From Chryseobacterium fluminis (lineage in GTDB: Bacteria > Bacteroidota > Bacteroidia > Flavobacteriales > Weeksellaceae): a stretch of DNA of 64,000 bases. Position numbers and translations under genes: made by a program. Location: assembly GCF_026314945.1 (NCBI RefSeq), contig NZ_CP111121.1, positions 310,001 through 374,000 of the forward strand, given 5' to 3'. The number at the start of each line of letters is the position of its first letter. The stretch's first letter is position 1. The notes below the pieces were generated by a model that worked only from the letters and a program-made list of their open reading frames with translations, did no database searches and was not told where the DNA came from. Below, in pieces: positions 1 to 64,000 of the stretch.

Positions 1-333
1 AATAACCTGTCGTTTCCTTCAGGACATACTGCCATTGCATTTGCTTCTGCTCAGTTTATGTTCAGGGAATACAAAGACACCAGTTTCTTACTGGGAATTT
101 CAGGATATTCATTTGCTGTTTTTACCGGTGTTTACAGGATGCTGAATGACAAACACTGGTTCGGGGATGTGGTGGCAGGCGCGGGTTTCGGAATTCTTTC
201 CACCGAATTGTCCTACTGGCTGTACCCTAAGATCAATCATCTTTTAGGAGGAAAAAATAAAAATTCTGCAACCATGGTAATGCCCTTCTATCTGAACAAA
301 GCGGTAGGCATAGGCTTGGTCAGAAATTTTTAA
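1..333 (+). CDS. PAP2-family membrane phosphatase, 3' part only
   Basis: The reading frame is open from base 1, so the start lies outside the window. The visible 110 residues carry two landmarks of type 2 phosphatidic acid phosphatases: FPSGHT at residues 5-10 and, after a hydrophobic segment, a final motif with His52 and Asp56 (DKHWFGD). These are the catalytic His and its Asp partner in that family. Such enzymes are integral membrane proteins that dephosphorylate lipid phosphates such as undecaprenyl pyrophosphate or phosphatidate; the substrate cannot be read here. It ends just before a tRNA gene on the other strand. Confidence 0.85.
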   Translation, partial: NNLSFPSGHTAIAFASAQFMFREYKDTSFLLGISGYSFAVFTGVYRMLNDKHWFGDVVAGAGFGILSTELSYWLYPKINHLLGGKNKNSATMVMPFYLNKAVGIGLVRNF

Positions 334-391
334 TAAATATCCCGGAACCGCAAAAACTAAAATATTTTTGCGTTATTTCCTTAGCGTTTTG

Positions 392-463
392 TGGCCTCAC
401 CAGGAATCGAACCTGGATCTAAAGTTTAGGAAACTTCTATTCTATCCGTTGAACTATGAGGCC
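392..463 (-). tRNA. tRNA-Arg (anticodon CCU)
   Basis: Read on the minus strand the segment folds as a complete cloverleaf. It has a 7-bp acceptor stem (GGCCTCA with TGAGGCC), a D arm, and an anticodon stem GAAGT/ACTTT around the loop TTCCTAA. The T arm is CCAGG-TTCGATT-CCTGG, and the discriminator base is A. The anticodon is CCT, which reads AGG codons as arginine. CCA is not encoded. No integrase or attachment duplication is visible beside it. Confidence 0.93.
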
Positions 464-510
464 TGTGGGTCCAAAGATATTAAATACTCACCGATAAAGC
501 AATAGGGTAC

Positions 511-546
511 GTTCCGTTTTGGCTACAGCATGATCCGTTTTGGCAA
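511..546 (+). promoter_or_regulatory. Tandem direct repeat, likely AraC-type activator site
   Basis: TCCGTTTTGGC occurs at 513-523 and again at 534-544, exactly 21 bp apart. The match extends to G-T/A-TCCGTTTTGGC-T/A-AC. Two direct half-sites about two helical turns apart are the classic target of AraC-family activators. The pair lies 60-90 bp upstream of the SDR start, and an AraC-type gene follows the SDR. Assignment to that regulator is inference. Confidence 0.55.
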
Positions 547-602
547 CTTTAAATATTTTCCGAAAACTGAACTTTGTCCTGTTAATTTTAAACAATACAA
601 TA

Positions 603-1399
603 ATGAAAACAATTTTCATAACAGGTGCCTCTACAGGACTGGGGAAAACAGCGGCACAATTATTCGCGGGCAGAGGGTGGAACGTCATTGCGACCATGAG
701 AAACACCGAAGCCGCCACCGGACTTTCACAATTGGACAATGTCACGCTTCTGCCTCTGGATGTTACAAATCCGGAGCAGATACGAGATACCGTCACAAAA
801 GCTTTGGAAATAAGTGAGATCGATGTGGTGTTTAATAACGCAGGATACGGATTGATCGGTCCCATGGAAGCCCTGGATGACGACCAGATTCTGCGGCAGA
901 TTGATACCAACCTGGTAGGGTCATCCGGGTGACCAAAGCTTTTATTCCGTATTTCAGGAAGAAAGGGCAGGGGATGTTTATCACCACGACCTCTATCGGC
1001 GGATTAATTGCATTTCCGTTAGGATCTACGTACCATGCCACAAAATGGGCCCTGGAAGGATGGAGCGAAAGTCTTGCTTTTGAGCTGAATACGTTCGGTA
1101 TTGATATAAAAACGGTATCTCCGGGCGGTATAAAAACCGATTTTATCAGCCGTTCATTAGATACGGCCACCCAGCCGGAATATGAGCCGATGATTCAAAA
1201 AATGTTCTCCAGCACGGAAGCCATGATGGAAGGCGCTTCAGAACCTGAAGCGATCGCGGAGGTGGTGTATGAAGCCGCGACAGACGGCAAACAACAGTTG
1301 AGGTATATGGCGGGAGAAGATGCCAGAGAACTTTATGCCCACCGCCTTGCCGTGGGAGCTGAAGCCTTCAGGCAGGAATTCGGAAAACAGTTTATCTAA
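603..1399 (+). pseudogene. SDR-family oxidoreductase, frameshifted
   Basis: This is a short-chain dehydrogenase of the classical type. It opens with ITGASTGLGK (nucleotide-binding TGxxxGxG), has a central NNAG motif and the active-site pattern S-x(n)-YHATK in the second half. Its length would be about 265 residues, normal for the family. The frame breaks near 918-920: the first part ends at a TGA at 930-932, while the rest continues one frame over. Adding one G to the GGG at 918-920 restores a family-like Asn-Leu-Val-Gly-Val-Ile-Arg-Val-Thr-Lys joint. ATG 603 is chosen because the Rossmann fold starts directly there. It is either a genuine pseudogene or a one-base sequencing error. An AraC-type regulator gene lies 82 bp downstream in the same direction. 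Confidence 0.85.
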
Positions 1400-1481
1400 C
1401 CGGGCTGTGTTTCGGGACCGGAAAGAAAGCAGATTCCGGTCCCGGAATTCATGCTGTTCATAAATTACCTACCTTTAAATC

Positions 1482-2396
1482 ATGGAAAAGGAAGACCACC
1501 AGCCTTTGAAAATATCCTCCATATCGGAACTTCACGACATCCTGCAGCTTCCAAAACCGATGCATCCGCTGATCAGTCTTGTGGATAATACCAAAATGAC
1601 CATTCATAAAGAATTTCTTTACAAAAGTTTTCATCTCGGATTTTATAAAATATCCTATAAATTCTCGGAGAACGGAAAGATGGGGTATGGGCAGGGGTAT
1701 TATGATTTCAATGAGGGCGGGATGATGTTTACGGCGCCGAATCAGATTCTGTCCACCGATGAAAATTCCCGGTATTTTGGGTATACTTTACTTATTCATC
1801 CGGATTTTATCCGGAATTATCCTCTGGCGCAGACGATTAGAAGATACGGCTTCTTTTCCTATGATACGCATGAAGCGTTACATCTTTCCGATAAAGAGAA
1901 AACCAAGGTTGTCGGTCTGCTTCAGACCATAGAAGGAGAGCTGAATACGGCCATTGATGAAGGCAGCCAGGATATCATGGTCTCTTATATTGAAGTACTG
2001 CTGAACTACAGCAACCGGTTTTATAAACGGCAGTTCATCACCCGAAAAACAGTGAATAGCGACCTTCTCTCCAAAATGGAAGATGTGCTCAACCGCTATT
2101 TCGATCAGCAGGAATCTCTGGTAAAAGGACTTCCTACGGTGGAGTTCCTGGCTTCTGAGCTCCATCTTTCACCGCATTATCTGAGCGATATGCTGAGAAA
2201 TCTTACCGGGCAGAATGCACAGCAGCACATTCATGAAAAATTAATTGAAAAAGCAAAAGAATATCTGACCACAACCGGCCTCTCGGTATCGGAGATTGCC
2301 TATCGGCTTGGGTTTGAGCATTCCCAGTCGTTTAACAAGCTCTTCAAAAAGAAGACCGACACCACGCCGCTGAGCTATAAGCAGCTTTTTATGTAA
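1482..2396 (+). CDS. AraC-family transcriptional regulator
   Basis: The protein has 304 residues. The first 180 form a cupin-like sensory region of the sort found in AraC regulators that respond to small organic molecules. Residues about 200-300 hold the two helix-turn-helix units: FLASELHLSPHYLSDMLR, then SVSEIAYRLGFEHSQSFNKLF, the signature second HTH. It follows the SDR gene on the same strand, an arrangement common where the regulator controls the neighbouring oxidoreductase. The 21-bp-spaced direct repeat upstream of the SDR is a plausible target. The inducer is unknown. Confidence 0.9.
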   Translation: MEKEDHQPLKISSISELHDILQLPKPMHPLISLVDNTKMTIHKEFLYKSFHLGFYKISYKFSENGKMGYGQGYYDFNEGGMMFTAPNQILSTDENSRYFGYTLLIHPDFIRNYPLAQTIRRYGFFSYDTHEALHLSDKEKTKVVGLLQTIEGELNTAIDEGSQDIMVSYIEVLLNYSNRFYKRQFITRKTVNSDLLSKMEDVLNRYFDQQESLVKGLPTVEFLASELHLSPHYLSDMLRNLTGQNAQQHIHEKLIEKAKEYLTTTGLSVSEIAYRLGFEHSQSFNKLFKKKTDTTPLSYKQLFM

Positions 2397-2410
2397 TATA
2401 ATGTGGATAT

Positions 2411-2450
2411 AAAAATACTGTCTCCCCTGCATAACGTAGGAGAGACAGTC
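2411..2450. terminator. Hairpin between araC-type gene and surface-protein gene
   Basis: ACTGTCTC at 2417-2424 pairs with GAGACAGT at 2442-2449. The T-rich tract is on the minus-strand side (TATTTTTAT), so it best terminates leftward transcription. It may also stop readthrough from the AraC-type gene. Confidence 0.6.
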
Positions 2451-2462
2451 ATAAAACACACT

Positions 2463-2489
2463 GATGAAAAAAAATCTAATATTAGATTT
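2463..2489 (-). terminator. Palindromic terminator of the large surface-protein gene
   Basis: Bases 2472-2489 form a perfect 18-bp palindrome (AAATCTAAT and its complement). On the minus strand it is followed by a run of Ts. It lies about 95 bp past the stop codon of the surface-protein gene. Confidence 0.55.
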
Positions 2490-2583
2490 CAGGATCTGTC
2501 ATCATTTTCGATCCTGTTGCTGAGATTTCTGTACTGGTACAGAATTCTGATCTTGTAAATAAAGTTGGATAATCTTTTCATAA

Positions 2584-5500
2584 TTATAATGGTTTGGTGT
2601 ACACTTCTGCTTTTATAATAGATTCACCTGCATTATTTTGATTACCAAAGTAAAAGACCGGGATACCTCCGCCGCTGCCTACCGTGGTTATATCTACAAC
2701 ACCATAAGCCCTATATCTGATATACATGGGAGTGGCCGTATTATTAGTAACCTCATCGACAAAAGAATTAGATGTAAACAGGACAACAGGATTACTGTTA
2801 CTATAAATCGAAGGTATAATGACCCTCCTTGCTGATTTTGGAATATCTACATTCTCCTTTTTTACTTTTGCTCCTACATATCCATAATGTGCAAGATTAC
2901 TTGAATTTTGGAATGTTACAGGAACGTTATAATATAAATTGACTTTTGCTTTCGAATAGGCGGGTATTGTTACGTAAACTCGTTGAGTAAGATCAAGATC
3001 TGTTACTCCGTTTCTTGAAGGATAACCAGTGAGAGGTCTAGTACGGACTTCTTCATAGATTTCATCTAAAACCCATTTACCGGAGGTGGATGTTGCCTGC
3101 CATGTTGCCACCCCATTGGCATCAGAAGTTAATACCTTTCCGGCTCCCTGGGTTCCGTCGGCAATTTTTACTTTTCCTGCTACATGAAGTTTGCTGTCGG
3201 GGGTGGAAGTTCCTATCCCGACATTCCCGTTTTCATCGATTTTCATTCTGTCGGTACCGGAAGTTTTTAAACTGAGGTCCGTCAGGTTAGTGGTTCCGTT
3301 GCCTTTATATTTGGCTGAGATTCCGGTTCCCGTTCCCCATGCGAAATTATTATTGGCTCTGGGCGTAAAGCTGATAGACCCAATATCTTCATTATTGACG
3401 AGGTTGGTAGGAGCTGCCGCGGTACCATTGGCAGAGCTGATGTAAAGAATGGGTGATTTGGAGGTGCCATATCCCCTTAAAAATACTTCTTTATCAGTAC
3501 TTACGGTCTTATTATCTGCCACCATATCCAGTTTACCCATGGGTGTGGCTATTCCTAATCCTATTCTGTCATTTTTTGCATCCACAGAGAAAGTATTTCC
3601 GTCTACCGAAAAAGCATTGGTTGCCGTTCCTGTAAAAGCTAATGTTTTATCAGCTTGTGCGATGGTTCTGTTAGCGGTAAGGGTTCCGTTGTCTGTATAT
3701 AGGTTTGTATTTTTGTCTGTAGGAAGGTCTTGCCAGGTAGCAGCTCCATTAGCATCAGAAGTTAAGACTTTGTTATTTCCCTGGGTTCCGTCGGCAATTT
3801 TTACAGAGCCTGCCACTTCTAATTTATGAGTTGGAGCACTTGTTCCTATTCCCATATTTCCATTGGCCGCAATTCTCACTTTTACAACATCATTGGTCAT
3901 CAGGTCAAGTGGGTGATTGCTTTGTGTTCCTATCCAGGCAGCATCGGTTTGTCCGTTGGATACGCCTTTTCCCAGATAGGTTCTTAAATTGATGGTTCCG
4001 TCGGAATGCTGTAGACCATATTGTTTTGTACCTGTCATAATATCCAGTTTTGTTGCAGGGGTGGCGGTTCCAACCCCGATATTTCCGTTTTCATCAATTT
4101 TAAGTCTTTCTGTACCTGAAGTCTTCAGACTCAAATCGGTAAGGCGTGTTGTACCGTTTCCTTTATATTTTGCAGATATGGCTGACCCATTTCCCCATGG
4201 AAATATATTTCCTGCATGTGGAGTGAAATCTAATCCTCCGATGTCATCATTATAGGCCAGGTTGGTGGGTACTGCTGCAGTTCCATTGGCAGAGCTGAAA
4301 TAGATTTTCGGTGATTTAGAGGTGCCATATCCCCTTAAAAATACTTCTTTATCAGTACTTACCGTCTTATTATCCGCTACCATATCCAGCTTACCCATGG
4401 GTGTGGCTATTCCTAATCCGATTCTGTCATTTTTTGCATCCACAGAGAAAGTATTTCCGTCTACCGAAAAGGCATTGGTTGCGGTTCCTGTGAACGCTAA
4501 TGTCTTATCAGTCTGTGCAATGGTTCTGTTAGCGGTCAGGGTTCCGTTATCGGTATATAAATTTGTGTTTTTATCCGTGGGAAGATCTTTCCAGCTTGCA
4601 GCACCATTGGCATCAGAAGTTAAGACCCTGTTATTTCCCTGGGTTCCGTCGGCAATTTTTACAGAGCCTGCCACGTGCAGCTTATGGGTTGGGGCGGCTG
4701 TGCCGACACCGATTCTGTCGTTGGCGGCATCCACGGAAAGCGTATTTCCGTCTATCGAAAAAGCATTGGTTGCCGTTCCGGTGAACGCTAATGTTTTATC
4801 AGTTTGCGCGATCGTTCTGTTCGCCGTAAGGGTTCCGTTATCGGTATATAGATTTGTGTTTTTATCCGCGGGAAGATCTTTCCAGGTAGCCGCTCCGTTA
4901 GCATCAGAAGTTAATACCTTGTTATTTCCCTGGGTTCCGTCTATAATTTTTATATTTCCTTCTACATGTAATTTATGGGTAGGAGCATCGGTTCCAATTC
5001 CTATATTTCCGTTTGGCAACATGGTAGCAACCGTGGTTAAATCCTGATCAGCATCTCCATAAGTGCCTTTGGCATTATTTCCTACATTAAACTGGAGTCC
5101 TTTCTCCGCTCCGGATACATTAATGGATGGACTGGCCCCGTCTGCTTTCAGCCAAAGGTTATCCCAACTGCCGAGATTTTCAGCATTTCTGACTCCCAAG
5201 ATTGCTCCGTTTCCTACAACGTCAACTTTAGCTTTAGGCAATGTTGTCCCTATTCCGATATTTCCGTTTTCATCGATTTTCATTCTGTCGGTACCGGAAG
5301 TTTTTAAACTGAGGTCCGTCAGGTTAGTAGTTCCGTTGCCTTTATATTTAGCTATAATTCCGGTTCCTGATCCCAGGCAAAATTATTATTGGCTCTGGGT
5401 GTAAAGCTGATAGACCCGATATCTTCATTATTGACGAGATTGGTAGGAGCTGCCGCGGTACCATTGGCAGAGCTGATGTAAAGAATGGGTGATTTGGAGG

Positions 5501-7073
5501 TGCCATATCCCCTTAAAAATACTTCTTTATCAGTACTTACCGTCTTATTATCCGCTACCATATCCAGCTTACCCATGGGTGTGGCTATTCCTAATCCGAT
5601 TCTGTCATTTTTTGCATCCACAGAGAAAGTATTTCCGTCTACCGAAAAGGCATTGGTTGCGGTTCCTGTGAACGCTAATGTCTTATCAGTCTGTGCGATG
5701 GTTCTGTTCGCGGTCAGGGTTCCGTTATCGGTATATAAATTTGTGTTCTTATCCGTGGGAAGGTCTTTCCAGGTGGCCGCTCCGTTGGCATCAGAAGTTA
5801 AGACCCTATTATTTGCCTGGGTTCCGTCGGCAATTTTTACAGAGCCTGCCACGTGCAGCTTATGGGTTGGGGCGGCTGTGCGGACACCGATTCTGTCATT
5901 GGCAGCGTCTACCGAAAGGGTTGTTCCGTCTACTGAAAATGCATTCGTAGCTGTTCCTGTGAATGCTAATGTTTTATTAGTTTGTGCGATGGTTCTGTTC
6001 GCCGTAAGGATTCCGTTATCCGTATATAAATTTGTATTTATATCTGCGGGAAGGTCTTTCCAGGTAGCAGCCCCGTTGGCATCAGAAGTTAAGACCCTGT
6101 TATTTCCCTGGGTTCCGTCGGCAATTTTCACAGAGCCTGCCACGTGCAGCTTATGCGTCGGGGCGGCTGTTCCGACACCGATTCTGTCGTTTTTCGCATC
6201 TACAGATAAAGTACTTCCATCTACCGAAAATGCATTGGTCTCAGTAGCTTTGAATGCCAGATTTTTATTGGTTTGATCAATGGTACGATTTGAAGAAAGA
6301 ATTCCGTCTTCATCATAAATGTTGCCTTCCTTATCATTTTGATTCAGCATTTTTACCCATACATTTCCGTCAAAATAATAATATCCGGGAGCATCGATAT
6401 GGATAGCGTTTCCGGTTTGTGTTCCTGTATCAATACTATTTACAAAAAGTAAGGTTGATAGCGGAATGTTTTGCATCGACTGTGCCCTTAACCTGGTAAC
6501 CCTTGGAATAAGAATCCCTTCTGGAGTAACAGCGTTTCCGGTCATTTCCGCCGCCGGAATGGCAAGATTAATTGCCGGAGTTGATGTTCCGATACCCACT
6601 CTGTTATTGGCGGCATCCACGGAAAAAGTATTTCCGTCTACCGAGAAGGCGTTGGTTTCAGTCGCCGTAAAAGCGAGTTTGTGCGTTCCGTGTGCTACGG
6701 TACGGTTACTTTTCAGGGCGCCGTCGGCATCATAAAGCGCCGCGGTAGATTCCGGTTTCATCTTTACCCATGTATTGCCTTCATAGAAATAAAAACCGGT
6801 TGCATCGATATTGATCGCCGATCCGGTAGCCGATCCGGTAGCAATATCATCTACATAAATCATCGTGGATGGGATTACGCCATCCATCGACTGGGCTCTC
6901 TGCCGGTCTACTCTGGGAATGAGCAGGCCTTCCGGGGCTTTTGTATTGCCTTTGGCATTTTTAGCCGTGATGTCTAAAGTAGACTGAGGATTTGGGGTGT
7001 TGATTCCGACCTGGCCGTAAGCCACATTTGCGGTTACTAATAGAATACATGCTAAACCCAATTTCTTTTTCAT
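2584..7073 (-). pseudogene. Giant repeat-built secreted surface/tail-fibre-like protein, frameshifted
   Basis: A gene of about 1,496 codons split into 573 N-terminal residues (7073-5352) and a second part (from about 5,350 down to 2584). It starts with a signal peptide (MKKKLGLACILLV...AYG) followed by QVGINT and a module containing IPRVDRQRAQSM that recurs in the four smaller paralogues at 19002-23032. The body is built from repeated modules: IADGTQGNN-VLTSDANGAATW, NTNLYTDNGTLTANRTIAQ, FSVDGNTFSVDA-NDRIG, APTHKLHVAG. The last ~180 residues are unique and may be a binding domain. No T9SS C-terminal sorting signal is evident. The break is near 5373-5376, where GGG stands in place of the GGGG expected from the other repeat copies; one added G gives W-G-S-G-T-G and restores the frame. 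It resembles phage tail-fibre or trimeric adhesin stalks in layout, but the function is not known. A TPR/HTH regulator gene lies upstream. Confidence 0.75.
3230..5690. repeat. Near-identical long intragenic DNA repeats
   Basis: Blocks beginning near 3230, 4100 and 5275 share long stretches that are almost identical at the DNA level. Examples are the segments reading GTGCCATATCCCCTTAAAAA at 3463, 4321 and 5500, and the adjoining module boundary sequence. The 3230-3660 and 5275-5690 blocks are the closest pair. This indicates recent internal duplication or gene conversion. The repeats also create long spurious antisense reading frames. Confidence 0.8.
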
Positions 7074-7360
7074 AGTGTCTTGTTTTGATTTTCTGATTTG
7101 CTTTGATGATTCAAAATATAAGATCAGGTGGGATCCTTTATTTTATGTTTCTGTCTTTCATATTGACAGGGCAAAGTTGGAAAAAAAACAAGGAAAAAGA
7201 GCTACTACATGGATACTACAGGATTTTAAATGATTGATTTTTAGTTATTTGTATTTTAATTGTAGTTCTGTTGTAGCAGGTGCAGATTTTTAATTTCTCA
7301 GATCATATCCGGGAAATATATCTGTTTTGAGGCAAAAGAATTTATAAAATCGGTCATCTT

Positions 7361-8782
7361 TTATAATGTATTGATCCATGTCACAAGATCGACCTCAGCA
7401 GGAAGGTTGAGTTTCTTTTTTAGCCGGTACCTTTTGGTCTGGATCGCACGCACGGTAACATTTTCCAGTCTGCTGATGTCTTTATTGTCCAGATTTAATT
7501 TGATGTAGGCGCAGGACTTCAGATCATGATCGGTAAGGTCAGGAGTATGGGCCATCAGCTTTTCGTAAAATTCATGAAATATTTCTTTAAATTTTACCAT
7601 TAAAAAAGGATCGCCTTCTTTGGCCAGCTGAATAATTTCATCGTAGGCATCACCGGCTTTCTTTTTGAGCACCTCTACCTGTTGGGTCTGGGTCTCAATA
7701 AGGCGGTCTTTATTTTTTTGATGTTTCAGGTATTTCCTACGGATTACAAAAAAGACCGTCAGCAACAGAATAATAATACCTCCCGCGATTGCGTAAAGCC
7801 TTTTTTTTTCTTTCTGTTCCTCCTGCTTCTGTTCCTGAAGGATTCTTTCAACGGCATGAGCCATTACTTTCTTTTCACTCAGGTTAATGGAGTCATTCAG
7901 CACGGTAAACTTTAAAAAGTAGCGGGCTGACTCTTCGGAATTGCCAAGAAGTTTATAGATGTCGGAAACATTTTTAAATCCCTCTCTTACATCTGTCTTA
8001 TGTTTAGATTTTCGGGAGATTTCAAGAGACTGCAGATAATAGGATAATGCTTTCTGATAATCGCCTTTCACTTTAAATAAATGCCCGAAATTCTCCAGGG
8101 TTTTGGAAGTGCTGTACTGAGCCTTTGTAAGATTGCTCGACAATGACTTGTTAAGATAATATTCTGCGGAATCGAGATGAACTTTCCGGGTGATAAAATC
8201 ATCTGCTATTTTAATGTATGTCATCGTGGGGTCTGTGGCATACTTCAGGCATCGGTCCCGCATGCTGTAGGCAGAATCCGGCATTTTGAGCATCTCAAAA
8301 TTATACCATTTCCAGGAATAGTTATGATACAGAAATTTTTTCCGGTTTTCCTGATCTTTTACTTTTTTCAGAGAGACCAGCGCTTTATCCAGGTTTTTAT
8401 TGGACTCTCTGAATAAATGAATTTTTGAATAATAAACGCCGTAATTGGTATATAATTTTGAATAAAGAAACGGGTTTTGTCCGGCATCGATATGATTCTT
8501 TGCATCATCCAGATATTTCAGGCCGAGATCATACTTTCCGAGCAGATCCATATAGTTGGAGATGAAAATATCTGCAGAAGCAATACCCTCGTTGTTTTTA
8601 TTGCTTTTAAAAAACTCCAGGGCGCTCAGATTAAATTCCAGTGCTTCTTCGAATTTCCCTTCAGCAGCATATTTCTCATTGATCCTGCCCAGTGTACGCA
8701 GATCATATTGCTGCCCGGAGACAACAGAGGTCAGGCCGAAAAACAACAGCATAAGAAATGTCAAAAAGCTTTTGAGCGGCAT
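7361..8782 (-). CDS. TPR sensor with transmembrane segment and LuxR-type HTH
   Basis: A 473-residue protein with a signal peptide or N-terminal anchor, several tetratricopeptide-like helical repeats over about residues 30-310 and a transmembrane helix near 328-348. A charged coiled-coil follows, and a C-terminal helix-turn-helix (about 410-473, containing NKDISRLENVTVRAIQTKRY) resembles LuxR/GerE DNA-binding domains. This one-protein layout, periplasmic TPR sensor to cytoplasmic HTH, is widespread in Flavobacteriia. ATG 8782 is preferred over an in-frame TTG at 8803, because the TTG lies inside the -7 promoter box. The gene sits 288 bp upstream of the large surface-protein gene on the same strand, so control of that gene is plausible but unproven. 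Confidence 0.85.
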   Translation of the reverse strand: MPLKSFLTFLMLLFFGLTSVVSGQQYDLRTLGRINEKYAAEGKFEEALEFNLSALEFFKSNKNNEGIASADIFISNYMDLLGKYDLGLKYLDDAKNHIDAGQNPFLYSKLYTNYGVYYSKIHLFRESNKNLDKALVSLKKVKDQENRKKFLYHNYSWKWYNFEMLKMPDSAYSMRDRCLKYATDPTMTYIKIADDFITRKVHLDSAEYYLNKSLSSNLTKAQYSTSKTLENFGHLFKVKGDYQKALSYYLQSLEISRKSKHKTDVREGFKNVSDIYKLLGNSEESARYFLKFTVLNDSINLSEKKVMAHAVERILQEQKQEEQKEKKRLYAIAGGIIILLLTVFFVIRRKYLKHQKNKDRLIETQTQQVEVLKKKAGDAYDEIIQLAKEGDPFLMVKFKEIFHEFYEKLMAHTPDLTDHDLKSCAYIKLNLDNKDISRLENVTVRAIQTKRYRLKKKLNLPAEVDLVTWINTL

Positions 8783-8800
8783 AGTATTTAATTTTTTAAT

Positions 8801-8808
8801 CAAAAATA
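8801..8808 (-). promoter_or_regulatory. Bacteroidetes -7 box (TATTTTTG) of the TPR/HTH gene
   Basis: On the minus strand the sequence is TATTTTTG, matching TAnnTTTG, about 18 bp before ATG 8782. The 5' leader would be only about 10-12 nt. Confidence 0.6.
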
Positions 8809-8910
8809 AGTATTTACAGTTAAATTAAAGGGTTTGAAATACTTTTGATTAAAAAGATAAGGAATTTCATCTATATATACTGCTCATAATTGCCCGATTA
8901 TATGGTGATA

Positions 8911-8938
8911 AAAAAGAATCCGCCCTTTAGGAGCGGAT
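8911..8938 (-). terminator. Orphan minus-strand terminator
   Basis: ATCCGC at 8918-8923 pairs with GCGGAT at 8933-8938. On the minus strand the stem is followed by TTCTTTTTTATC. The only gene to the right reads the other way, so its transcript is unidentified. Confidence 0.65.
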
Positions 8939-8980
8939 CCAGTAGATAAATACATCTCATTTTTTTAATTAGACAACAAT

Positions 8981-9009
8981 AAAAAAGCATAGCCGACAAT
9001 GCTATGCTT
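8981..9009 (-). terminator. Second orphan terminator, perfect 9-bp stem
   Basis: AAGCATAGC (8985-8993) pairs perfectly with GCTATGCTT (9001-9009) around CGACAAT. TTTTTT follows on the minus strand. A weaker T tract on the plus side makes a bidirectional role possible. Confidence 0.7.
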
Positions 9010-9537
9010 AAATTTTTACAAATTTAACTGCAATTTCAAAGCTGAAAAAAGCAAGATATGTTTCCACTTCAGTTGTATTACAGAGTAAATGTAGCGATTA
9101 ATTTAATACAAAGCATGAATTAAATGTTAAAATTCAGGGTTCTTTTTGTTTTTTAATCAGTCATTCCGCTAATTCTTTTTCACCCGGAAATTTTTTATTA
9201 TAAAGTATTTATTACTTTTTGTATCATGTGATCATTGTCCATTCTTATAAAATCGGAGAAGTTAATAATCGGTGCACATAGCATCACAGAAGAACGAACG
9301 GTTGTCCATTTAAAATAAAACTGATGATAATAAGTTGCCTGCTGCTAAAATTACTTTAATCGAGATGAACATAATCAGTTATTTTGTCCGAAGAGCGGCA
9401 TTTCAAAATATAATATAGATAAGCTAAAAGTAAGATTTCATAACGTGGTATTAAAAAAATGATTACATTTAGTTCATCAAAATCTCTTTATAAATAAAAT
9501 CCCTTATTCCGTTACACGGCTGTACCGGAAGACCACG

Positions 9538-9558
9538 GGTTCAGATTCATTCTGAACC
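9538..9558. promoter_or_regulatory. Perfect inverted repeat, candidate operator
   Basis: GGTTCAGA, five spacer bases, then TCTGAACC. It lies 84 bp upstream of the atypical SDR gene. The 8-bp arms with an odd spacer suit a dimeric repressor. The cognate regulator is not in the window. Confidence 0.45.
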
Positions 9559-9642
9559 ATGGATTCTATTATTCCTATATCAAATACAAAAGGTAGTAAG
9601 CAATATGCTGCAATACCTGGTTAACAATAAAGAGAAATCATT

Positions 9643-10278
9643 ATGAAAAAATATACCGTTGCCGTTATCGGCGGAACAGGAAAATCTGGAAAATATCTTG
9701 TTCAACATCTGCTGGATCATGGCTATTCAGTGAAATTATTAGTCAGAAACCCTGAAACCGTAATTCTTTCCAATCCTTTGGCAGAGATCGTGAAAGGAGA
9801 TGCAAGAGACTATCAGTCGGTTATAAAAACAGTTGAAAACACCGATCTTGTAATCAGTACACTGGGACAGCCTAAGGGAGAGCCTCCGATATTCAGTGAT
9901 GCCACAAAAAATGTGATGAAGGCCATGAATGTCTGTGGATTGAAAAGATATATCGTTACTACGGGTTTGAGCGTCAACACTCCTTCAGACCGTAAAAATG
10001 AAAAAGTACAGCTGGCCACCGGCTGGATGTATCAGAACTATCCGGAAACGACTCATGACAAACAGAAAGAATACGAACTTCTCACAGAAAGTAACCTGGA
10101 CTGGACCCTGATGAGACTCCCCTTAATCGATCTGACGAATGAGAGTAGGATTACGGAAGCCAGTCTGGAAGACTGTCAGGGAGAAAATATCAGCGCAACC
10201 GATCTTGCCGGGTTTCTGATTGCGCAGATTGATGATAGGACCTTTATTAAAAAGAGCCCGTTTTTATACAATAGGTAA
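9643..10278 (+). CDS. NAD(P)-binding atypical SDR (NmrA-like)
   Basis: A 211-residue single-domain Rossmann protein. Residues 5-17 (VAVIGGTGKSGKY) give the GGTGxxG dinucleotide-binding loop of atypical SDR/NmrA-like proteins. STLGQP and a YIVTTGLS strand follow. The usual YxxxK catalytic pair is not clearly preserved, consistent with an NmrA-like sensor or a reductase of unknown substrate. It is monocistronic, with a terminator 26 bp after its stop and a perfect inverted repeat upstream. The ATG follows an A-rich AAGAGAAATC leader. Confidence 0.8.
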   Translation: MKKYTVAVIGGTGKSGKYLVQHLLDHGYSVKLLVRNPETVILSNPLAEIVKGDARDYQSVIKTVENTDLVISTLGQPKGEPPIFSDATKNVMKAMNVCGLKRYIVTTGLSVNTPSDRKNEKVQLATGWMYQNYPETTHDKQKEYELLTESNLDWTLMRLPLIDLTNESRITEASLEDCQGENISATDLAGFLIAQIDDRTFIKKSPFLYNR

Positions 10279-10303
10279 ACCTTACTTACATCAGTAAATA
10301 AAA

Positions 10304-10327
10304 GAAGAGAGCCACAAGGCTCTCTTT
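10304..10327. terminator. Bidirectional terminator between SDR gene and uvrA
   Basis: AGAGAGCC (10306-10313) pairs with GGCTCTCT (10318-10325) around ACAA, with T-rich sequence downstream and A-rich sequence upstream. It sits between two convergent genes. Confidence 0.8.
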
Positions 10328-10332
10328 CTGTT

Positions 10333-13125
10333 TTAACGCTCCAGCTTTTCTTTTATATACTTAGCCGTATGAGATTTTTTATTTTTGGTTAAATCTTCGG
10401 GAGTTCCTGTAAAAACAACTTCACCGCCATATTTCCCTGCTTCAGGGCCGATATCGATGATGTAGTCGGCACATTTAATGATATCCGGCTGGTGTTCAAT
10501 CACGATCACCGAATGGCCTAGATCAATCAGGGCCTGTAAAGACTTCAGCAGTTTCTGGATGTCGTGGAAATGAAGACCTGTTGACGGCTCATCAAATACA
10601 AACAGCGTCTTATCCGTTGTTACACCCTTCACCAGAAAAGAAGCCAGTTTCACACGCTGCGCCTCACCACCCGAAAGGGTAGAAGAGCTCTGTCCCAGCT
10701 GAAGATACCCTAAACCAACTTCCTGCAGAGGCCGTAATTTGGTTACGATTTTTTCTTCGTGATTATCTTTAAAAAACTCAATAGCTTCATCTACCGTCAT
10801 ATGTAGGATGTCAGAAATGTTTTTCTCATCAAATTTTACTTCGAGAATTTCATTTTTAAAACGGGTTCCTTTGCAGACTTCACATTCCAGTTCGATATCC
10901 GCCATAAACTGCATCGACACATTAATGATTCCTTCTCCTTTACATTCGTCACATCTTCCGCCATCAACGTTGAAAGAGAAATGTTTCGGTTTGTAGCCCA
11001 TCATTTTTGCCATCTTCTGTTTGGCAAACAGGTCTCTGATATCATCATATGCCTTGAGATAGGTCACGGGATTGGAACGCGAGGATTTTCCGATAGGGTT
11101 CTGATCAATTAATTCGATATTTTTAATCAGTTTTTTAGGAAATTCCACAGAATCATAATCGCCTTTCTTCCCGCCCATTCCCAGCTGAATCATGATGTCG
11201 TTCGTCAGAATCTCCTTCATCAGGGTAGATTTTCCGCTTCCCGACACCCCGGAAATAACAACCAGGCTTTCTAAAGGAACGTCTACATCCACGTTTTTTA
11301 GATTATTCTGGCGTGCCCCTTTGATATGAATCCATTCCTTCGCTTTTCTGCGTTTGGCAGGAACTTCAATTTCCATTCTGCCGGTCAGGTATTTTGAAGT
11401 CAGCGTATCCGCATTTTTAAGTGCCTTATAATCTCCGGCAAAAACAAGTTCTCCACCAAGATACCCCGCTTCAGGGCCAATATCGATAATATAGTCTGCT
11501 GCCCTCATCACATCTTCATCGTGCTCTACGACAATCACCGTATTTCCAAGATCCCGGAGATTTTTTAAAACTTCTATTAAATTTTCCGTATCCCTGGAAT
11601 GCAGCCCTATCGACGGTTCATCCAGAATATAAATAGAACCTACTAATGAACTTCCTAAGCTTGTGGCCAGGTTTATTCTCTGGCTTTCTCCGCCCGAAAG
11701 CGTGTTGGATGTTCTGTTTAAGGTTAAATATCCTAGACCTACCTTTAATAAAAATTCAAGACGGGTGGTAATTTCATACAAAAGTCTTTTGGCTACTTCT
11801 TTATCATGAGCGGATAATTCCAGGCTGTTTATCAGAGGAGAGAGCTCATCCAGGGGAAGCTCAATCATCGACTGGATATTGTGTCCGCCTACTTTTACCC
11901 AAGTAGTTTCTTCACGGAGCCTCAGGCCTTCACAGGTCGGGCAGAGGGTTTTTCCGCGATATCGCGAAAGCATAACGCGGTACTGAATTTTATATAAATT
12001 TTCTTCAAGCATTTTGAAGAAATTGTCTATACTCGGGAATGTACTTTTCCCATCACCTTTCCAGAGGTATTTTTTCTGTTCTTTGGTTAATTGATGATAC
12101 GGCTTGTGAATAGGGAAGTCTTTCGATCTTTTAATGAAATCTTTTTTCCATTCACTCATCGATTCGCCCCTCCAAGACGCTACAGCATCTTCAAAAACAG
12201 ATAATGTTTTGTTCGGAACGACCAGGTCTTCGTCTATTCCGATCACTTTTCCGTATCCCTCGCAGGTAGGACAGGCACCGTAAGGATTGTTAAAACTGAA
12301 AAAATGAACATTTGGTTCCAGAAATTCTATCCCGTCCAGCTCAAATTTATTTGAAAATTCTTTCACTTTCCCGGTGTCAGCATTTTTTAACGAACAGTAT
12401 CCACGGCCTTCATAAAAAGCCATCTGGATAGAATCTGCCAGTCTTTGGAGAAAACTCTCATCTTCCTCATAGGAAAAACGGTCAATCACAAGATTGATCA
12501 TCATTCCTTTTTCAGGAGTAAACCCAAAGCTCTCCAGATCTTCTATTCCCGCCACATTTCCGTTGATTTCCAGCCTTGTGAAACCTGCCAGTTTTAAAAC
12601 ATTCAGATTTTCCCCAAAATTGGCGGCATCATATTCCAAAGGAGCCGTTAACAAGAATGACGTGTCTTTTTTCGAGTCTTTAATAAAATCTACTACATCC
12701 GTTACCGAATCTTTTTTTACTTCCTGTCCGGATACCGGGGAAAATGTTTTCCCGATCCTTGCGAAGAGCAGTTTCATATAATCGTAAATCTCCGTGGATG
12801 TTCCTACAGTAGAACGCGGATTCGAAGAGATCACTTTCTGCTGAATCGCAATGGAAGGTGCCAATCCTTTGATGTCATCTACTTTCGGTTTTTCGAGTTT
12901 CCCCAAAAACTGGCGGGCGTAAGAGCTCAGACTCTCTACATACCTTCTCTGTCCTTCCGCATAAATCGTATCAAACGCCAGGGAAGATTTTCCACTGCCG
13001 GAAACTCCGGTGATGACGATCAGCTTATTTTTCGGGATCAGAACATCAATGTGCTTCAGATTATTAAGGTGTGCATTTTTAACGAACACCTGTTTTTTTA
13101 TATCTATATCTATTGTTTTTGCCAT
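10333..13125 (-). CDS. uvrA: Excinuclease ABC subunit A
   Basis: The 930-residue DNA-damage recognition ATPase of nucleotide excision repair, which with UvrB scans DNA for bulky lesions. Both ABC modules are intact. Walker A motifs are GVSGSGKSS at about 40-48 and GVSGSGKST in the second half. The two signature motifs are LSGGESQRINLA and LSGGEAQRVKLA. The CPTCEG pairs in the first half and the CDEC...CEVC cluster in the second are the zinc-binding modules. The length matches the family (about 940). It begins 7 bp after the stop of the upstream secreted-protein gene, so the two are probably co-transcribed. Confidence 0.98.
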   Translation of the reverse strand: MAKTIDIDIKKQVFVKNAHLNNLKHIDVLIPKNKLIVITGVSGSGKSSLAFDTIYAEGQRRYVESLSSYARQFLGKLEKPKVDDIKGLAPSIAIQQKVISSNPRSTVGTSTEIYDYMKLLFARIGKTFSPVSGQEVKKDSVTDVVDFIKDSKKDTSFLLTAPLEYDAANFGENLNVLKLAGFTRLEINGNVAGIEDLESFGFTPEKGMMINLVIDRFSYEEDESFLQRLADSIQMAFYEGRGYCSLKNADTGKVKEFSNKFELDGIEFLEPNVHFFSFNNPYGACPTCEGYGKVIGIDEDLVVPNKTLSVFEDAVASWRGESMSEWKKDFIKRSKDFPIHKPYHQLTKEQKKYLWKGDGKSTFPSIDNFFKMLEENLYKIQYRVMLSRYRGKTLCPTCEGLRLREETTWVKVGGHNIQSMIELPLDELSPLINSLELSAHDKEVAKRLLYEITTRLEFLLKVGLGYLTLNRTSNTLSGGESQRINLATSLGSSLVGSIYILDEPSIGLHSRDTENLIEVLKNLRDLGNTVIVVEHDEDVMRAADYIIDIGPEAGYLGGELVFAGDYKALKNADTLTSKYLTGRMEIEVPAKRRKAKEWIHIKGARQNNLKNVDVDVPLESLVVISGVSGSGKSTLMKEILTNDIMIQLGMGGKKGDYDSVEFPKKLIKNIELIDQNPIGKSSRSNPVTYLKAYDDIRDLFAKQKMAKMMGYKPKHFSFNVDGGRCDECKGEGIINVSMQFMADIELECEVCKGTRFKNEILEVKFDEKNISDILHMTVDEAIEFFKDNHEEKIVTKLRPLQEVGLGYLQLGQSSSTLSGGEAQRVKLASFLVKGVTTDKTLFVFDEPSTGLHFHDIQKLLKSLQALIDLGHSVIVIEHQPDIIKCADYIIDIGPEAGKYGGEVVFTGTPEDLTKNKKSHTAKYIKEKLER

Positions 13126-13132
13126 ATTTTAT

Positions 13133-14215
13133 TTATTCATAAAGAGTGTAAACTGATTCCAGAGAGCCGCTTTTAAGCTTAATGGTGTTTTTTTCGTAAG
13201 CAATATCAGAATCTGTATACAGGGAAGCAGGGGTTTGGGTCTGTATTTTTACCAGCCTGTTCCGGCTGTCATATGTATAAACCTTATGATCGGTCGACTG
13301 ATAATTATTCTCACTATATTCTGAAACTTTTTCAGATAACAGATTATTTTTGTACAAATAGCTTACCGTTAATTTATTGATCATTTTACCTTCTTCATAT
13401 TTTGTTATTACGGTTTTTTTTAGTCTTTTTTCGGCATCATATTCATAAGACCTGTCCTCAAATTTAAAACTTCCCATATATTCATAATGGGTCAGAAGAT
13501 TATTCGTATATATATACTTTTTTTCCAAAATTCCGTCCCTGGTTTTATGTTGATTGGAAGTAATATTACCCGATGCATCATACGTTAACGTTTTTATATT
13601 TTCCTGGACCGGTCCGTTAGGGATAACTGTTTTTGAAATACACGCTATAACCTTTCCGGCATTATTGTAGGTGAAAACAGAGGTTTCCTCATATTTGCCT
13701 CCGTTCCAAAGAATGCCGGTGGAAACTATTTTTCCTAATTTTCCATCTTTATAAAAATACTCAGATTCTTTATCTTTTTCTGTGATTCGGTAGATCTTAT
13801 TTTCCCTGTCATAGGTGATTCTATTTTTCTCAAACGGTATTCCCGGAGATTCATATCCGAAGTAAACTGTTTTACCATCCTGCAGAACTGTTTTATAAAT
13901 AATTTCCCGGTTTCCGGGAATATAACCTGAGCCCGGGCCAAAAGAAGCTTTGTAATCTCTATCAAGGGTTACGGTCTTACTGCTGAAGGTAATATTTCCT
14001 TCCCTGTCAAATTTGATGATATCTGTCGTTGTTTCCGGAGAAGACCGGTATATTTTATCGATCTGCATAATTTTTTTACTGCCGGTCATCCTGTTGATAT
14101 AGTCATCCCCAGCCTCGAGTTCCTGTACAGGATCATGGATTTTCACATCCGGGTAGATGAATTGTGCATTTACGGAAATGGTTCCCAAAAGTACAGACAA
14201 TAAGAGTATTTTCAT
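13133..14215 (-). CDS. Secreted YD/RHS-like repeat protein, unknown function
   Basis: A 360-residue protein with a signal peptide (MKILLLSVLLGTISVNAQ) and many repeats of aromatic-Asp/Asn patterns such as FTYNNAGKV, LTYDASGNI, YEYDAEKRL and YTYDSRNRL. These are the short beta-strand units of YD/RHS-type proteins. It lacks the toxin tip or hyperconserved core of true RHS proteins. ATG 14215 is chosen rather than the upstream in-frame ATG because the signal peptide begins there and a TATTTTTG -7 box lies 18 bp upstream. It shares a likely transcript with uvrA, whose start is 7 bp downstream; this link is positional and does not imply a repair function. Confidence 0.7.
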   Translation of the reverse strand: MKILLLSVLLGTISVNAQFIYPDVKIHDPVQELEAGDDYINRMTGSKKIMQIDKIYRSSPETTTDIIKFDREGNITFSSKTVTLDRDYKASFGPGSGYIPGNREIIYKTVLQDGKTVYFGYESPGIPFEKNRITYDRENKIYRITEKDKESEYFYKDGKLGKIVSTGILWNGGKYEETSVFTYNNAGKVIACISKTVIPNGPVQENIKTLTYDASGNITSNQHKTRDGILEKKYIYTNNLLTHYEYMGSFKFEDRSYEYDAEKRLKKTVITKYEEGKMINKLTVSYLYKNNLLSEKVSEYSENNYQSTDHKVYTYDSRNRLVKIQTQTPASLYTDSDIAYEKNTIKLKSGSLESVYTLYE

Positions 14216-14232
14216 CGCAGAATTTAGACCCA

Positions 14233-14240
14233 CAAAAATA
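14233..14240 (-). promoter_or_regulatory. -7 box (TATTTTTG) of the YD-repeat gene and uvrA
   Basis: Minus-strand TATTTTTG matches TAnnTTTG, 18 bp before ATG 14215. It supports the shorter start of that gene. Confidence 0.6.
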
Positions 14241-14466
14241 CGAATTTTTAAACAAAAATTCATTATAAATATTGGCAGCTACATACAATTCTACACCCCG
14301 AATTATTAAGCACAAAACCGGAAATTAAAATTGTAATATTCACAGTATTTAGATAGTTTAAACAAAATTATATCTCTGTTTTTGATTATTTGATGTAAAT
14401 TTTAACTAAAAATTAATAAATATGTTAAAATATTTTAGCTCAAATATTCAGTAATATTGCAGGACC

Positions 14467-15435
14467 ATGATTAACACAAATTTTAAATCTGTCTTAGAAT
14501 TATTACAGACTTTCTCGACAGAGCAGGTATGCATTGATTACCTGGAACAAATGAGATGGGGCGGAATTATTTCGAGCCCGTTCGATGCTGAATCTAAAGT
14601 ATACCGATGCAGTAAGAACCGATATAAATGTAAGAATACCGGTAAATATTTCAATGCTAAAACCGGGACCATGTTTGAAAATACGAAAGTAGGACTGCAG
14701 AAATGGTTCCTGGCCATATGGCTGGTCACCTCCTATAAAAAAGGAATTACATCCATTCAGCTGGCCAGGGACATTGATGTTACCCAAAAAACAGCCTGGT
14801 TTTTACTCCAGAGGATCCGGAGCTGTTTCGGGATCGAAAACAGCAATGAACTCGAAGGTGTTGTAGAATGTGATGAAACTTTTATCGGCGGAAAAAATAA
14901 AAACCGGCACAAGGACAAGAAAGCAAAAAAAGCACAGGGCAGGAACTTTACTGATAAAATACCGGTTATGGGAATGCTGCAGCGGGGAGGAAAGATGAAT
15001 GCCTTTGTGGTTACCGATACCCGGAAAAACAGCATACAGCCCCTGATTTATAAGTATGTGAGCCGGGATACCCGGCTGATCAGTGATGAATGGTGGGGCT
15101 ATAGCGGTCTGGATAAAAATTATAACCATCAGGTTGTTGATCATTCCAGAAAGGAATATGTGAGTCTCCGGGACAGCACGGTACATACGAATAATATAGA
15201 AGGCTGCTGGAAGATCCTCAAAAGCTCCGTATCCGGAATGTACAACCACGTTTCCCGGAAGCATCTCCAGAAGTATGTGGATGAATTTCTGTATAAATTT
15301 AATCTGAGGGAGATTTCGGATAGTGATAAGTTCAGATATCTGATTCTTAACAGTGATGTGCGGACAAAATACAAAGATTTGATTTTTATAGAAAATTGTA
15401 ATAAATTACCGAATATTCCGAAGCCTTACCACTAA
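14467..15435 (+). CDS. IS1595-family (ISXO2-like) transposase
   Basis: A 322-residue DDE transposase. The N-terminal third is a short zinc-ribbon-like region (WGGIISSPF...YRCSKNRYKC) followed by an HTH (GITSIQLARDIDVTQKTAWFLLQRIR). The catalytic ISXO2-like domain follows: VECDETFIGG with Asp near 134, LISDEWWGY with Asp near 206 and HTNNIEGCWKILK with Glu near 246. The frame is complete and uninterrupted, so the enzyme may be active. The start ATG has no strong Shine-Dalgarno, as is usual in Bacteroidetes. Confidence 0.93.
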   Translation: MINTNFKSVLELLQTFSTEQVCIDYLEQMRWGGIISSPFDAESKVYRCSKNRYKCKNTGKYFNAKTGTMFENTKVGLQKWFLAIWLVTSYKKGITSIQLARDIDVTQKTAWFLLQRIRSCFGIENSNELEGVVECDETFIGGKNKNRHKDKKAKKAQGRNFTDKIPVMGMLQRGGKMNAFVVTDTRKNSIQPLIYKYVSRDTRLISDEWWGYSGLDKNYNHQVVDHSRKEYVSLRDSTVHTNNIEGCWKILKSSVSGMYNHVSRKHLQKYVDEFLYKFNLREISDSDKFRYLILNSDVRTKYKDLIFIENCNKLPNIPKPYH

Positions 15436-15644
15436 AAATTAAATGAACCCGGTGATGCTGAAAGTTGACCGGAAATCTCAACGCTTGTTTTAATAAGAGA
15501 ATTAATTTTATGAACGAGGCTACAGTCATACGATCATATCTGAAATTTTCTCATTTTTGCCGATGTTATTTGAAACTATGCGAGATCTGTATAAAAAATT
15601 AATTTATTAAAGATACTATAGAAATAACTTTTTTAACCACGAAA

Positions 15645-15866
15645 ATGACACCCAATCTATTAAAACAAAAAAATGTGAAGAGTGTAATCATCAATGATAT
15701 TGAGTATTTTGACGTGTCGGATATCAAAAAAAATCACCGGGACCTTAAAATTGATATCCGGGAAATGATTACTGAAGGAGGAGTTAAACTGATTAAGGCT
15801 GAGCATGTTACATTATTAACGGATTTTGATATGACGATGAGGGATTTATTTAATCGAAAGCCATAA
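15645..15866 (+). CDS. Small ORF inside the IS element, possible passenger gene
   Basis: It encodes a 73-residue protein with alternating hydrophobic and charged residues (VKSVIINDIEYFDVSDI...). It has no signal peptide and no domain I recognise. It lies between the transposase and the right inverted repeat, ending 6 bp before the repeat, so it would move with the element. Some IS1595 members are known to carry passenger genes. It might also be a host gene fragment captured by the element. Confidence 0.5.
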   Translation: MTPNLLKQKNVKSVIINDIEYFDVSDIKKNHRDLKIDIREMITEGGVKLIKAEHVTLLTDFDMTMRDLFNRKP

Positions 15867-15899
15867 ATATCACGCGGTGTAGAATTGTATATACTTACC

Positions 15900-16254
15900 T
15901 TATTAAACATAGCGGCAGGTAATTATACAAACAAACCGGTTCTATTGATGTTTTTATGATATAGAAATTAAACAAAGTGGACTTATTGTGAATAACCTCC
16001 TGAATACCACGCGATCCGAATGTTAAATTTTTTATTTTTTTTCATTTTTTAACATTTGCCTATTGTTTTATATTTTAAAATTATTTAAAATTGTATTCAT
16101 AAATAGGTAATATAGAATGAGAAAACTTTTCAGAGATCTGGTTACACATTTAATGAGAAAAAGATAAAAGAAATGACGTTAGTCCCAAGAAGATGCAGCC
16201 CTACTGCATCTTTTTTTATGACAATAATCATTTTTTATATTTAAAGAAGTCTGC
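15900..16254. other. 355-bp AT-rich region with a short terminated leader
   Basis: This region has no substantial gene. A plus-strand terminator lies at 16191-16217 with no gene ending before it. A 16-codon frame (MRKLFRDLVTHLMRKR) begins at about 16116. A near -7 box (TAACATTTG) lies around 16050. A short RNA or attenuated leader upstream of the TonB receptor is possible. No cobalamin-riboswitch box was found. Confidence 0.35.
16191..16217 (+). terminator. Rho-independent terminator upstream of TonB receptor gene
   Basis: AGATGCAG (16191-16198) pairs perfectly with CTGCATCT (16204-16211) around CCCTA, followed by seven Ts. It ends a plus-strand transcript that has no recognisable protein gene. 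Confidence 0.8.
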
Positions 16255-16262
16255 TACATTTG
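16255..16262 (+). promoter_or_regulatory. -7 box (TACATTTG) of the TonB receptor gene
   Basis: TACATTTG matches TAnnTTTG and lies 33 bp before ATG 16296. It overlaps the in-frame TTG at 16260, ruling that codon out as a start. Confidence 0.65.
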
Positions 16263-16295
16263 GTCCTTCAAAAATCTAACTGCGAATTTGATCAT

Positions 16296-18107
16296 ATGAC
16301 TAAAAAGTTACTTCCTGTTTTCTTTCTGGGAACTTTATTTCTCGCTCATGCCCAAAATAATGACTCCGATATTGAAACGGTTGAAATTCAGGGTAAGTTT
16401 ACCGCTACTCCTTATAAGAATGCCAACCAGAATATTGCTGTGATTACAAAGGAGGAGATTGCCAATTCTCCTGCAAAAAGTATTGACGAAATTCTTCAGC
16501 AGATTCCGGGAATGGATATCAGAAGGAGAGGGGCCAACGGGGTACAGAGTGATATCGGCTTCAGAGGAAGCTCTTCGGAGCAGGTTCTCCTGCTTTTGAA
16601 CGGCATCAGGATGAATGACTCGCAGACGGGACATAATACGATGAATGTGCCTGTAGATCTGGATGATGTAGAAAGGATAGAAGTCGTGAAAGGCCCTGCA
16701 GCAAGACGGTTCGGACAGAATGCCTATGCAGGAGTCATTAATATTATTACCAGGACAGGGCCCGGAAAAAAAGTGAAGATCAGTGCCGACGGCGGTGACT
16801 ATGAAACTTATGGATTGGGATTTAATGCGAAACTGGGAAATGAAAAATTTTCGAACACATTACAGGCGAATTCCGCTTCTTCACAAGGCTATATGCATAA
16901 CACCGACTACGAGATCCGCAATGTTTTCTATCAGGGGAAACTGAATATTAAACACGGGGATCTCAGACTGCAGGCCGGTTTTTCAGAGAAGAAATTCGGG
17001 GCCAACGGCTTTTACTCCTCGCCCCTTGCTACAGAGCAGTATGAGGAAGTACAGGCTTCAGTTGTCAGCCTGGCTCACCAGCAGAACTTTGGCCAATTCA
17101 GACTTAATTCCAATGTCTACTGGAGGAGAGGTCAGGATATGTACCTGTTCAACCGTAATAAACCGGAAATTTACAGGAATATGCACATCGGGAATAATAT
17201 AGGTGGTGAGGTAAACGGAAGCTACCAATCTTCTTTAGGAACTACAGGATTGGGCATAGAGCTGAGAAAGGAATTTCTGGCGAGCAATAATTTAGGAAAC
17301 AGGGAACGTTTTGTTTCACAAGTGTTTTTTGAACATCACTTTTCGTTATTAGATCAAAAACTGAATATTACCCCAGGAGTTTCGTGGGCCAACTATTCCG
17401 GCGAAGGAAATTTTTTCTATCCGGGAATTGATTTGGGGTACGATTTTAACCCGAATCATAAAATTTACGGAAATGTCGCTAAGGTTCACCGCGTTCCGAC
17501 TTTTACCGATCTGTATTATGTGAGCAAGACTGAACAGGGAAATCCGGATCTTGTTCCTGAAAACGCAGTCTATGCAGAAGTAGGATACCAGTTCAGGACT
17601 CAGAATGTTCTGGCAAAGGTGAGTGGATTTCTGAGAAGCGCAAACAATTCGATCGACTGGACCAAAACGTCTTTAAATGATGCCGTCTGGTATGCGCAGA
17701 ATGTTGGAGACACCAGCGTAAAAGGAATTGAAGCAGAGCTGAATCACCGGGTTTTGCGCTGGTTAAAGTATTCTGTAGGATATACCTACCTGGATAATAC
17801 CATTAAATCTTCTGATACGTTTGTTTCAAGATATGTACTTGATAATCTGAAACACCAGCTGATCGCCAAACTGGAAACAAAATTTTTAGAATATTTCACC
17901 AATGAATTGGTATACCGGTATAATGACCGTCTGAATCTGGGAAGCTACAACCTGTTAGATGCAAAATTAAGTTTTGTTAAAAAAGACTTTTCAGTGTATA
18001 TTTTAGTCAATAATGTCACCAATACAATATATACGGAAACTTTTGGAGTGAAAATGCCGAATCGTTGGTTCCATGTAGGTTTTACCTATACGATCAATAT
18101 TAAGTAA
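16296..18107 (+). CDS. TonB-dependent outer-membrane receptor
   Basis: A 603-residue receptor, short for the class and close to the size of BtuB. It has a signal peptide ending LAHAQ, then a plug domain (about 30-150) with SIDEILQQIPGMDIRRRG, FRGSSSEQVLLLLNGI and IEVVKGPAARRFGQNAYAGVINI. A 22-strand barrel follows and ends in an aromatic residue pattern (WFHVGFTYTINIK). It imports a scarce nutrient such as iron-siderophore, heme or cobalamin across the outer membrane using TonB energy; the ligand is not readable. It lacks the carboxypeptidase-like domain and SusD partner of polysaccharide systems. The DUF2490 gene follows after 75 bp with its own -7 box. Confidence 0.9.
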   Translation: MTKKLLPVFFLGTLFLAHAQNNDSDIETVEIQGKFTATPYKNANQNIAVITKEEIANSPAKSIDEILQQIPGMDIRRRGANGVQSDIGFRGSSSEQVLLLLNGIRMNDSQTGHNTMNVPVDLDDVERIEVVKGPAARRFGQNAYAGVINIITRTGPGKKVKISADGGDYETYGLGFNAKLGNEKFSNTLQANSASSQGYMHNTDYEIRNVFYQGKLNIKHGDLRLQAGFSEKKFGANGFYSSPLATEQYEEVQASVVSLAHQQNFGQFRLNSNVYWRRGQDMYLFNRNKPEIYRNMHIGNNIGGEVNGSYQSSLGTTGLGIELRKEFLASNNLGNRERFVSQVFFEHHFSLLDQKLNITPGVSWANYSGEGNFFYPGIDLGYDFNPNHKIYGNVAKVHRVPTFTDLYYVSKTEQGNPDLVPENAVYAEVGYQFRTQNVLAKVSGFLRSANNSIDWTKTSLNDAVWYAQNVGDTSVKGIEAELNHRVLRWLKYSVGYTYLDNTIKSSDTFVSRYVLDNLKHQLIAKLETKFLEYFTNELVYRYNDRLNLGSYNLLDAKLSFVKKDFSVYILVNNVTNTIYTETFGVKMPNRWFHVGFTYTINIK

Positions 18108-18158
18108 ATGTTAATTCAGCGTGAATTAAAGTTAATATTACGAAATTGTTAATTCAGC

Positions 18159-18166
18159 TACATTTG
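18159..18166 (+). promoter_or_regulatory. -7 box (TACATTTG) of the DUF2490 gene
   Basis: TACATTTG lies 17 bp before ATG 18183, identical to the box of the upstream TonB receptor. The second gene can therefore be transcribed separately. Confidence 0.6.
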
Positions 18167-18182
18167 CAAAAAAAAAATTTAA

Positions 18183-18899
18183 ATGAAACTTTTATTAAGC
18201 ATAAGTTTACTTTTTACGCTTAGTTTTCTTAAGGCGCAGGAACATATTTCAAGCTTCAATGCACTGACCGTCACTTATAAGTTTCATCCAAAATTTTTTC
18301 TTTATGCCGAAGGGCAGATGCGGGGCATTGAAGAGTACACCTATCCTGATTATTACGAAATAAAAGGTGGATTGGGATACAATCTCACCAAAAACCATAA
18401 ACCTTTTATCGGTTTGGGAAGATATGCCACCTACAAAGACCATGCGATCAGCAGGGAAGAATTTCGTGTATGGCTTCAGGATGTCATCGACTTCAAAAAA
18501 GGCGTGGTTAAATTTGAAAACAGGTTCCGTATTGAAAAATCGTGGTTTCACGAACCGCAGACCGACAAGAACTCCGAGAGAATGCGCTACCGCTACCGCT
18601 TAAATATTTCTGTTCCCCTGAATGCCAAAAAGATAGAACCGGGTACCCTGTTTGCAAATGTATATGACGAAATTTTTGTCGTTACTCCTACCAAGCCTGC
18701 TTTTGCCAGAAACAGGGTGTACGGCGGCTTCGGATACCAGATTGATGAAAACTTCGGTATTCTGGGAGGTTACCTGTGGCAGAGAGAGTTTGAAGCTAAG
18801 GGAAATAAAAATGTTCACTTTGTCTATCTTGCGCTGAACATCAATATTGATGGTACGGATGATTCTTCGAAAAGTTATCATTTCCCGGGAGCAGATTAG
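18183..18899 (+). CDS. DUF2490 outer-membrane-type protein
   Basis: A 238-residue protein with a signal peptide (MKLLLSISLLFTLSFLKAQ). Alternating strands with paired aromatics resemble a small outer-membrane beta-barrel (YEIKGGLGYNL, RMRYRYRLNI, VYGGFGYQI). These features match the DUF2490 family, whose function is not established. It sits directly after a TonB receptor on the same strand, which might mean a shared substrate, though each gene has its own promoter box. Confidence 0.8.
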   Translation: MKLLLSISLLFTLSFLKAQEHISSFNALTVTYKFHPKFFLYAEGQMRGIEEYTYPDYYEIKGGLGYNLTKNHKPFIGLGRYATYKDHAISREEFRVWLQDVIDFKKGVVKFENRFRIEKSWFHEPQTDKNSERMRYRYRLNISVPLNAKKIEPGTLFANVYDEIFVVTPTKPAFARNRVYGGFGYQIDENFGILGGYLWQREFEAKGNKNVHFVYLALNINIDGTDDSSKSYHFPGAD

Positions 18900-18939
18900 C
18901 ATTGGTTTAACAGGATCTGAAAGTCTTAAAATACAAAGC

Positions 18940-18965
18940 AAAGGCGAACCTGACGGTCCGCCTTT
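18940..18965. terminator. Hairpin between DUF2490 gene and surface-protein gene
   Basis: AAAGGCG (18940-18946) pairs with CGCCTTT (18959-18965), with an inner ACC/GGT stem. It lies between convergent genes and is T-rich mainly on the minus-strand side. Confidence 0.6.
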
Positions 18966-19001
18966 ACCTGAAGATTGTTTAACACTGTTATTGTTTTCTC
19001 T

Positions 19002-19739
19002 TTATTTTAATCTTTTTACAGACATTTGAGTGATAGGCCCTGTACCTGTACTACCGGAACTGAAAGCTCTGACAGTAACACTTGCACTATTAGGAGCTAC
19101 TCTAAATGAATAGGTATTGGCAGCCAACATTGGGATTGAAGTGATCAGGGTGTAAGTTTGTAGTGTAGAAGCTACTGTATCATTAACACGTGCCACCCAG
19201 CTATTGTTGGTGTCATCCCATATGCCAACTACAGGTACCGTCCCTGTTGCGGTACTGAGTTGTGCATTGATTGTCACCGCATAGGTTCCATCACTTGACA
19301 CTTTAAAAGAATTAGTTGTTGCTGTACCGGCAAATAAATTCTCATTGTCTATGATTTCATTGGTGAGATTTCCTATTGCAACAGCATTTGGAGCAGAGCT
19401 AGAAACAAAATCAGCAGTCATTTGCACACTTATTTCCTGAGCCACTACAAACTGGCCGTTCACTGCAATAACGGTTCCTGTAGCATTGGGAACACCGGCA
19501 ATGGTTTGCCAGGTAGGAGCCACGCCGGGACCATTCGATTTTAAAACCTGTCCGGCGGTACCGGCATTTCCTGCCGTTGAAGCATTTCCTCCTACATTCA
19601 GTTCATTGGTCACCTGTAAAGAACCGTTAACATGAAGCGTTTTCTGAGGGGTTGATGTATTAATCCCTACTTGGGCAAATACTGTTAAAGGGAACATTAA
19701 AAGTCCGATGAGTAATAGATTGTGTTTCATCTTTTTCAT
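19002..19739 (-). CDS. Small secreted QVGI-type surface protein (paralogue 1)
   Basis: A 245-residue protein. The signal peptide (MKHNLLLIGLLMFPLTVFA) is followed by QVGINTSTPQKTLHVNGSLQV, the same opening motif as the giant protein at 2584-7073. A linker LKSNGPGVAPTWQT and a C-terminal beta-rich region of about 150 residues follow. That region resembles C1q/TNF-like trimeric heads in strand pattern, but this is only an impression. Its upstream 320 bp and signal-peptide codons are duplicated ahead of the gene at 22286, showing common origin. The role is unknown; surface display or adhesion is plausible. Confidence 0.7.
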   Translation of the reverse strand: MKKMKHNLLLIGLLMFPLTVFAQVGINTSTPQKTLHVNGSLQVTNELNVGGNASTAGNAGTAGQVLKSNGPGVAPTWQTIAGVPNATGTVIAVNGQFVVAQEISVQMTADFVSSSAPNAVAIGNLTNEIIDNENLFAGTATTNSFKVSSDGTYAVTINAQLSTATGTVPVVGIWDDTNNSWVARVNDTVASTLQTYTLITSIPMLAANTYSFRVAPNSASVTVRAFSSGSTGTGPITQMSVKRLK

Positions 19740-20015
19740 TTTTAGTGAGTTTAAATTATTTTTAATAGGCTGGTAACAAACTGTGATTCAAACAATGAGA
19801 AATGTCTGATCTGTTTTATATTTTATTTTATTCTGCAACAGATGGTTTTTGTCCTTAAAAGAAAAACAGCTGCACAGTAAAAGTCCTGATAAGTTTGGAG
19901 AATATATTGCTTTTGATATATCCTGAGGAGTTATTGATGATTATAACTAATGACCTGTCGGTAAATACAGGAGAGTAAAGAAGAATTTTTTTTCATTGTG
20001 TTGTGTTAAAATTAC

Positions 20016-20034
20016 CTTAATTCGATGAATTAAG
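20016..20034 (-). promoter_or_regulatory. Conserved 5' leader hairpin, left copy
   Basis: CTTAATTC-GAT-GAATTAAG is a perfect 8-bp stem. It lies just downstream of the putative -7 box at 20057-20064, at the expected 5' end of the transcript. The right copy keeps the stem with a different loop. Confidence 0.45.
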
Positions 20035-20056
20035 TGGGATTATCATTTTTTCAGTA

Positions 20057-20064
20057 CAAAGGTA
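20057..20064 (-). promoter_or_regulatory. Putative -7 box (TACCTTTG), left copy
   Basis: Minus-strand TACCTTTG matches TAnnTTTG. It would give the surface-protein gene a 5' leader of roughly 310 nt. The right duplicate has TATCTTTG at the same place. Confidence 0.45.
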
Positions 20065-20213
20065 TGATTTTTATTAAATATAAATCACATTTTTAATAGA
20101 AAATATAAAAATATGATTTGTAAATTCAACAATAAGATGCTAAAAGGAGAATTATTTTATATAGGAACACAGCTTAATTGACGTGTTTATGGCTAAAATG
20201 CAGCTGCCTCATT

Positions 20214-20522
20214 TTAATATTTTTCGATCAAATAATGATAAGCTTTCAGGTATTTATTGAATCTTTTAAGATCCTTGGGAGCGAGTTTAGGTAAACTCTT
20301 CTCAGATTCATATTGTCACGGAGGTCCTTTAATTTAACGGCAACGGCAAGGGGAGAGCGTTCGGTTCTTCTGACAAAATCATCATATCCTTCATCAGGAT
20401 CAAATTTTGCAAGACAGCTGATGGCAAAGATAATATACTCCGGAAAACCCTGATCTCACAGATAATCCAGACTGAACTCCACCGGATGATCTCATGCATA
20501 CAGGACTCCAATAATCATTTCA
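20214..20522 (-). pseudogene. Decayed HD-domain hydrolase, truncated copy
   Basis: This is a degenerate copy of the intact HD gene at 23637-24083. It starts at the same stop-codon position and aligns through the C-terminal two thirds. It then loses similarity near the region encoding the N-terminal helix bundle, before the first metal-binding His. It carries a changed stop region and small indels, including loss of the TTCCACGACA segment in the HDxxED coding stretch. No product is expected. Confidence 0.85.
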
Positions 20523-20744
20523 TGCTTTTTTTACTATGACGGTCAGTCTGATCTTCTATCGAAGAATCCGTTTTATCATTACAGACAAAGTCAATGATAT
20601 AATTAAAAAGCCCCAAAAAGGGATCTAACTTTTTGGGGACAGTCCAAATTTGAAGCATTTTATAATATACTTCGGTAATAGCTTATTCTTATTGAATTTT
20701 TGCCAATACAATATAAAGGTCATATTCAATGGGTTGTCGGAATA
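20523..20744. other. Spacer between HD pseudogene and surface-protein trio
   Basis: No coding frame was recognised. It contains the strong trio terminator at 20605-20638. Confidence 0.5.
20605..20638 (-). terminator. Terminator of the three-gene surface-protein operon
   Basis: CCCCAAAAAG (20611-20620) pairs perfectly with CTTTTTGGGG (20629-20638). On the minus strand it is followed by CTTTTTAATT. It lies 107 bp past the last stop of the operon. Confidence 0.8.
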
Positions 20745-21500
20745 TCATTTAATATAACTTGCATTAAATGACATTGAAATCGGGCGACAATTCATATTAG
20801 CTCCGCTTGTAGTCCCGTTGTTACTGGTTCTGGTCATTCGTATATCTAAGGTATGTGGGCCAGCCGCTAAAGATTTTACCGTATTCAGAGTAAACTGTGT
20901 GCTTAATGCTCCCTGCCCATATTCCTGAACACGCAGAAAAGCGTCAGTAGCAGTTCCGTCTATATATAATCTTGATTCGTAGAATCCTACTCCCGAACCT
21001 GCTGGTGCCGTTCCTACGAAATCAATCCCTAACATAAAATTAATGAAAAGTGCTTTTCCTTCTGCAGGTATTGTAACAGATTGGGAAGTTCCCGGAACGA
21101 TAGTAGTCGCGAGATCATTGACATTAAAGTCCGCTCCTGTGGTACTGTCTACGGATAAAGAGAAAATAGAAGTCCCGGTATTGAGTTTTACCCAGACGTT
21201 GTCGTTAAAATAATAATATCCTGTATCCGTAATATTTACAGCCGTCCCAGATGCTGTCCCGGTAGCAATGCTGTTCACATAAATTAGCGTAGAAGCAGAT
21301 ACGCCCGTCATGCTTTGAGCTCTTTGTCGGTCTACCCGGGGTACCAGTAATCCATCTACGTTGCTGCTTGCACCGGTTGTATTTTTTGCGACGATATCCA
21401 TAGTTGAATTGGGCACATCTGTATTTATACCAACTTGCGCGTTGAGTTTCAGTGAAAAAGCAAATGTAATGATGACTATAGTTACAATAATTTTTATCAT
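20745..21500 (-). CDS. Secreted QVGI-type surface protein (paralogue 2)
   Basis: A 251-residue protein. The signal peptide (ending KLNA) is followed by QVGINTDVPNSTMDIVAKN, then the module VDGLLVPRVDRQRAQSMTG with SIATGTASGTAVNIT and YYYFND-VWVKLN, which also occurs in the giant protein. A C-terminal beta-rich domain of about 130 residues (SVTIPAEGKALFINFMLG...TLDIRMTRT) is shared with the next two genes. It is the last gene of a compact minus-strand operon, 18 bp after its neighbour. The function is unknown; a secreted, probably multimeric surface structure is inferred. Confidence 0.75.
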   Translation of the reverse strand: MIKIIVTIVIITFAFSLKLNAQVGINTDVPNSTMDIVAKNTTGASSNVDGLLVPRVDRQRAQSMTGVSASTLIYVNSIATGTASGTAVNITDTGYYYFNDNVWVKLNTGTSIFSLSVDSTTGADFNVNDLATTIVPGTSQSVTIPAEGKALFINFMLGIDFVGTAPAGSGVGFYESRLYIDGTATDAFLRVQEYGQGALSTQFTLNTVKSLAAGPHTLDIRMTRTSNNGTTSGANMNCRPISMSFNASYIK

Positions 21501-21518
21501 GATATGTTCTCTTTATAA

Positions 21519-22271
21519 TTAATTGATATAAGTGACGTTAAAAGACATTGAATTGGGTTTACAGTTCATATTGGCCCCACTGGTTGTGCCATTATTAGTT
21601 GTTCTGGTCATCCGGATGTCTAATGTGTGATTTCCTGCTGTTAAAGATTTTACAGTATTTAATGTATATTGTGCATTCCCTCCTTCCAATATTTCCTGCA
21701 CACGCATATAACAATCCGTCGGTGCACCATCTATATACAACCTGGCTTCATAAAAAGCAAATCCTCCTCCTGCAGGAGCAGAAGTATAGTCTATCCCCAA
21801 CATGAAATTAATAAAAAGTGCTTTTCCACCGGTAGGAACAGTAATACTCTGTGCAGTTCCTGAAACAATAGTGGAAGAGAGGTCATTTACATTAAAATTC
21901 GCTCCTGTAGTGCTGTTTACTGAATTGGAAGAAGCAGATGCTCCCACATTTAATTTGCTCCAGACACTGCCATTAAAGTAATAGTATCCTGTACTCGTAA
22001 TATTTACAGCAATTCCGGCAGCTGTACCGGTAGCAATGTTATTGATATAAACTAGAGTTGAAATTGGAATCCCTGTCATACTTTGAGCTCTTTGTCTGTC
22101 TACTCTGGGTATCAGCAATCCGTCTACATTGGTTGTCGTACCCGTCGCATTTTTTGCGGTTATATCTAAAGTAGAAGCAGGAGTATTGGTATTTATGCCA
22201 ATCTGAGCTTTCATTTTCATTGAAAAAGCTAATAAGGTAATAGCTATTGATATAATAATTGTTTTCATCAT
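21519..22271 (-). CDS. Secreted QVGI-type surface protein (paralogue 3)
   Basis: A 250-residue middle gene of the trio, with the same order of parts: signal peptide, Q-I-GINTNTPASTLDI, VDGLLIPRVDRQRAQSMTG, a YYYFNGSVWSKLN segment, and the shared C-terminal domain. It has 14- and 18-bp gaps to its neighbours, so all three are probably translated from one message. An alternative start one codon downstream is equally possible. Nothing in the sequence distinguishes its job from that of its paralogues. Confidence 0.75.
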   Translation of the reverse strand: MMKTIIISIAITLLAFSMKMKAQIGINTNTPASTLDITAKNATGTTTNVDGLLIPRVDRQRAQSMTGIPISTLVYINNIATGTAAGIAVNITSTGYYYFNGSVWSKLNVGASASSNSVNSTTGANFNVNDLSSTIVSGTAQSITVPTGGKALFINFMLGIDYTSAPAGGGFAFYEARLYIDGAPTDCYMRVQEILEGGNAQYTLNTVKSLTAGNHTLDIRMTRTTNNGTTSGANMNCKPNSMSFNVTYIN

Positions 22272-22285
22272 TTTTTTACTTATAA

Positions 22286-23032
22286 TTAATTAATATAACT
22301 GGCATTAAAAGACATTGAAATCGGGCGACAGGTCATATTGGCCCCACTGGTTGTGCCATTATTAGCTGTTCTGGTCATTCGGATATCTAATGTGTGATTT
22401 CCTGCTGTTAAAGGTTTTACCGTGCTTAATGTAAATTGTGCATTAAGCCCTCCGCTTTTATATTCCTGGGTACGAAGATAGCAATCTGTCTGTACCCCGT
22501 CGATATACAACCGGGCTTCATAATATCCTGCCCCTGATCCGGCTGGATTACTAGTATAGTCTATTCCTAGCATGAAATTAATAAACAAGGCCTTTCCGCC
22601 AACTGGAACCGTAATAGATTGCGAAGTTCCGGGAATCATAGTAACAGACACATCATTTACTGTGAATGCTGTTCTTTCTGTACTGTTTACGGAAAAAGAA
22701 GAAGCTGAGAACCCTGAATTTAGTTTTTCCCAGACCGTGCCGTTAAAATAATAATATCCTGTATCGGTAATATTGACTGCAGTCCCTGTTGCTGTGCCGG
22801 TAGCAATACTGTTGACATAAATTATCGTAGAAAGTGGGGTGGAAATCATACTCTGAGCTCTTTGTCTGTCTACTCTTGGCAGTAAAAATCCGTCTACATT
22901 GGTCATACTTCCTGTTCTATTTTCTGCCATTATATCTAATGTCGCCATAGGTGAGGATGTTCTAATTCCTACCTGAGCATTGGCAGTCAGAGAAAGCATT
23001 GTAATTCCGATTAGAAATAGATTGTGTTTCAT
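22286..23032 (-). CDS. Secreted QVGI-type surface protein (paralogue 4)
   Basis: A 248-residue first gene of the trio: signal peptide, QVGIRTSSPMATLDIM, VDGFLLPRVDRQRAQSM, YYYFNGTVWEKLN, and the common C-terminal domain (TLDIRMTRTANNGTTSG). Its signal-peptide codons (MKHNLFLIG) and everything upstream match the gene at 19002, although the C-terminal domain there differs. The promoter and leader were therefore duplicated and joined to different heads. The putative leader is about 320 nt. Confidence 0.75.
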   Translation of the reverse strand: MKHNLFLIGITMLSLTANAQVGIRTSSPMATLDIMAENRTGSMTNVDGFLLPRVDRQRAQSMISTPLSTIIYVNSIATGTATGTAVNITDTGYYYFNGTVWEKLNSGFSASSFSVNSTERTAFTVNDVSVTMIPGTSQSITVPVGGKALFINFMLGIDYTSNPAGSGAGYYEARLYIDGVQTDCYLRTQEYKSGGLNAQFTLSTVKPLTAGNHTLDIRMTRTANNGTTSGANMTCRPISMSFNASYIN

Positions 23033-23319
23033 CTTTTTCGTTTTTTAGTAAGTTTAAAATTATTTTTAATTGGCTGGTAGCAAAACTGTGATTCAAACAA
23101 TAAGAAATGTCTGATCTGTTTTATGTTTTATTCTATTCTGCAACAGATGATTTTGGTCCTTAAAAAAAACAGCTGGGCAGTAAAAGTCCGGATAAGTCTA
23201 AGAATATATTGCTTTTGATATATCCTAAGGTAATGATTTGTAAACGATTATAACTAATGACTTGCAGGAATACAGGAAAGTAAGGAAGAATTTTTTCATT
23301 GTGTTGTGTTAAAATTTAT

Positions 23320-23338
23320 CTTAATTCATTAAATTAAG
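23320..23338 (-). promoter_or_regulatory. Conserved 5' leader hairpin, right copy
   Basis: CTTAATT-CATTA-AATTAAG keeps a 7-bp stem at the same place as the left copy, with a changed loop. It sits between the -7 box at 23361-23368 and the long leader. Confidence 0.45.
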
Positions 23339-23360
23339 TGGGATTATCTTTTTTTCTCTC

Positions 23361-23368
23361 CAAAGATA
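23361..23368 (-). promoter_or_regulatory. Putative -7 box (TATCTTTG) of the surface-protein trio
   Basis: Minus-strand TATCTTTG fits TAnnTTTG and corresponds to TACCTTTG in the left copy. The predicted start leaves a leader of roughly 320 nt. Confidence 0.45.
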
Positions 23369-23636
23369 TGATTTTTATTAGATAAAACTAACATTCTTAA
23401 TAGAAATGTAAAAATGTTAATTATAAATTAAGTAATAAGATGATAAGGGATCAATTATCTTATATCGGGATACCGCAAGCTAATTCAATAAATACTTGTA
23501 AATTGCCGGATAATCTCTTCATTATTTTGCATTCTTTGACAAATTTATCCTGCATAATCAGATTTGCAACAGATAAAAAGCGATGTGCTTATCCGATAAT
23601 TGAGGCATTGGTGGCTAAAATGCAGCTGCCACATTT

Positions 23637-24083
23637 TTAATATTTTTCGATAAGATAATGATAAGCTTTCAGGTATTTATTGAATCTTTTAAGATCCTTT
23701 GGGGTGAGTTCCCGGTTAACCCTTCTCAGATCCATATTGTCACGGAGGTCATTTAATTTAACGGCAACGGCAAGGGGAGAGCGTTCGGTTCTTCTGACAA
23801 AATCATCATATTCTTCATCAGGATCAAATTTTGTAAGACAGCTGATGGCAAAGATAATATACTCCGGAAAACCCTGATCTCTCAGATAATCCAGACTGAA
23901 TTCCACCGGATGATCTTCCACGACATCATGCAGGACTCCGACGATCTTCTCATCCATGGTCTTACCGTATTCCATAACTCTCATTACGTGAGCAATGTAA
24001 GGAGCATGGTATTTGTCTGTCTGACCTTTGTGCGCCTTATCGGCTATCTTTATTGCTCTGTGCAGTAATTCGTCTTTTGTCAT
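23637..24083 (-). CDS. Stand-alone HD hydrolase resembling the SpoT hydrolase domain
   Basis: A 148-residue protein made almost only of an HD domain. Metal- and substrate-site residues match the RelA/SpoT hydrolase pattern: His32 (YIAHVMRV), the HDxxED box at 52-57 (HDVVED) and the Asn111-Asp112 pair in VKLNDLRDNMD. There is no synthetase, TGS or ACT domain. It could be a small alarmone hydrolase of the Mesh1/SAH kind, or another nucleotide phosphohydrolase. ATG 24083 is used because the family fold begins with MTKDELLHRA; an upstream ATG adds 12 unlikely residues. A decayed duplicate lies at 20214-20522. Confidence 0.8.
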   Translation of the reverse strand: MTKDELLHRAIKIADKAHKGQTDKYHAPYIAHVMRVMEYGKTMDEKIVGVLHDVVEDHPVEFSLDYLRDQGFPEYIIFAISCLTKFDPDEEYDDFVRRTERSPLAVAVKLNDLRDNMDLRRVNRELTPKDLKRFNKYLKAYHYLIEKY

Positions 24084-24384
24084 TTCTGGGAAATAGACTA
24101 CAAAAATAAAAAATGCCACATGATTTAAGACATTTTATTCATTTTATTTTACATAATATTTAGGTAGAATGTATCCACCGGTAAAACAAACGGAGTATGA
24201 TTCCCTATCAGTTTAATGGTATTTATACCTATTTCATTTATTCATCCGGTCTGTTTATATAGTGAATTGTTTTCATCGTTATCATTTCAGGTTTCTGTGA
24301 TGATTGGAGATTGAGCTTGGTGAACTTTTTCAACAAAAAAGCGCCTCATTTGAGGCGCTGAAATCAATTTTATGTACAGGATGC
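24084..24384. other. 301-bp spacer with beta-oxidation operon terminator
   Basis: Nothing coding was recognised. The right part holds the operon terminator at 24335-24359. Confidence 0.5.
24335..24359 (-). terminator. Terminator of the beta-oxidation operon
   Basis: AGCGCCTC (24340-24347) pairs with GAGGCGCT (24352-24359). TTTTTTG follows on the minus strand. It lies 26 bp beyond the acyl-CoA dehydrogenase stop. Confidence 0.85.
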
Positions 24385-26163
24385 CTAGTAGGCTCCTTTT
24401 CCAATATAATGAGCGGCTACCTTTTCAGTCAGTGCCACTACATTCGGATGATTCGTATATTTTGTAAATCTTCTTAGTCCGGAAAGCATCATTCTCTGTT
24501 CGTCACCTTCGGCAAAAGAAACGATTCCTTCTTTAGCAGAACTGATGATTTTTTCAATCGCTTTATAAAGGTTCAGCTGAGCCATGGCCGCTTCCACAGA
24601 ACCGGCTGAAAAGTGTTTTTCAGCTCTCAGAACGGCAGACTCTGCCATGTAGATCTGGTTCAGAATTTCAGAGGCATTCAGTAATAAATGCTGTTGCTTC
24701 TCGATATCCATCATATATTTCTGAAGAGCCGCTCCTGAAACCATCAGGAAGACCTTTTTAAGATTAGCGATAATCGCTTTTTCTTCGCTCATGAATTCAG
24801 AATAATCCGGAACTTCAAAAGATGGAATGCCCATCAGTTCTTTGCTGACGGCCATGGCCGGAGATAATAAATCCAATTCTCCTTTCATAGCCCTTTTGAT
24901 TAACATTCCTACCGCAAGCAGCCTGTTGATTTCGTTGGTCCCTTCATAAATTCTTCCGATTCTCGCATCTCTCCATGCCGCTTCCATTGGGGTGTCTTCG
25001 GAGAATCCCATTCCCCCGTAAATCTGGATTCCTTCATCTGCCGTATTCTGAGTAAGATCGGAAACGAATACTTTAAGAATAGAAGCTTCCACAGCAAATT
25101 CTTCAACGCCTTTTAATTCAGCCTGCTGGTGATCCATTCCGCCGGCAACCAGCTCTGCAATTTTATCTTCAACATTTTTCGCCAGGCGGTAAGATCCAGC
25201 TTCGCTTACGAAAACACCGGTTGCCATTTCAGCAATTTTCTTACGGATCGCTCCGAAAGTTGAAATAGAAACACCAAACTGCTTTCTTTCATTGGAATAT
25301 TGAATAGAGTGATTCAGGATTCTTCTCTGCCCGTCAAGGTTAGCCGCCGCCAATTTAATTCTTCCGACATTTAAGGCATTCAAAGCGATTTTAAAACCAT
25401 TATTTCTTTCACCCAGCATGTTTTCTACAGGAACCTTCATATCATTAAAGAAAACCTGGCGCGTGGAAGAAGAGCGGATCCCTAATTTATGCTCCTCTTC
25501 GCCGAAAGTTAAGCTTTCAGGATTTTCAAGCTCTGAGCGGTTGATGACAAATCCTGTGATGTTTTTGTCATCATCAATTTTGGCAAACAGTGTGAAGGTA
25601 TCTGCAAAACCTGCATTGGAGATCCACATTTTCTGTCCGTTGATGATATAATGCTTTCCGTCCTCAGAAAGTTTTGCTCTCGTTTTTCCGGAGTTGGCAT
25701 CAGAACCTGCGTCCGGCTCCGTAAGGCAATACGCCCCGAATTTTGTTCCGGTCGCTAAATCCGGAAGGTATTTCTTTTTCAGTTCTTCACTTCCGTACAG
25801 CAGCGTAGGTAAGGTTCCGATCCCGGTATGCGCTCCATACGCCGTTGCCAGTGAACCGTTTCCTCCTGAAACGTAATCACAGGCCAGCATCGTACTCACG
25901 AATCCCATTCCAAGACCGCCGTACTCTTCAGGAACTGTGATTCCCAGCAGCCCCATTTCTCCCAATTTACGCATGGTCTCTTCCGTTAAAGCATAATCTT
26001 TCTTTTCGAAACGGTCGTGGTGCGGGATTACTTCTCTGTCAATAAATTCTTTCGCAGAATCGCGAAGCATTTTCTGTTCTTCGCTCAGTTCTTCAAGACT
26101 GAAAATTTCGTTTGCAGGAATTTCTCTGATCAGGAATTCCCCTCCCTTCAATATATTGCTCAT
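24385..26163 (-). CDS. Acyl-CoA dehydrogenase
   Basis: A 592-residue flavoprotein that introduces the first double bond in fatty acyl-CoA beta-oxidation. The core has ITVPEEYGGLGMG, YCLTEPDAGSDANS (FAD/substrate loop), GQKMWISNAGFA and the catalytic region GRIYEGTNEINR with its Glu. The extra ~190 C-terminal residues after the core are typical of long-chain/VLCAD-like members. It is the last gene of the operon, after the thiolase, from which it is separated by a four-helix-bundle gene. Confidence 0.95.
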   Translation of the reverse strand: MSNILKGGEFLIREIPANEIFSLEELSEEQKMLRDSAKEFIDREVIPHHDRFEKKDYALTEETMRKLGEMGLLGITVPEEYGGLGMGFVSTMLACDYVSGGNGSLATAYGAHTGIGTLPTLLYGSEELKKKYLPDLATGTKFGAYCLTEPDAGSDANSGKTRAKLSEDGKHYIINGQKMWISNAGFADTFTLFAKIDDDKNITGFVINRSELENPESLTFGEEEHKLGIRSSSTRQVFFNDMKVPVENMLGERNNGFKIALNALNVGRIKLAAANLDGQRRILNHSIQYSNERKQFGVSISTFGAIRKKIAEMATGVFVSEAGSYRLAKNVEDKIAELVAGGMDHQQAELKGVEEFAVEASILKVFVSDLTQNTADEGIQIYGGMGFSEDTPMEAAWRDARIGRIYEGTNEINRLLAVGMLIKRAMKGELDLLSPAMAVSKELMGIPSFEVPDYSEFMSEEKAIIANLKKVFLMVSGAALQKYMMDIEKQQHLLLNASEILNQIYMAESAVLRAEKHFSAGSVEAAMAQLNLYKAIEKIISSAKEGIVSFAEGDEQRMMLSGLRRFTKYTNHPNVVALTEKVAAHYIGKGAY

Positions 26164-26604
26164 TGTTGTTTATTTTAAATTTTAGATTATAAATTTTAAA
26201 TTTAGATTTCAGTTATAAATTTTCAGATGAAGTTTTAATGATCTTGGTCAGAATATTAATTATACTTTCAATTTCCTTTAAATAAGAATTAATATCAATC
26301 TGCACCAAGTCTGAAGATTGATAAAGTCTTAACCAATATCGTGTTTCTCTTGCTTCTTTGTTTGCAATAGAAAGTTTCGAGATAAAATCTTTCTTAGACT
26401 GAGCCGCAATTCCTTCTTCAACATTTGCTCCAATCGAAGTGCCACAACGAAGAATCTGTTTTGATAGTATAAATTCATTTTGAGCTTTACATTGAGTATA
26501 AAATTTAATAATTTTCAGTGCAAAGTCAAATGTTTTTATCTGGATCAGATTATCTTCCTTAAAACTCATTTCATCTAAAATTTATAATTTAAAATCTATA
26601 ATTA
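26164..26604. repeat. Inverted AT-rich repeats flanking a four-helix-bundle gene
   Basis: TTTTAGATTATAAATTTTAA at 26180-26199 is echoed in inverted orientation by 26574-26601 (TCTAAAATTTATAATTTAAA). Together they bracket the small gene in the gap between thiolase and acyl-CoA dehydrogenase. Confidence 0.55.
26213..26569 (-). CDS. Four-helix-bundle protein (23S intervening-sequence type)
   Basis: A 118-residue all-helical protein with the family hallmarks: FDFALKIIKFY in helix 1, CGTSIGANVEEGIAAQSKKDFISKL (the conserved SxGaNvxEG turn) and a KEARETRYWLRL helix. The family was first found in open frames within 23S rRNA intervening sequences, but is scattered in Bacteroidetes genomes; its function is unsettled. 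It lies in the 441-bp gap between two beta-oxidation genes, with inverted repeats on both sides, suggesting a transposed cassette. A second member occurs at 27828. Confidence 0.88.
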   Translation of the reverse strand: MSFKEDNLIQIKTFDFALKIIKFYTQCKAQNEFILSKQILRCGTSIGANVEEGIAAQSKKDFISKLSIANKEARETRYWLRLYQSSDLVQIDINSYLKEIESIINILTKIIKTSSENL

Positions 26605-27783
26605 TTAAAGTAGTTCAAAAATACTCGCTGCTCCCTGGCCCGTCCCCACGCACATGGAAACCATTCCGTACCTGTTTCCGCGTTTTCGCATTTCGTCAAG
26701 GAGCTGAACGGTTAATTTGGTTCCGGTGCATCCCAGCGGGTGACCCAGCGCGATGGCGCCTCCGTTGACATTTAAAATGTCGGGATTTAAGTTTAATTCT
26801 TTTTTGATGGCCACTGATTGTGAGGCGAAGGCTTCATTCAGTTCGATCAATTCGATATCTTTTAATTCTAAACCGGCCTGTTTTAAGGCTTTCGGAATGG
26901 CATAAATAGGTCCCATTCCCATAATTCGTGGCTCAAGACCCGCTGCTGCATACGCGACCAGTCTTGCTTCAGGCTGAAGCCCTAATTCTTTAACCATTTC
27001 TTCACTCATCACCATCACGAATGCGGCACCGTCACTCATTTGAGAAGAGTTCCCGGCCGTTACGCTTCCCCCATTGGCGAAGACAGGTCTTAATTTGGCT
27101 AAACCCTGTAGAGAAGTATCTGCTCTCGGACCTTCATCTACCGAAAAGTCAAACTTTTTAGTCTGCATTTTCTGGTTTTCATCCAGGAAGTTGTATTCTA
27201 CAGGAATTGGCACGATCTGGCTGGCAAATCTACCTTCCTGATTCGCTTTTAAGGCTTTCGTATGAGATTCAAAAGCAAACTGATCCTGTTCTTCTCTTGT
27301 GATGTTGTATTGTTTGGCTACTTCTTCCGCCGTGTAACCCATTCCCCAGTAATAATCAGGGTTGGTTTTTGCAATATCGGTTTCAGGAACCGGTTTGTAA
27401 CCACCCATCGGAATGTAGGACATCGATTCTGTTCCTCCTGCAATGATACAATCCGCCATTCCGGCCTGAATTTTTGCAGAAGCGATCGCAATCGCCTCAC
27501 TTCCGGATGCGCAGTATCTGTTAACCGTAACTCCGGGAACTTTATCGGTATTCAATCCCATCAGGGAAATTAAACGGGCTACATTTAAGCCCTGTTCTGC
27601 TTCCGGCATCGCATTCCCAACGATGAGGTCATCGATCCTGTTTTTATCCAGTTGCGGAAGTTCAGCCATTAATTTTTCAATCACGGTGGCTGCCATTACA
27701 TCTGGTCTTGTGAATCTTAAACTTCCCTTCGGAGCTTTTCCGACGGCCGTTCTGAATCCTTTTACTATATATGCTGTTTTCAT
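26605..27783 (-). CDS. Acetyl-CoA acyltransferase (3-ketoacyl-CoA thiolase)
   Basis: The 392-residue last-step enzyme of beta-oxidation, cleaving 3-ketoacyl-CoA with CoA. The nucleophile is Cys91 in NRYCASGSEA. The C-terminal catalytic elements are NGGAIALGHPLGCTGT (His) and MCVGTGQGAA (second Cys). Length and motif order are normal for FadA/FadI-type enzymes. In the operon it sits between the fused dehydrogenase/hydratase and the acyl-CoA dehydrogenase. It is complete. Confidence 0.96.
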   Translation of the reverse strand: MKTAYIVKGFRTAVGKAPKGSLRFTRPDVMAATVIEKLMAELPQLDKNRIDDLIVGNAMPEAEQGLNVARLISLMGLNTDKVPGVTVNRYCASGSEAIAIASAKIQAGMADCIIAGGTESMSYIPMGGYKPVPETDIAKTNPDYYWGMGYTAEEVAKQYNITREEQDQFAFESHTKALKANQEGRFASQIVPIPVEYNFLDENQKMQTKKFDFSVDEGPRADTSLQGLAKLRPVFANGGSVTAGNSSQMSDGAAFVMVMSEEMVKELGLQPEARLVAYAAAGLEPRIMGMGPIYAIPKALKQAGLELKDIELIELNEAFASQSVAIKKELNLNPDILNVNGGAIALGHPLGCTGTKLTVQLLDEMRKRGNRYGMVSMCVGTGQGAASIFELL

Positions 27784-28220
27784 TTATGTAAAATGTATTA
27801 TGTACAATGTAAAATGTACAGTGTACGTTATTTAGAGTAATTTTGTTTTAGTTTGATAATCATGTTTTGAACATGTCTGATTTCTGTCATTAGTGAGTCA
27901 AAATCTTCTTTTTTAATGAATTCGAGATCGGACGCTATTATAATCTGCGTTTCAAATTCAAAAGACGAACCTAATGCAATGTTTAAAAATTGACAAAATT
28001 GAGGATTGGTATCTCTTCCTGCTCCTTCTGCAATATTTGAAGAAATTGAATAAAGACTCCTTCTTGACTGTGAAGTCAGTCCCAATAATTCATCCTTGGG
28101 AAAGTTTTTAGAAATAATATAATACTGCTTACAAAGCAAAATCGACTTTTTCCAAACTTCCAGTTCCCTAAAATTATGCATGTCAATACTTTTTACATTT
28201 TACATCCGACATTGTACAAA
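27784..28220. repeat. Inverted repeats flanking the second four-helix-bundle gene
   Basis: TGTACAATGT at 27801-27810 is repeated inverted at 28209-28218, and TGTAAAATGT at 27787-27796 is repeated inverted at 28195-28204. The flanks bracket the small gene at 27828-28181. Confidence 0.6.
27828..28181 (-). CDS. Four-helix-bundle protein (23S intervening-sequence type), second copy
   Basis: A 117-residue protein with the stronger family signature: FRELEVWKKSILLC at the start, then LTSQSRRSLYSISSNIAEGAGR and FLNIALGSSFEFETQI. It is clearly related in fold to the gene at 26213, but distant in sequence, so the two are not a recent duplication. Its flanking inverted repeats also differ in sequence. 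It fills the gap between the fused dehydrogenase/hydratase gene and the thiolase. Its role is unknown. Confidence 0.9.
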   Translation of the reverse strand: MHNFRELEVWKKSILLCKQYYIISKNFPKDELLGLTSQSRRSLYSISSNIAEGAGRDTNPQFCQFLNIALGSSFEFETQIIIASDLEFIKKEDFDSLMTEIRHVQNMIIKLKQNYSK

Positions 28221-30614
28221 TTAATTTCTCAAAGGTTTTCCATTCTGCAACATGTACTGAATTCTCTCCAGCGTTTTTCGCTCTCCGCAAAGCTGTAAGA
28301 ATGTCTCTCTTTCGAGGTTCAGGAGATATTGTTCAGTTACGACTGTCGGTTCGGAAAGGTTGCCTCCAACCATGACGTTGGCTAATTTGTCAGCAATTTT
28401 TTTGTCGTGTTCAGAAATGTATTTCCCGGTCAGCATCTGGTCGGTACCTACGTAAAACATTCCTAAGGCATCTTTACCTAAGACTTTCACCTTCTGTTCG
28501 ATCGGTTGGGTGTAACCATGTTCTGCCAGACTTATGGCCAACATCTTTGCTGTTTTAATCTGTGTTCTTTTATCGACAGCAACAATATCTTTTCCTTTTT
28601 CAAGGATTCCCATATCATAAGCTTCGTAGGCAGAAGTGGCCACTTTTCCCATGGCGATATTCATAAAAGCTTCACGAAGTCTGTTGTTTTTTACATCATC
28701 ACTGTGGAATTCTCTTGAAGTTCTTAAGGTCAGTTCTTTTGTTCCGCCGCCGCCAGGAATTACTCCGACTCCGGTTTCTACCAATCCGATGTAGGTTTCT
28801 GCTGCGGCAACCACCCGGTCCGCGTGCATGGTCATTTCACAACCACCGCCAAGGGTCATGCCGTGAGGTGCAACCACCACGGGGATAGAAGAATAGCGAA
28901 CCCTCATCATTGATTTCTGGAAATAGGCAATGGCCATATTCAAGTCATCCCAGTCCTGCTCAATCGCCATCATTAAGATCATTGCTAAATTGGCACCTAC
29001 AGAGAAATTCGTGCCTTGATTTCCAATGACCAATCCGTCATATTCTTTTTCAGCCAAATCGATTGCTCTGTTTAACCCGTCTAAAACTTCACCTCCTAGA
29101 GAGTTCATTTTAGAACGGATTTCAAAGTTGATAATTCCGTCGCCAAGATCTTCAATAGCAGCACCGGAGTTGCTCCAGAGCGTTTTATTTTTTCTGATAT
29201 TGTCTAAAATGATGAAAGAATCCTGTCCGGGAATTTTATTATAGTCACCTGAATTTTTATCTACATAGATGCTTTGTCCTTCGTCATTAACCTTATAGAA
29301 GGTCTCCACATTTTTAACCCAGTCTGAAACTTCATATCCTGCATCTGTGGCTAATTCAATACCTTTCTGAATACCGACGGCATCCCAGATTTCAAACGGG
29401 CCGTTTTCCCAGCCGAAACCTGCTCTCATCGCATCATCAATTTTGTAAACTTCATCGGAAATTTCCGGTACTTTATGCGAAACATATGCGAACAGTGCGC
29501 CGAACGATTTTCTGTACAGTTCTCCTGCTTTATCTTTTCCGCCGATCAGTACTTTAAACCGGTCAATCGGCTTATCAATACTCTTTGTTAATTCTAAAGT
29601 GGGGAAAGAAGATTTTCCCTGAAGCTCATATTCAAGGGTATCAAGATTAAGTCCGTGAATTTCTGATTTTCCTTCCGAATTTTTTATTTTTTTATAGAAA
29701 CCCTGTTCCGTTTTTGAACCTAACCATTTATTATCAACCATTTTCTGGATGTAGTCGGGAAGGGCAAAAACATTATTGAAATCGTTAGCTTCAAAACCGC
29801 TCTGGTGAACCCCATTGGCTACCATTACCAGAGTATCAAGACCTACAACATCCGCTGTTCTGAATGTTGCTGATTTCGGGCGGCCGATCACCGGGCCCGT
29901 TAATTTATCCACTTCAGAAACGGTAAGCCCTAATTTCTGAACGTTGTGAAGTAAGTCCATCATAGAGAAAACTCCTATTCTGTTAGCGATAAATGCAGGG
30001 GTGTCCTTTGCTAAAACAGTGGTTTTACCTAAGAATTTGGCTCCGTAATTCATGTAAAAATCAATTACTTCGGGAGCAGTATCATTGGTTGGTATAATCT
30101 CTAAGAGAGGAAGATATCTTACAGGATTAAAGAAATGGGTTCCTGCAAAATAATGCCTGAAATCATCGCTTCTTCCTTCTACCAGCATATTGATCGGGAT
30201 TCCTGAAGTGTTGGAAGACACTAAAGTTCCCGGCTTCCTGAACTGTTCGATTTTTTCGTAAACCGATTTTTTGATGTCCAGTCTTTCAACCACCACCTCA
30301 ATAATCCAGTCTGTATTTTTTATTTTTGGTAAATCATCATCAAAATTTCCAACTTTGATTCTATCTGCGAATTTCGGAGAGTAGAGTAGCGCAGGACTTG
30401 CTTTTTTGAGTTTTTCAAAGTTTTCAGAAGCAATTCTGTTTCTTACCGCTTTATCATCCCTGGTCAGACCATTTTTCTGCTCTCCTTCCGTCAGTTCAAA
30501 GGGTACGATGTCCAAAAGCAACACTTCGACGCCGATATTGGCAAAATGCGCTGCGATACCGCTTCCCATAATTCCTGAACCAAGAACCGTTACGTGTTTG
30601 ATTCTTCTTTTCAT
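28221..30614 (-). CDS. 3-hydroxyacyl-CoA dehydrogenase / enoyl-CoA hydratase fusion
   Basis: A 797-residue protein catalysing the two middle steps of beta-oxidation. The dehydrogenase comes first: NAD-binding VLGSGIMGSGIAAHFA at about 10-25, then FFNPVRYLPLLEI. The crotonase-fold hydratase is C-terminal: NFSVGANLAMI and GMTLGGGCEM form the oxyanion-hole segments, and VETGVGVIPGGGG carries the catalytic Glu region. This order is the reverse of E. coli FadJ/FadB and is usual in Bacteroidetes. It starts 21 bp after the marR stop, so the regulator is probably the first gene of the operon. Confidence 0.95.
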   Translation of the reverse strand: MKRRIKHVTVLGSGIMGSGIAAHFANIGVEVLLLDIVPFELTEGEQKNGLTRDDKAVRNRIASENFEKLKKASPALLYSPKFADRIKVGNFDDDLPKIKNTDWIIEVVVERLDIKKSVYEKIEQFRKPGTLVSSNTSGIPINMLVEGRSDDFRHYFAGTHFFNPVRYLPLLEIIPTNDTAPEVIDFYMNYGAKFLGKTTVLAKDTPAFIANRIGVFSMMDLLHNVQKLGLTVSEVDKLTGPVIGRPKSATFRTADVVGLDTLVMVANGVHQSGFEANDFNNVFALPDYIQKMVDNKWLGSKTEQGFYKKIKNSEGKSEIHGLNLDTLEYELQGKSSFPTLELTKSIDKPIDRFKVLIGGKDKAGELYRKSFGALFAYVSHKVPEISDEVYKIDDAMRAGFGWENGPFEIWDAVGIQKGIELATDAGYEVSDWVKNVETFYKVNDEGQSIYVDKNSGDYNKIPGQDSFIILDNIRKNKTLWSNSGAAIEDLGDGIINFEIRSKMNSLGGEVLDGLNRAIDLAEKEYDGLVIGNQGTNFSVGANLAMILMMAIEQDWDDLNMAIAYFQKSMMRVRYSSIPVVVAPHGMTLGGGCEMTMHADRVVAAAETYIGLVETGVGVIPGGGGTKELTLRTSREFHSDDVKNNRLREAFMNIAMGKVATSAYEAYDMGILEKGKDIVAVDKRTQIKTAKMLAISLAEHGYTQPIEQKVKVLGKDALGMFYVGTDQMLTGKYISEHDKKIADKLANVMVGGNLSEPTVVTEQYLLNLERETFLQLCGERKTLERIQYMLQNGKPLRN

Positions 30615-30635
30615 TTGATTTATTGATTTTTTATA

Positions 30636-31088
30636 TTATTTTTTGTTGTTCAAATCAGTGGCGATCTTCATAATTTCGCACATGACCTCCTTGAATGTTT
30701 CAAGCTTTTCAGGAGCAATTTTATCCATAACCCTTTTGTTGAAATTAACGACCACTTCTTTAGACATATTCCTGGAATTCAGTCCTTTGTCGGTAAGCTT
30801 GATGATCACCTCCCGTTTGTCCGTGGTTGTTTTTTCTTTATAAATGTATCCGTTATCCTCTAAAAGCTTAATAATTCTTGTAAGAGAAGTCGGTTCAATA
30901 GCCATTTTAGGGCCTAAATTAGTGCTGCGTGTTCCTTCTTTAGGATCAATTTTAAGGAGGGTAAGCGCCTGAACGGCTGTAGAATCATGCTCCTGGGCAA
31001 GATCAGTGTACATTTTAGAAACAGCCAGCCACGTCTGTTTTAAAATCAGATCTACATTTTCTATTTTGTCTTTATTATTATCCATCAT
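30636..31088 (-). CDS. MarR-family regulator of the beta-oxidation operon
   Basis: A 150-residue winged-helix regulator: LKIDPKEGTRSTNLGPKMAI and SLTRIIKLLEDNGYI form the recognition helix, and KEKTTTDKREVIIKLTDKG the wing. It leads the operon and is preceded by two near-identical 20-bp palindromes, the nearer overlapping its promoter. This fits autoregulation and control of the fatty-acid genes, perhaps relieved by an acyl-CoA; the ligand is inferred by analogy only. Two adjacent Met codons make the exact start uncertain by one residue. Confidence 0.92.
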   Translation of the reverse strand: MMDNNKDKIENVDLILKQTWLAVSKMYTDLAQEHDSTAVQALTLLKIDPKEGTRSTNLGPKMAIEPTSLTRIIKLLEDNGYIYKEKTTTDKREVIIKLTDKGLNSRNMSKEVVVNFNKRVMDKIAPEKLETFKEVMCEIMKIATDLNNKK

Positions 31089-31109
31089 TTTCGTTGAAAT
31101 GGTTTAATC

Positions 31110-31117
31110 CAAATGTA
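31110..31117 (-). promoter_or_regulatory. -7 box (TACATTTG) of the marR-led operon
   Basis: Minus-strand TACATTTG matches TAnnTTTG, 21 bp before the marR start. The proximal palindrome at 31122-31141 begins four bases upstream of it. Confidence 0.65.
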
Positions 31118-31121
31118 GCAA

Positions 31122-31141
31122 ATATTATGCATGCATAGTAT
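31122..31141. promoter_or_regulatory. Proximal MarR operator-like palindrome
   Basis: ATATTATGCATGCATAGTAT differs from the perfect distal palindrome at one base. It covers the region just upstream of the -7 box, where bound repressor would block initiation. Confidence 0.7.
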
Positions 31142-31204
31142 TTATTAACGTTAAAATTTGTTAATAATCTGAAAACAAACAGGTTAAATTGTATGATTAG
31201 CATA

Positions 31205-31224
31205 ATACTATGCATGCATAGTAT
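31205..31224. promoter_or_regulatory. Distal MarR operator-like palindrome
   Basis: ATACTATGCATGCATAGTAT is a perfect 20-bp palindrome. Its centre is 83 bp from that of the proximal site, close to eight helical turns, so looping is conceivable. Confidence 0.7.
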
Positions 31225-31250
31225 GTAAACTTGCTAAGTAAAAAGCGGTA

Positions 31251-32174
31251 TTAATAAATGGTTTTAACGAAATTAGCTATTTCTTCGAAAGATTCACATT
31301 GATGTCTTAATGAATCGCCGGAAATTACCCAACTCTTATCGTAATATTCAAAATGCAGACCGGAAAGGTCTTTCTGGAAATTTTTCTGAAGCAGAGAATA
31401 TAGCATTTCCTTATAAAATTCCGGTGCACTGATTTGTGGTGCTACAAAGTTGGCATTGATCTCAAATACAGAAGCACTGGTCAGCTCTTCATGTCGTAAT
31501 AAAATGTCCTCAACCATTCCCGAATATAAACCGCTGTCTTTTATATACCATATCTTATCGGCAAATTCTTTCGCCAGGCGCCAGTCGTGCGATGAAAAGA
31601 GGATCAGTTTATTTTGTTCACGTGCCAGTTTTCTGAGTGTTTTAAGAATGATGATTTTATTTCTTTCGTCCAGATGCGTCGTTGGTTCGTCCAGAATAAT
31701 AATAGGGGAATTCTGAGTTAATGCCCTGCCAATAAACGCTTTCTGAAGATTGCCGTCTGAAAGATTTCTCAATAAAGTATGTTTGTACCGGTCCAGATCC
31801 AGTTCGGTAATAATCCCGGAAACCTCTTCTCTGTCCTCTTTTTTAAGCTCAAAATAAAAAGGATAGTAAATATATTTTCCAAGAGAAATAAGATCTTCGA
31901 CCGTATGGTTCTGTGGGATAACCGACTTTGAAAATACAACCGCGATATTTTCTGCAATTTCTTTAACAGAGAGGTTTTTTATGTTTTTTTTATTGATAGA
32001 AATTTCTCCGCCTAAAAGAGGAATCTGATGTAAGATAGATTTAATTAAAGTAGTTTTCCCGACACCATTGTTACCAATCAATAGGCATACCTCTCCTAAA
32101 TTCAAATTGGCAGTTGTATTTGAAATCAAGACTTGGTTGTGACCGATATTTGCTTGGTTAATTTGTAGGTGCAT
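31251..32174 (-). CDS. ABC transporter ATP-binding protein (iron/cobalamin type)
   Basis: A 307-residue ATPase. It has Walker A GNNGVGKTT, LSDGNLQKAFIGRAL in place of the usual LSGGQ signature, Walker B PIIILDEPTTHLD and the H-loop LFSSHDW. The first 220 residues are the ATPase of a FecCD/BtuCD-type importer. The last ~80 (FYKEMLYSLLQKNF...) are an extra C-terminal tail. Its likely permease lies 4.1 kb away at 36278, same strand. A TATTTTTG box just upstream allows separate transcription. The Gly-to-Asp change in the signature motif (LSDGN) is noted. ATG 32174 is preferred over an upstream ATG. Confidence 0.88.
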   Translation of the reverse strand: MHLQINQANIGHNQVLISNTTANLNLGEVCLLIGNNGVGKTTLIKSILHQIPLLGGEISINKKNIKNLSVKEIAENIAVVFSKSVIPQNHTVEDLISLGKYIYYPFYFELKKEDREEVSGIITELDLDRYKHTLLRNLSDGNLQKAFIGRALTQNSPIIILDEPTTHLDERNKIIILKTLRKLAREQNKLILFSSHDWRLAKEFADKIWYIKDSGLYSGMVEDILLRHEELTSASVFEINANFVAPQISAPEFYKEMLYSLLQKNFQKDLSGLHFEYYDKSWVISGDSLRHQCESFEEIANFVKTIY

Positions 32175-32210
32175 TCTGTTGGGTTTTCGCAAAGTCGCAA
32201 AGTTCGTTTA

Positions 32211-32218
32211 CAAAAATA
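32211..32218 (-). promoter_or_regulatory. -7 box (TATTTTTG) of the ABC ATPase gene
   Basis: Minus-strand TATTTTTG, 36 bp before ATG 32174. It would give the ATPase its own transcript now that it is separated from the permease. Confidence 0.55.
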
Positions 32219-32410
32219 CTATTTTAGGCACAAAGAATTTGACTCCGTATGGGCATTAAAACAAAAAGGCCAAAAATAAAAGGCTAAAAAAGGCTGAAAA
32301 GTCCTATTAATAAAGGTTTTCTTAATAAAAAGCTCTAAATTAAGAATTAGTACGAAATGCCCAATAAATACCATTTAATTACTGTTTAAACATTCTTTAA
32401 TTACAATTTA

Positions 32411-32436
32411 CAGCCCTTAAAGGGGCTTTTTCTTTT
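32411..32436 (+). terminator. Orphan plus-strand terminator
   Basis: AGCCC (32412-32416) pairs with GGGCT (32423-32427 region), followed by TTTTTCTTTT. No plus-strand gene precedes it. Confidence 0.6.
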
Positions 32437-32587
32437 ATATAGGTAAATCAATTACCATAAATACTTAAACACCCTTAAAATAAAGGATTTGAGGCTTTAA
32501 AAATCGTTATCCGTTTCCAATGAAATACAATTAAAGTTTAACAAAATTAGTCCTGTAAAATTGGCTAAAAATAGCTTAATTTCTAAA

Positions 32588-32623
32588 ATGGGTGTACCAA
32601 TGGGTGTACTAATGGATGTACTT
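32588..32623. repeat. Three tandem 12-bp units
   Basis: ATGGGTGTACCA, ATGGGTGTACTA, ATGGATGTACTT in direct succession. It could be iteron-like protein sites, or the remnant of a coding repeat (Met-Gly-Val-Pro/Leu). The flanks are AT-rich and non-coding. Confidence 0.6.
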
Positions 32624-32772
32624 TTTAGGTCTTAAAACGTCCTTTAAGTTACATCAAAATATACCAAAATAGATATAAAAACACTGTTTTCCTTTAGAAT
32701 AACACCCCAAAATACCCAAAATAAAGACTATGTAAATGTACAAAACATTGATTTTCAATAAATTATAAAATA

Positions 32773-33036
32773 TTACTGGTTTTTTAACTTGTTTTGGGAT
32801 AATAAAGAGAACAATTGCTGATAATTAGCTTCAAGATCATCAATTCTTTTGAATAAGTTAGACGGGTCGGGAAAATCAAATTTGAAAGCTCCTTTAAGCT
32901 CCCATACTTCCTTTATAAAACTTGGATCAATACTTATATTGGGATAATCACTTCTATCCAAAGTATCTGACTTACAAATAAGATTATTATATATTTTAAT
33001 TCTATTCAGGCATCGTTTGGATAAATTTTTAATTTG
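32773..33036 (-). pseudogene. C-terminal fragment of an unknown protein next to the IS1182 copy
   Basis: An 88-codon open stretch ends with a helical tail (FDFPDPSNLFKRIDDLEANYQQL...) but has no ATG; the best start is a TTG at 32961 with no leader. The frame runs up to 33036, beside the transposase gene, where stop codons appear. This suggests the 3' end of a gene whose 5' part was displaced by the IS insertion. I do not recognise the family. Confidence 0.45.
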
Positions 33037-33063
33037 TTATTAACAAAGGAAAAAGTTGTCCTT

Positions 33064-34614
33064 TCAGGCAACTCTCTTTCTTAAATTGTGTGCTAAAGCA
33101 TGTAATCCGAACTCCAGTTCTACTTTTTTAAGGCCTTTTAGGGTAAAACGCTTAAATCCATTACAATGTTTCAGATGTGCAAACACAGGTTCTACTTCAA
33201 CCGATCGTTGTTTTCGTTTTTTGATGCCTTCCTGACTGGTTAGAAGTTTTCGTATTTTTTCTTTGTACTGTTCCAGATGATGATTCCTTTCCACGCTGCG
33301 GTTTTCCTTAGATCCGTGACAGACGCCTCTTATCGGGCATCCGTTACAGTTCCTTGCCTGGTAATGCGAGAGTTTCTGAACACAGCCGGTTTTTGTTGTC
33401 CTGGTGCTCTCATGTGTCTTTTCCATTCTCTGCCCCATTGGACAGACATAAAAATCCTCTTCAGCATTGTAATGCAGGTTTTCTTTACTGAAAGTTTTGT
33501 GTTTAGCCTGATAATAGGCATCCTGTTCCTTATCAAAAGTATTGTACTTTACATACGGGGTCATGTTTTTTCCCTCCAATAGTTCGTAGTTCTCTTCGCT
33601 TCCATAACCTGCATCGGCAGTGAGCTCTTTCAGATCAGCCATCTTTTCTTTTCCGTATAACCTTTCAAAATTCTCAAGGTGGCCTTTTAATGTGTTGAAG
33701 TCATTGGTGTGCTGATGAACCGTATAGTTTAAAATGAATTGATTCTCCGTGGAGATCTACGCATTATAAGCGGCTTTAAGCTGGCCGTTCTGCATATGGT
33801 CATCCTTCATCCGCATAAAGGTAGCATCAGGGTCGGTCTTGCTGTAAGAATTCCTTTCTGCCAGAATTGCTTCCTGCGCCTGGTATTTGTCAAGGTTTTT
33901 CTCAAAATTATTTCTCATGTAATTCAGCTTGGCCCTGGCCTTTTTATCAGAATCGGTCTTAGTTCCCCTGCCTTTTAATTTGGCATTGATGTTCTCTACC
34001 GTCTGCCGGATTTTTTCTTTGCTGATTTCTTTAAATTCAGGGGACTCAGGATCTTTATCCTCTTCCTGGGCAACACTTTGGGCGTACTTCCAGAGCTCTT
34101 CCAGCTGACCGAGCATCTTCTCCTTATTGGTTTTAATGGAATTGGCCCAGACGAAAGTATAGCGGTTAGCCTGGGCTTCGATTTTGGTCCCGTCCACAAA
34201 AGCCTGCCTCAGGCTTATCAGGCCTTCTTCTGCCAAAAGCAAAACAACCTGCGAAAAGATATTCTTAAAGGCAGCTTCCAGCTTGTTGGTACGGAAACGG
34301 TTAATGGTATTATGATCTACAATGCTCATATTGGAGAGCCACATTAAATTGATGTTCTCCCGAAGGGCTTTTTCTATTTTCCGTGACGAGTACACATTGT
34401 TCATATAGGCATAAACCATCACTTTAAGCATCATGACAGGATGATAGCTCGGATTGCCTTCCTTGCTGTACGCTTTTAGAAGCGGAGCCATATTTATTCT
34501 TTCCAAAATGCCGTTTACAACCCGTACCGGATGATTCTCAGGAATCAAATCATCAAAACTGTAGGGAAACAACACGGTCTGGTTCTGATTATAATGCTTG
34601 AAATTCATAAACAA
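33064..34614 (-). pseudogene. IS1182-family transposase with an internal amber codon
   Basis: A single frame of 517 codons is interrupted only by TAG at codon 286 (33757-33759). Reading through restores A-Y-N-A-Q-I-S-T-E-N-Q, so a CAG-to-TAG change explains it. The N-terminal part has the IS1182/DUF772 region (FPYSFDDLIPENHPVRVVN, SIVDHNTINRFR) and the first Asp region (AFVDGTKIEA). The second part has DAGYGSEENYELL and a C-terminal SVEVEPVFAHLKHCNGFKRF catalytic Glu region. The element is probably inactive unless complemented. Convincing terminal inverted repeats were not found. Confidence 0.9.
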
Positions 34615-34661
34615 CTATCTGATTATCAAACATAAATTTACAAATTCTTACAATCATATAC

Positions 34662-34692
34662 AAAAAAATCCGCCTCAGTTGTGAGACGGATT
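34662..34692 (-). terminator. Terminator of the GLPGLI gene
   Basis: AATCCG (34667-34672) pairs with CGGATT (34687-34692), with an inner CTCA/TGAG stem. TTTTTTT follows on the minus strand. Confidence 0.8.
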
Positions 34693-34697
34693 CATTT

Positions 34698-35480
34698 TTA
34701 GCTTTCGATTGAATTATTATCTTTTTTAAATGCCTCAATCATTTTATCCCTTGTGTCTTTAGGGAGATTTTTCCTTTCAGGATACGGATTGCTTTTAAAT
34801 TCTTCTCTCTTTTTTAAATATTGTTCCCTTGTGGCTGGAACTCCCTTTTGCAAAGGTTTGATTTCAATTTTTTTCTTTTCAAGGCCTATTGCTTTGAAAG
34901 CATGATAACTTTTTTCGTCGTTGACTTCTAATATTAAACCTGTTAAACCTTTGAACCTATACGGCCCCTCAGATATTGGAATGTCCTTTGTGTACCAAGC
35001 TGTATAAATTCTGTTATTAAATTTTGTTGTGGCTTTATTGCACTTATATCCAAGTATGGTTTTAACATCCGTATAATTAGTGTCCCAATTTAAATAATTA
35101 TTCTCAAATGTGAAAAAATCTTTATTTATGTTTGCTGTCACAAATATCTGTGAACCTTTTCTATACACTGTATAACCAATTTTATATTTAGGTAGATCAC
35201 CAGTGTTAATATTAACATTTTTATTGTTCATGGCATCAATTGACGCCTGATCAAAAACCTTTTTCACAGCCATATACTGCTGACTGTAATATATCGATGA
35301 ATTAGGGTTAAAATCCAATATCATAAGTTCTTTTAACCTGTGAGTGGGGTCTGTATCTGTTGTATCTCTAACAAAATAATATTCATACTGAACTTCTATA
35401 TCAGACATTGAACTGTCATTTTTTTGAGAATAAACAAATCCAAAGAAAAGCAATAATAAAATTAAAAAGTATTTACGCAT
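34698..35480 (-). CDS. GLPGLI family secreted protein
   Basis: A 260-residue protein with a signal peptide (MRKYFLILLLLFFGFVYS). The motif GPYRFKGLTGLILEV at about 166-180 is a variant (G-L-T-G-L-I) of the block that names the family; just before it come YKCNKATTKFNNRIYTAWYT and IPISEGP. These are the usual order of conserved elements in GLPGLI proteins of Bacteroidetes. Many are predicted to be periplasmic or secreted, and the function is unknown. The last ~60 residues are strongly basic. It lies 21 bp after the small secreted protein gene at 35502, so the two probably form a pair. Confidence 0.88.
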   Translation of the reverse strand: MRKYFLILLLLFFGFVYSQKNDSSMSDIEVQYEYYFVRDTTDTDPTHRLKELMILDFNPNSSIYYSQQYMAVKKVFDQASIDAMNNKNVNINTGDLPKYKIGYTVYRKGSQIFVTANINKDFFTFENNYLNWDTNYTDVKTILGYKCNKATTKFNNRIYTAWYTKDIPISEGPYRFKGLTGLILEVNDEKSYHAFKAIGLEKKKIEIKPLQKGVPATREQYLKKREEFKSNPYPERKNLPKDTRDKMIEAFKKDNNSIES

Positions 35481-35501
35481 CGTGAAATTTTAGTTGTTGG
35501 T

Positions 35502-35771
35502 TTATGGCCACATTCCTGCCATAATAGGATTAGTAAAAGGTGCTGAGCAATCATCTTCCATTTGCTGAGCATCAACCAGCCAGCATTGTGGGTCATCTTG
35601 TGCAGTAATTTCAATTACTTGAGTGTAGCCACATGATGAAGTAATAGTGATTGGATGATACTTTGCTTTGGAAACAACTCTAACTTCTTTTGTTTCTGTT
35701 TTAACTTCGGCACTCTTTGCGCTTACTAATCCAGCAACACAAACGGTTGCTAACAAAATGATTTTTTTCAT
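35502..35771 (-). CDS. Small secreted Cys-containing protein paired with GLPGLI gene
   Basis: An 89-residue protein: signal peptide (MKKIILLATVCVAGLVSA), a basic stretch (KTETKEVRVVSKAKYH), then a short domain with three Cys (SSCGYTQ, DPQCWL, DDCSAPF) ending NPIMAGMWP. Odd cysteine number and small size suggest an exported peptide or a cofactor/metal-binding protein. No family is recognised. Its position 21 bp upstream of the GLPGLI gene suggests a shared process. Confidence 0.65.
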   Translation of the reverse strand: MKKIILLATVCVAGLVSAKSAEVKTETKEVRVVSKAKYHPITITSSCGYTQVIEITAQDDPQCWLVDAQQMEDDCSAPFTNPIMAGMWP

Positions 35772-36277
35772 TACATTAATTTTTTGGTTTGATAAATGTA
35801 TTAATATTAAACACCTGTATTTTATATAAAAGCCATGAAACTTTACATAATTTACATTTGCATATTTATAGCAAAGATTTATTTATTCGTTACGGATAAC
35901 CGTAATGTAGTTTGGAAATTTTTTTTATTACTGTTTCAATAGCTTTTAAACCGTGGTTAAAAATAAAAAAAGCATCAATTTGGACGCTTTTAAATTTTAG
36001 TAGTGTAAGTGATTTTTTGGGCATTTGGTTTCTAATTTATGTACATTTGGTTTTCGCGATTATATCCGTCAAATTTAAATGCTGATCTAATCTGAAAGCC
36101 CAGTCTCAAAGACAATCTTTGATCATTCGTTTTCTGTCATTTGTATTCTGTATTTTTCATATAATCTTTCGTTGACTTTCTTTTAAAAATACAGGTTATA
36201 CATTTTATCAAAGATAAAATCCATGTGCCTCAGAACGTAAGCTTAAAGAATAACTTTATGCCTTTGCGAGCCAATAA
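35772..36277. other. 506-bp spacer left of the FecCD permease gene
   Basis: There is no coding frame of interest. It contains the permease-side terminator at 35964-35990 and AT-rich sequence that includes the start region of the small secreted gene. Confidence 0.5.
35964..35990 (-). terminator. Terminator downstream of the FecCD permease
   Basis: AAAGCATC (35969-35976) pairs with GACGCTTT (35983-35990) with one G-T pair. TTTTTTATTTTT follows on the minus strand. It blocks readthrough from the permease toward the distant ATPase gene. Confidence 0.65.
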
Positions 36278-37249
36278 CTATGCTTTATTTTGTTTCAACA
36301 GCATCATCAAAATTACAGGAATTCCAAATACTGAACTTATCACATTCAGAGGAATCTGAGATTTTTCCGCTATAATTGAGAAGAGAAGCATCATCAGCAT
36401 TCCTAAAAACATATTTAAAATCCATTGCTGCCAGAGTTTTGCAGGATTATAGATCAAACGGCAAAAATGAGGAACAATAATTCCAATAAATAAAACAGGT
36501 CCTAAAAAAGCCGTTACCGATGCAGAAAGCAGGGAAGAGGCTACAATAATCAGAAGCTTTAACTGGTTTAAATTAACTCCTAAACTCTGTGCATAGGAAC
36601 TTCCAAGTGAATTACCGATCAACGGTTTTATGCTTCTGAAACAGATTAATGATCCGGACAGTACCAGTAATGCCAATACATAAATCTGGTTTCGGGACAC
36701 CATATTATTGGCTCCGAAAGACCATAAAATATAGTTTTTTAAACTTTGATTCTCCGCGTAAAACTGCAGCAGTGAAACGATAGCTCCCGCAAAAGCTGAA
36801 ACCAGAAAACCGAAAATAATTAAGTAGGATTTGTCCTGGAATTTATTGGACATCGATAACAACACCAACATCAACGCTAAACTTCCGACAATGGCGGATA
36901 AGCTTAAAAAGCTGTTCTGAAGAAAATCCGGAAGCAAAACGTCATGGGAGAAGAAGATGTAAAATGCAACAGATAAACTGGCAACGGAAGTAATTCCTAA
37001 AATATCGGGCCCGGCTAAAGGGTTCTGAAAATATTCCTGCATCAGAAAACCTGACGTGGGAATTGAAATTCCGGCCAACATCATGACCAACACCCGGTTG
37101 ATACGGATTTCAGCAATCTGGCTGTTGGAAGAATCCTGAAAAAAATCGTAAAAATTCAAACTCAAAAATCCTGTGTTCAGGTTGATCACCGCAGTCAGTA
37201 CAATAGTGATCAATAAAACCAGACACAGGATTTTAAACCTATTCGACAT
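36278..37249 (-). CDS. FecCD-family ABC transporter permease
   Basis: A 323-residue, about ten-helix inner-membrane permease of the BtuC/FecCD type, which imports iron-siderophore, heme or cobalamin. Characteristic segments are IRINRVLVMMLAGISIPTSG near the start, YFQNPLAGPDILG (the EYFxNPLA motif) and FLGPVLFIGIIVPHFCRL, the coupling region. It is complete. The expected adjacent ATPase is missing; the likely partner is at 31251-32174 beyond an IS1182 copy and a GLPGLI gene. It begins 15 bp after the TlpA-like gene. Confidence 0.93.
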   Translation of the reverse strand: MSNRFKILCLVLLITIVLTAVINLNTGFLSLNFYDFFQDSSNSQIAEIRINRVLVMMLAGISIPTSGFLMQEYFQNPLAGPDILGITSVASLSVAFYIFFSHDVLLPDFLQNSFLSLSAIVGSLALMLVLLSMSNKFQDKSYLIIFGFLVSAFAGAIVSLLQFYAENQSLKNYILWSFGANNMVSRNQIYVLALLVLSGSLICFRSIKPLIGNSLGSSYAQSLGVNLNQLKLLIIVASSLLSASVTAFLGPVLFIGIIVPHFCRLIYNPAKLWQQWILNMFLGMLMMLLFSIIAEKSQIPLNVISSVFGIPVILMMLLKQNKA

Positions 37250-37264
37250 ACAATAGTCTCAAGT

Positions 37265-37819
37265 TTATTTTAAAAGGGAATTAATTTTCTCATTAAGCTG
37301 TTCTTCACTGATCATTCCCAAAGTTTCGTCAGTTTTATCGCCTTTTCTCATGAAGGTAAAAGGAATGGCACTGCCGGTCCATTCTTTGAAATGGGTGGAA
37401 AAGAATTTTCCATCCAACAGATCCCCATCCAGTATAACCGTATTATTACGGATTCCCTGCTCATCTGTGAACTTCGGAACATCTGTATTCCAGACATCTT
37501 TATTATCAAGGCTTACAAATGTAATTTTTACAGGTTTGCCATTAAGTTCCTGAATTTTATTTTTAAAATGCGGAATTTCCTTTACACACGGGCCACACCA
37601 GGTAGCAAAAAAGTTGGTTACATACAGCGTATCATTCTTTTTACCCAAAAATTCAGAAGTTTGCTGAGGTGTTACTATTTTTAAAGCTGCAGGAGTACTG
37701 ACAGGTTCGGCTACTGAAACGGAATCCGTTGCAGCATTCAGGTCTTCAGTTTTGGGACTTTCCTTTTTACAGCTTGAGAGTGCAAATACAACAAACGTGG
37801 ATAAAATTATCTTATTCAT
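37265..37819 (-). CDS. TlpA-like thioredoxin lipoprotein
   Basis: A 184-residue protein with a lipoprotein signal (FALSSC at about 12-17) and a thioredoxin fold. The redox site is FFATWCGPCVKE, and the cis-Pro segment is SAIPFTF. Such proteins face the periplasm and reduce or maturate secreted proteins or cytochromes. It starts 32 bp from the divergent reductase gene and lies 15 bp upstream of the permease, so it may be co-transcribed with transport. Confidence 0.92.
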   Translation of the reverse strand: MNKIILSTFVVFALSSCKKESPKTEDLNAATDSVSVAEPVSTPAALKIVTPQQTSEFLGKKNDTLYVTNFFATWCGPCVKEIPHFKNKIQELNGKPVKITFVSLDNKDVWNTDVPKFTDEQGIRNNTVILDGDLLDGKFFSTHFKEWTGSAIPFTFMRKGDKTDETLGMISEEQLNEKINSLLK

Positions 37820-37833
37820 AATTATTTTTTATC

Positions 37834-37841
37834 TATTTTTG
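37834..37841 (+). promoter_or_regulatory. -7 box (TATTTTTG) of the ferredoxin-reductase gene
   Basis: TATTTTTG lies 11 bp before ATG 37852, in the 32-bp gap between two divergent genes. Confidence 0.6.
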
Positions 37842-37851
37842 AATTGAAGTT

Positions 37852-38976
37852 ATGGAACAACAAATCTATAAAGGGAAACTTACGCAGTTTCACTGGTTAA
37901 AAATAACGAAAAAGGAAGAACTGACCAAAAATACTTTTTCCCTGGAACTTGAGATTCCTGGGAATTTAGAGAATACATTTCAGTTTGAAGCAGGGCAGTT
38001 TGTCAGTATAAAATTTAAGTCGCATGGTGAGCAGGTCATTAAGGATTACTCGATGACTTCGGCTCCCTATGAGAAAAAAATAACATTAGGAATAAAGATC
38101 AGTTCTGCCGACGGCGCGGCTGCACAATTATTCAGGAATTACGGAGCTGGAGATATGCTGCTGGTAAGCGAACCGGCCGGAAGGTTTACTTTGGTAGCAA
38201 AGCCTCATGAATTCCGGACGATTGTAGGATTTGCCGCCGGCATAGGAATTACTCCTGTTTTAAGCCACTTTAAAAATATTCTTCATAATGAGCCCCGGAC
38301 AAGGTTATTTTTATTTTTCGGGAATAAAAGTTCCGAAGATCTTGTCTACAAAGAAACTTTGGATCAGCTGGTCCGGATGTATGGTGACCGGTTGCAGATT
38401 TTTTATTTCTTTTCACAGGAGAAGACCTTCAATCATTTCTTTTACGGAAGGCTGGATGAGAAAAAGTTAAATTTAATCATTAATCAGATTCTTCATATTG
38501 ATGATACCGATGAAGAGTCTACCATTTGGGACGCCGTGGATGAAGTGCTGATCTGTGGAAAAGGGGAGATGATTAAAAGCCTTGCCAACGCATGTTATCA
38601 CCATGGCATCCCGAAAAAAAATATTCATTTTGAACTGTTCGAAGAATTTAATGACGATATTTATCCTATTGAAAAAGAATTTCCGTTAATTGAGAATGTT
38701 GAAATGGATTTCCGGATATCGGGAATGCAGTATCATACAGCGTTACCGGATAATACGGAAAAAATTCTCCAGCAATTGTTAGTTCAGAAATTTCCTGTTC
38801 CGTATTCATGCAAATCGGGAATTTGCGGAAGTTGTGAATGTATTCTTGAAGAAGGTGAGGTGGAGTTACTTGAAAATGAATACTTAACGGAAGGTGAGGA
38901 ACAGAAAGGACATATTTTAGCTTGTATGTCGATTGCGAAAAGCAAAAAAATAAAGCTTAACTTTGATCTGAGTTGA
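37852..38976 (+). CDS. PaaE-like ferredoxin/FAD oxidoreductase
   Basis: A 374-residue electron-transfer protein. The N-terminal FAD-binding barrel has KDYSMTSAPYE; the NAD(P)-binding domain has VGFAAGIGITPVLS and LICGKGEM. A C-terminal plant-type 2Fe-2S domain follows, with ligands Cys320, Cys325, Cys328 and Cys358 (CKSGICGSCEC ... ILACMS). This domain order is that of PaaE and related oxygenase reductases. No oxygenase component is nearby. Its stop overlaps the next gene by 3 bases (TTGA), implying translational coupling. Confidence 0.93.
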   Translation: MEQQIYKGKLTQFHWLKITKKEELTKNTFSLELEIPGNLENTFQFEAGQFVSIKFKSHGEQVIKDYSMTSAPYEKKITLGIKISSADGAAAQLFRNYGAGDMLLVSEPAGRFTLVAKPHEFRTIVGFAAGIGITPVLSHFKNILHNEPRTRLFLFFGNKSSEDLVYKETLDQLVRMYGDRLQIFYFFSQEKTFNHFFYGRLDEKKLNLIINQILHIDDTDEESTIWDAVDEVLICGKGEMIKSLANACYHHGIPKKNIHFELFEEFNDDIYPIEKEFPLIENVEMDFRISGMQYHTALPDNTEKILQQLLVQKFPVPYSCKSGICGSCECILEEGEVELLENEYLTEGEEQKGHILACMSIAKSKKIKLNFDLS

Positions 38977-39590
38977 AAATTCTTAAGAACATATTTAATC
39001 TTGGCCTGATATCGGTAGAAATTGGTATACTGTTAATATGCCTTGCCAATGCATGGGTTTTTGCCCTCACCGGAGGAAGAACCTACACGAAGATTTCAAA
39101 AATACCACCCCGGGAAATAGCGTTGGTACTGGGTACCTCCCCAAAAATGAGATCCGGGCTTTCCAACCCATATTTTACCAAAAGGATGGATGCTGCAGCC
39201 TTACTTTATCATCACGGAAAAATAAGAAAGATTATCGTAAGCGGTGAAAAAAGCAAGGGATATAATGAGCCGGCAGCGATGAAGACTTATCTGGTTTATC
39301 AGGAAGGTGTTCCCGCAGACATTATCATAGAAGATCCCAAAGGTTTCAATACTTACAAAAGTATTCTTCGCTGTAAGGATGTTTATAAGAAAGATGACGT
39401 GATCATCGTCTCGCAGGGGTTTCATAATTTACGAGCCCTGTTTTTTGCACGGAATAACAATATGAATGCACTGGGTTTCGATGCTCAGGACGTTTCCAAG
39501 GCAGAAAGCTACTACAGAAACCAATTCAGGGAAGTTCTCGCCAGAGTGGCTGCTGTAGTATATTTTACATTGGGTATTTCTCCGGATTAG
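38973..39590 (+). CDS. SanA/YdcF (DUF218) family membrane protein
   Basis: A 205-residue protein with one N-terminal transmembrane helix (about 10-32) and the DUF218 fold: ALVLGTSPKMRSGLSNPYF, IIVSGEKSKGYNEPAAMK, DPKGFNTYKSILRCK and VIIVSQGFHNLRALFFA. SanA-type proteins affect envelope permeability and vancomycin sensitivity. It starts at TTG 38973 inside the upstream stop codon, and it overlaps the tamL stop on the other strand by 4 bp. Confidence 0.9.
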   Translation: MKILKNIFNLGLISVEIGILLICLANAWVFALTGGRTYTKISKIPPREIALVLGTSPKMRSGLSNPYFTKRMDAAALLYHHGKIRKIIVSGEKSKGYNEPAAMKTYLVYQEGVPADIIIEDPKGFNTYKSILRCKDVYKKDDVIIVSQGFHNLRALFFARNNNMNALGFDAQDVSKAESYYRNQFREVLARVAAVVYFTLGISPD

Positions 39591-42187
39591 AAAGGATATC
39601 CGAAGGCGATATTTAATGTAGGTTTGAAAGGCTGAAAACTTTTCAGTCTCCATTTTTCACCGTCCGGCTTATTCGGATCATATATTTTATACGCCAGATC
39701 CAGTCTTAGGGTGATATAAGCTACATTTACCCTTAAACCAAACCCACTGCCGACACCGACCTGCCCTAAAAATTTATTGAATTTAAATTCATCATTATAG
39801 CTGTTGTTATAGTTTTTCAGACTCCATGTGTTACCGATATCCGTAAAAACAGCTGCCTCGTACATATCCGTAATCGGCATCCGGTATTCGATATTGGTGG
39901 TTAATTTAACGTTCTCTGTCATATAGGTCCTAACTCTTTCATCCACCTGAGAATCCGCAGGCCCCAAACCGCCAAAAGCAACCCAGGCTCTGATATCATT
40001 GGATCCTCCGTTAAAATAAGATCTGATAACAGGCATGGTAGAGGAGTTCCCGTACGGAACACCAACGCCGACAAACTGACGGAGCACCAACGTATTTCTG
40101 TTCATTTTAAAATATTTTCTTACATCGATATCAAACTTGACAAACTGGGCATAAGGAATCCCGAAAATGGTTCTCTGGGGACTGGTAAAGATACCGCCTC
40201 CGTCATCTCTTTTTTGATTGAAAATACTCAGAATGTTACCCGCTAATTCTATTTTTCCGTTGAAATAAAAGGCATTCGGATAGTCTTTGTTTCCGATTTC
40301 GTTATAAACAAAATTATAAATCATCGAAGAAATAATCACATCCTGCGTCTGTCTCTCCTTATTGATCAATGTTCCGGCAAAAGCGCTGTAAAGATCCTTA
40401 CCCTGCTGATCCAGATTCTGAATATAGTCCTGGTCACGGATGATCAATTCGGAAACCTGATCTATGGAAAATATGCCTGCCTCAAAATCCTGCTTTATGA
40501 CAGGATGAGTGACGAAATAATCATTAAACATCTCCTCTCTGATACTGTTGTCATTAGGGAAATAATCGTAGTAGGCCGCTTTATTTTTCGTTAAACTCAG
40601 CTGGCTATTAAAAAGGGTAAGCCGGTGAGAAACTTTATCATTGACCGTGGCCATATAGTTTAAGCCGGTATTGAAATTTACTCTTCCCAAGCCGATATTG
40701 TTCTGAACCGACGCTCCCAGGACAATAGACGAAGTCGGGCTGTATCTTTTCGGAAGCCATTTATAGTAATCAAACGGCAACAGCAGTCTTGGAAAGTTCA
40801 GAGACGCCTGGGCCGATATTTCGTAGGCTAAAACTCTTTTACTGATATCCTTGGTGCTTCGAATCGAACCGAAAGTTCCTGCAAGGCTGGTAGAAAGGTT
40901 TTCGGCACCATTAAAAACATTTCTTGTTGTAATGTCAATAGAAGGTGATACACCGAGATTCAACAGTTGCGAATAGTTTACATCAGTTCCTACCTTTAAT
41001 TCATATTTCGGAAGTGGTTTTAACACATACATTACATCTACGATACTGTCATTGGGAGCGGTTCCGCCGCCCCTTCTTAAGGAATCCTTCGCTTTCAGAA
41101 TACTGAAATTGTTCATCGATAAAAGATTTCTTTTGGTAAGGTCCAGTTTTTTCTGATCATAAACCTGCTTGTTCCCAACGATAACAGCCCTCCACAATGA
41201 GCGTGTTTTATATTTATCGTTCATCTTGTGAAAATTAATTCCCCTTAAGCTGTCTCTTCTGGTTTTTCTGGGGAAATCGGCCATATCATCAACGATCGCA
41301 ACATCTATATTACCGATAGTTGCCCTCTTATATGGTGAGTCTGTAGAATCACGGTGTATTTCCAGAGTCAGGGGAACCTGCTTTCTGCTTTTTAAAGAAT
41401 CTGCGACAAAATAAATTTCATCTCCGAGACTGTTGAATTTATAATACCCGAACTCCCGCATCTGATCGTTGATCCTGGTCACCTCTTTTTCGAGAACCGT
41501 CTGATCAAGAATTTTACCGGATCGTATAAGACTTTCATGTATCTTCTGCTGATAGAGGTTTTTAACGGTAGGATCGGTAATATTATAATAATATTCTTTA
41601 ATGATCGTGGGATCATTGTGGGTAATAAAATAATTGACGGCAGCCTTTTTAGCTGCAGAATCAAGCTTGTGCTCAAATTTTACCTCTGCATCCCAGTATC
41701 CTCTGTATGTTAATCTTTTTTCTATGGATTCGGCTCCTTTTTCAGTTTTTGTCTGATCCAGGATGACAGGAGGAGAACCCCAGCTATGATAAAGTCTGTC
41801 GAGGAACAGGCTTTTGCCGACACTGCTTTTCATATTGTATTTCAGAAACAGGGAATCTCTTAATTTCTGATTTCTCATTTCGCCCGGATAGGTCATATAT
41901 TCATTAAGAATCGTATCATATTTTGGGTTGGCAGCATTGTACAGCCAGAGACTCAACGGCATGAAAAGTAACTGCTTTTTATTGGGTTTTTGCTGGGCAT
42001 AACCTTTTAACTCACTGTCAAATGGCTGTTTTTTATCTTCAAATTCAAAGGTATTGGAAGTCAGCAGAAACTCACCATCCGGAACTTTTTTAGTTGTACT
42101 GCAAGCATAAAGGAGACTAACAAATGTTGCAAATGAAATAATTTTATAATATTTTTGAGGAGAATTCTTATAATGCTTACAGCTCAT
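39587..42187 (-). CDS. tamL: TamL-type outer-membrane assembly lipoprotein (BamA/TamA family)
   Basis: An 866-residue BamA-superfamily protein. A lipoprotein signal ends at Cys29 (SLLYACSTTKK), which is the hallmark of the Bacteroidetes TamA counterpart TamL. POTRA-like domains follow over about 40-430 (RGYWDAEVKFEH). A 16-strand barrel ends in LNIAFGYPF with an aromatic last residue, and NDIRAW and the GLG segment are the barrel motifs. It is complete. Its first 15 bases overlap the divergent methyltransferase gene, and its stop overlaps the sanA-like stop. Confidence 0.9.
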   Translation of the reverse strand: MSCKHYKNSPQKYYKIISFATFVSLLYACSTTKKVPDGEFLLTSNTFEFEDKKQPFDSELKGYAQQKPNKKQLLFMPLSLWLYNAANPKYDTILNEYMTYPGEMRNQKLRDSLFLKYNMKSSVGKSLFLDRLYHSWGSPPVILDQTKTEKGAESIEKRLTYRGYWDAEVKFEHKLDSAAKKAAVNYFITHNDPTIIKEYYYNITDPTVKNLYQQKIHESLIRSGKILDQTVLEKEVTRINDQMREFGYYKFNSLGDEIYFVADSLKSRKQVPLTLEIHRDSTDSPYKRATIGNIDVAIVDDMADFPRKTRRDSLRGINFHKMNDKYKTRSLWRAVIVGNKQVYDQKKLDLTKRNLLSMNNFSILKAKDSLRRGGGTAPNDSIVDVMYVLKPLPKYELKVGTDVNYSQLLNLGVSPSIDITTRNVFNGAENLSTSLAGTFGSIRSTKDISKRVLAYEISAQASLNFPRLLLPFDYYKWLPKRYSPTSSIVLGASVQNNIGLGRVNFNTGLNYMATVNDKVSHRLTLFNSQLSLTKNKAAYYDYFPNDNSIREEMFNDYFVTHPVIKQDFEAGIFSIDQVSELIIRDQDYIQNLDQQGKDLYSAFAGTLINKERQTQDVIISSMIYNFVYNEIGNKDYPNAFYFNGKIELAGNILSIFNQKRDDGGGIFTSPQRTIFGIPYAQFVKFDIDVRKYFKMNRNTLVLRQFVGVGVPYGNSSTMPVIRSYFNGGSNDIRAWVAFGGLGPADSQVDERVRTYMTENVKLTTNIEYRMPITDMYEAAVFTDIGNTWSLKNYNNSYNDEFKFNKFLGQVGVGSGFGLRVNVAYITLRLDLAYKIYDPNKPDGEKWRLKSFQPFKPTLNIAFGYPF

Positions 42188-42895
42188 ACAATAAAAATTT
42201 TACAGTCTTTAGATAAAAAGAAGTTCAGACAAAAATACAATTTGTTTTTGGTTGAAGGTAATAAAATCATTTCCGAACTTTTTAAATCTAACTTTAAAAT
42301 TAAAGAAATTTTATCTACCGATCCGCAAAAACTGGACCGCACAGATACGCCTGTTACTCATATCTCTGAAAATGAGCTCAGAAAAATAAGTTTCCTTAAA
42401 ACGCCGAAGGATTCAATAGCGATCTGTTATCTTAATGAGGAGAAAAAACTGGAAGACAGAGAAGTGCAGCTGGTATTAGACGGGATTCAGGATCCGGGTA
42501 ACCTGGGCACGATCATAAGACTTGCAGACTGGTTCGGTATTGAACAGATCATCTGCAGCGAAGATACCGTCGATTTTTATAATCCTAAAGTTATTCAGGC
42601 AACGATGGGATCTTTTACCCGGGTGAACATTGTGTATACAGATCTTGTCGATTATCTCTCCAACACGGACAATATCAATATCGGAACCGATATGGAAGGG
42701 GAAAATCTTTATTCCTTCGATAAGCCTGAAAAATTAAATCTGATTCTGGGAAATGAGGGCAACGGAATGCGGCCTGAAACTGAAAAATTACTTCACAAAA
42801 GCATCAGCATCCCACGATTTGGAAAGGCACAGTCTACAGAAAGTCTCAATGTGTCGATGGCCGCGGGAATTATTTTAGGACAATTATATTCCTGA
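42173..42895 (+). CDS. SpoU/TrmH-family RNA methyltransferase
   Basis: A 240-residue SPOUT methyltransferase: an N-terminal substrate-binding part, then the knot fold with LVLDGIQDPGNLGTIIRLADWFG, LILGNEGNGM and ARFGKAQSTESLNVSMA-like motif 3 (IPRFGKAQSTESLNVS). It probably 2'-O-methylates rRNA or tRNA; the exact site is not predictable. ATG 42173 follows AGGAG at 42158-42162, a rare true Shine-Dalgarno in this window. It overlaps tamL's 5' end head to head by 15 bp. Confidence 0.92.
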   Translation: MLTAHTIKILQSLDKKKFRQKYNLFLVEGNKIISELFKSNFKIKEILSTDPQKLDRTDTPVTHISENELRKISFLKTPKDSIAICYLNEEKKLEDREVQLVLDGIQDPGNLGTIIRLADWFGIEQIICSEDTVDFYNPKVIQATMGSFTRVNIVYTDLVDYLSNTDNINIGTDMEGENLYSFDKPEKLNLILGNEGNGMRPETEKLLHKSISIPRFGKAQSTESLNVSMAAGIILGQLYS

Positions 42896-42903
42896 GAAAA
42901 AGA

Positions 42904-42956
42904 GAGACTGGAAGTCAGCAATTAAATGATACTTTATTCATCTGACCTCCAGTCTC
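42904..42956. terminator. Long-stem hairpin between convergent genes
   Basis: GAGACTGGA (42904-42912) pairs with TCCAGTCTC (42948-42956), extended by GTCAG/CTGAC. The loop is about 23 nt and the T tract is weak. Confidence 0.55.
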
Positions 42957-42960
42957 CAGT

Positions 42961-43461
42961 TCATATAAGCTGTTCCATACTCGAAACACTTTTATTTTTC
43001 TGATAAGTTTCTAATTTCTTTCGAAGAAACTTTAAGGCAACAGGAGCAAGATAAATCAGAACCGCGCCCACCAGTTTTTTCTTCCAGTTGGAACTTTTCA
43101 TATTCTTCTTGGCAAAATTACCTATTAATGCAGTAATTCCTAGTCTGACAAGAGTGTCAACTGCTCCTGAGCTCTTGAGAGCAGATCCCGCCAGTTCTTT
43201 AGCCGTATTTTTATTGATAAATGTATCCTTCATCTCTGAAGTAAGCTGCTTCACAATAACATCTTTTCTGAGAACGATTTTTTCTTCACCATTTTCATCA
43301 ACCTGTTCCTGCAGGTAATCATCGGTAAAGCCATTGGTAAAAGCGCTTAAACTCTCTTTCGTATTTTTGAACGTAAGGAGGCTTTCTAAATCACTAATTT
43401 CACTTTTTAGTAAGTTTTTCTTTCTCCTTAGCTCTTCTAAACTTTCATACTTTCTGCCCAT
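42961..43461 (-). CDS. Conserved hypothetical protein of the YtxH/holin-like cluster
   Basis: A 166-residue protein of unknown family. A coiled-coil start (SLEELRRKKNLLKSEISDLESLL), an amphipathic middle and a hydrophobic segment near 135-150 (KKLVGAVLIYLAPVALKFL) suggest membrane association. It is third in a minus-strand cluster of YtxH protein, holin-like protein and this gene, 3 bp after the holin-like gene. The grouping suggests an envelope-stress or stationary-phase function. Confidence 0.7.
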   Translation of the reverse strand: MGRKYESLEELRRKKNLLKSEISDLESLLTFKNTKESLSAFTNGFTDDYLQEQVDENGEEKIVLRKDVIVKQLTSEMKDTFINKNTAKELAGSALKSSGAVDTLVRLGITALIGNFAKKNMKSSNWKKKLVGAVLIYLAPVALKFLRKKLETYQKNKSVSSMEQLI

Positions 43462-43464
43462 AGC

Positions 43465-43773
43465 TTAATGATTTAAAAATTTAATAACCTGATCTGCTAC
43501 ATAATTTACGATTTTCTTCTTAAATACAAGGATAAAAATCATCATCAGAAGATAAAATGCAGCGACAACTAAAAATCCGTAGGAATGATCACCAAGTGCT
43601 CTTCCTATCAGAAATGCAATCCCGAAGTTGAAAAGGATGAGAAAAAAAGTGAAGGTAACCAATAATACGACAAAGTAGGTAATCATTCCCGCTGACAGTG
43701 AAGACTTTTCTGTGGCTTCAATTTTCAGCAGATCTATTCTCTTGGAAGCATATTCTTTTATAGTTTCAATCAT
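43465..43773 (-). CDS. Holin-like (DUF1469-type) membrane protein
   Basis: A 102-residue protein with two hydrophobic helices (about 30-52 and 62-90). A charged N-terminal helix (EYASKRIDLLKIEATEK) is typical of the Actinobacterial Holin-X/DUF1469 proteins. It is not a phage gene here; such proteins occur in chromosomal stress clusters. It has its own terminator-separated unit from ytxH, and is 3 bp upstream of the hypothetical gene. Confidence 0.75.
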   Translation of the reverse strand: MIETIKEYASKRIDLLKIEATEKSSLSAGMITYFVVLLVTFTFFLILFNFGIAFLIGRALGDHSYGFLVVAAFYLLMMIFILVFKKKIVNYVADQVIKFLNH

Positions 43774-43791
43774 TGTTTTTATTTAAAGTTA

Positions 43792-43824
43792 CAAAAAAAG
43801 GAACTTTCTTGTACAAAGTTCCTT
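43792..43824 (-). terminator. Terminator of the YtxH gene
   Basis: AAGGAACTT (43798-43806) pairs with AAGTTCCTT (43816-43824). TTTTTTTGT follows on the minus strand. It separates ytxH from the holin-like gene. Confidence 0.75.
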
Positions 43825-43851
43825 CCATAATTTACCTAAAAAATAAATTAT

Positions 43852-44202
43852 TTATTTTTTTAGATCATTCAATCCTGCTTCTACATCTTTTACTACGTCT
43901 GTAGTTTTAGAAACGATCTGATCTTTATATTTATCATATCCGTCTTTCACGGTACCTGCTACATTATTAGCTGTTTCTTTGAAAGTAGAAGAGATATTAC
44001 CGTACTGATCCTTCACTTTTTCGGATACGTCTTCATACTTGCTTTTTGCCTGATCTTTCAGATCGTTAGCTTTGGTTTTAATTTTCTTTCTTGTTTCTTT
44101 ACCTTCTTCAGGAGCATAAAGCATTCCCAAGATTACACCTGCTGCAGCACCTGCAAGGAGTCCCGCTAATAAACCCGCTGTATTGTTTCCTTTTCTAGAC
44201 AT
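43852..44202 (-). CDS. YtxH-domain protein
   Basis: A 116-residue protein. A glycine-rich membrane helix (LLAGLLAGAAAGVILGMLYAP) is followed by EEGKETRKKIKTKA and a long amphipathic coiled-coil (VKDQYGNISSTFKETANN...). This is the standard YtxH layout. Members are general-stress proteins of unclear mechanism. The cytidylate kinase gene lies 93 bp upstream on the same strand. Confidence 0.9.
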   Translation of the reverse strand: MSRKGNNTAGLLAGLLAGAAAGVILGMLYAPEEGKETRKKIKTKANDLKDQAKSKYEDVSEKVKDQYGNISSTFKETANNVAGTVKDGYDKYKDQIVSKTTDVVKDVEAGLNDLKK

Positions 44203-44295
44203 TTTCGTTTCTTTTAATAGTTAATAATATTAGTTTTCCTTGCTGTCATAACAACAATTAATATACCAAAGGATCGTTATCCCTATTAAAAATTA

Positions 44296-44970
44296 TTAAA
44301 TCTTTTGAATGTGCAACAAGATGCTCTCAATAGTTTCCTTTTTACTTAAGCTTGTATTATCAATAACAATAGCGTCATCGGCCTGCTTCAGAGGAGCGAT
44401 TTCCCGTTCGCTGTCGATCTTATCACGCTCAATTAGGTTTTCTTTTACCTTTTGTTCATCTGCCTTAATGCCCAACGTAATAAGTTCCTTATACCTTCTT
44501 TTTGTTCTCTCATCGATACTGGCGGTAAGAAAGAATTTAAAGTCTGCATCCGGCAGAACTACGGTCCCGATATCACGTCCGTCCATGATAATACCGCCTT
44601 TCTCTGCCAGGCTGCGCTGAGACTGTAATAAGAAATCACGGACTTCCTTCTGTTTGGCTACCAGGCTTACCTGTTCGGAAACTTCATTAGAACGTATGGC
44701 TTTTGAAATATCAATATGATTCAGGAAAAGGACAAGCTCTCCGTTGTTATTCCTGAATTCTAGCTCAATCTGATCAAATGATGCAAATAATTTTTGCAGA
44801 TCAATGGAGCCGTCATCGTAAAGGCAATTCTGAAGGGCAAACCAGGTAACACCACGGTACAGCGCGCCGGTATCCAGATGAATAAGTCCCAGTTTATCAG
44901 CAATAACTTTAGAAATTGAACTTTTCCCGGTAGACGAGTACCCATCGATAGCAATTACAGGTTTTTTCAT
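44296..44970 (-). CDS. cmk: Cytidylate kinase
   Basis: A 224-residue CMP/dCMP kinase of pyrimidine salvage and synthesis. It has Walker A GYSSTGKSS at about 9-17, LDTGALYRGVTW, MDGRDIGTVVLPDADFKFFL and the LID-like RRYKELITLG-KA segment. Length and motif order are normal. It lies between porQ and the YtxH gene on one strand; a cmk-porQ neighbourhood is common in Flavobacteriia. Confidence 0.96.
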   Translation of the reverse strand: MKKPVIAIDGYSSTGKSSISKVIADKLGLIHLDTGALYRGVTWFALQNCLYDDGSIDLQKLFASFDQIELEFRNNNGELVLFLNHIDISKAIRSNEVSEQVSLVAKQKEVRDFLLQSQRSLAEKGGIIMDGRDIGTVVLPDADFKFFLTASIDERTKRRYKELITLGIKADEQKVKENLIERDKIDSEREIAPLKQADDAIVIDNTSLSKKETIESILLHIQKI

Positions 44971-45118
44971 ACCGCAAATTTCAAGAAATTTTCTTAAAAA
45001 TCAAGAAACCTCAAGATATTTTCTTAAGGTTTCTTTTATATTATCCCGGAATCTGTTTTAAATTAATTCATTAACTAAAAAACAAATGGTAAAAATTTTA
45101 AAACAGATTTTAATACTG

Positions 45119-46111
45119 TTAATATCCTGCGTGACTGCTAAGGTCTACGGAAACACCTATCTGATTGACATTTGAAGCATTGTGATATCTGATGTGGGCA
45201 TAATCTACCCGGAATCTCGAAAGTTTGATTCCAAAACCAGCCGAAAGACCCGAAAAGTTGCGCTGATCGGCTACCGCAAGTTCATTGCCCCGTTTTGCAT
45301 TATATCCCAGCCTTATATTAAAACCTTTTTCAGGAAAAAGTTCGGCTCCGACAGAAAAGTGATCTGCAATTTTTCTTCCGGTATTTACTTCCTGACCATT
45401 TACATTATATTCAGATGAGATGTCAAACTGCTGAAGGTCGTGTGCGGTAACGGTAATGGCAAGAGGAATTACTTTTAAAATTTTAGTATACCCTACATCC
45501 ACCCTGAAAGGAAGATTTTCTCTTGTTCCGTTAAAGGATTTAAACTGATATCCGAAATTTCTTGCAACCAGTGAAAGAACTTCTTTTCTTTTTTTATTGT
45601 GATAGGTAACACCGGCTGTTCCGGAGATTGCTGATGAAGTATAGTTATCGATTTTTGAAGTAATGAAATTAAGGCCTCCTCCGATCGTCCAGTCTTCTTC
45701 AAACTGGTAGGCATAGCCGGCACCTACAGAAACATCCGACGCTGTAAAAGTGCCATTTTCGAAACCGCTTTCATCGGTTCTGGGAATATCTCCATAACTC
45801 ATATAACGGGCATTGATGGTCGCCATATGGCCGTTATCGAAATCTTTGGCATAAGCAATTGTCCCGTATTTGGAGTCGGCAAGATAAGCGGTAGCATTTA
45901 CAGACAGCTGCTTATCAGAATCTTTATTCAGCAAAGCCGGGTTGGCAATAGCAAAGGAAACATCATGATCTCTTATGGAAATTGCATCACCGCCTAAAGC
46001 AGCCTGTCTTGCCGATACAGGAATATTTAAAAACGGGTAAACATTTGTTCCTGTTTGTGCATAAGAAACAATTCCTGACAGAAATAATGAAAAAATGATA
46101 ATTTTCTTCAA
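45119..46111 (-). CDS. porQ: Type IX secretion system protein PorQ
   Basis: A 330-residue outer-membrane protein with signal peptide (ending SYAQ). The opening YPFLNIPVSARQAALGG is diagnostic of PorQ, a PorV-like barrel needed for T9SS cargo processing. The rest alternates strands and ends in VGVSVDLSSHAGY. It is preceded by a TATTTTTG box. It shows the bacterium has a T9SS, although none of the surface proteins in the window carries a clear T9SS C-terminal domain. Confidence 0.93.
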   Translation of the reverse strand: MKKIIIFSLFLSGIVSYAQTGTNVYPFLNIPVSARQAALGGDAISIRDHDVSFAIANPALLNKDSDKQLSVNATAYLADSKYGTIAYAKDFDNGHMATINARYMSYGDIPRTDESGFENGTFTASDVSVGAGYAYQFEEDWTIGGGLNFITSKIDNYTSSAISGTAGVTYHNKKRKEVLSLVARNFGYQFKSFNGTRENLPFRVDVGYTKILKVIPLAITVTAHDLQQFDISSEYNVNGQEVNTGRKIADHFSVGAELFPEKGFNIRLGYNAKRGNELAVADQRNFSGLSAGFGIKLSRFRVDYAHIRYHNASNVNQIGVSVDLSSHAGY

Positions 46112-46129
46112 TTCAGTTTATTATTAATG

Positions 46130-46137
46130 CAAAAATA
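46130..46137 (-). promoter_or_regulatory. -7 box (TATTTTTG) of porQ
   Basis: Minus-strand TATTTTTG lies 18 bp before the porQ start, consistent with a very short leader. Confidence 0.6.
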
Positions 46138-47231
<1,094 letters not shown>

Positions 47232-47326
47232 TAAGTTCAGGATGTAAAGTTTTTATATGAAAAGTTTACGTTCCGGACATTACTTATTTATAAAATATGT
47301 GTAACCTATCAAATTTTAATTATATA

Positions 47327-47881
47327 ATGGAAGAATTAGATCTTATAGTAGAGTCAGTACAACATGACATGGAAGCAGCTGTTAAGCACCTGGATCATGC
47401 ATTTCAAAGAATCAGAGCGGGCCGTGCGTCCACGAATATGGTTCAGGATGTTATGGTAGAATATTACGGAGCACTTACTCCTATCAACCAGGTTGCGAAT
47501 GTTTCTGTACCGGATGCAATGACGATTTCTATTCAACCTTGGGACTCAAAAGCCATTAATGATATCGAAAAAGCGATCGTTAATTCGAATTTGGGTTTTG
47601 CGCCTTCCAATAACGGTGTTAATATTATCCTTAACGTACCGCCTTTAACAGAAGAAAGAAGAAGAGATCTGGCAAAGCAGGCGAAAGGAGAAACTGAAGA
47701 TACCAAAATCGTTGTCAGAAATGCAAGACAGAACGGTTTAAAAGAGCTTAAAAAACTTGATGGTGTTTCTGAAGACCTTATTAAAGGTACAGAAGCAGAA
47801 ATCCAGGTTTTGACCGATAAATACGTAAAAGCCTGTGACGATCATCTTAAAGTGAAGGAAGCTGAAATTATGAAAGTATAA
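47327..47881 (+). CDS. frr: Ribosome recycling factor
   Basis: A 184-residue RRF, the normal length. Typical blocks are FQRIRAGRASTNMVQD, DAMTISIQPWDSKAI, NGVNIILNVPPLTEERRRDLAKQAK and VRNARQNGLKELKK. It splits terminated ribosomes with EF-G. ATG 47327 is chosen because an upstream in-frame ATG adds ten residues absent from the family. A strong terminator follows. Confidence 0.97.
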   Translation: MEELDLIVESVQHDMEAAVKHLDHAFQRIRAGRASTNMVQDVMVEYYGALTPINQVANVSVPDAMTISIQPWDSKAINDIEKAIVNSNLGFAPSNNGVNIILNVPPLTEERRRDLAKQAKGETEDTKIVVRNARQNGLKELKKLDGVSEDLIKGTEAEIQVLTDKYVKACDDHLKVKEAEIMKV

Positions 47882-47899
47882 TTTGCAGTTTTTTTTAAT

Positions 47900-47937
47900 A
47901 AAAATGCGGTCTCAAATTTTGAGACCGCTTTGCTTTT
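47900..47937. terminator. Terminator after frr
   Basis: GCGGTCTCA (47906-47914) pairs with TGAGACCGC (47920-47928), with TTTGCTTTT following. The lipoprotein gene on the opposite strand ends at 47936, so it can serve both. Confidence 0.85.
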
Positions 47938-48559
47938 AAAGGCATTCCACGCTTTTTTGATCTTTATTTTTCAGAAGATGATGATATCTGGTCATCAGTT
48001 CTTTGACATCACATTTTACTTCTCTGTTCGGGATTTTCTCCGGATCTGCATTTTTACCGACTGACCGTATGGTGTAATTTTTTTCCAGACACTGGATCGG
48101 ATTTTCATCTTTCAGGTATATTCGCTGCTGGTTAATGCTGTCCTTTGTAATGGGTTTCTCAGGCGTGCCTCCGTCAAACTGCCACAAAGTGTCATCTTTA
48201 AAAATGAAGAATACCTGATCACTTTTTACGAAATATTTTGTAAGGGACGAAAAGTGGCTGTCCGCAAAAAAATGTTTAACCATTTTTAATTTCTTATTTT
48301 CGTAATACAGATAAACTTCTCCCTCAATTTCTTCACAATTATATTTAAACCCTGAGGAATCAAGCTTTCTGGCTAATAATTTATCATTTAAAACAGTGAA
48401 TTCCTTTTTTATTTCATCGATGGTCTGTGGTGCACTTTCTGTTACTGCAGAAGTTTCTTTACTTACTGAACGGTGGTCTTCAGTCCGAATTCTTTTACCG
48501 GGCTCCTGAGTGCATGAAATAAATAACGTTATAATAAGAATAGCAGGTAATATTTTCAT
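47936..48559 (-). CDS. Hypothetical lipoprotein
   Basis: A 207-residue protein with a lipobox (LFISC). A linker rich in Thr/Ser/Lys (VSKETSAVTESAPQ) follows, then a folded part of Trp, Phe and Tyr-rich strands (YFVKSDQVFFIFKDDTLWQFDGG). No family is recognised. ATG 48559 is chosen because the signal peptide starts there. The longer in-frame start upstream would add 33 residues that do not look like a signal. Confidence 0.7.
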   Translation of the reverse strand: MKILPAILIITLFISCTQEPGKRIRTEDHRSVSKETSAVTESAPQTIDEIKKEFTVLNDKLLARKLDSSGFKYNCEEIEGEVYLYYENKKLKMVKHFFADSHFSSLTKYFVKSDQVFFIFKDDTLWQFDGGTPEKPITKDSINQQRIYLKDENPIQCLEKNYTIRSVGKNADPEKIPNREVKCDVKELMTRYHHLLKNKDQKSVECL

Positions 48560-48643
48560 ATTTAAAAATGATTTGGTTCTCACAATAATATAAAAATTAT
48601 TTAAATGAGGAACGGCTTCGGTTATTAAAAGAAGTTTAAACAG

Positions 48644-48669
48644 AAAAAGATCCGGCAAGGCGGATCTTT
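48644..48669 (-). terminator. Terminator of the LptF/G-like gene
   Basis: AAAGATCCG (48646-48654) pairs perfectly with CGGATCTTT (48661-48669). TTTTTCTG follows on the minus strand. Confidence 0.85.
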
Positions 48670-48689
48670 AAGAGGTATTTTAAAAGAGA

Positions 48690-50144
48690 TTACTGATATC
48701 TCTTATGTTCTTTATTTTTACTGAACCTTTTGGTAATAGGCTTGAATAAAGCTTTATACTTTTCTGCATCAAACAGCTGGGAATCCGTAAGGGCTTTATA
48801 CGTCATCCATACTCCGAAAGGAAAGAGTACCATATTGGGAATCCATGCGGCCAGATACGGATTCATTTTTCCTGACCAGGCTACGTTTTCTACCCCTACA
48901 TTAATGACATAGAAAACAATGAAAATGACTATGGCGATGATCACCGGAAGACCCATACCTCCTTTTCTAATGATCGATCCCAGACTGGCGCCGATCAGGA
49001 AGAAAATAATACAGGTAAAAGAATAGGTAAGGATTCTCTGCTGGTAGATGACAACTTTGCTGAAATACTTCACATTCGGACTGATTTCTCCGTTTTTGGA
49101 TTCTGCAGTAGTCTTAAGGTTGTCAAGCCTGTTATACGCATTGTAGATCATTTCAAGCTTTTTATCTTTTTTCAGGGTGTCAAGTCTGATCTGAGATTTC
49201 GGAGCTGCTTTGGCTTTGTTTTTGTCCATATAGCTGATCACAGGGTTGGCCTGATTCAGAACATCACCTCCTACGGTTTCAAAAAACCTGACGTTATCCT
49301 TTTTATTTTTATCAATGGTTTCTTCCAGTTTATTATAAGTCTGAAAACGATAGTCATCTGTGATCTGTTCCTCTTCTATGGCTTTATTGATGATCTCACT
49401 GACGTCAAAATGGGAAACCAGCGTATCAAATTTAATGGCCTGATCAGGTTGTTTTAATCTTACATTGTCAGGCTTCCCTGCAATATTATCTTCAAAGACA
49501 TATCCGTTGTACAAAACAAGTTTCAGAAAGTTTTTATTGGCAGCGGGCACAAATTTTCCCTTTTCAGCTACAATAGACTGTTGGTTTTCGAAAGTGCTGG
49601 CTTTTCTGTGGACAAATACGCCTTCAATATTTTCCCCGCTCTCCCCGTAGATTTTATCAAATTTCACCATATACCCCGGAATCTGATCTATAAACTGTCC
49701 GGGAGTGAAATTCAGAGCAGGCTTGGTCTGTGCAATATTAAAAAGCATATTTTTGGCCTTCCGCTGAAAATCGGGAATAATATTGTTGGAAAAAAAGTAG
49801 AGCATAACCGAGAGTACCATGGTGACCCCTAAAAGCGGAAACATCACCCGCGTCAGAGAGATTCCGGCAGCCTTCATGGCAGCGAGCTCGTACCGTTCGC
49901 CAAATTCACCGAAAGACATGATACTGGCCAGAAGAATGGTAAGCGGCAGTACCATACTGATAACGCTTACGCCAAGATAAAAAAGGAGTTTCAGGATTTG
50001 CCAGTAGCTTAATCCTTTTCCCATAAATTGTCCCAACTGAACCCAGATAATGTTTACAATAAAGATGAAAAACAATACACTGAATATAAAGAAAAACGGT
50101 CCAAAGAAGGTCTTTATGATATATCGGTCTAGTATTTTTAACAT
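48690..50144 (-). CDS. LptF/LptG-family lipopolysaccharide export permease
   Basis: A 484-residue YjgP/YjgQ protein. Three N-terminal helices begin IIKTFFGPFFFIFSVLFFIFIVN; a periplasmic beta-jellyroll spans about 140-350, then three further helices lie near the C-terminus. As part of the LptBFGC complex it extracts LPS from the inner membrane. F and G cannot be told apart here. A -7 box at 50149-50156 (minus-strand TAATTTTG) is only 5 bp from the ATG, which would make the transcript nearly leaderless. Confidence 0.92.
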   Translation of the reverse strand: MLKILDRYIIKTFFGPFFFIFSVLFFIFIVNIIWVQLGQFMGKGLSYWQILKLLFYLGVSVISMVLPLTILLASIMSFGEFGERYELAAMKAAGISLTRVMFPLLGVTMVLSVMLYFFSNNIIPDFQRKAKNMLFNIAQTKPALNFTPGQFIDQIPGYMVKFDKIYGESGENIEGVFVHRKASTFENQQSIVAEKGKFVPAANKNFLKLVLYNGYVFEDNIAGKPDNVRLKQPDQAIKFDTLVSHFDVSEIINKAIEEEQITDDYRFQTYNKLEETIDKNKKDNVRFFETVGGDVLNQANPVISYMDKNKAKAAPKSQIRLDTLKKDKKLEMIYNAYNRLDNLKTTAESKNGEISPNVKYFSKVVIYQQRILTYSFTCIIFFLIGASLGSIIRKGGMGLPVIIAIVIFIVFYVINVGVENVAWSGKMNPYLAAWIPNMVLFPFGVWMTYKALTDSQLFDAEKYKALFKPITKRFSKNKEHKRYQ

Positions 50145-50148
50145 TCGC

Positions 50149-50156
50149 CAAAATTA
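50149..50156 (-). promoter_or_regulatory. Possible -7 box (TAATTTTG) of the LptF/G gene
   Basis: TAATTTTG on the minus strand fits TAnnTTTG but lies 5 bp before the ATG, so translation would start almost at the 5' end. Confidence 0.4.
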
Positions 50157-50265
50157 ATCAAAAAGCCACAAAGTTTTCTTTGCAGCTCTTATATTTTATG
50201 AAATTTTTATAATTAGACGTAAGTGGGGTGATTCATCACGTATAGGTCTAAGACTTTTTTTAGAC

Positions 50266-50913
50266 TTAAAGGTCTGTAATGACATAGTTCTTATATTTAT
50301 TTTTGTCGAAAACAAACATATTAGGATCCAGATCCTGATTTTCTTTATAGTCCTTGATCGCAATTACGGCTACATCTTTATTATTTCCGTGCTGCTCGAT
50401 CTTTACCATCTGTTTTTTGGCAGAATCTACAAAAAGGTATACGTATTTAATGCCGTTTGATTTAACAGGGGTAAGCTTTATGAAATCCGCTTTTACGCCG
50501 TTCACCGCTTTTTTTCCTCCATATGTTACGTTATAATCATTCCGGTACGTAGAAAGATAATTAATAGGGGAGAACATTGTGGAACTGCCATTAGGCCGCG
50601 CCGTGGTAACTTCCATATCATCCACACTGATGTTGTAGATTTTGTTACCGTCAAAAATCTGTTCGGTGTCCATGATCTTCAGTTTGTACTTGTCACCTGC
50701 GGTATAATAAATTCCGGGCTCTGTTTTTGTCACCTGACCGTTTACGCCTGTTCCGAAAGAAAATTTGAAATAAGAATTTTTCTTAGACTTATAATTAGCC
50801 GTAATGTCATCAAGGATCTTTTTGGCTTTTGCGTCAATTTTCTGTGCGCTTGCCAATCCTACCGCTCCCGCAACCAATCCGCTCAGTACAACTTTTGATA
50901 GTATATTTTTCAT
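50266..50913 (-). CDS. LolA-like outer-membrane lipoprotein carrier
   Basis: A 215-residue periplasmic protein with signal peptide (ending GLASA-Q) and the LolA fold. FKFSFGTGVNGQ, GIYYTAGDKYKLKIMDTEQIFDGNKIY and MVKIEQHGNNKDVAVIAIKDYKENQDLDPNMF match LolA landmarks. It ferries lipoproteins across the periplasm. Neighbouring genes encode LPS export and FtsK. Confidence 0.9.
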   Translation of the reverse strand: MKNILSKVVLSGLVAGAVGLASAQKIDAKAKKILDDITANYKSKKNSYFKFSFGTGVNGQVTKTEPGIYYTAGDKYKLKIMDTEQIFDGNKIYNISVDDMEVTTARPNGSSTMFSPINYLSTYRNDYNVTYGGKKAVNGVKADFIKLTPVKSNGIKYVYLFVDSAKKQMVKIEQHGNNKDVAVIAIKDYKENQDLDPNMFVFDKNKYKNYVITDL

Positions 50914-50976
50914 TTCTTTTATTTAATAATTTTTAGACTTTATTCCGTTATAAAAGTTAAAATCATGGATTTTAAA

Positions 50977-53544
50977 TTACCTGCGCAAATCTTCCAAAAA
51001 CTGTTCCAAAGAATGAAGATCACTAATGATGACTTCTCTTGCTTTTGCTCCGTTGAAACCTCCTACGATGCCGCTTGCCTCAAGCTGATCCATAATTCTT
51101 CCGGCTCTGTTGTATCCTAATTTCAATTGTCTTTGGAGCATCGAGGTAGAGCCCTGCTGCGTCGAGACGATAATTCTTGCCGCCTCCTCAAATAAAGCAT
51201 CTTTCTCGTTGGCGTCAAAGCTTCCTACTGAACTTGTTGCTTCTTCGGAAACATATTCAGGAAGCATAAAGGCGGAAGGATATCCTTTCTGTTCGCCGAT
51301 AAATTCTGCCAGCCTTTCCACTTCCGGTGTATCTACAAAGGCACACTGAAGTCTCAGGATCTCATTTCCGTTAAAATAAAGCATATCTCCTTTACCGATC
51401 AGCTGATCTGCTCCCGGCGAATCCAGAATCGTTCTTGAATCGACACTTGAGATCACTCTGAAAGCAGCTCTCGCGGGGAAGTTGGCCTTAATCATACCTG
51501 TAATAACGTTAACAGAAGGTCTCTGGGTGGCTACGATCAGATGAATACCTACTGCCCTGGCAAGCTGGGCAAGTCTTGCAATAGGCAATTCGACCTCTTT
51601 TCCGGCGGTCATGATCAGATCTGCAAATTCATCTACTACCAAAACAATATATGGCAGATAACGGTGTCCGTTCTCAGGATTCAGTTTTCTTTCAGAGAAT
51701 TTTTTATTGTATTCTTTTAAGTTTTTACAGAAAGCATTTTTAAGCAGATCGTACCTTGTGTCCATTTCTACGCAAAGAGAATTCAGGGTATTGATTACTT
51801 TATTCGTATCCGTGATAATCGCATCATCAGAATCGGGAAGTTTGGCCAGATAATGTCTTTCAATCTTGGAATACAGAGAAAGTTCCACTTTTTTAGGATC
51901 TACCATTACGAATTTGAGCTCGCTGGGATGTTTTTTGTAAAGCAATGAAGTAAGAATGGCATTAATACCTACCGATTTACCCTGACCTGTAGCTCCGGCC
52001 ATCAGCAGGTGAGGCATCTTTGACAGGTCGGCCATGAAAATCTCATTTGAAATAGTCTTTCCGAAAACAACAGGAAGATCCATATCTGTATTCTGAAATT
52101 TTTGGGAAGCTATTACCGAGCGCATCGATACCATGGTAGGGTTTTTTCTGGGAACCTCAATTCCGATGGTTCCTTTCCCGGGCATCGGAGCGATAATTCT
52201 GATGCCCAGTGCAGAGAGGTTCAGGGCAATATCATCCTGCAGCTTTTTGATGGCAGATACTCTGATCCCTGCTTCCGGCACAATTTCATATAAAGTTACT
52301 GTCGGTCCGATCGTTGCCTTAATTTCTGAGATACCCACATTGAAGTTTTTCAGTAAGCCGACAATTTTATTTTTGTTTTCTTCTAATTCCTCCTTATTAA
52401 TAGAAATCTCCTCATTTCCATACTCTTTCAGGAGCTCAACAGGCGGCATCTGAAATTTAGCCAGATCCAGTTTATGATCATAAAGTCCGTGCTGATCAAT
52501 CAGATCCTGGGATTTTCGGTCAGTTTCATCCAAAACATCAATAACGGGAGCGACTTCCACATTGAATTTAATTTCTTCTTTTACAGGTTCAGAAGCCACT
52601 GGCGTTGGAGTAGGAACAGGCCTGATATCAAAAGCCTCTTCCGGAGTGGAGGTCGGGAAGCTTGGTTTTGTATTTAAATTTAAATTAACGGAAGGTGAAA
52701 AATCATGTTTCGGCTCTTCTTCAAATGAAGTATGATTGGGCGTAACGATGGTATCTAAATTGGCAGAAACCGGAACTTCCGGAAATCCTTTCGGTACACT
52801 TACCGGCTCTGGCTCCTGAACTTTTTTAGGAATTACAGTTTCCGTTACGGTAACTTTAGGTACATATTCCTCTGCTGTTTCGGCTTCCTCTTCAAGCTCT
52901 TTATCAGCTTCAAAGTGTTCATCGGACTTCGGCATCATTGATTTTACCTTTCCGATGGTGTTATCGTTGATCTGATCCAGCTTCGCTTTCACAGAACTCG
53001 GTCTTAAATTAAATTCAAGAATGAAATATAACAGAATACTCGATGCCAGTACAAGCCAGAGACCTACGGTACCGATGATGGCATTAAGAGAATCCATGAT
53101 CTGATATCCGTACACTCCGCTTAAAACACCTCCCTGTTCCTTTGTGAATGCTGCCCCGAAGAAAATAGGGAGCCAACAGATAAAAAACAGAGAATGCCCG
53201 ACAGTCATCCAGGGCTTGAATGTTTTCTTTTTCAGGATCACGGTTCCGAAAACCAGAAATAAAAATGCGATGATAAATGAAGCGACGCCGATGCTTTCGA
53301 AAATAAAAATATTCCCGAGCCAGTCTCCCAGTTTTCCAAAAAGATTTGAAGATTGTATGCTTTTATCCATCATTGTTCCGGCCTGACTCTGGTCTGCTTT
53401 CCAATTCATCAGATAAGAGATAAAGGAGAGGGTCAGAACGATAGAAAAAAGGATAAAGGTAAGCCCGAAAAATACGCGGGGCTTAGATAAAAATTTGCCC
53501 TTATCAGGCGATTCCTGCTGTTTGTTTTGTGTGTTTTTGTTCAT
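50977..53544 (-). CDS. ftsK: DNA translocase FtsK
   Basis: An 855-residue cell-division DNA pump that segregates chromosome termini. Four N-terminal helices span about 25-190. A Pro/Glu-rich linker (about 200-350) precedes the RecA-like motor with Walker A MAGATGQGKSV and Walker B IVLVVDEFADL. The C-terminal winged-helix gamma domain (STSMLQRQLKLGYNRAGRIMDQLE) reads KOPS-type sites. It is a complete short-linker FtsK. A TAAATTTG box lies at 53558-53565. Confidence 0.96.
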   Translation of the reverse strand: MNKNTQNKQQESPDKGKFLSKPRVFFGLTFILFSIVLTLSFISYLMNWKADQSQAGTMMDKSIQSSNLFGKLGDWLGNIFIFESIGVASFIIAFLFLVFGTVILKKKTFKPWMTVGHSLFFICWLPIFFGAAFTKEQGGVLSGVYGYQIMDSLNAIIGTVGLWLVLASSILLYFILEFNLRPSSVKAKLDQINDNTIGKVKSMMPKSDEHFEADKELEEEAETAEEYVPKVTVTETVIPKKVQEPEPVSVPKGFPEVPVSANLDTIVTPNHTSFEEEPKHDFSPSVNLNLNTKPSFPTSTPEEAFDIRPVPTPTPVASEPVKEEIKFNVEVAPVIDVLDETDRKSQDLIDQHGLYDHKLDLAKFQMPPVELLKEYGNEEISINKEELEENKNKIVGLLKNFNVGISEIKATIGPTVTLYEIVPEAGIRVSAIKKLQDDIALNLSALGIRIIAPMPGKGTIGIEVPRKNPTMVSMRSVIASQKFQNTDMDLPVVFGKTISNEIFMADLSKMPHLLMAGATGQGKSVGINAILTSLLYKKHPSELKFVMVDPKKVELSLYSKIERHYLAKLPDSDDAIITDTNKVINTLNSLCVEMDTRYDLLKNAFCKNLKEYNKKFSERKLNPENGHRYLPYIVLVVDEFADLIMTAGKEVELPIARLAQLARAVGIHLIVATQRPSVNVITGMIKANFPARAAFRVISSVDSRTILDSPGADQLIGKGDMLYFNGNEILRLQCAFVDTPEVERLAEFIGEQKGYPSAFMLPEYVSEEATSSVGSFDANEKDALFEEAARIIVSTQQGSTSMLQRQLKLGYNRAGRIMDQLEASGIVGGFNGAKAREVIISDLHSLEQFLEDLRR

Positions 53545-53557
53545 AATATCAATATGA

Positions 53558-53565
53558 CAAATTTA
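53558..53565 (-). promoter_or_regulatory. -7 box (TAAATTTG) of ftsK
   Basis: Minus-strand TAAATTTG matches TAnnTTTG, 13 bp before the ftsK ATG. Confidence 0.55.
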
Positions 53566-54080
53566 ATGTTTTTTAAACATTAAATGAATGCTTTTTTTTG
53601 CTTAAAAACTTTATTTTTTCTCCAGATCGCAAGCGGTAAATATTCCCCCTTTTTTCATTTAAATGATTAAAAATATTTAAAATAAAGGAAAGTTCAGTTA
53701 AAATACATTTCAATTTTGTTCAGATACCGGATGGATTGTATCTGATGATCTGTCTGACTGTAGTGGCAACTGTTCCTGCTGATTATTTTATGGTACTGGT
53801 TCGATATCGGAGTTATAAGAAATTTCATGCAGCAAAGAATGTTCCGCTTGTCATGGTGCGATAAAGAAAACCTGTTAATCAGGCTCAAATATTTAATCCA
53901 GCGTGATCGTACGGGATAATTTCAATCAGGATGGCTTCTTTACGGCTGTATCAGATCAGTGGCAATCTTTGTATTTTTGTGAATGATAATTTAATTATTT
54001 TGAATCATTCAAAATAACGGCTATAGGCTGCAAAGTGATAAAAAACAGCTTTTTTTATCCTCTTTGTAGTTAATCATGCT
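53566..54080. other. 515-bp spacer, ftsK to ccsBA-type gene
   Basis: No gene is supported. A perfect 9-bp inverted repeat at 53996-54016 (TATTTTGAA-TCA-TTCAAAATA) lies 65 bp before the next -7 box and may be a regulator site. Confidence 0.5.
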
Positions 54081-54088
54081 TATTTTTG
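54081..54088 (+). promoter_or_regulatory. -7 box (TATTTTTG) of the cytochrome c maturation gene
   Basis: TATTTTTG, 20 bp before ATG 54108, with TTTG at 54063-54066 as a partial -33 element. Confidence 0.6.
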
Positions 54089-54107
54089 CATGTCAAGTAA
54101 ATAAATC

Positions 54108-57100
54108 ATGAAGAAGATCCAAGATATTCTTATCTCAACCAGAACAATGGCTGTGCTGTTACTGGTGTATGCATTTGCCATGGCCTATGCAACGTTCTTA
54201 GAAAATGACTACGGAACTCCCACAGCGAAAGCATTAATTTATGAAGCAATATGGTTTGAACTAATCATGTTTCTGCTCATTCTCAACTTCATAGGAAATA
54301 TCGGAAGATACAGACTCTGGAAAAGAGAAAAATGGCCGGTTTTGGTCTTTCACCTCGCCTTCATTCTTATTTTCATCGGAGGTGCGATCACAAGATACAT
54401 CAGTTTTGAAGGAACCATGCACATCAGGGAAGGAGAAACCTCAAACGAAATCGTAACCGATAAAAATTTTCTCAAAATACAGATCGAAGAGAAGGGCGAT
54501 ATTTTAAATTACCAGGACATTCCTTATCTGATGTCCCCTTTGCATAAAGATCTGAAAGCTACCTACGACTTCCGGGGTAAAGAAGTGAAAGTAACGGCTA
54601 AAGAATATGTTCAGAGAAAAAAAGACAGCTTAATCGCTGATCCGAATGGAGTCGAATATCTGCATTTGGTCTCAACGGGAAATACAGGAAGACAGAATAT
54701 TTTTATCAAGCCCGGCGAAACAAAATCCATCAACGGAACTTTGGTCACTTTCAACAGAGCCATCGATGGTGCCGTAGAGTTTAAAAATGAAGGTGGGAAA
54801 CTATTCATCAAAACTCCTGTCGATGCGGCTTATATGACTATGGCTACCCAAGCTACGGGAAATACGGTGAAAGACGAATTTCAGCCTTTGGTATTGAGAA
54901 GTTTATACACCATCAATGAGCTCAAACTGGTTATTCCTGAAGGACTGAAAAAAGGTAAACTAATGGCTTTTGAAGGCGACAGAAAGAAGGACCAGATGGT
55001 GCCTGATGTGTTGACGGTAGAGCTTCAGGGACCTAAAACAAAACAACTCGTTGATCTTTCTGTTGAAAAAGGAAACCCGAATGCCTATAAGCAGGTTACG
55101 ATGGACGGTCTGAATATTATGGTGGGCTTTGGTCCTAAAATCTACACAACACCATTTGCCCTGAAACTGGATGATTTTGTGATGGAAACTTACCCGGGGA
55201 GCTCATCTCCGAGTGCTTATGAAAGTCATGTCAAAATTATTGATCAGGGAAAACAGACACCCTATAAAATTTATATGAACAATGTATTGAACCACGGAGG
55301 TTACCGTTTCTTCCAGTCCAGTTTTGATCCGGACAGAATGGGAACTGTTTTATCTGTGAATCATGACTTCTGGGGAACTTTGATCTCGTATATAGGATAT
55401 GCATTTTTATTCGTAGGAATGTTTGTGATCTTCTTCTGGAAAGGAACTCACTTCTGGAAGCTTAATAAGATGCTGACCGACGTTAATAAGAAAAGGGGTG
55501 CGGCTGTACTTTTGCTGTTCCTGAGTCTAGGGCTTAATGCTCAGAAAATTGAAACGCACGGGACCACGGACGGAAGCAGGGAACACATCCACGTAGAGGG
55601 AGAAACTCATAATCATGCTCCGGCACCTGAGTCTGCACAGGCTCAACAGCGTCCTCAGCAGAATTCGCTGGCCGCTCCGTTGTCCAAAATGAGAAGCATT
55701 TCTCCTGATGAAATCATTGCAAGAAATAAAATCAGCAGGGAGCATGCAGACAAATTCGGATATCTTCTGGTTCAGAATTTTGAAGGAAGAATTGTTCCGA
55801 TTAATACGGAAGCACTGGATATTTTAAGAAAACTATACAAAAAAGACGAATTTAAGGGAACAGACGGAAAGTCTCTCACGGCAAACCAGTGGTTCCTTTC
55901 GATCAATACAGATACGCCGAGCTGGACCATGGTCCCAATGATTAAGGTCGGAACAAAAGGAGGTGATGAACTGAAGAAGAAAACAAAGGCGGATGAGGAA
56001 GGCTATACTTCACTAATGAACCTTTTCCCGGCAGATGCCAACGGAAACCTTACTTATATCTTAGAACACGATTACAATACGGCATTCCGTAAGAAACCTT
56101 CTGAGCAGACGAACTATGACAAAGAGGTCATTTCCGTAAATGAAAGAGTTCAGATCTTCAATGAGTTTTTCAGCGGGCAGTTTATGAGAATTGTTCCTGT
56201 TAAAAATGATGCCAATCACACTTGGCATTCATGGCTTGATCAGAAATTTGAACCGGATATGGAATCTCAGCAGGTGATGGGTCCGTATTTTGCAGAAGCG
56301 CTGGCGGCACAGAAATCCGGAGACTGGAGTAAGGCTGATGCTGAGCTGGCGAAACTTTCAGAATATCAGCAGAAATGGGGCAAAGCGGTAGTTCCTGCAA
56401 AATCTAAAGTAGATCTTGAAGTGTTCATGAATAAAGTGAATATCAACTTCAAATTATTAATTTTCTATACACTGGTTGGAGGATTATTGCTGATTTTAGG
56501 TTTTGTAGAATTATTCAGACCCAATAAGGTTTTAAATAAAATCATTAAGACCATTATTGTTCTTGGAATTGTTGGGTATGCTTTCCATTTCTTGGGACTT
56601 GTTGCAAGATGGTATATTTCAGGTCACGCTCCCTGGAGTAACGGGTATGAAGCGATTATCTTCATTTCGTGGGTAGGTATTACAGCGGGTCTTCTATTAT
56701 ACAGAAACTCCAATGCACTGATTCCTGCAGCAGGATTTATGGTGGCCGTTATTATGATGGGATTTGCCCACGGGGGGTCAGCGCTTGATCCGCAGATCAC
56801 ACCGCTGGTTCCGGTACTGAAGTCTTACTGGCTGATCGTTCACGTAGCGATTATTACTTCGAGTTACGGCTTCTTTGCCCTTTCGATGATTATCGCAGTG
56901 ATCAGTCTGGTATTTTATATTATATCCAATAAAGATACCTATAAGATTCACCACGATACGACACTGAAAGAACTGGTGATCGTTTCAGAAATGTCTCTGA
57001 CGATCGGTTTATTTGCGCTGACAGTCGGAAACTTCTTAGGAGGAATCTGGGCCAATGAGTCCTGGGGAAGATACTGGAGCTGGGATCCTAAAGAAACCTG

Positions 57101-57374
57101 GGCCTTTATCTCGATCATGGTATATGCATTTGTGCTCCATATGAGACTGGTTCCCGGCTTAAGAAGCAAATGGGCCTTCCACGTAGCGACCATGTTCGCT
57201 TTCTGCTCTATGGTAATGACGTATTTCGGAGTAAACTATTACCTGAGCGGACTTCACTCTTACGCAGCGGGAGATCCTGTTCCGGTTCCGGCATGGGTTT
57301 ATATAGGCTTGGCAACAATGATACTTTTATCAGCAGCCTCTTATTTTAAATTCAGAACATTAAATAGAAAATAA
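54108..57374 (+). CDS. ccsA: Fused ResB-CcsA cytochrome c biogenesis protein
   Basis: A 1,088-residue system II cytochrome c synthase. The N-terminal 450 residues are ResB/CcsB-like: helices around 10-50 and 65-90 (FHLAFILIFIGGAIT), a periplasmic part, then a helix near 430. A His-rich linker (HIHVEGETHNHAP) and a hydrophilic insert follow. The last ~300 residues are CcsA-like, with the WWD heme-handling motif ESWGRYWSWDPKETW near 983-997 and FHFLGLVARWYISGHAPWSNGYE. A frame of this size with an inserted middle domain is usual in Bacteroidetes. It exports heme and ligates it to apocytochromes. Confidence 0.95.
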   Translation: MKKIQDILISTRTMAVLLLVYAFAMAYATFLENDYGTPTAKALIYEAIWFELIMFLLILNFIGNIGRYRLWKREKWPVLVFHLAFILIFIGGAITRYISFEGTMHIREGETSNEIVTDKNFLKIQIEEKGDILNYQDIPYLMSPLHKDLKATYDFRGKEVKVTAKEYVQRKKDSLIADPNGVEYLHLVSTGNTGRQNIFIKPGETKSINGTLVTFNRAIDGAVEFKNEGGKLFIKTPVDAAYMTMATQATGNTVKDEFQPLVLRSLYTINELKLVIPEGLKKGKLMAFEGDRKKDQMVPDVLTVELQGPKTKQLVDLSVEKGNPNAYKQVTMDGLNIMVGFGPKIYTTPFALKLDDFVMETYPGSSSPSAYESHVKIIDQGKQTPYKIYMNNVLNHGGYRFFQSSFDPDRMGTVLSVNHDFWGTLISYIGYAFLFVGMFVIFFWKGTHFWKLNKMLTDVNKKRGAAVLLLFLSLGLNAQKIETHGTTDGSREHIHVEGETHNHAPAPESAQAQQRPQQNSLAAPLSKMRSISPDEIIARNKISREHADKFGYLLVQNFEGRIVPINTEALDILRKLYKKDEFKGTDGKSLTANQWFLSINTDTPSWTMVPMIKVGTKGGDELKKKTKADEEGYTSLMNLFPADANGNLTYILEHDYNTAFRKKPSEQTNYDKEVISVNERVQIFNEFFSGQFMRIVPVKNDANHTWHSWLDQKFEPDMESQQVMGPYFAEALAAQKSGDWSKADAELAKLSEYQQKWGKAVVPAKSKVDLEVFMNKVNINFKLLIFYTLVGGLLLILGFVELFRPNKVLNKIIKTIIVLGIVGYAFHFLGLVARWYISGHAPWSNGYEAIIFISWVGITAGLLLYRNSNALIPAAGFMVAVIMMGFAHGGSALDPQITPLVPVLKSYWLIVHVAIITSSYGFFALSMIIAVISLVFYIISNKDTYKIHHDTTLKELVIVSEMSLTIGLFALTVGNFLGGIWANESWGRYWSWDPKETWAFISIMVYAFVLHMRLVPGLRSKWAFHVATMFAFCSMVMTYFGVNYYLSGLHSYAAGDPVPVPAWVYIGLATMILLSAASYFKFRTLNRK

Positions 57375-57393
57375 TTTAAAATCTTATCATTAC

Positions 57394-57427
57394 ATCCCTG
57401 AAATTAACTTTTCAGGGATTTTTTTAT
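57394..57427 (+). terminator. Terminator after the ccsBA-type gene
   Basis: ATCCCTGAAA (57394-57403) pairs with TTTCAGGGAT (57410-57419), followed by TTTTTTTATG. Confidence 0.88.
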
Positions 57428-57471
57428 GTTTAGTTTTAATTAAAAATCAGATGCCGGATTTCACTAGATTC

Positions 57472-57500
57472 AACCCATAACCCATAACCCACAACCCATC
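57472..57500. repeat. Short AACCCATA-type tandem repeat
   Basis: About four degenerate copies of AACCCATA/C in a row between the terminator and the SPFH gene. There is no evident function. Confidence 0.6.
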
Positions 57501-57563
57501 ACTTATTAAAAAATTATTCATATCTTTATGATATCAAAATAATATCATTTTAAATATCATACT

Positions 57564-58430
57564 ATGGAAAAAATCTTAAAACCTATTTCAGGGTACTTGA
57601 CATTAGTTTTCTGTTTAATACTGTTTGTAGCGTCCGTTTATTTTTTTATAACGGGAATTGACGACAGCATTATCTATGTCGTGTTAGCCATTCTGTGTTT
57701 TATCCTTTCCTGCTTTTTCCTGAAAGGATTAATGATTATTCAGCCCAACCATTCAAGGGTTCTGAACTTCTTCGGTAAATACGTAGGAACAGTAAAAGAC
57801 AACGGATTATTCTTTATTAACCCGCTCTATTCATCACAAAGAATCAGTTTACGTTCAGAAAATCTGCAGGGGCAGACGCTTAAAGTAAATGATAAAATGG
57901 GAAATCCAATTGAAATTGCCGTTGTAATGGTCTGGAAAGTTGGAGATACCTATAAAGCAGCATTTGATGTTGAACGGTATTCAGACTTTGTGAGAATGCA
58001 GAGTGAGGCGGCAGTACGTCATCTTGCGATGAGCTTTCCGTACGATAACCTGGAAGATGATCATGCACCTATTACATTAAGAGAAGGAGGAGATAAGATT
58101 AATGCGATCCTGGAGCAGGAACTGACAGACAGGCTATCGAAGGCAGGAATTATCATCCAGGAAGCAAGAATTTCGCACCTGGCATATGCCTCAGAAATTG
58201 CAGGCGCGATGCTTCAGAGACAGCAGGCGACAGCAATTGTCGCGGCGCGAACAAAAATTGTTGAAGGTGCGGTAGGAATGGTGGATTTAGCATTGAAAAA
58301 GCTTTCAGAAGAAAATATTGTGGAGCTGGACGATGAAAGAAAAGCAGCGATGGTAAGCAACCTGATGGTCGTTCTTTGCGGTGAAAAAGCAGCACAGCCT
58401 ATCCTTAATGCCGGAACCCTGTATAATTAA
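57564..58430 (+). CDS. SPFH-domain membrane protein
   Basis: A 288-residue protein with two hydrophobic N-terminal segments (about 10-30 and 37-60), then the band-7/SPFH domain (MIIQPNHSRVLNFFGKYVGTVKDNGLFFINP) and a coiled tail (ARISHLAYASEIAGAMLQRQQATAIV). Such proteins organise membrane microdomains or chaperone proteases. A ribbon-helix-helix gene follows 73 bp downstream, an association seen repeatedly in Bacteroidetes, and the two probably share a transcript that ends at the terminators at 58724-58785. Confidence 0.92.
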   Translation: MEKILKPISGYLTLVFCLILFVASVYFFITGIDDSIIYVVLAILCFILSCFFLKGLMIIQPNHSRVLNFFGKYVGTVKDNGLFFINPLYSSQRISLRSENLQGQTLKVNDKMGNPIEIAVVMVWKVGDTYKAAFDVERYSDFVRMQSEAAVRHLAMSFPYDNLEDDHAPITLREGGDKINAILEQELTDRLSKAGIIIQEARISHLAYASEIAGAMLQRQQATAIVAARTKIVEGAVGMVDLALKKLSEENIVELDDERKAAMVSNLMVVLCGEKAAQPILNAGTLYN

Positions 58431-58503
58431 CCGGACAGCTATAACAGCTAATTTCCTAATGAATATCCGGCATGATAACAGATGATCATAAGAAAATAAT
58501 AAA

Positions 58504-58692
58504 ATGAAATCAGAAAAAGCTCAAAACGCTCCCGAAAAAAATGGTAAGAAATCCTTTGTTATAAGGATTGATGAGTCTACCTATAAGCTTCTGGAAAAAT
58601 GGGCTCATGATGAATTCCGCAGTGTGAACGGACAGATTGAGTATTTGCTTCATCAGCAATTAACAGAGTCAGGAAGAAAGAAAAAAGAATGA
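58504..58692 (+). CDS. Arc/ribbon-helix-helix DNA-binding protein
   Basis: A 62-residue protein whose core KKSFVIRIDESTYKLLEKWAHDEFRSVNGQIEYLLHQQL is one RHH unit of the Arc type, basic at both ends. It binds DNA as a dimer. No toxin gene follows, so an antitoxin role is not supported; autoregulation with the SPFH gene is more plausible. The terminators directly follow it. Confidence 0.85.
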   Translation: MKSEKAQNAPEKNGKKSFVIRIDESTYKLLEKWAHDEFRSVNGQIEYLLHQQLTESGRKKKE

Positions 58693-58723
58693 ATGTATCT
58701 CACTCCAGAACGGATATGAAAGA

Positions 58724-58746
58724 GGCTTCCCCTATAAAAGGAAGCC
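58724..58746 (+). terminator. First hairpin of a tandem terminator
   Basis: GGCTTCC (58724-58730) pairs with GGAAGCC (58740-58746). It precedes the main terminator by a few bases and probably helps stop the RHH transcript. Confidence 0.6.
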
Positions 58747-58749
58747 ATA

Positions 58750-58785
58750 AAAAAAGCAGTGATCAATTTTCACTGCTTTTTTTAT
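58750..58785. terminator. Bidirectional terminator
   Basis: AGCAGTGA (58755-58762) pairs with TCACTGCT (58770-58777). Long A and T tracts lie on both sides, so it serves the RHH gene and the convergent small membrane gene. Confidence 0.88.
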
Positions 58786-58802
58786 ATGGATCTATCAATT
58801 AT

Positions 58803-59000
58803 TTAGTTAAATATTGTTGTAAAGTAATTACTGATTACCGTCCAGAAATTTTTTCCCAGGAAATAAATAAGTGTTGAAGTAATAATACCCTTTACGGTAA
58901 AGAATATAATTCCGCCGATTCCAAATTTCTTAACTAAACTTTTCCATTTAGAATTTTTCTTTTCGTTTACAGGTTCATTAACCGCCTTATTATTTTCCAT
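58803..59000 (-). CDS. Small membrane protein, unknown
   Basis: A 65-residue protein with a charged start (MENNKAVNEPVNEKKNSKW) and a hydrophobic half (GIGGIIFFTVKGIITSTLIYFL) forming one or two short helices. It has its own terminator and lies alone between the SPFH/RHH pair and the aldehyde dehydrogenase gene. Short length and reasonable composition support a real gene. No family is recognised. Confidence 0.6.
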   Translation of the reverse strand: MENNKAVNEPVNEKKNSKWKSLVKKFGIGGIIFFTVKGIITSTLIYFLGKNFWTVISNYFTTIFN

Positions 59001-59137
59001 TCCTGAAATTCAAATCATTACTATACAAAGATAATCATGTTTATAATTAGTCCAAATAAAAAATCTGTTAAAAAAATTAAAATTTTGCAGTTCGTATAAT
59101 ATTTTTATCTTTAGAGAAAACGAAAAGTAAAATTTTT

Positions 59138-60688
59138 ATGTCTAGAAAAACAGAAGATTTCGGAATCGAACAGACCCTCAGAAATCTGGGAATTAAAGAT
59201 GAAAATAAAGGAACTTCAGTAGGGGGAGAATATTTTGCATCAGGGGAAACAATAGAAAGTTTTTCACCGGTCGACGGTAATCTGATCGCCAAAATAAAAA
59301 CTTCCGGAGAAAGTGATTATGACCAGGTGATCGGAACCGCTCAGAAAGCATTTCAGGAATTCAGAATGATTCCGGCTCCCAAAAGAGGAGAAATGGTAAG
59401 GCAGCTGGGTCAGAAATTAAGACAATATAAAGATGATCTTGGAAAACTTGTTTCTTACGAAATGGGTAAATCCTTACAGGAAGGTCTGGGAGAAGTCCAG
59501 GAAATGATCGATATCTGCGACTTTGCCGTAGGCGTTTCCAGGCAGCTGCACGGGTATACGATGCATTCGGAAAGACCGGGACACAGAATGTATGAGCAGT
59601 ACCATCCGCTTGGCGTGGTGGGAATCATCACGGCATTTAATTTTCCGGTAGCCGTTTGGTCGTGGAATACAGCTTTAGCGTGGATCTGCGGTAATGTAAC
59701 GATCTGGAAGCCTTCAGAAAAAACACCGCTTTGTGCTCTTGCCTGTCAGAATATCATGAACGAAGTATTGAAGGAGAACAGTCTGCCGGAAGGTATTTCA
59801 AGTGTTTTGGTGGCGGATCATCAGATCGGACAGAAATTAGTGGATGATAAAAGAGTTTCTCTTGTTTCTTTTACCGGTTCCACCAGAGTCGGAAGGATGG
59901 TTTCTTCTAAAGTGGCTGAAAGATTCGGAAAATCGATCCTTGAACTGGGTGGTAACAATGCCATTATTATTTCTAAAGATGCAGATATAGATATGTCCAT
60001 CATCGGAGCTGTTTTTGGGGCAGTAGGCACAGCAGGACAGCGATGTACTTCGACAAGAAGACTGATCATTCACGAGAGTGTTTACGAAGAAATTAAAAAC
60101 AGATTGGTAAAAGCTTACGGTCAGCTGAAAATAGGGAATCCACTTGATGAAAGCAATCATGTAGGGCCTCTAATCGATAAGGCAGCAGTAGAGCAGTATA
60201 CAGCAGCCATCGAAAAGTGTAAAAAAGAAGGTGGAGAATTCATCGTTGAAGGTGAGGTGTTAAAAGGAGAAGGATATGAATCCGGCTGCTACGTAAGACC
60301 GGCCATCGCTGAAGTTGAAAACGCTTATGAAATTGTTCAGCATGAAACTTTTGCGCCTATCTTATATTTAATTAAATACACCACGCTGGAAGAGGCGATC
60401 GCCATCCAGAATGATGTCCCTCAGGGATTATCATCAGCAATCATGACACAGAATTTAAGAGAGGCGGAAGTATTCCTTTCTCAAGCAGGATCAGACTGCG
60501 GAATTGCCAACGTGAATATCGGAACTTCCGGTGCGGAAATTGGCGGCGCTTTCGGAGGAGAAAAAGAAACAGGCGGGGGCCGGGAATCTGGATCGGATGT
60601 CTGGAAATATTATATGAGACGTCAAACCAATACCATAAATTATACAGCTCAACTTCCTTTAGCACAGGGAATTAAGTTTGATCTGTAA
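59138..60688 (+). CDS. ALDH7-type semialdehyde dehydrogenase (lysine catabolism)
   Basis: A 516-residue aldehyde dehydrogenase of the antiquitin/AmaB type. It has the NAD-binding Rossmann segment (GVVGIITAFNFPVAVWSWN), Glu in LELGGNNAI near 269, nucleophile Cys303 in GTAGQRCTSTRR, and the ALDH7 C-terminal GGAFGGEKETGGGRE. It oxidises alpha-aminoadipic semialdehyde (piperideine-6-carboxylate) to alpha-aminoadipate. The next gene, 101 bp on, makes that substrate from lysine, supporting the role. Confidence 0.93.
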   Translation: MSRKTEDFGIEQTLRNLGIKDENKGTSVGGEYFASGETIESFSPVDGNLIAKIKTSGESDYDQVIGTAQKAFQEFRMIPAPKRGEMVRQLGQKLRQYKDDLGKLVSYEMGKSLQEGLGEVQEMIDICDFAVGVSRQLHGYTMHSERPGHRMYEQYHPLGVVGIITAFNFPVAVWSWNTALAWICGNVTIWKPSEKTPLCALACQNIMNEVLKENSLPEGISSVLVADHQIGQKLVDDKRVSLVSFTGSTRVGRMVSSKVAERFGKSILELGGNNAIIISKDADIDMSIIGAVFGAVGTAGQRCTSTRRLIIHESVYEEIKNRLVKAYGQLKIGNPLDESNHVGPLIDKAAVEQYTAAIEKCKKEGGEFIVEGEVLKGEGYESGCYVRPAIAEVENAYEIVQHETFAPILYLIKYTTLEEAIAIQNDVPQGLSSAIMTQNLREAEVFLSQAGSDCGIANVNIGTSGAEIGGAFGGEKETGGGRESGSDVWKYYMRRQTNTINYTAQLPLAQGIKFDL

Positions 60689-60789
60689 AATTCACTTTAA
60701 ATTATTTCAGATTTAAGAATTTAAAAATTAATAACCGTGAATGTTTAAATCTTTTAATCATTCAATTTTTAAATCAAACACATTTAATT

Positions 60790-62115
60790 ATGGAACAAAC
60801 AATTGATATAAAAGCTAATAAAGTTAAAGAAACCATAGGAAAACACGTCCTGGCAGACGGTTTCGATTTTGTAATGGATATTGAAAAATCCCACGGATCA
60901 TGGCTTTATGATAAACTTACTCATAAAGAATATTTAGATATGTTTTCGATGTTCGCTTCGGCATCAGTCGGTTACAATCATCCTTATATTGTTGAAAAAT
61001 CCGCGTGGCTGGGGAAAATGGCTGTTAACAAGCCTACCTTGGCTGATGTTTATTCCGAAGAATATGCTCATTTTCTGGAAGTCTTTGAAAGAGTCGTCCT
61101 TCCTGAAGAGTTACAGTATGCATTTTTTATTGAAGGCGGAACCTTAGGCGTTGAGAATGCGATGAAAGCGTGCTTTGACTGGAAAACACGAAAGAATTTT
61201 GAAAAAGGCCTTGATACAGAAGCCGGAATATGCATCCACTTCAGACAGGCTTTTCATGGCAGAAGTGGGTATACTTTAAGCTTAACCAATACTTCAGATC
61301 CCAGAAAATATCAGTATTTCCCGATGTTTGAATGGCCGAGGATTCTGAATCCGAAACTGACTTTTCCCCTTACGGAAGAAAACCTTGAAGAAACCATCAG
61401 AAATGAAAGGCTGGCATTATTAAATATTGAAGAGGCCATTCTGATGAATCCTGATAAAGTGGCCTGCATCATTATCGAGCCTATTCAGGCTGAAGGCGGA
61501 GACAATCATTTCAGGGATGAGTTCTTCTCGGGACTCAGAAAAATCTGTGATCAGCACGATATCCTGTTAATTTTTGACGAAGTACAGACAGGAATCGGAA
61601 TCACAGGTAAAATGTGGGGCTTTGAACATTTCACGGCAAAGCCGGACATCATTTCCTTTGGCAAAAAGACACAGGTTTGTGGGGTGCTGGCCAATAAAGA
61701 AAAATTTGACGAAGTTCCGGACAATGTATTCAGAGAGAGCTCAAGAATAAATTCCACATTTGGAGGCAACTTCATCGATATGCTGCGTTTTCAGCTGGTG
61801 ATGGAAGTGATCGAAAAAGAAAACCTTGTGGAAAATGCAAGAATTGTAGGAGATTACTTACTGGAAGGGCTGAAGATACTGCAGCAGAAGTATCCTGAAA
61901 AACTTTCAAATGCAAGAGGAAGGGGACTGATGTGTGCGATAGATTTACCCACTCATGAACAGCGGAACCTACTGAGAGATGAGCTTTGGAATGACGGCAT
62001 GATCATCCTGGCTTGCGGAGATCTGTCACTACGTTTCAGACCGCATCTCAATGTTTCACAGGAAGAAATCCAATTGGCTTTGAATAAAATTGAAAATAAT
62101 ATTAATAAAATTTAA
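60790..62115 (+). CDS. lat: L-lysine 6-transaminase
   Basis: A 441-residue class III PLP aminotransferase. Blocks FFIEGGTLGVENAMK, CIIIEPIQAEGGDNHF, LLIFDEVQTGIGITGKMW and the Schiff-base region IISFGKKTQVCGV with its Lys fit lysine epsilon-aminotransferases more than ornithine or GABA enzymes. It converts L-lysine and 2-oxoglutarate to aminoadipic semialdehyde and glutamate; the ALDH7 gene upstream completes the step to aminoadipate. The product is inferred from family features and context. Confidence 0.92.
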   Translation: MEQTIDIKANKVKETIGKHVLADGFDFVMDIEKSHGSWLYDKLTHKEYLDMFSMFASASVGYNHPYIVEKSAWLGKMAVNKPTLADVYSEEYAHFLEVFERVVLPEELQYAFFIEGGTLGVENAMKACFDWKTRKNFEKGLDTEAGICIHFRQAFHGRSGYTLSLTNTSDPRKYQYFPMFEWPRILNPKLTFPLTEENLEETIRNERLALLNIEEAILMNPDKVACIIIEPIQAEGGDNHFRDEFFSGLRKICDQHDILLIFDEVQTGIGITGKMWGFEHFTAKPDIISFGKKTQVCGVLANKEKFDEVPDNVFRESSRINSTFGGNFIDMLRFQLVMEVIEKENLVENARIVGDYLLEGLKILQQKYPEKLSNARGRGLMCAIDLPTHEQRNLLRDELWNDGMIILACGDLSLRFRPHLNVSQEEIQLALNKIENNINKI

Positions 62116-62177
62116 AAGTCAATATTTGTAATTTTCAAAAAAACTTTATATATTTAGATACTCAAACGTGATAGAAT

Positions 62178-62408
62178 ATGGAAAGAAGTACAAGAGTATC
62201 GGTTTTTGAAAGCGATAAGCCTTCAGAAATACAGTTAATCAAATCCAAACTAGACGAGGCACAGATCAGAAATGCGGTCGAGAACAATTATCTTACTTTT
62301 ACGACCACACCCACGGCAACATCGTTGAAACTAATGGTTAAGTTAGAAGATGAGAAAAAAGCATTCGAAATTATCGACGGCTATCTTCAGCAGAATCAGA
62401 ACCAATAA
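62178..62408 (+). CDS. DUF2007-type putative signal-transducing protein
   Basis: A 76-residue protein of the DUF2007 fold, a ferredoxin-like alpha/beta unit (RVSVFESDKPSEIQLIKSKLDEAQIRNAVEN...KAFEIIDGYL). The family is described as putatively signal-transducing, with no assigned partner. It lies 62 bp after the lysine aminotransferase gene and is followed by a strong terminator, so it is probably the last gene of that unit. Confidence 0.85.
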   Translation: MERSTRVSVFESDKPSEIQLIKSKLDEAQIRNAVENNYLTFTTTPTATSLKLMVKLEDEKKAFEIIDGYLQQNQNQ

Positions 62409-62442
62409 AAACAATTTCATAATTTTAAATTTTACTACTTCG

Positions 62443-62478
62443 AACCGAAAATTAATTTTAATTAATTTTCGGTTTTTT
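62443..62478 (+). terminator. Strong terminator after the lysine catabolic unit
   Basis: A 14-bp stem (62443-62456 with 62461-62474, AACCGAAAATTAAT and its complement) around TTTA, followed by TTTT. Confidence 0.88.
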
Positions 62479-62591
62479 GGTTCAAATATTTTAATCTTAC
62501 TTATCTAATATTGAAAGATTTAGCAAATTTTGATGCTGAATGCATTTTTAATTCTAAATGATTAATCTTTTAATAAAAATTTTTCACTACA

Positions 62592-63104
62592 ATGAATTCA
62601 GAAATTAAACTAAGAAAGGCAGAAAGTCAGGACAGGGACCTGATATGGGAAATTATTCAGCAGGCAATTGAAAGAAGAAGACAGGATGGAAGTACCCAAT
62701 GGCAGCAGGGATATCCCAATCTTGGTACCGTGGAAACCGACATTGAAAAAGGGTTTGGATATGTCATGACAGTGGATGGTGAAATTGCAGTGTATACTGC
62801 TTTAATTCTTAATGATGAACCGGCCTACAGTACCATTGAAGGAGCCTGGTTAAGCAACGGTGAATTTGTTGTTGTCCACAGAGTAGCGGTAGATGAGAAG
62901 TTTGCCGGCAGGGGAATGGTGAAAAAATTATTCGATCACATTGAAGATTTTACAAGAGAACAGGGAATACAAAGCATAAAAGTGGATACGAATTTTGACA
63001 ATTTAGCTATGCTCCGGATTCTCGAAAGTAAAGGATATTCATACTGTGGAGAGGTCTTTCTGGCAGGTGGGATGCGAAAAGCATTTGAGAAGATTATATT
63101 TTAA
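62592..63104 (+). CDS. GNAT-family N-acetyltransferase
   Basis: A 170-residue acetyltransferase with the acetyl-CoA loop VVVHRVAVDEKFAGRGMVKKLFDHIE (R-x-x-G-x-G/A pattern) and the usual C-terminal strand and helix (IKVDTNFDNLAMLRILESKGY). The substrate is not predictable. It has its own leader after the terminator at 62443 and is not clearly tied to the neighbouring genes. Confidence 0.9.
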   Translation: MNSEIKLRKAESQDRDLIWEIIQQAIERRRQDGSTQWQQGYPNLGTVETDIEKGFGYVMTVDGEIAVYTALILNDEPAYSTIEGAWLSNGEFVVVHRVAVDEKFAGRGMVKKLFDHIEDFTREQGIQSIKVDTNFDNLAMLRILESKGYSYCGEVFLAGGMRKAFEKIIF

Positions 63105-63177
63105 CCGAAAGGTTAAATCTATTTTCATTGAATTTTTAAAAGACTATGCATTTATAAACTCTATCGGGTTTGTTCGT

Positions 63178-63201
63178 TTAGTTCTGAACTAATAATTAGT
63201 T
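63178..63201. promoter_or_regulatory. Overlapping palindromes in front of the GbsR/MarR gene
   Basis: TTAGTTC-T-GAACTAA (63178-63192) is a perfect palindrome. It overlaps AACTAAT-A-ATTAGTT (63187-63201), also perfect. Three half-sites in a row lie just before a near -7 box (TAAAATTTG, 63207-63215), as expected for an autoregulated repressor. Confidence 0.65.
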
Positions 63202-63221
63202 TTGCCTAAAATTTGTATACC

Positions 63222-63677
63222 ATGCATAAAAGTATAGAAATTAATGAAAAAATTTTTCAGGATGCCGTAAAATTCTACGGTACCGTTTTCAATATTCCTC
63301 CATTAGCTTCAAAAATTTATTCTTACTTACTTTTCGATTACGAGAAAGTCGGGATTACTTTTGATGAATTTGTCGATGTGTTTGCTGCGAGTAAAAGTTC
63401 TGTTTCTACCAGTATTTCACTGCTCCTGAATGCCGAACTGATCATTGATCACAATAAAATGGACGAACGAAAGCGTTATTTTTTCATTAATGAGGAATAT
63501 AAGAAAATAAGATTTGAAAAAATAGTTCAGAAAATGCGGGACGAATTAAAACTGCTGGATGATTTAAACAATTTTAAAAAAGTCCGGGATAATGGATATA
63601 ATGAAAGAACTGATGCTTATATCGCTCTTTTAAATAAAAATATAATGAATATCGAAGAATCTCTTAATAAACTATAA
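63222..63677 (+). CDS. GbsR/MarR-type transcriptional regulator of the efflux genes
   Basis: A 151-residue winged-helix regulator related to GbsR: FYGTVFNIPPLASKIYSYLLFD, FAASKSSVSTSISLLLNAELI (recognition helix) and DERKRYFFI (wing), then a C-terminal coiled-coil dimerisation helix. ATG 63222 is preferred; an in-frame TTG at 63213 lies within the -7 box. Its stop is one base before the efflux adaptor gene, so the two are co-transcribed. The overlapping palindromes ahead of it suggest repression of itself and the pump, lifted by a substrate. Confidence 0.9.
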   Translation: MHKSIEINEKIFQDAVKFYGTVFNIPPLASKIYSYLLFDYEKVGITFDEFVDVFAASKSSVSTSISLLLNAELIIDHNKMDERKRYFFINEEYKKIRFEKIVQKMRDELKLLDDLNNFKKVRDNGYNERTDAYIALLNKNIMNIEESLNKL

Positions 63678-63678
63678 A

Positions 63679-64000
63679 ATGAACAATAAGCTAGTTATAC
63701 TTTCTGTTGCAGCGTTTTCACTGACTGCCTGCAAAAAAGAAGCTCCAAAACAGGATGGTCCGAAACCTTATCCTGTAGTAAACGTGGAGGCCAAAAATAT
63801 AGTGGGATACCAGACTTTTCCGGCTACCATTCAGGGTAGGGTAAACAATGATGTCCGGGCAAAAATACAGGGATATATTACACAGGTTTTAGTGGATGAA
63901 GGACAATATGTTACGAAGGGTCAGCCTTTATTCCGTTTAGAAACCAATATCTTAACTGAAAATGCTGCTGCTTCCAAAGCCGGAATCGGTGCGGCAGAAT
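63679..64000 (+). CDS. RND efflux periplasmic adaptor (MexA/AcrA type), 5' part
   Basis: The first 107 codons of an HlyD/MexA-type membrane fusion protein; the window ends inside the gene. A lipoprotein signal ends LTAC near residue 18. The barrel-sandwich segment follows: VRAKIQGYITQVLVDEGQYVTKGQPLFRL, then the first coiled helix (ENAAASKAGIGAAE). It would link an RND pump to an outer-membrane channel encoded downstream. The GbsR-like regulator gene ends one base upstream. Confidence 0.93.
   Translation, partial: MNNKLVILSVAAFSLTACKKEAPKQDGPKPYPVVNVEAKNIVGYQTFPATIQGRVNNDVRAKIQGYITQVLVDEGQYVTKGQPLFRLETNILTENAAASKAGIGAAE

Follow-up and report, generated by a model that had tools for sequence, protein, structure and literature searches.

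The locus described here probably encodes a self-contained one-component switch, in which a TPR-containing regulator activates its neighbouring fibre gene. This reading draws on the gene order, on the co-localisation of both gene families, on a direct repeat and its spacing, on the single occurrence of this repeat in the genome and on a residue-to-base correlation, all of which were computed. The window, i.e. the entire 64,000-nucleotide stretch of Chryseobacterium DNA that was analysed, had been the subject of a sequence-only reading whose observations were confirmed in part and whose interpretation was supported in part; the two neighbouring minus-strand genes on which it was founded are real. 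The features are collected in Table 1.

Table 1. Coordinates of the features in the window
Feature	Position	Strand	Description
Regulator, 473 aa	7361..8782	-	N-terminal signal/anchor, TPR sensor, TM aa 329-347, C-terminal LuxR-like HTH
Candidate operator TGTAGTA-TCCA-TGTAGTA	7203..7220	-	11-bp direct repeat, 130 bp before fibre start
Candidate -7 element CAACTTTG	7172..7179	-	one letter off the consensus TAnnTTTG
Fibre ORF1, 573 aa	5352..7073	-	signal peptide, opening module (about aa 21-105), second IPRVTRLRAQSM module, stalk repeats 1-4
Fibre ORF2, 899 aa	2584..5283	-	other frame; stalk repeats 5-7, further modules, head domain
C-terminal head, 165 aa	2587..3081	-	all-beta, predicted TNF/C1q-like jelly roll
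Small secreted protein, 248 aa	22286..23032	-	opening module as in fibre, other C-terminal domain
Small secreted protein, 250 aa	21519..22271	-	opening module as in fibre
Small secreted protein, 251 aa	20745..21500	-	opening module as in fibre
Small secreted protein, 245 aa	19002..19739	-	QVGI start, without IPRVDR motif

The regulator and the repeat upstream of the fibre gene

Judging from the sequence, ATG 8782 is a more probable start codon for the regulator than TTG 8803. A TPR_12 match above the cut-off (E=1e-11), one strong transmembrane segment and a C-terminal HTH, with ENVTVRAIQTKRYRLKKK as recognition helix, are found in a single chain preceded by an N-terminal hydrophobic signal/anchor. 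The order of this hydrophobic segment and of the transmembrane segment suggests that the TPR side faces the periplasm. The HTH was recognised by weak matches to Pfam (GerE, E=0.11; Sigma70_r4_2, E=0.07), both below the cut-offs. The PF00196 score of the window regulator is 12.6 bits for a cut-off of 23.5, the best among eight relatives scanned being 21.4 bits (L192), and the protein is therefore called LuxR-like only. The earlier description as a TPR membrane sensor with a LuxR-type HTH is retained for its architecture and weakened for its HTH class. No histidine kinase domain was matched in the regulator with Pfam or NCBIfam. The family is large and paralogous, a single genome yielding as many as 27 matches when HTH-only proteins are counted.

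The candidate operator, searched with at most one mismatch, occurs a single time in its own 5.07-Mb genome, between the regulator and the fibre gene. The reversed word, used as a control with one mismatch allowed, gave 2 matches in the same genome; it is therefore the place of the window site, not its count, that is informative. The order regulator, TAG repeat (with one mismatch) and fibre of similar N-terminus is found again at L402, where the regulator is 62% identical. In the window, 41 bases separate the candidate -7 element from the operator's first base, and exact TAnnTTTG words found downstream of 42 repeats are located at 40, 41, 50 or 51 bases in 8 cases out of 11. A site placed upstream of a -7 element, not on it, is the usual position of an activator.

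The position of the repeats bears on another reading, according to which the regulator would act as a repressor, or chiefly as an autoregulator, and the fibre would be made while the periplasmic domain is unoccupied or export is stalled. Two repeats are present between the regulator and a divergent fibre gene at L044, L045, L382 and L383, one repeat is found on each side of the regulator at L402, and fibre subunits awaiting assembly could be sensed by TPRs in the periplasm. The repeats nevertheless begin 40-51 bases upstream of the -7 element and do not cover it, and we consider this reading fairly unlikely.

Repeats, recognition helices and neighbouring genes

In 60 regulator loci and the window, TGNNNTA-N4-TGNNNTA was counted 36 times at spacing 11 and 0-5 times at every other spacing from 8 to 30, this form having been picked after the matches in the same 60 loci had been seen. 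An exact spacing-11 repeat is present in 28 of the 60 regulator loci and in 0 of 40 control regions, where no TGNNNTA repeat of that spacing was found; many of these sites are orthologous and the counts overstate their independence. The excess is weak in an independent set of 40 loci selected for the opening module (6 repeats vs 0-4; 4 loci out of 40) and absent from the 20 named head loci (2 vs 0-4). Spacing 11 was weakly set apart by a mismatch-tolerant scan, with 9 of 11 matches in 17 of 84 genes and 3-10 at other spacings. When the two triplets were free to differ, most of the contrast was lost (103 vs 27-69 at twelve other spacings that were examined).

The repeat of the window was also searched throughout the genus: a regulator lies within 1.5 kb at 27 of the 29 TGTAGTA sites fetched, the window's own site left out. 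At spacing 12, taken as a control, this was the case at 0 of 20 sites by phmmer and at 1 by a broader HMM. A regulator or an opening-module gene was found within 1.5 kb at 14 of 30 fetched TGATGTA sites, as opposed to 0 of 25 at spacing 12, and at 10 of the 19 TGATGTA sites located outside the discovery-set genomes. Most of the fetched sites of two other words are devoid of a regulator within 1.5 kb (26 of 30 for TGCAGTR/A, 24 of 30 for TGAAGTA). The association of a direct-repeat pair with TPR regulators is newly observed here; a literature search among open-licence PMC papers retrieved no paper on the regulator-fibre pair or on the operator.

The first base of the triplet is tracked by one recognition-helix residue in 17 of the 18 regulators of one helix form that possess a site: Ala is found with T, Thr with C and Gly with A. 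L407 departs from this code. L191 and L403, which are 64.7% identical, differ in the residue and also in the base, in keeping with the rule. A near-perfect xAG site is missing within 1.5 kb of 13 of the 31 regulators of that helix form, and regulators of other helix forms (L386, L387, L394, L395, L396) do not follow the code. Related regulators seem, from these sequences, to read related repeats changed by one letter, and such switches may therefore be predictable. A broader and more tentative proposal, to which we give somewhat less than even odds, is that Chryseobacterium maintains a genus-wide repertoire of insulated cassettes. Each membrane TPR regulator would read its own 11-bp-spaced TGNNNTA repeat by means of a readable residue-to-base code and drive one target of its own (a surface fibre, a secreted enzyme or a small RNA), which would be readable from the recognition helix. 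Should the one-residue code hold, the targets of many of these regulators could be predicted from sequence and the choice of surface proteins by these bacteria would open to direct experiment. Neither the regulator family nor the surface-protein family is named in the scanned libraries, and the two are brought together here in a system with testable DNA sites.

The co-occurrence of regulator and opening module, whose absence would have helped to refute the earlier interpretation, was checked and found in both directions. Opening-module genes are present at 34 of 60 regulator loci and at 1 of 40 control regions. Conversely, regulators are present at 19 of 40 module loci with a broad profile and at 9 of 40 by a strict criterion, the controls giving 1 of 40 and 0 of 40. 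Along with the operator-like repeat between both genes, this co-localisation supports the regulator-module link that had been put forward as a candidate. The pairing is frequent, not obligatory. The regulator family is not fibre-specific, because 26 of the 60 loci display no opening-module gene in the fetched flanks and because the repeat is also carried beside other genes, such as a 390-aa gene in L047/L048 and a candidate small RNA beside tandem regulators. Within the window, the opening module had been attributed to four small proteins; this holds for those at 20745, 21519 and 22286, which contain IPRVDRQRAQSM, and the fourth, at 19002, which has the QVGI start but lacks IPRVDRQRAQSM, was dropped as a module copy.

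These exceptions could also be read as a variable island in which two common Chryseobacterium gene families gather as bystanders, free of any regulatory link. Besides the 26 regulator loci devoid of the module, a regulator is missing from the fetched flanks of 16 of the 20 named head loci (14 of these form one orthologous group of short proteins), and 96 of 108 genomes contain matches to the opening module, with up to 32 matches each. For simple bystanders, however, neither the 11-bp repeat that separates regulator from target nor its fixed distances from the -7 element would be expected, nor would its place in the own genome or the residue/base correlation, and this explanation is considered improbable.

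The fibre gene and its head domain

The fibre had been described as a single gene of about 1,500 aa. The gene is present, not as one ORF: a frame break near 5352-5373 separates ORF1 from ORF2, which lie in different frames. Its description as a repeat-built exported protein is borne out by a signal peptide recognised by eye, a stalk of seven Y..DG.L..NRT units and eleven IGIGT-like motifs. ORF2 gave no NCBIfam match up to E=1, and hence none to a type IX secretion C-terminal sorting domain. The frame break, which splits the fibre ORF, might denote a decaying pseudogene and a locus that is non-functional in this strain, a view to which we assign a low probability: frame 2 is open for 899 aa, the regulator ORF and the repeat are intact, and an unrelated short-chain dehydrogenase gene (540-1399), located 4.4 kb away, is broken as well. 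In view of this second broken gene, assembly indels are likely to account for the broken fibre frame.

The C-terminal domain, previously taken for a unique domain of about 180 aa, is indeed distinct. It is not unique, as relatives were found in 10 of 39 genomes (its own included) and in 20 named loci, 19 from Chryseobacterium and 1 from Riemerella. The AlphaFold monomer model contains eight strands (pLDDT 81) with the arrangement of a jelly roll, and the Foldseek TM-scores are low (up to 0.56). By our own count, 25 of the 31 PDB matches at E at most 0.001 belong to the TNF/C1q-like class, which is our assignment except where the titles state it. No convincing solved relative was obtained with the sequence profile (best E=0.14). 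The head is thus predicted to adopt a TNF/C1q-like jelly-roll fold, weakly matched. The idea of an enzyme at this position was dropped, given that no family was matched and that the model instead resembles, at these low TM-scores, lectins of the TNF/C1q-like kind, exosporium proteins and the tips of phage fibres.

A domesticated phage tail fibre, dropped as first choice after peptide-pattern scans of viral contigs, is very improbable. The repeats do match tail-fibre profiles of PHROGs (phrog_9942, E=8e-36), and tblastn retrieved 11 phage records (24-37% identity), some of them with tail fibre or virion protein annotations. This phage match is repeat-driven, however, and the protein has a signal peptide; a Pfam scan of three neighbours (AraC regulator, NAD-binding protein, IS1595 transposase) showed no virion gene among them, and no confirmed relative of the head or opening module was detected in viral contigs by the two scans, which detect mainly close relatives.

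Proposed mechanism and known systems

The favoured one-component switch could operate as follows. The regulator would span the inner membrane, the TPR superhelix lying on the periplasmic side and the HTH on the cytoplasmic side. The TPR domain would bind or lose a ligand, for which a peptide, a fibre export intermediate or an outside signal are candidates. An HTH dimer would then bind the two TGTAGTA half-sites, which are set about one turn (11 bp) apart on one face of the DNA, and activate, rather than repress, the fibre promoter from its position 41 bases from the -7 element. The signal peptide would direct the fibre to Sec for export, and the fibre would probably be displayed at the surface as an oligomeric (likely trimeric) stalk, acting as an adhesin whose TNF/C1q-like head may bind a glycan or a protein. 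In other regulators of the family the operator layout would be kept with another triplet, set partly by one recognition-helix residue; with differing triplets, several such switches could therefore coexist in one cell.

The head may be compared to the N-terminal domain of the BC2L-C lectin, the Photorhabdus PLTL lectin, the C-terminal domain of Chlamydia Pgp3 and BxpB/ExsFA, which are also all-beta jelly-roll single domains of about 130-165 aa, at 10-16% identity and TM-scores up to 0.56. The stalk shares repeats of the IGIGT..P..KL.V type with the PHROGs tail fibres phrog_9942 and phrog_18345; unlike these, the window fibre is chromosomal and possesses a signal peptide, another head and an adjoining regulator. 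With respect to the operator, the pho box likewise consists of 11-bp direct repeats just upstream of the promoter, read by a dimer of the activator PhoB. PhoB is a phosphorylated winged-helix response regulator, whereas the present system would employ a membrane-bound LuxR-like HTH and variable triplets. The BT3442 family (NCBIfam NF053779) aligns with the C-terminal region of the regulator (aa 406-467, E=1.6e-6), which scores 27 bits for a cut-off of 940 and hence is no member. A further close parallel is FimS/FimR of Porphyromonas gingivalis, in which, according to PMC11053733, a membrane sensor with multiple periplasmic TPRs controls surface fimbriae in response to an unknown signal. Both would be Bacteroidota TPR membrane sensors tied to surface appendages, and the NCBIfam FimS profile matches the regulator only in its TPR stretch (aa 232-328, E=1.3e-4). 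FimS is a histidine kinase whose response regulator is a distinct protein, whereas the window regulator unites TPR, TM and HTH in one protein.

The window locus and its regulator-module pairing

The gene facts of the window locus, which lies in a Chryseobacterium genome of 5.07 Mb in two contigs, are certain and are collected in the table. The fibre gene, encoding a repeat-built exported protein, begins 287 bp downstream of the gene of the regulator, a membrane protein whose TPRs exceed the profile cut-off. The regulator also displays a strong TM segment (aa 329-347), and its C-terminal HTH gives LuxR and sigma-70 r4 matches, both sub-threshold. The sequence-only reading had described a single secreted protein of about 1,500 aa; a modular exported protein does adjoin the regulator, but it is read from two ORFs in different frames. 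A short-chain dehydrogenase gene is split as well, its halves aligning to adh_short positions 1-111 and 115-188, and because the two breaks are only 4.4 kb apart, putative assembly indels are suggested.

Features of the window locus (window positions)
Feature	Position	Strand	Remarks
Dehydrogenase gene, split	540-932 / 929-1399		short-chain type
AraC-type regulator	1482-2396		adjoins fibre end
Fibre ORF2, 899 aa	2584-5283	-	three stalk repeats, further modules, C-terminal head domain
Fibre ORF1, 573 aa	5352-7073	-	signal peptide, opening module (QVGI + IPRVDRQRAQSM), second IPRVTRLRAQSM module, four stalk repeats
TGTAGTA-N4-TGTAGTA site	7203-7220		at most one mismatch
Regulator gene	7361-8782	-	TPRs, TM segment, C-terminal HTH
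Candidate small RNA	8907-9009	-	~100 nt, two hairpins, T run after the second; upstream of regulator
IS1595-family transposase	14467-15435		between fibre locus and small-protein cluster

Co-occurrence of regulator and opening module across genomes, as expected from the sequence-only reading, was found in both directions. Sixty clusters of regulator homologues, the first ones by E-value, were retained after HTH-only matches were dropped and neighbours merged, and were fetched with about 6 kb per side (shorter at contig ends); 40 evenly placed regions of the same genomes served as controls. An opening-module profile, started from four window proteins and refined by iteration across every ORF of both sets, matched 34 of the 60 regulator loci versus 1 of the 40 controls, corresponding to 78 ORFs in 798 kb versus 1 in 536 kb. 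For the reverse comparison, 40 loci were taken from the top rows of the genus opening-module search, blind to regulators, with neighbours merged and one already-sampled locus dropped. TPR-HTH regulators no shorter than 350 aa were present in 19/40 by a broad profile, whose class takes in AraC-type HTHs, and in 9/40 by a strict criterion (controls: 1/40 and 0/40). The sole broad-profile control match is in region L119, which also holds the sole control opening-module gene. Two further loci of the own genome have no TPR-HTH regulator. The pairing is argued against by the named loci of head-domain relatives: the fetched flanks of 16 of the 20 lack a regulator, and one orthologous group of short proteins makes up 14 of these 16. 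A regulatory link from the window regulator to the window fibre is predicted with good confidence.

A second TPR class of ~550-590 aa, some members with an AraC-type HTH, adjoins opening-module genes in L167, L169, L183, L184, L185, L188, L200, L201 and other loci.

Candidate operator and recognition helix

Upstream of opening-module genes, exact direct repeats 7 or more bases long are in excess only where their starts are 11 bp apart: 14/84 genes have one, versus 0-5 for other spacings and 8/332 at this spacing in controls. Their common form is TGNNNTA, with a triplet varying by locus. Counted over spacings 8 to 30, exact TGNNNTA pairs in the 60 regulator loci and the window number 36 at spacing 11 and 0-5 at any other one; the 40 module loci contain 6 versus 0-4, the 20 named head loci 2 versus 0-4 and the 40 controls 0 versus 0-3. 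Such a spacing-11 pair occurs in 28/60 regulator, 4/40 module and 0/40 control loci.

With at most one mismatch allowed, the own genome contains one TGTAGTA-N4-TGTAGTA site, that of the table, and two matches to the reversed-word control. Among 108 genus genomes, 57 exact TGTAGTA pairs were found at spacing 11 and 27 at spacing 12; the reversed word gave 28 at spacing 11 by our count. A regulator lies within 1.5 kb of 27 of the 29 spacing-11 sites fetched (own excluded); these 27 are not independent since most represent one arrangement of tandem regulators and a candidate small RNA. For spacing 12, 20 sites were fetched, with none near a regulator by phmmer and one by HMM. For TGATGTA, 30 of the 42 spacing-11 sites were fetched; 14 of them have a regulator or opening-module gene no more than 1.5 kb away (10/19 in genomes outside the discovery set), versus 0/25 at spacing 12. 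A regulator is within 1.5 kb of 4/30 fetched TGCAGTR/A and 6/30 TGAAGTA sites. In L389, L390, L391 and L393, which have no such regulator, TGAAGTAGAATTGAAGTA is located ~0.8-1.1 kb upstream of opening-module genes.

Downstream of the 42 repeats, the exact -7 element TAnnTTTG was observed at distances of 50 (five cases) and 51, 40, 41, 21, 29 and 91 bases (one each), versus 74 (one) and 78 (two) after repeats of twelve other spacings. The window has a near match, CAACTTTG, at distance 41. Activation is the likelier prediction over repression.

In helices of the form R-X-[IVAT]-[EQ]-[TSA]-[KR], residue X tracks the first base of the xAG triplet. After this code had been read off a subset, a script tallied it across the sampled loci, using a helix filter written once the helices had been seen. 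Of 31 unique regulators of this form, 18 have a near-perfect xAG site within 1.5 kb and 13 have none; the pairs are Ala-T (7), Thr-C (4), Gly-A (6) and Ala-A (1, L407). Controls contain one such site in 536 kb. The regulators of L191 (Thr with CAG) and L403 (Ala with TAG) share 64.7% identity, and their difference is therefore not mere ancestry. Permutation of the mutual information, with relatives collapsed to ten units, gave p ~0.002; seven of these units had supplied the rule. Among loci seen afterwards, L402, L403 and L408 agree and L407 disagrees. L384 (Thr-C), which the filter missed, also fits, as do L382 and L383 (Gly-A, as the L044 group); in L385 and L388 (Thr), a CAG site precedes the first gene of the cluster, more than 1.5 kb from the regulator. 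Other helix forms (L386, L387, L394, L395, L396) are off the code. On balance, the code is favored.

The closest locus was sought in 173 genus genomes, nine candidates being scored per genome. A single genome provided it (L402, regulator 62% identical; remaining matches at E < 1e-100, 39-44%), with regulator, TAG repeat (one mismatch) and a fibre of similar N-terminus ordered as in the window. This fibre is truncated by the locus end, and L402 is therefore silent on the frame break.

Other repeat targets and candidate small RNAs

A gene adjoining the regulator in L047 (390 aa) and L048 (389 aa) has the repeat 98 and 89 bp upstream, respectively; judged by its sequence, the L047 gene reads as a serine hydrolase. 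Eight loci among L085-L103 have the repeat upstream of a short non-coding stretch that is conserved and carries a terminator hairpin. Tandem TPR-HTH regulators accompanied by a TGTAGTA repeat, a -7 element and ~90 nt of conserved non-coding sequence that includes a terminator were observed in L085, L090, L093, L095, L099, L101, L102, L103 and most of L207-L234. The arrangement accounts for 26/30 TAG sites by eye (17/30 by a simple script) and occurs in 11/39 genomes, the own genome being without it. The ~90-nt stretch is a candidate small RNA; across 24 sequences, 1 of 12 predicted pairs shows a two-sided change, and the four loci scanned gave no Rfam match at that position.

The window candidate has identities of 93% in L402, where by eye both hairpins carry compensating changes, and of 91% in L384, which is a different locus. 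Rfam returned one sub-threshold match only (E=0.21).

Fibre modules and head domain

Neither fibre ORF exceeds any Pfam or NCBIfam cut-off. Tandem Repeats Finder reports 291-bp units in the gene, and the stalk repeats match the PHROGs tail-fibre profiles phrog_9942 (E=8e-36) and phrog_18345 (E=1e-21); phrog_5906, of unknown function, also matches the repeats. By tblastn, 11 phage records match at 24-37% identity. Genes seem to exchange modules, since those from the middle of the window fibre (SGSWDN.WL..., GFGTSK.P...SSANGT) recur near the N-terminus of the fibres of L404 and L415.

The C-terminal head domain, earlier called unique, has relatives of its last 165 aa in 10/39 genomes including the own one, all Chryseobacterium, and in 20 named loci (19 Chryseobacterium, 1 Riemerella); conservation spans the whole length of the family. 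No Pfam family scored above cut-off, and sequence comparison with the PDB gave nothing convincing (best E=0.14). An AlphaFold model from 12 sequences (pLDDT 81, pTM 0.77) contains eight strands, and Foldseek returned 31 PDB matches at E <= 0.001. By our count these comprise 25 jelly rolls, which we take to be TNF/C1q-like except where record titles state it, 5 phage tail, baseplate or fibre proteins and 1 poliovirus chain, rather than the unrelated enzyme that would have spoken against a surface protein. TM-scores reach at most 0.48 by query and 0.56 by target, which supports the topology and not a close relation. The model thus makes a jelly roll the probable fold of the head, and an adhesin or lectin role of the fibre may be tentatively considered; the jelly-roll matches include Pgp3, the BC2L-C lectin, BxpB, ExsFA, C1QL2, EDA-A1 and the PLTL lectin.
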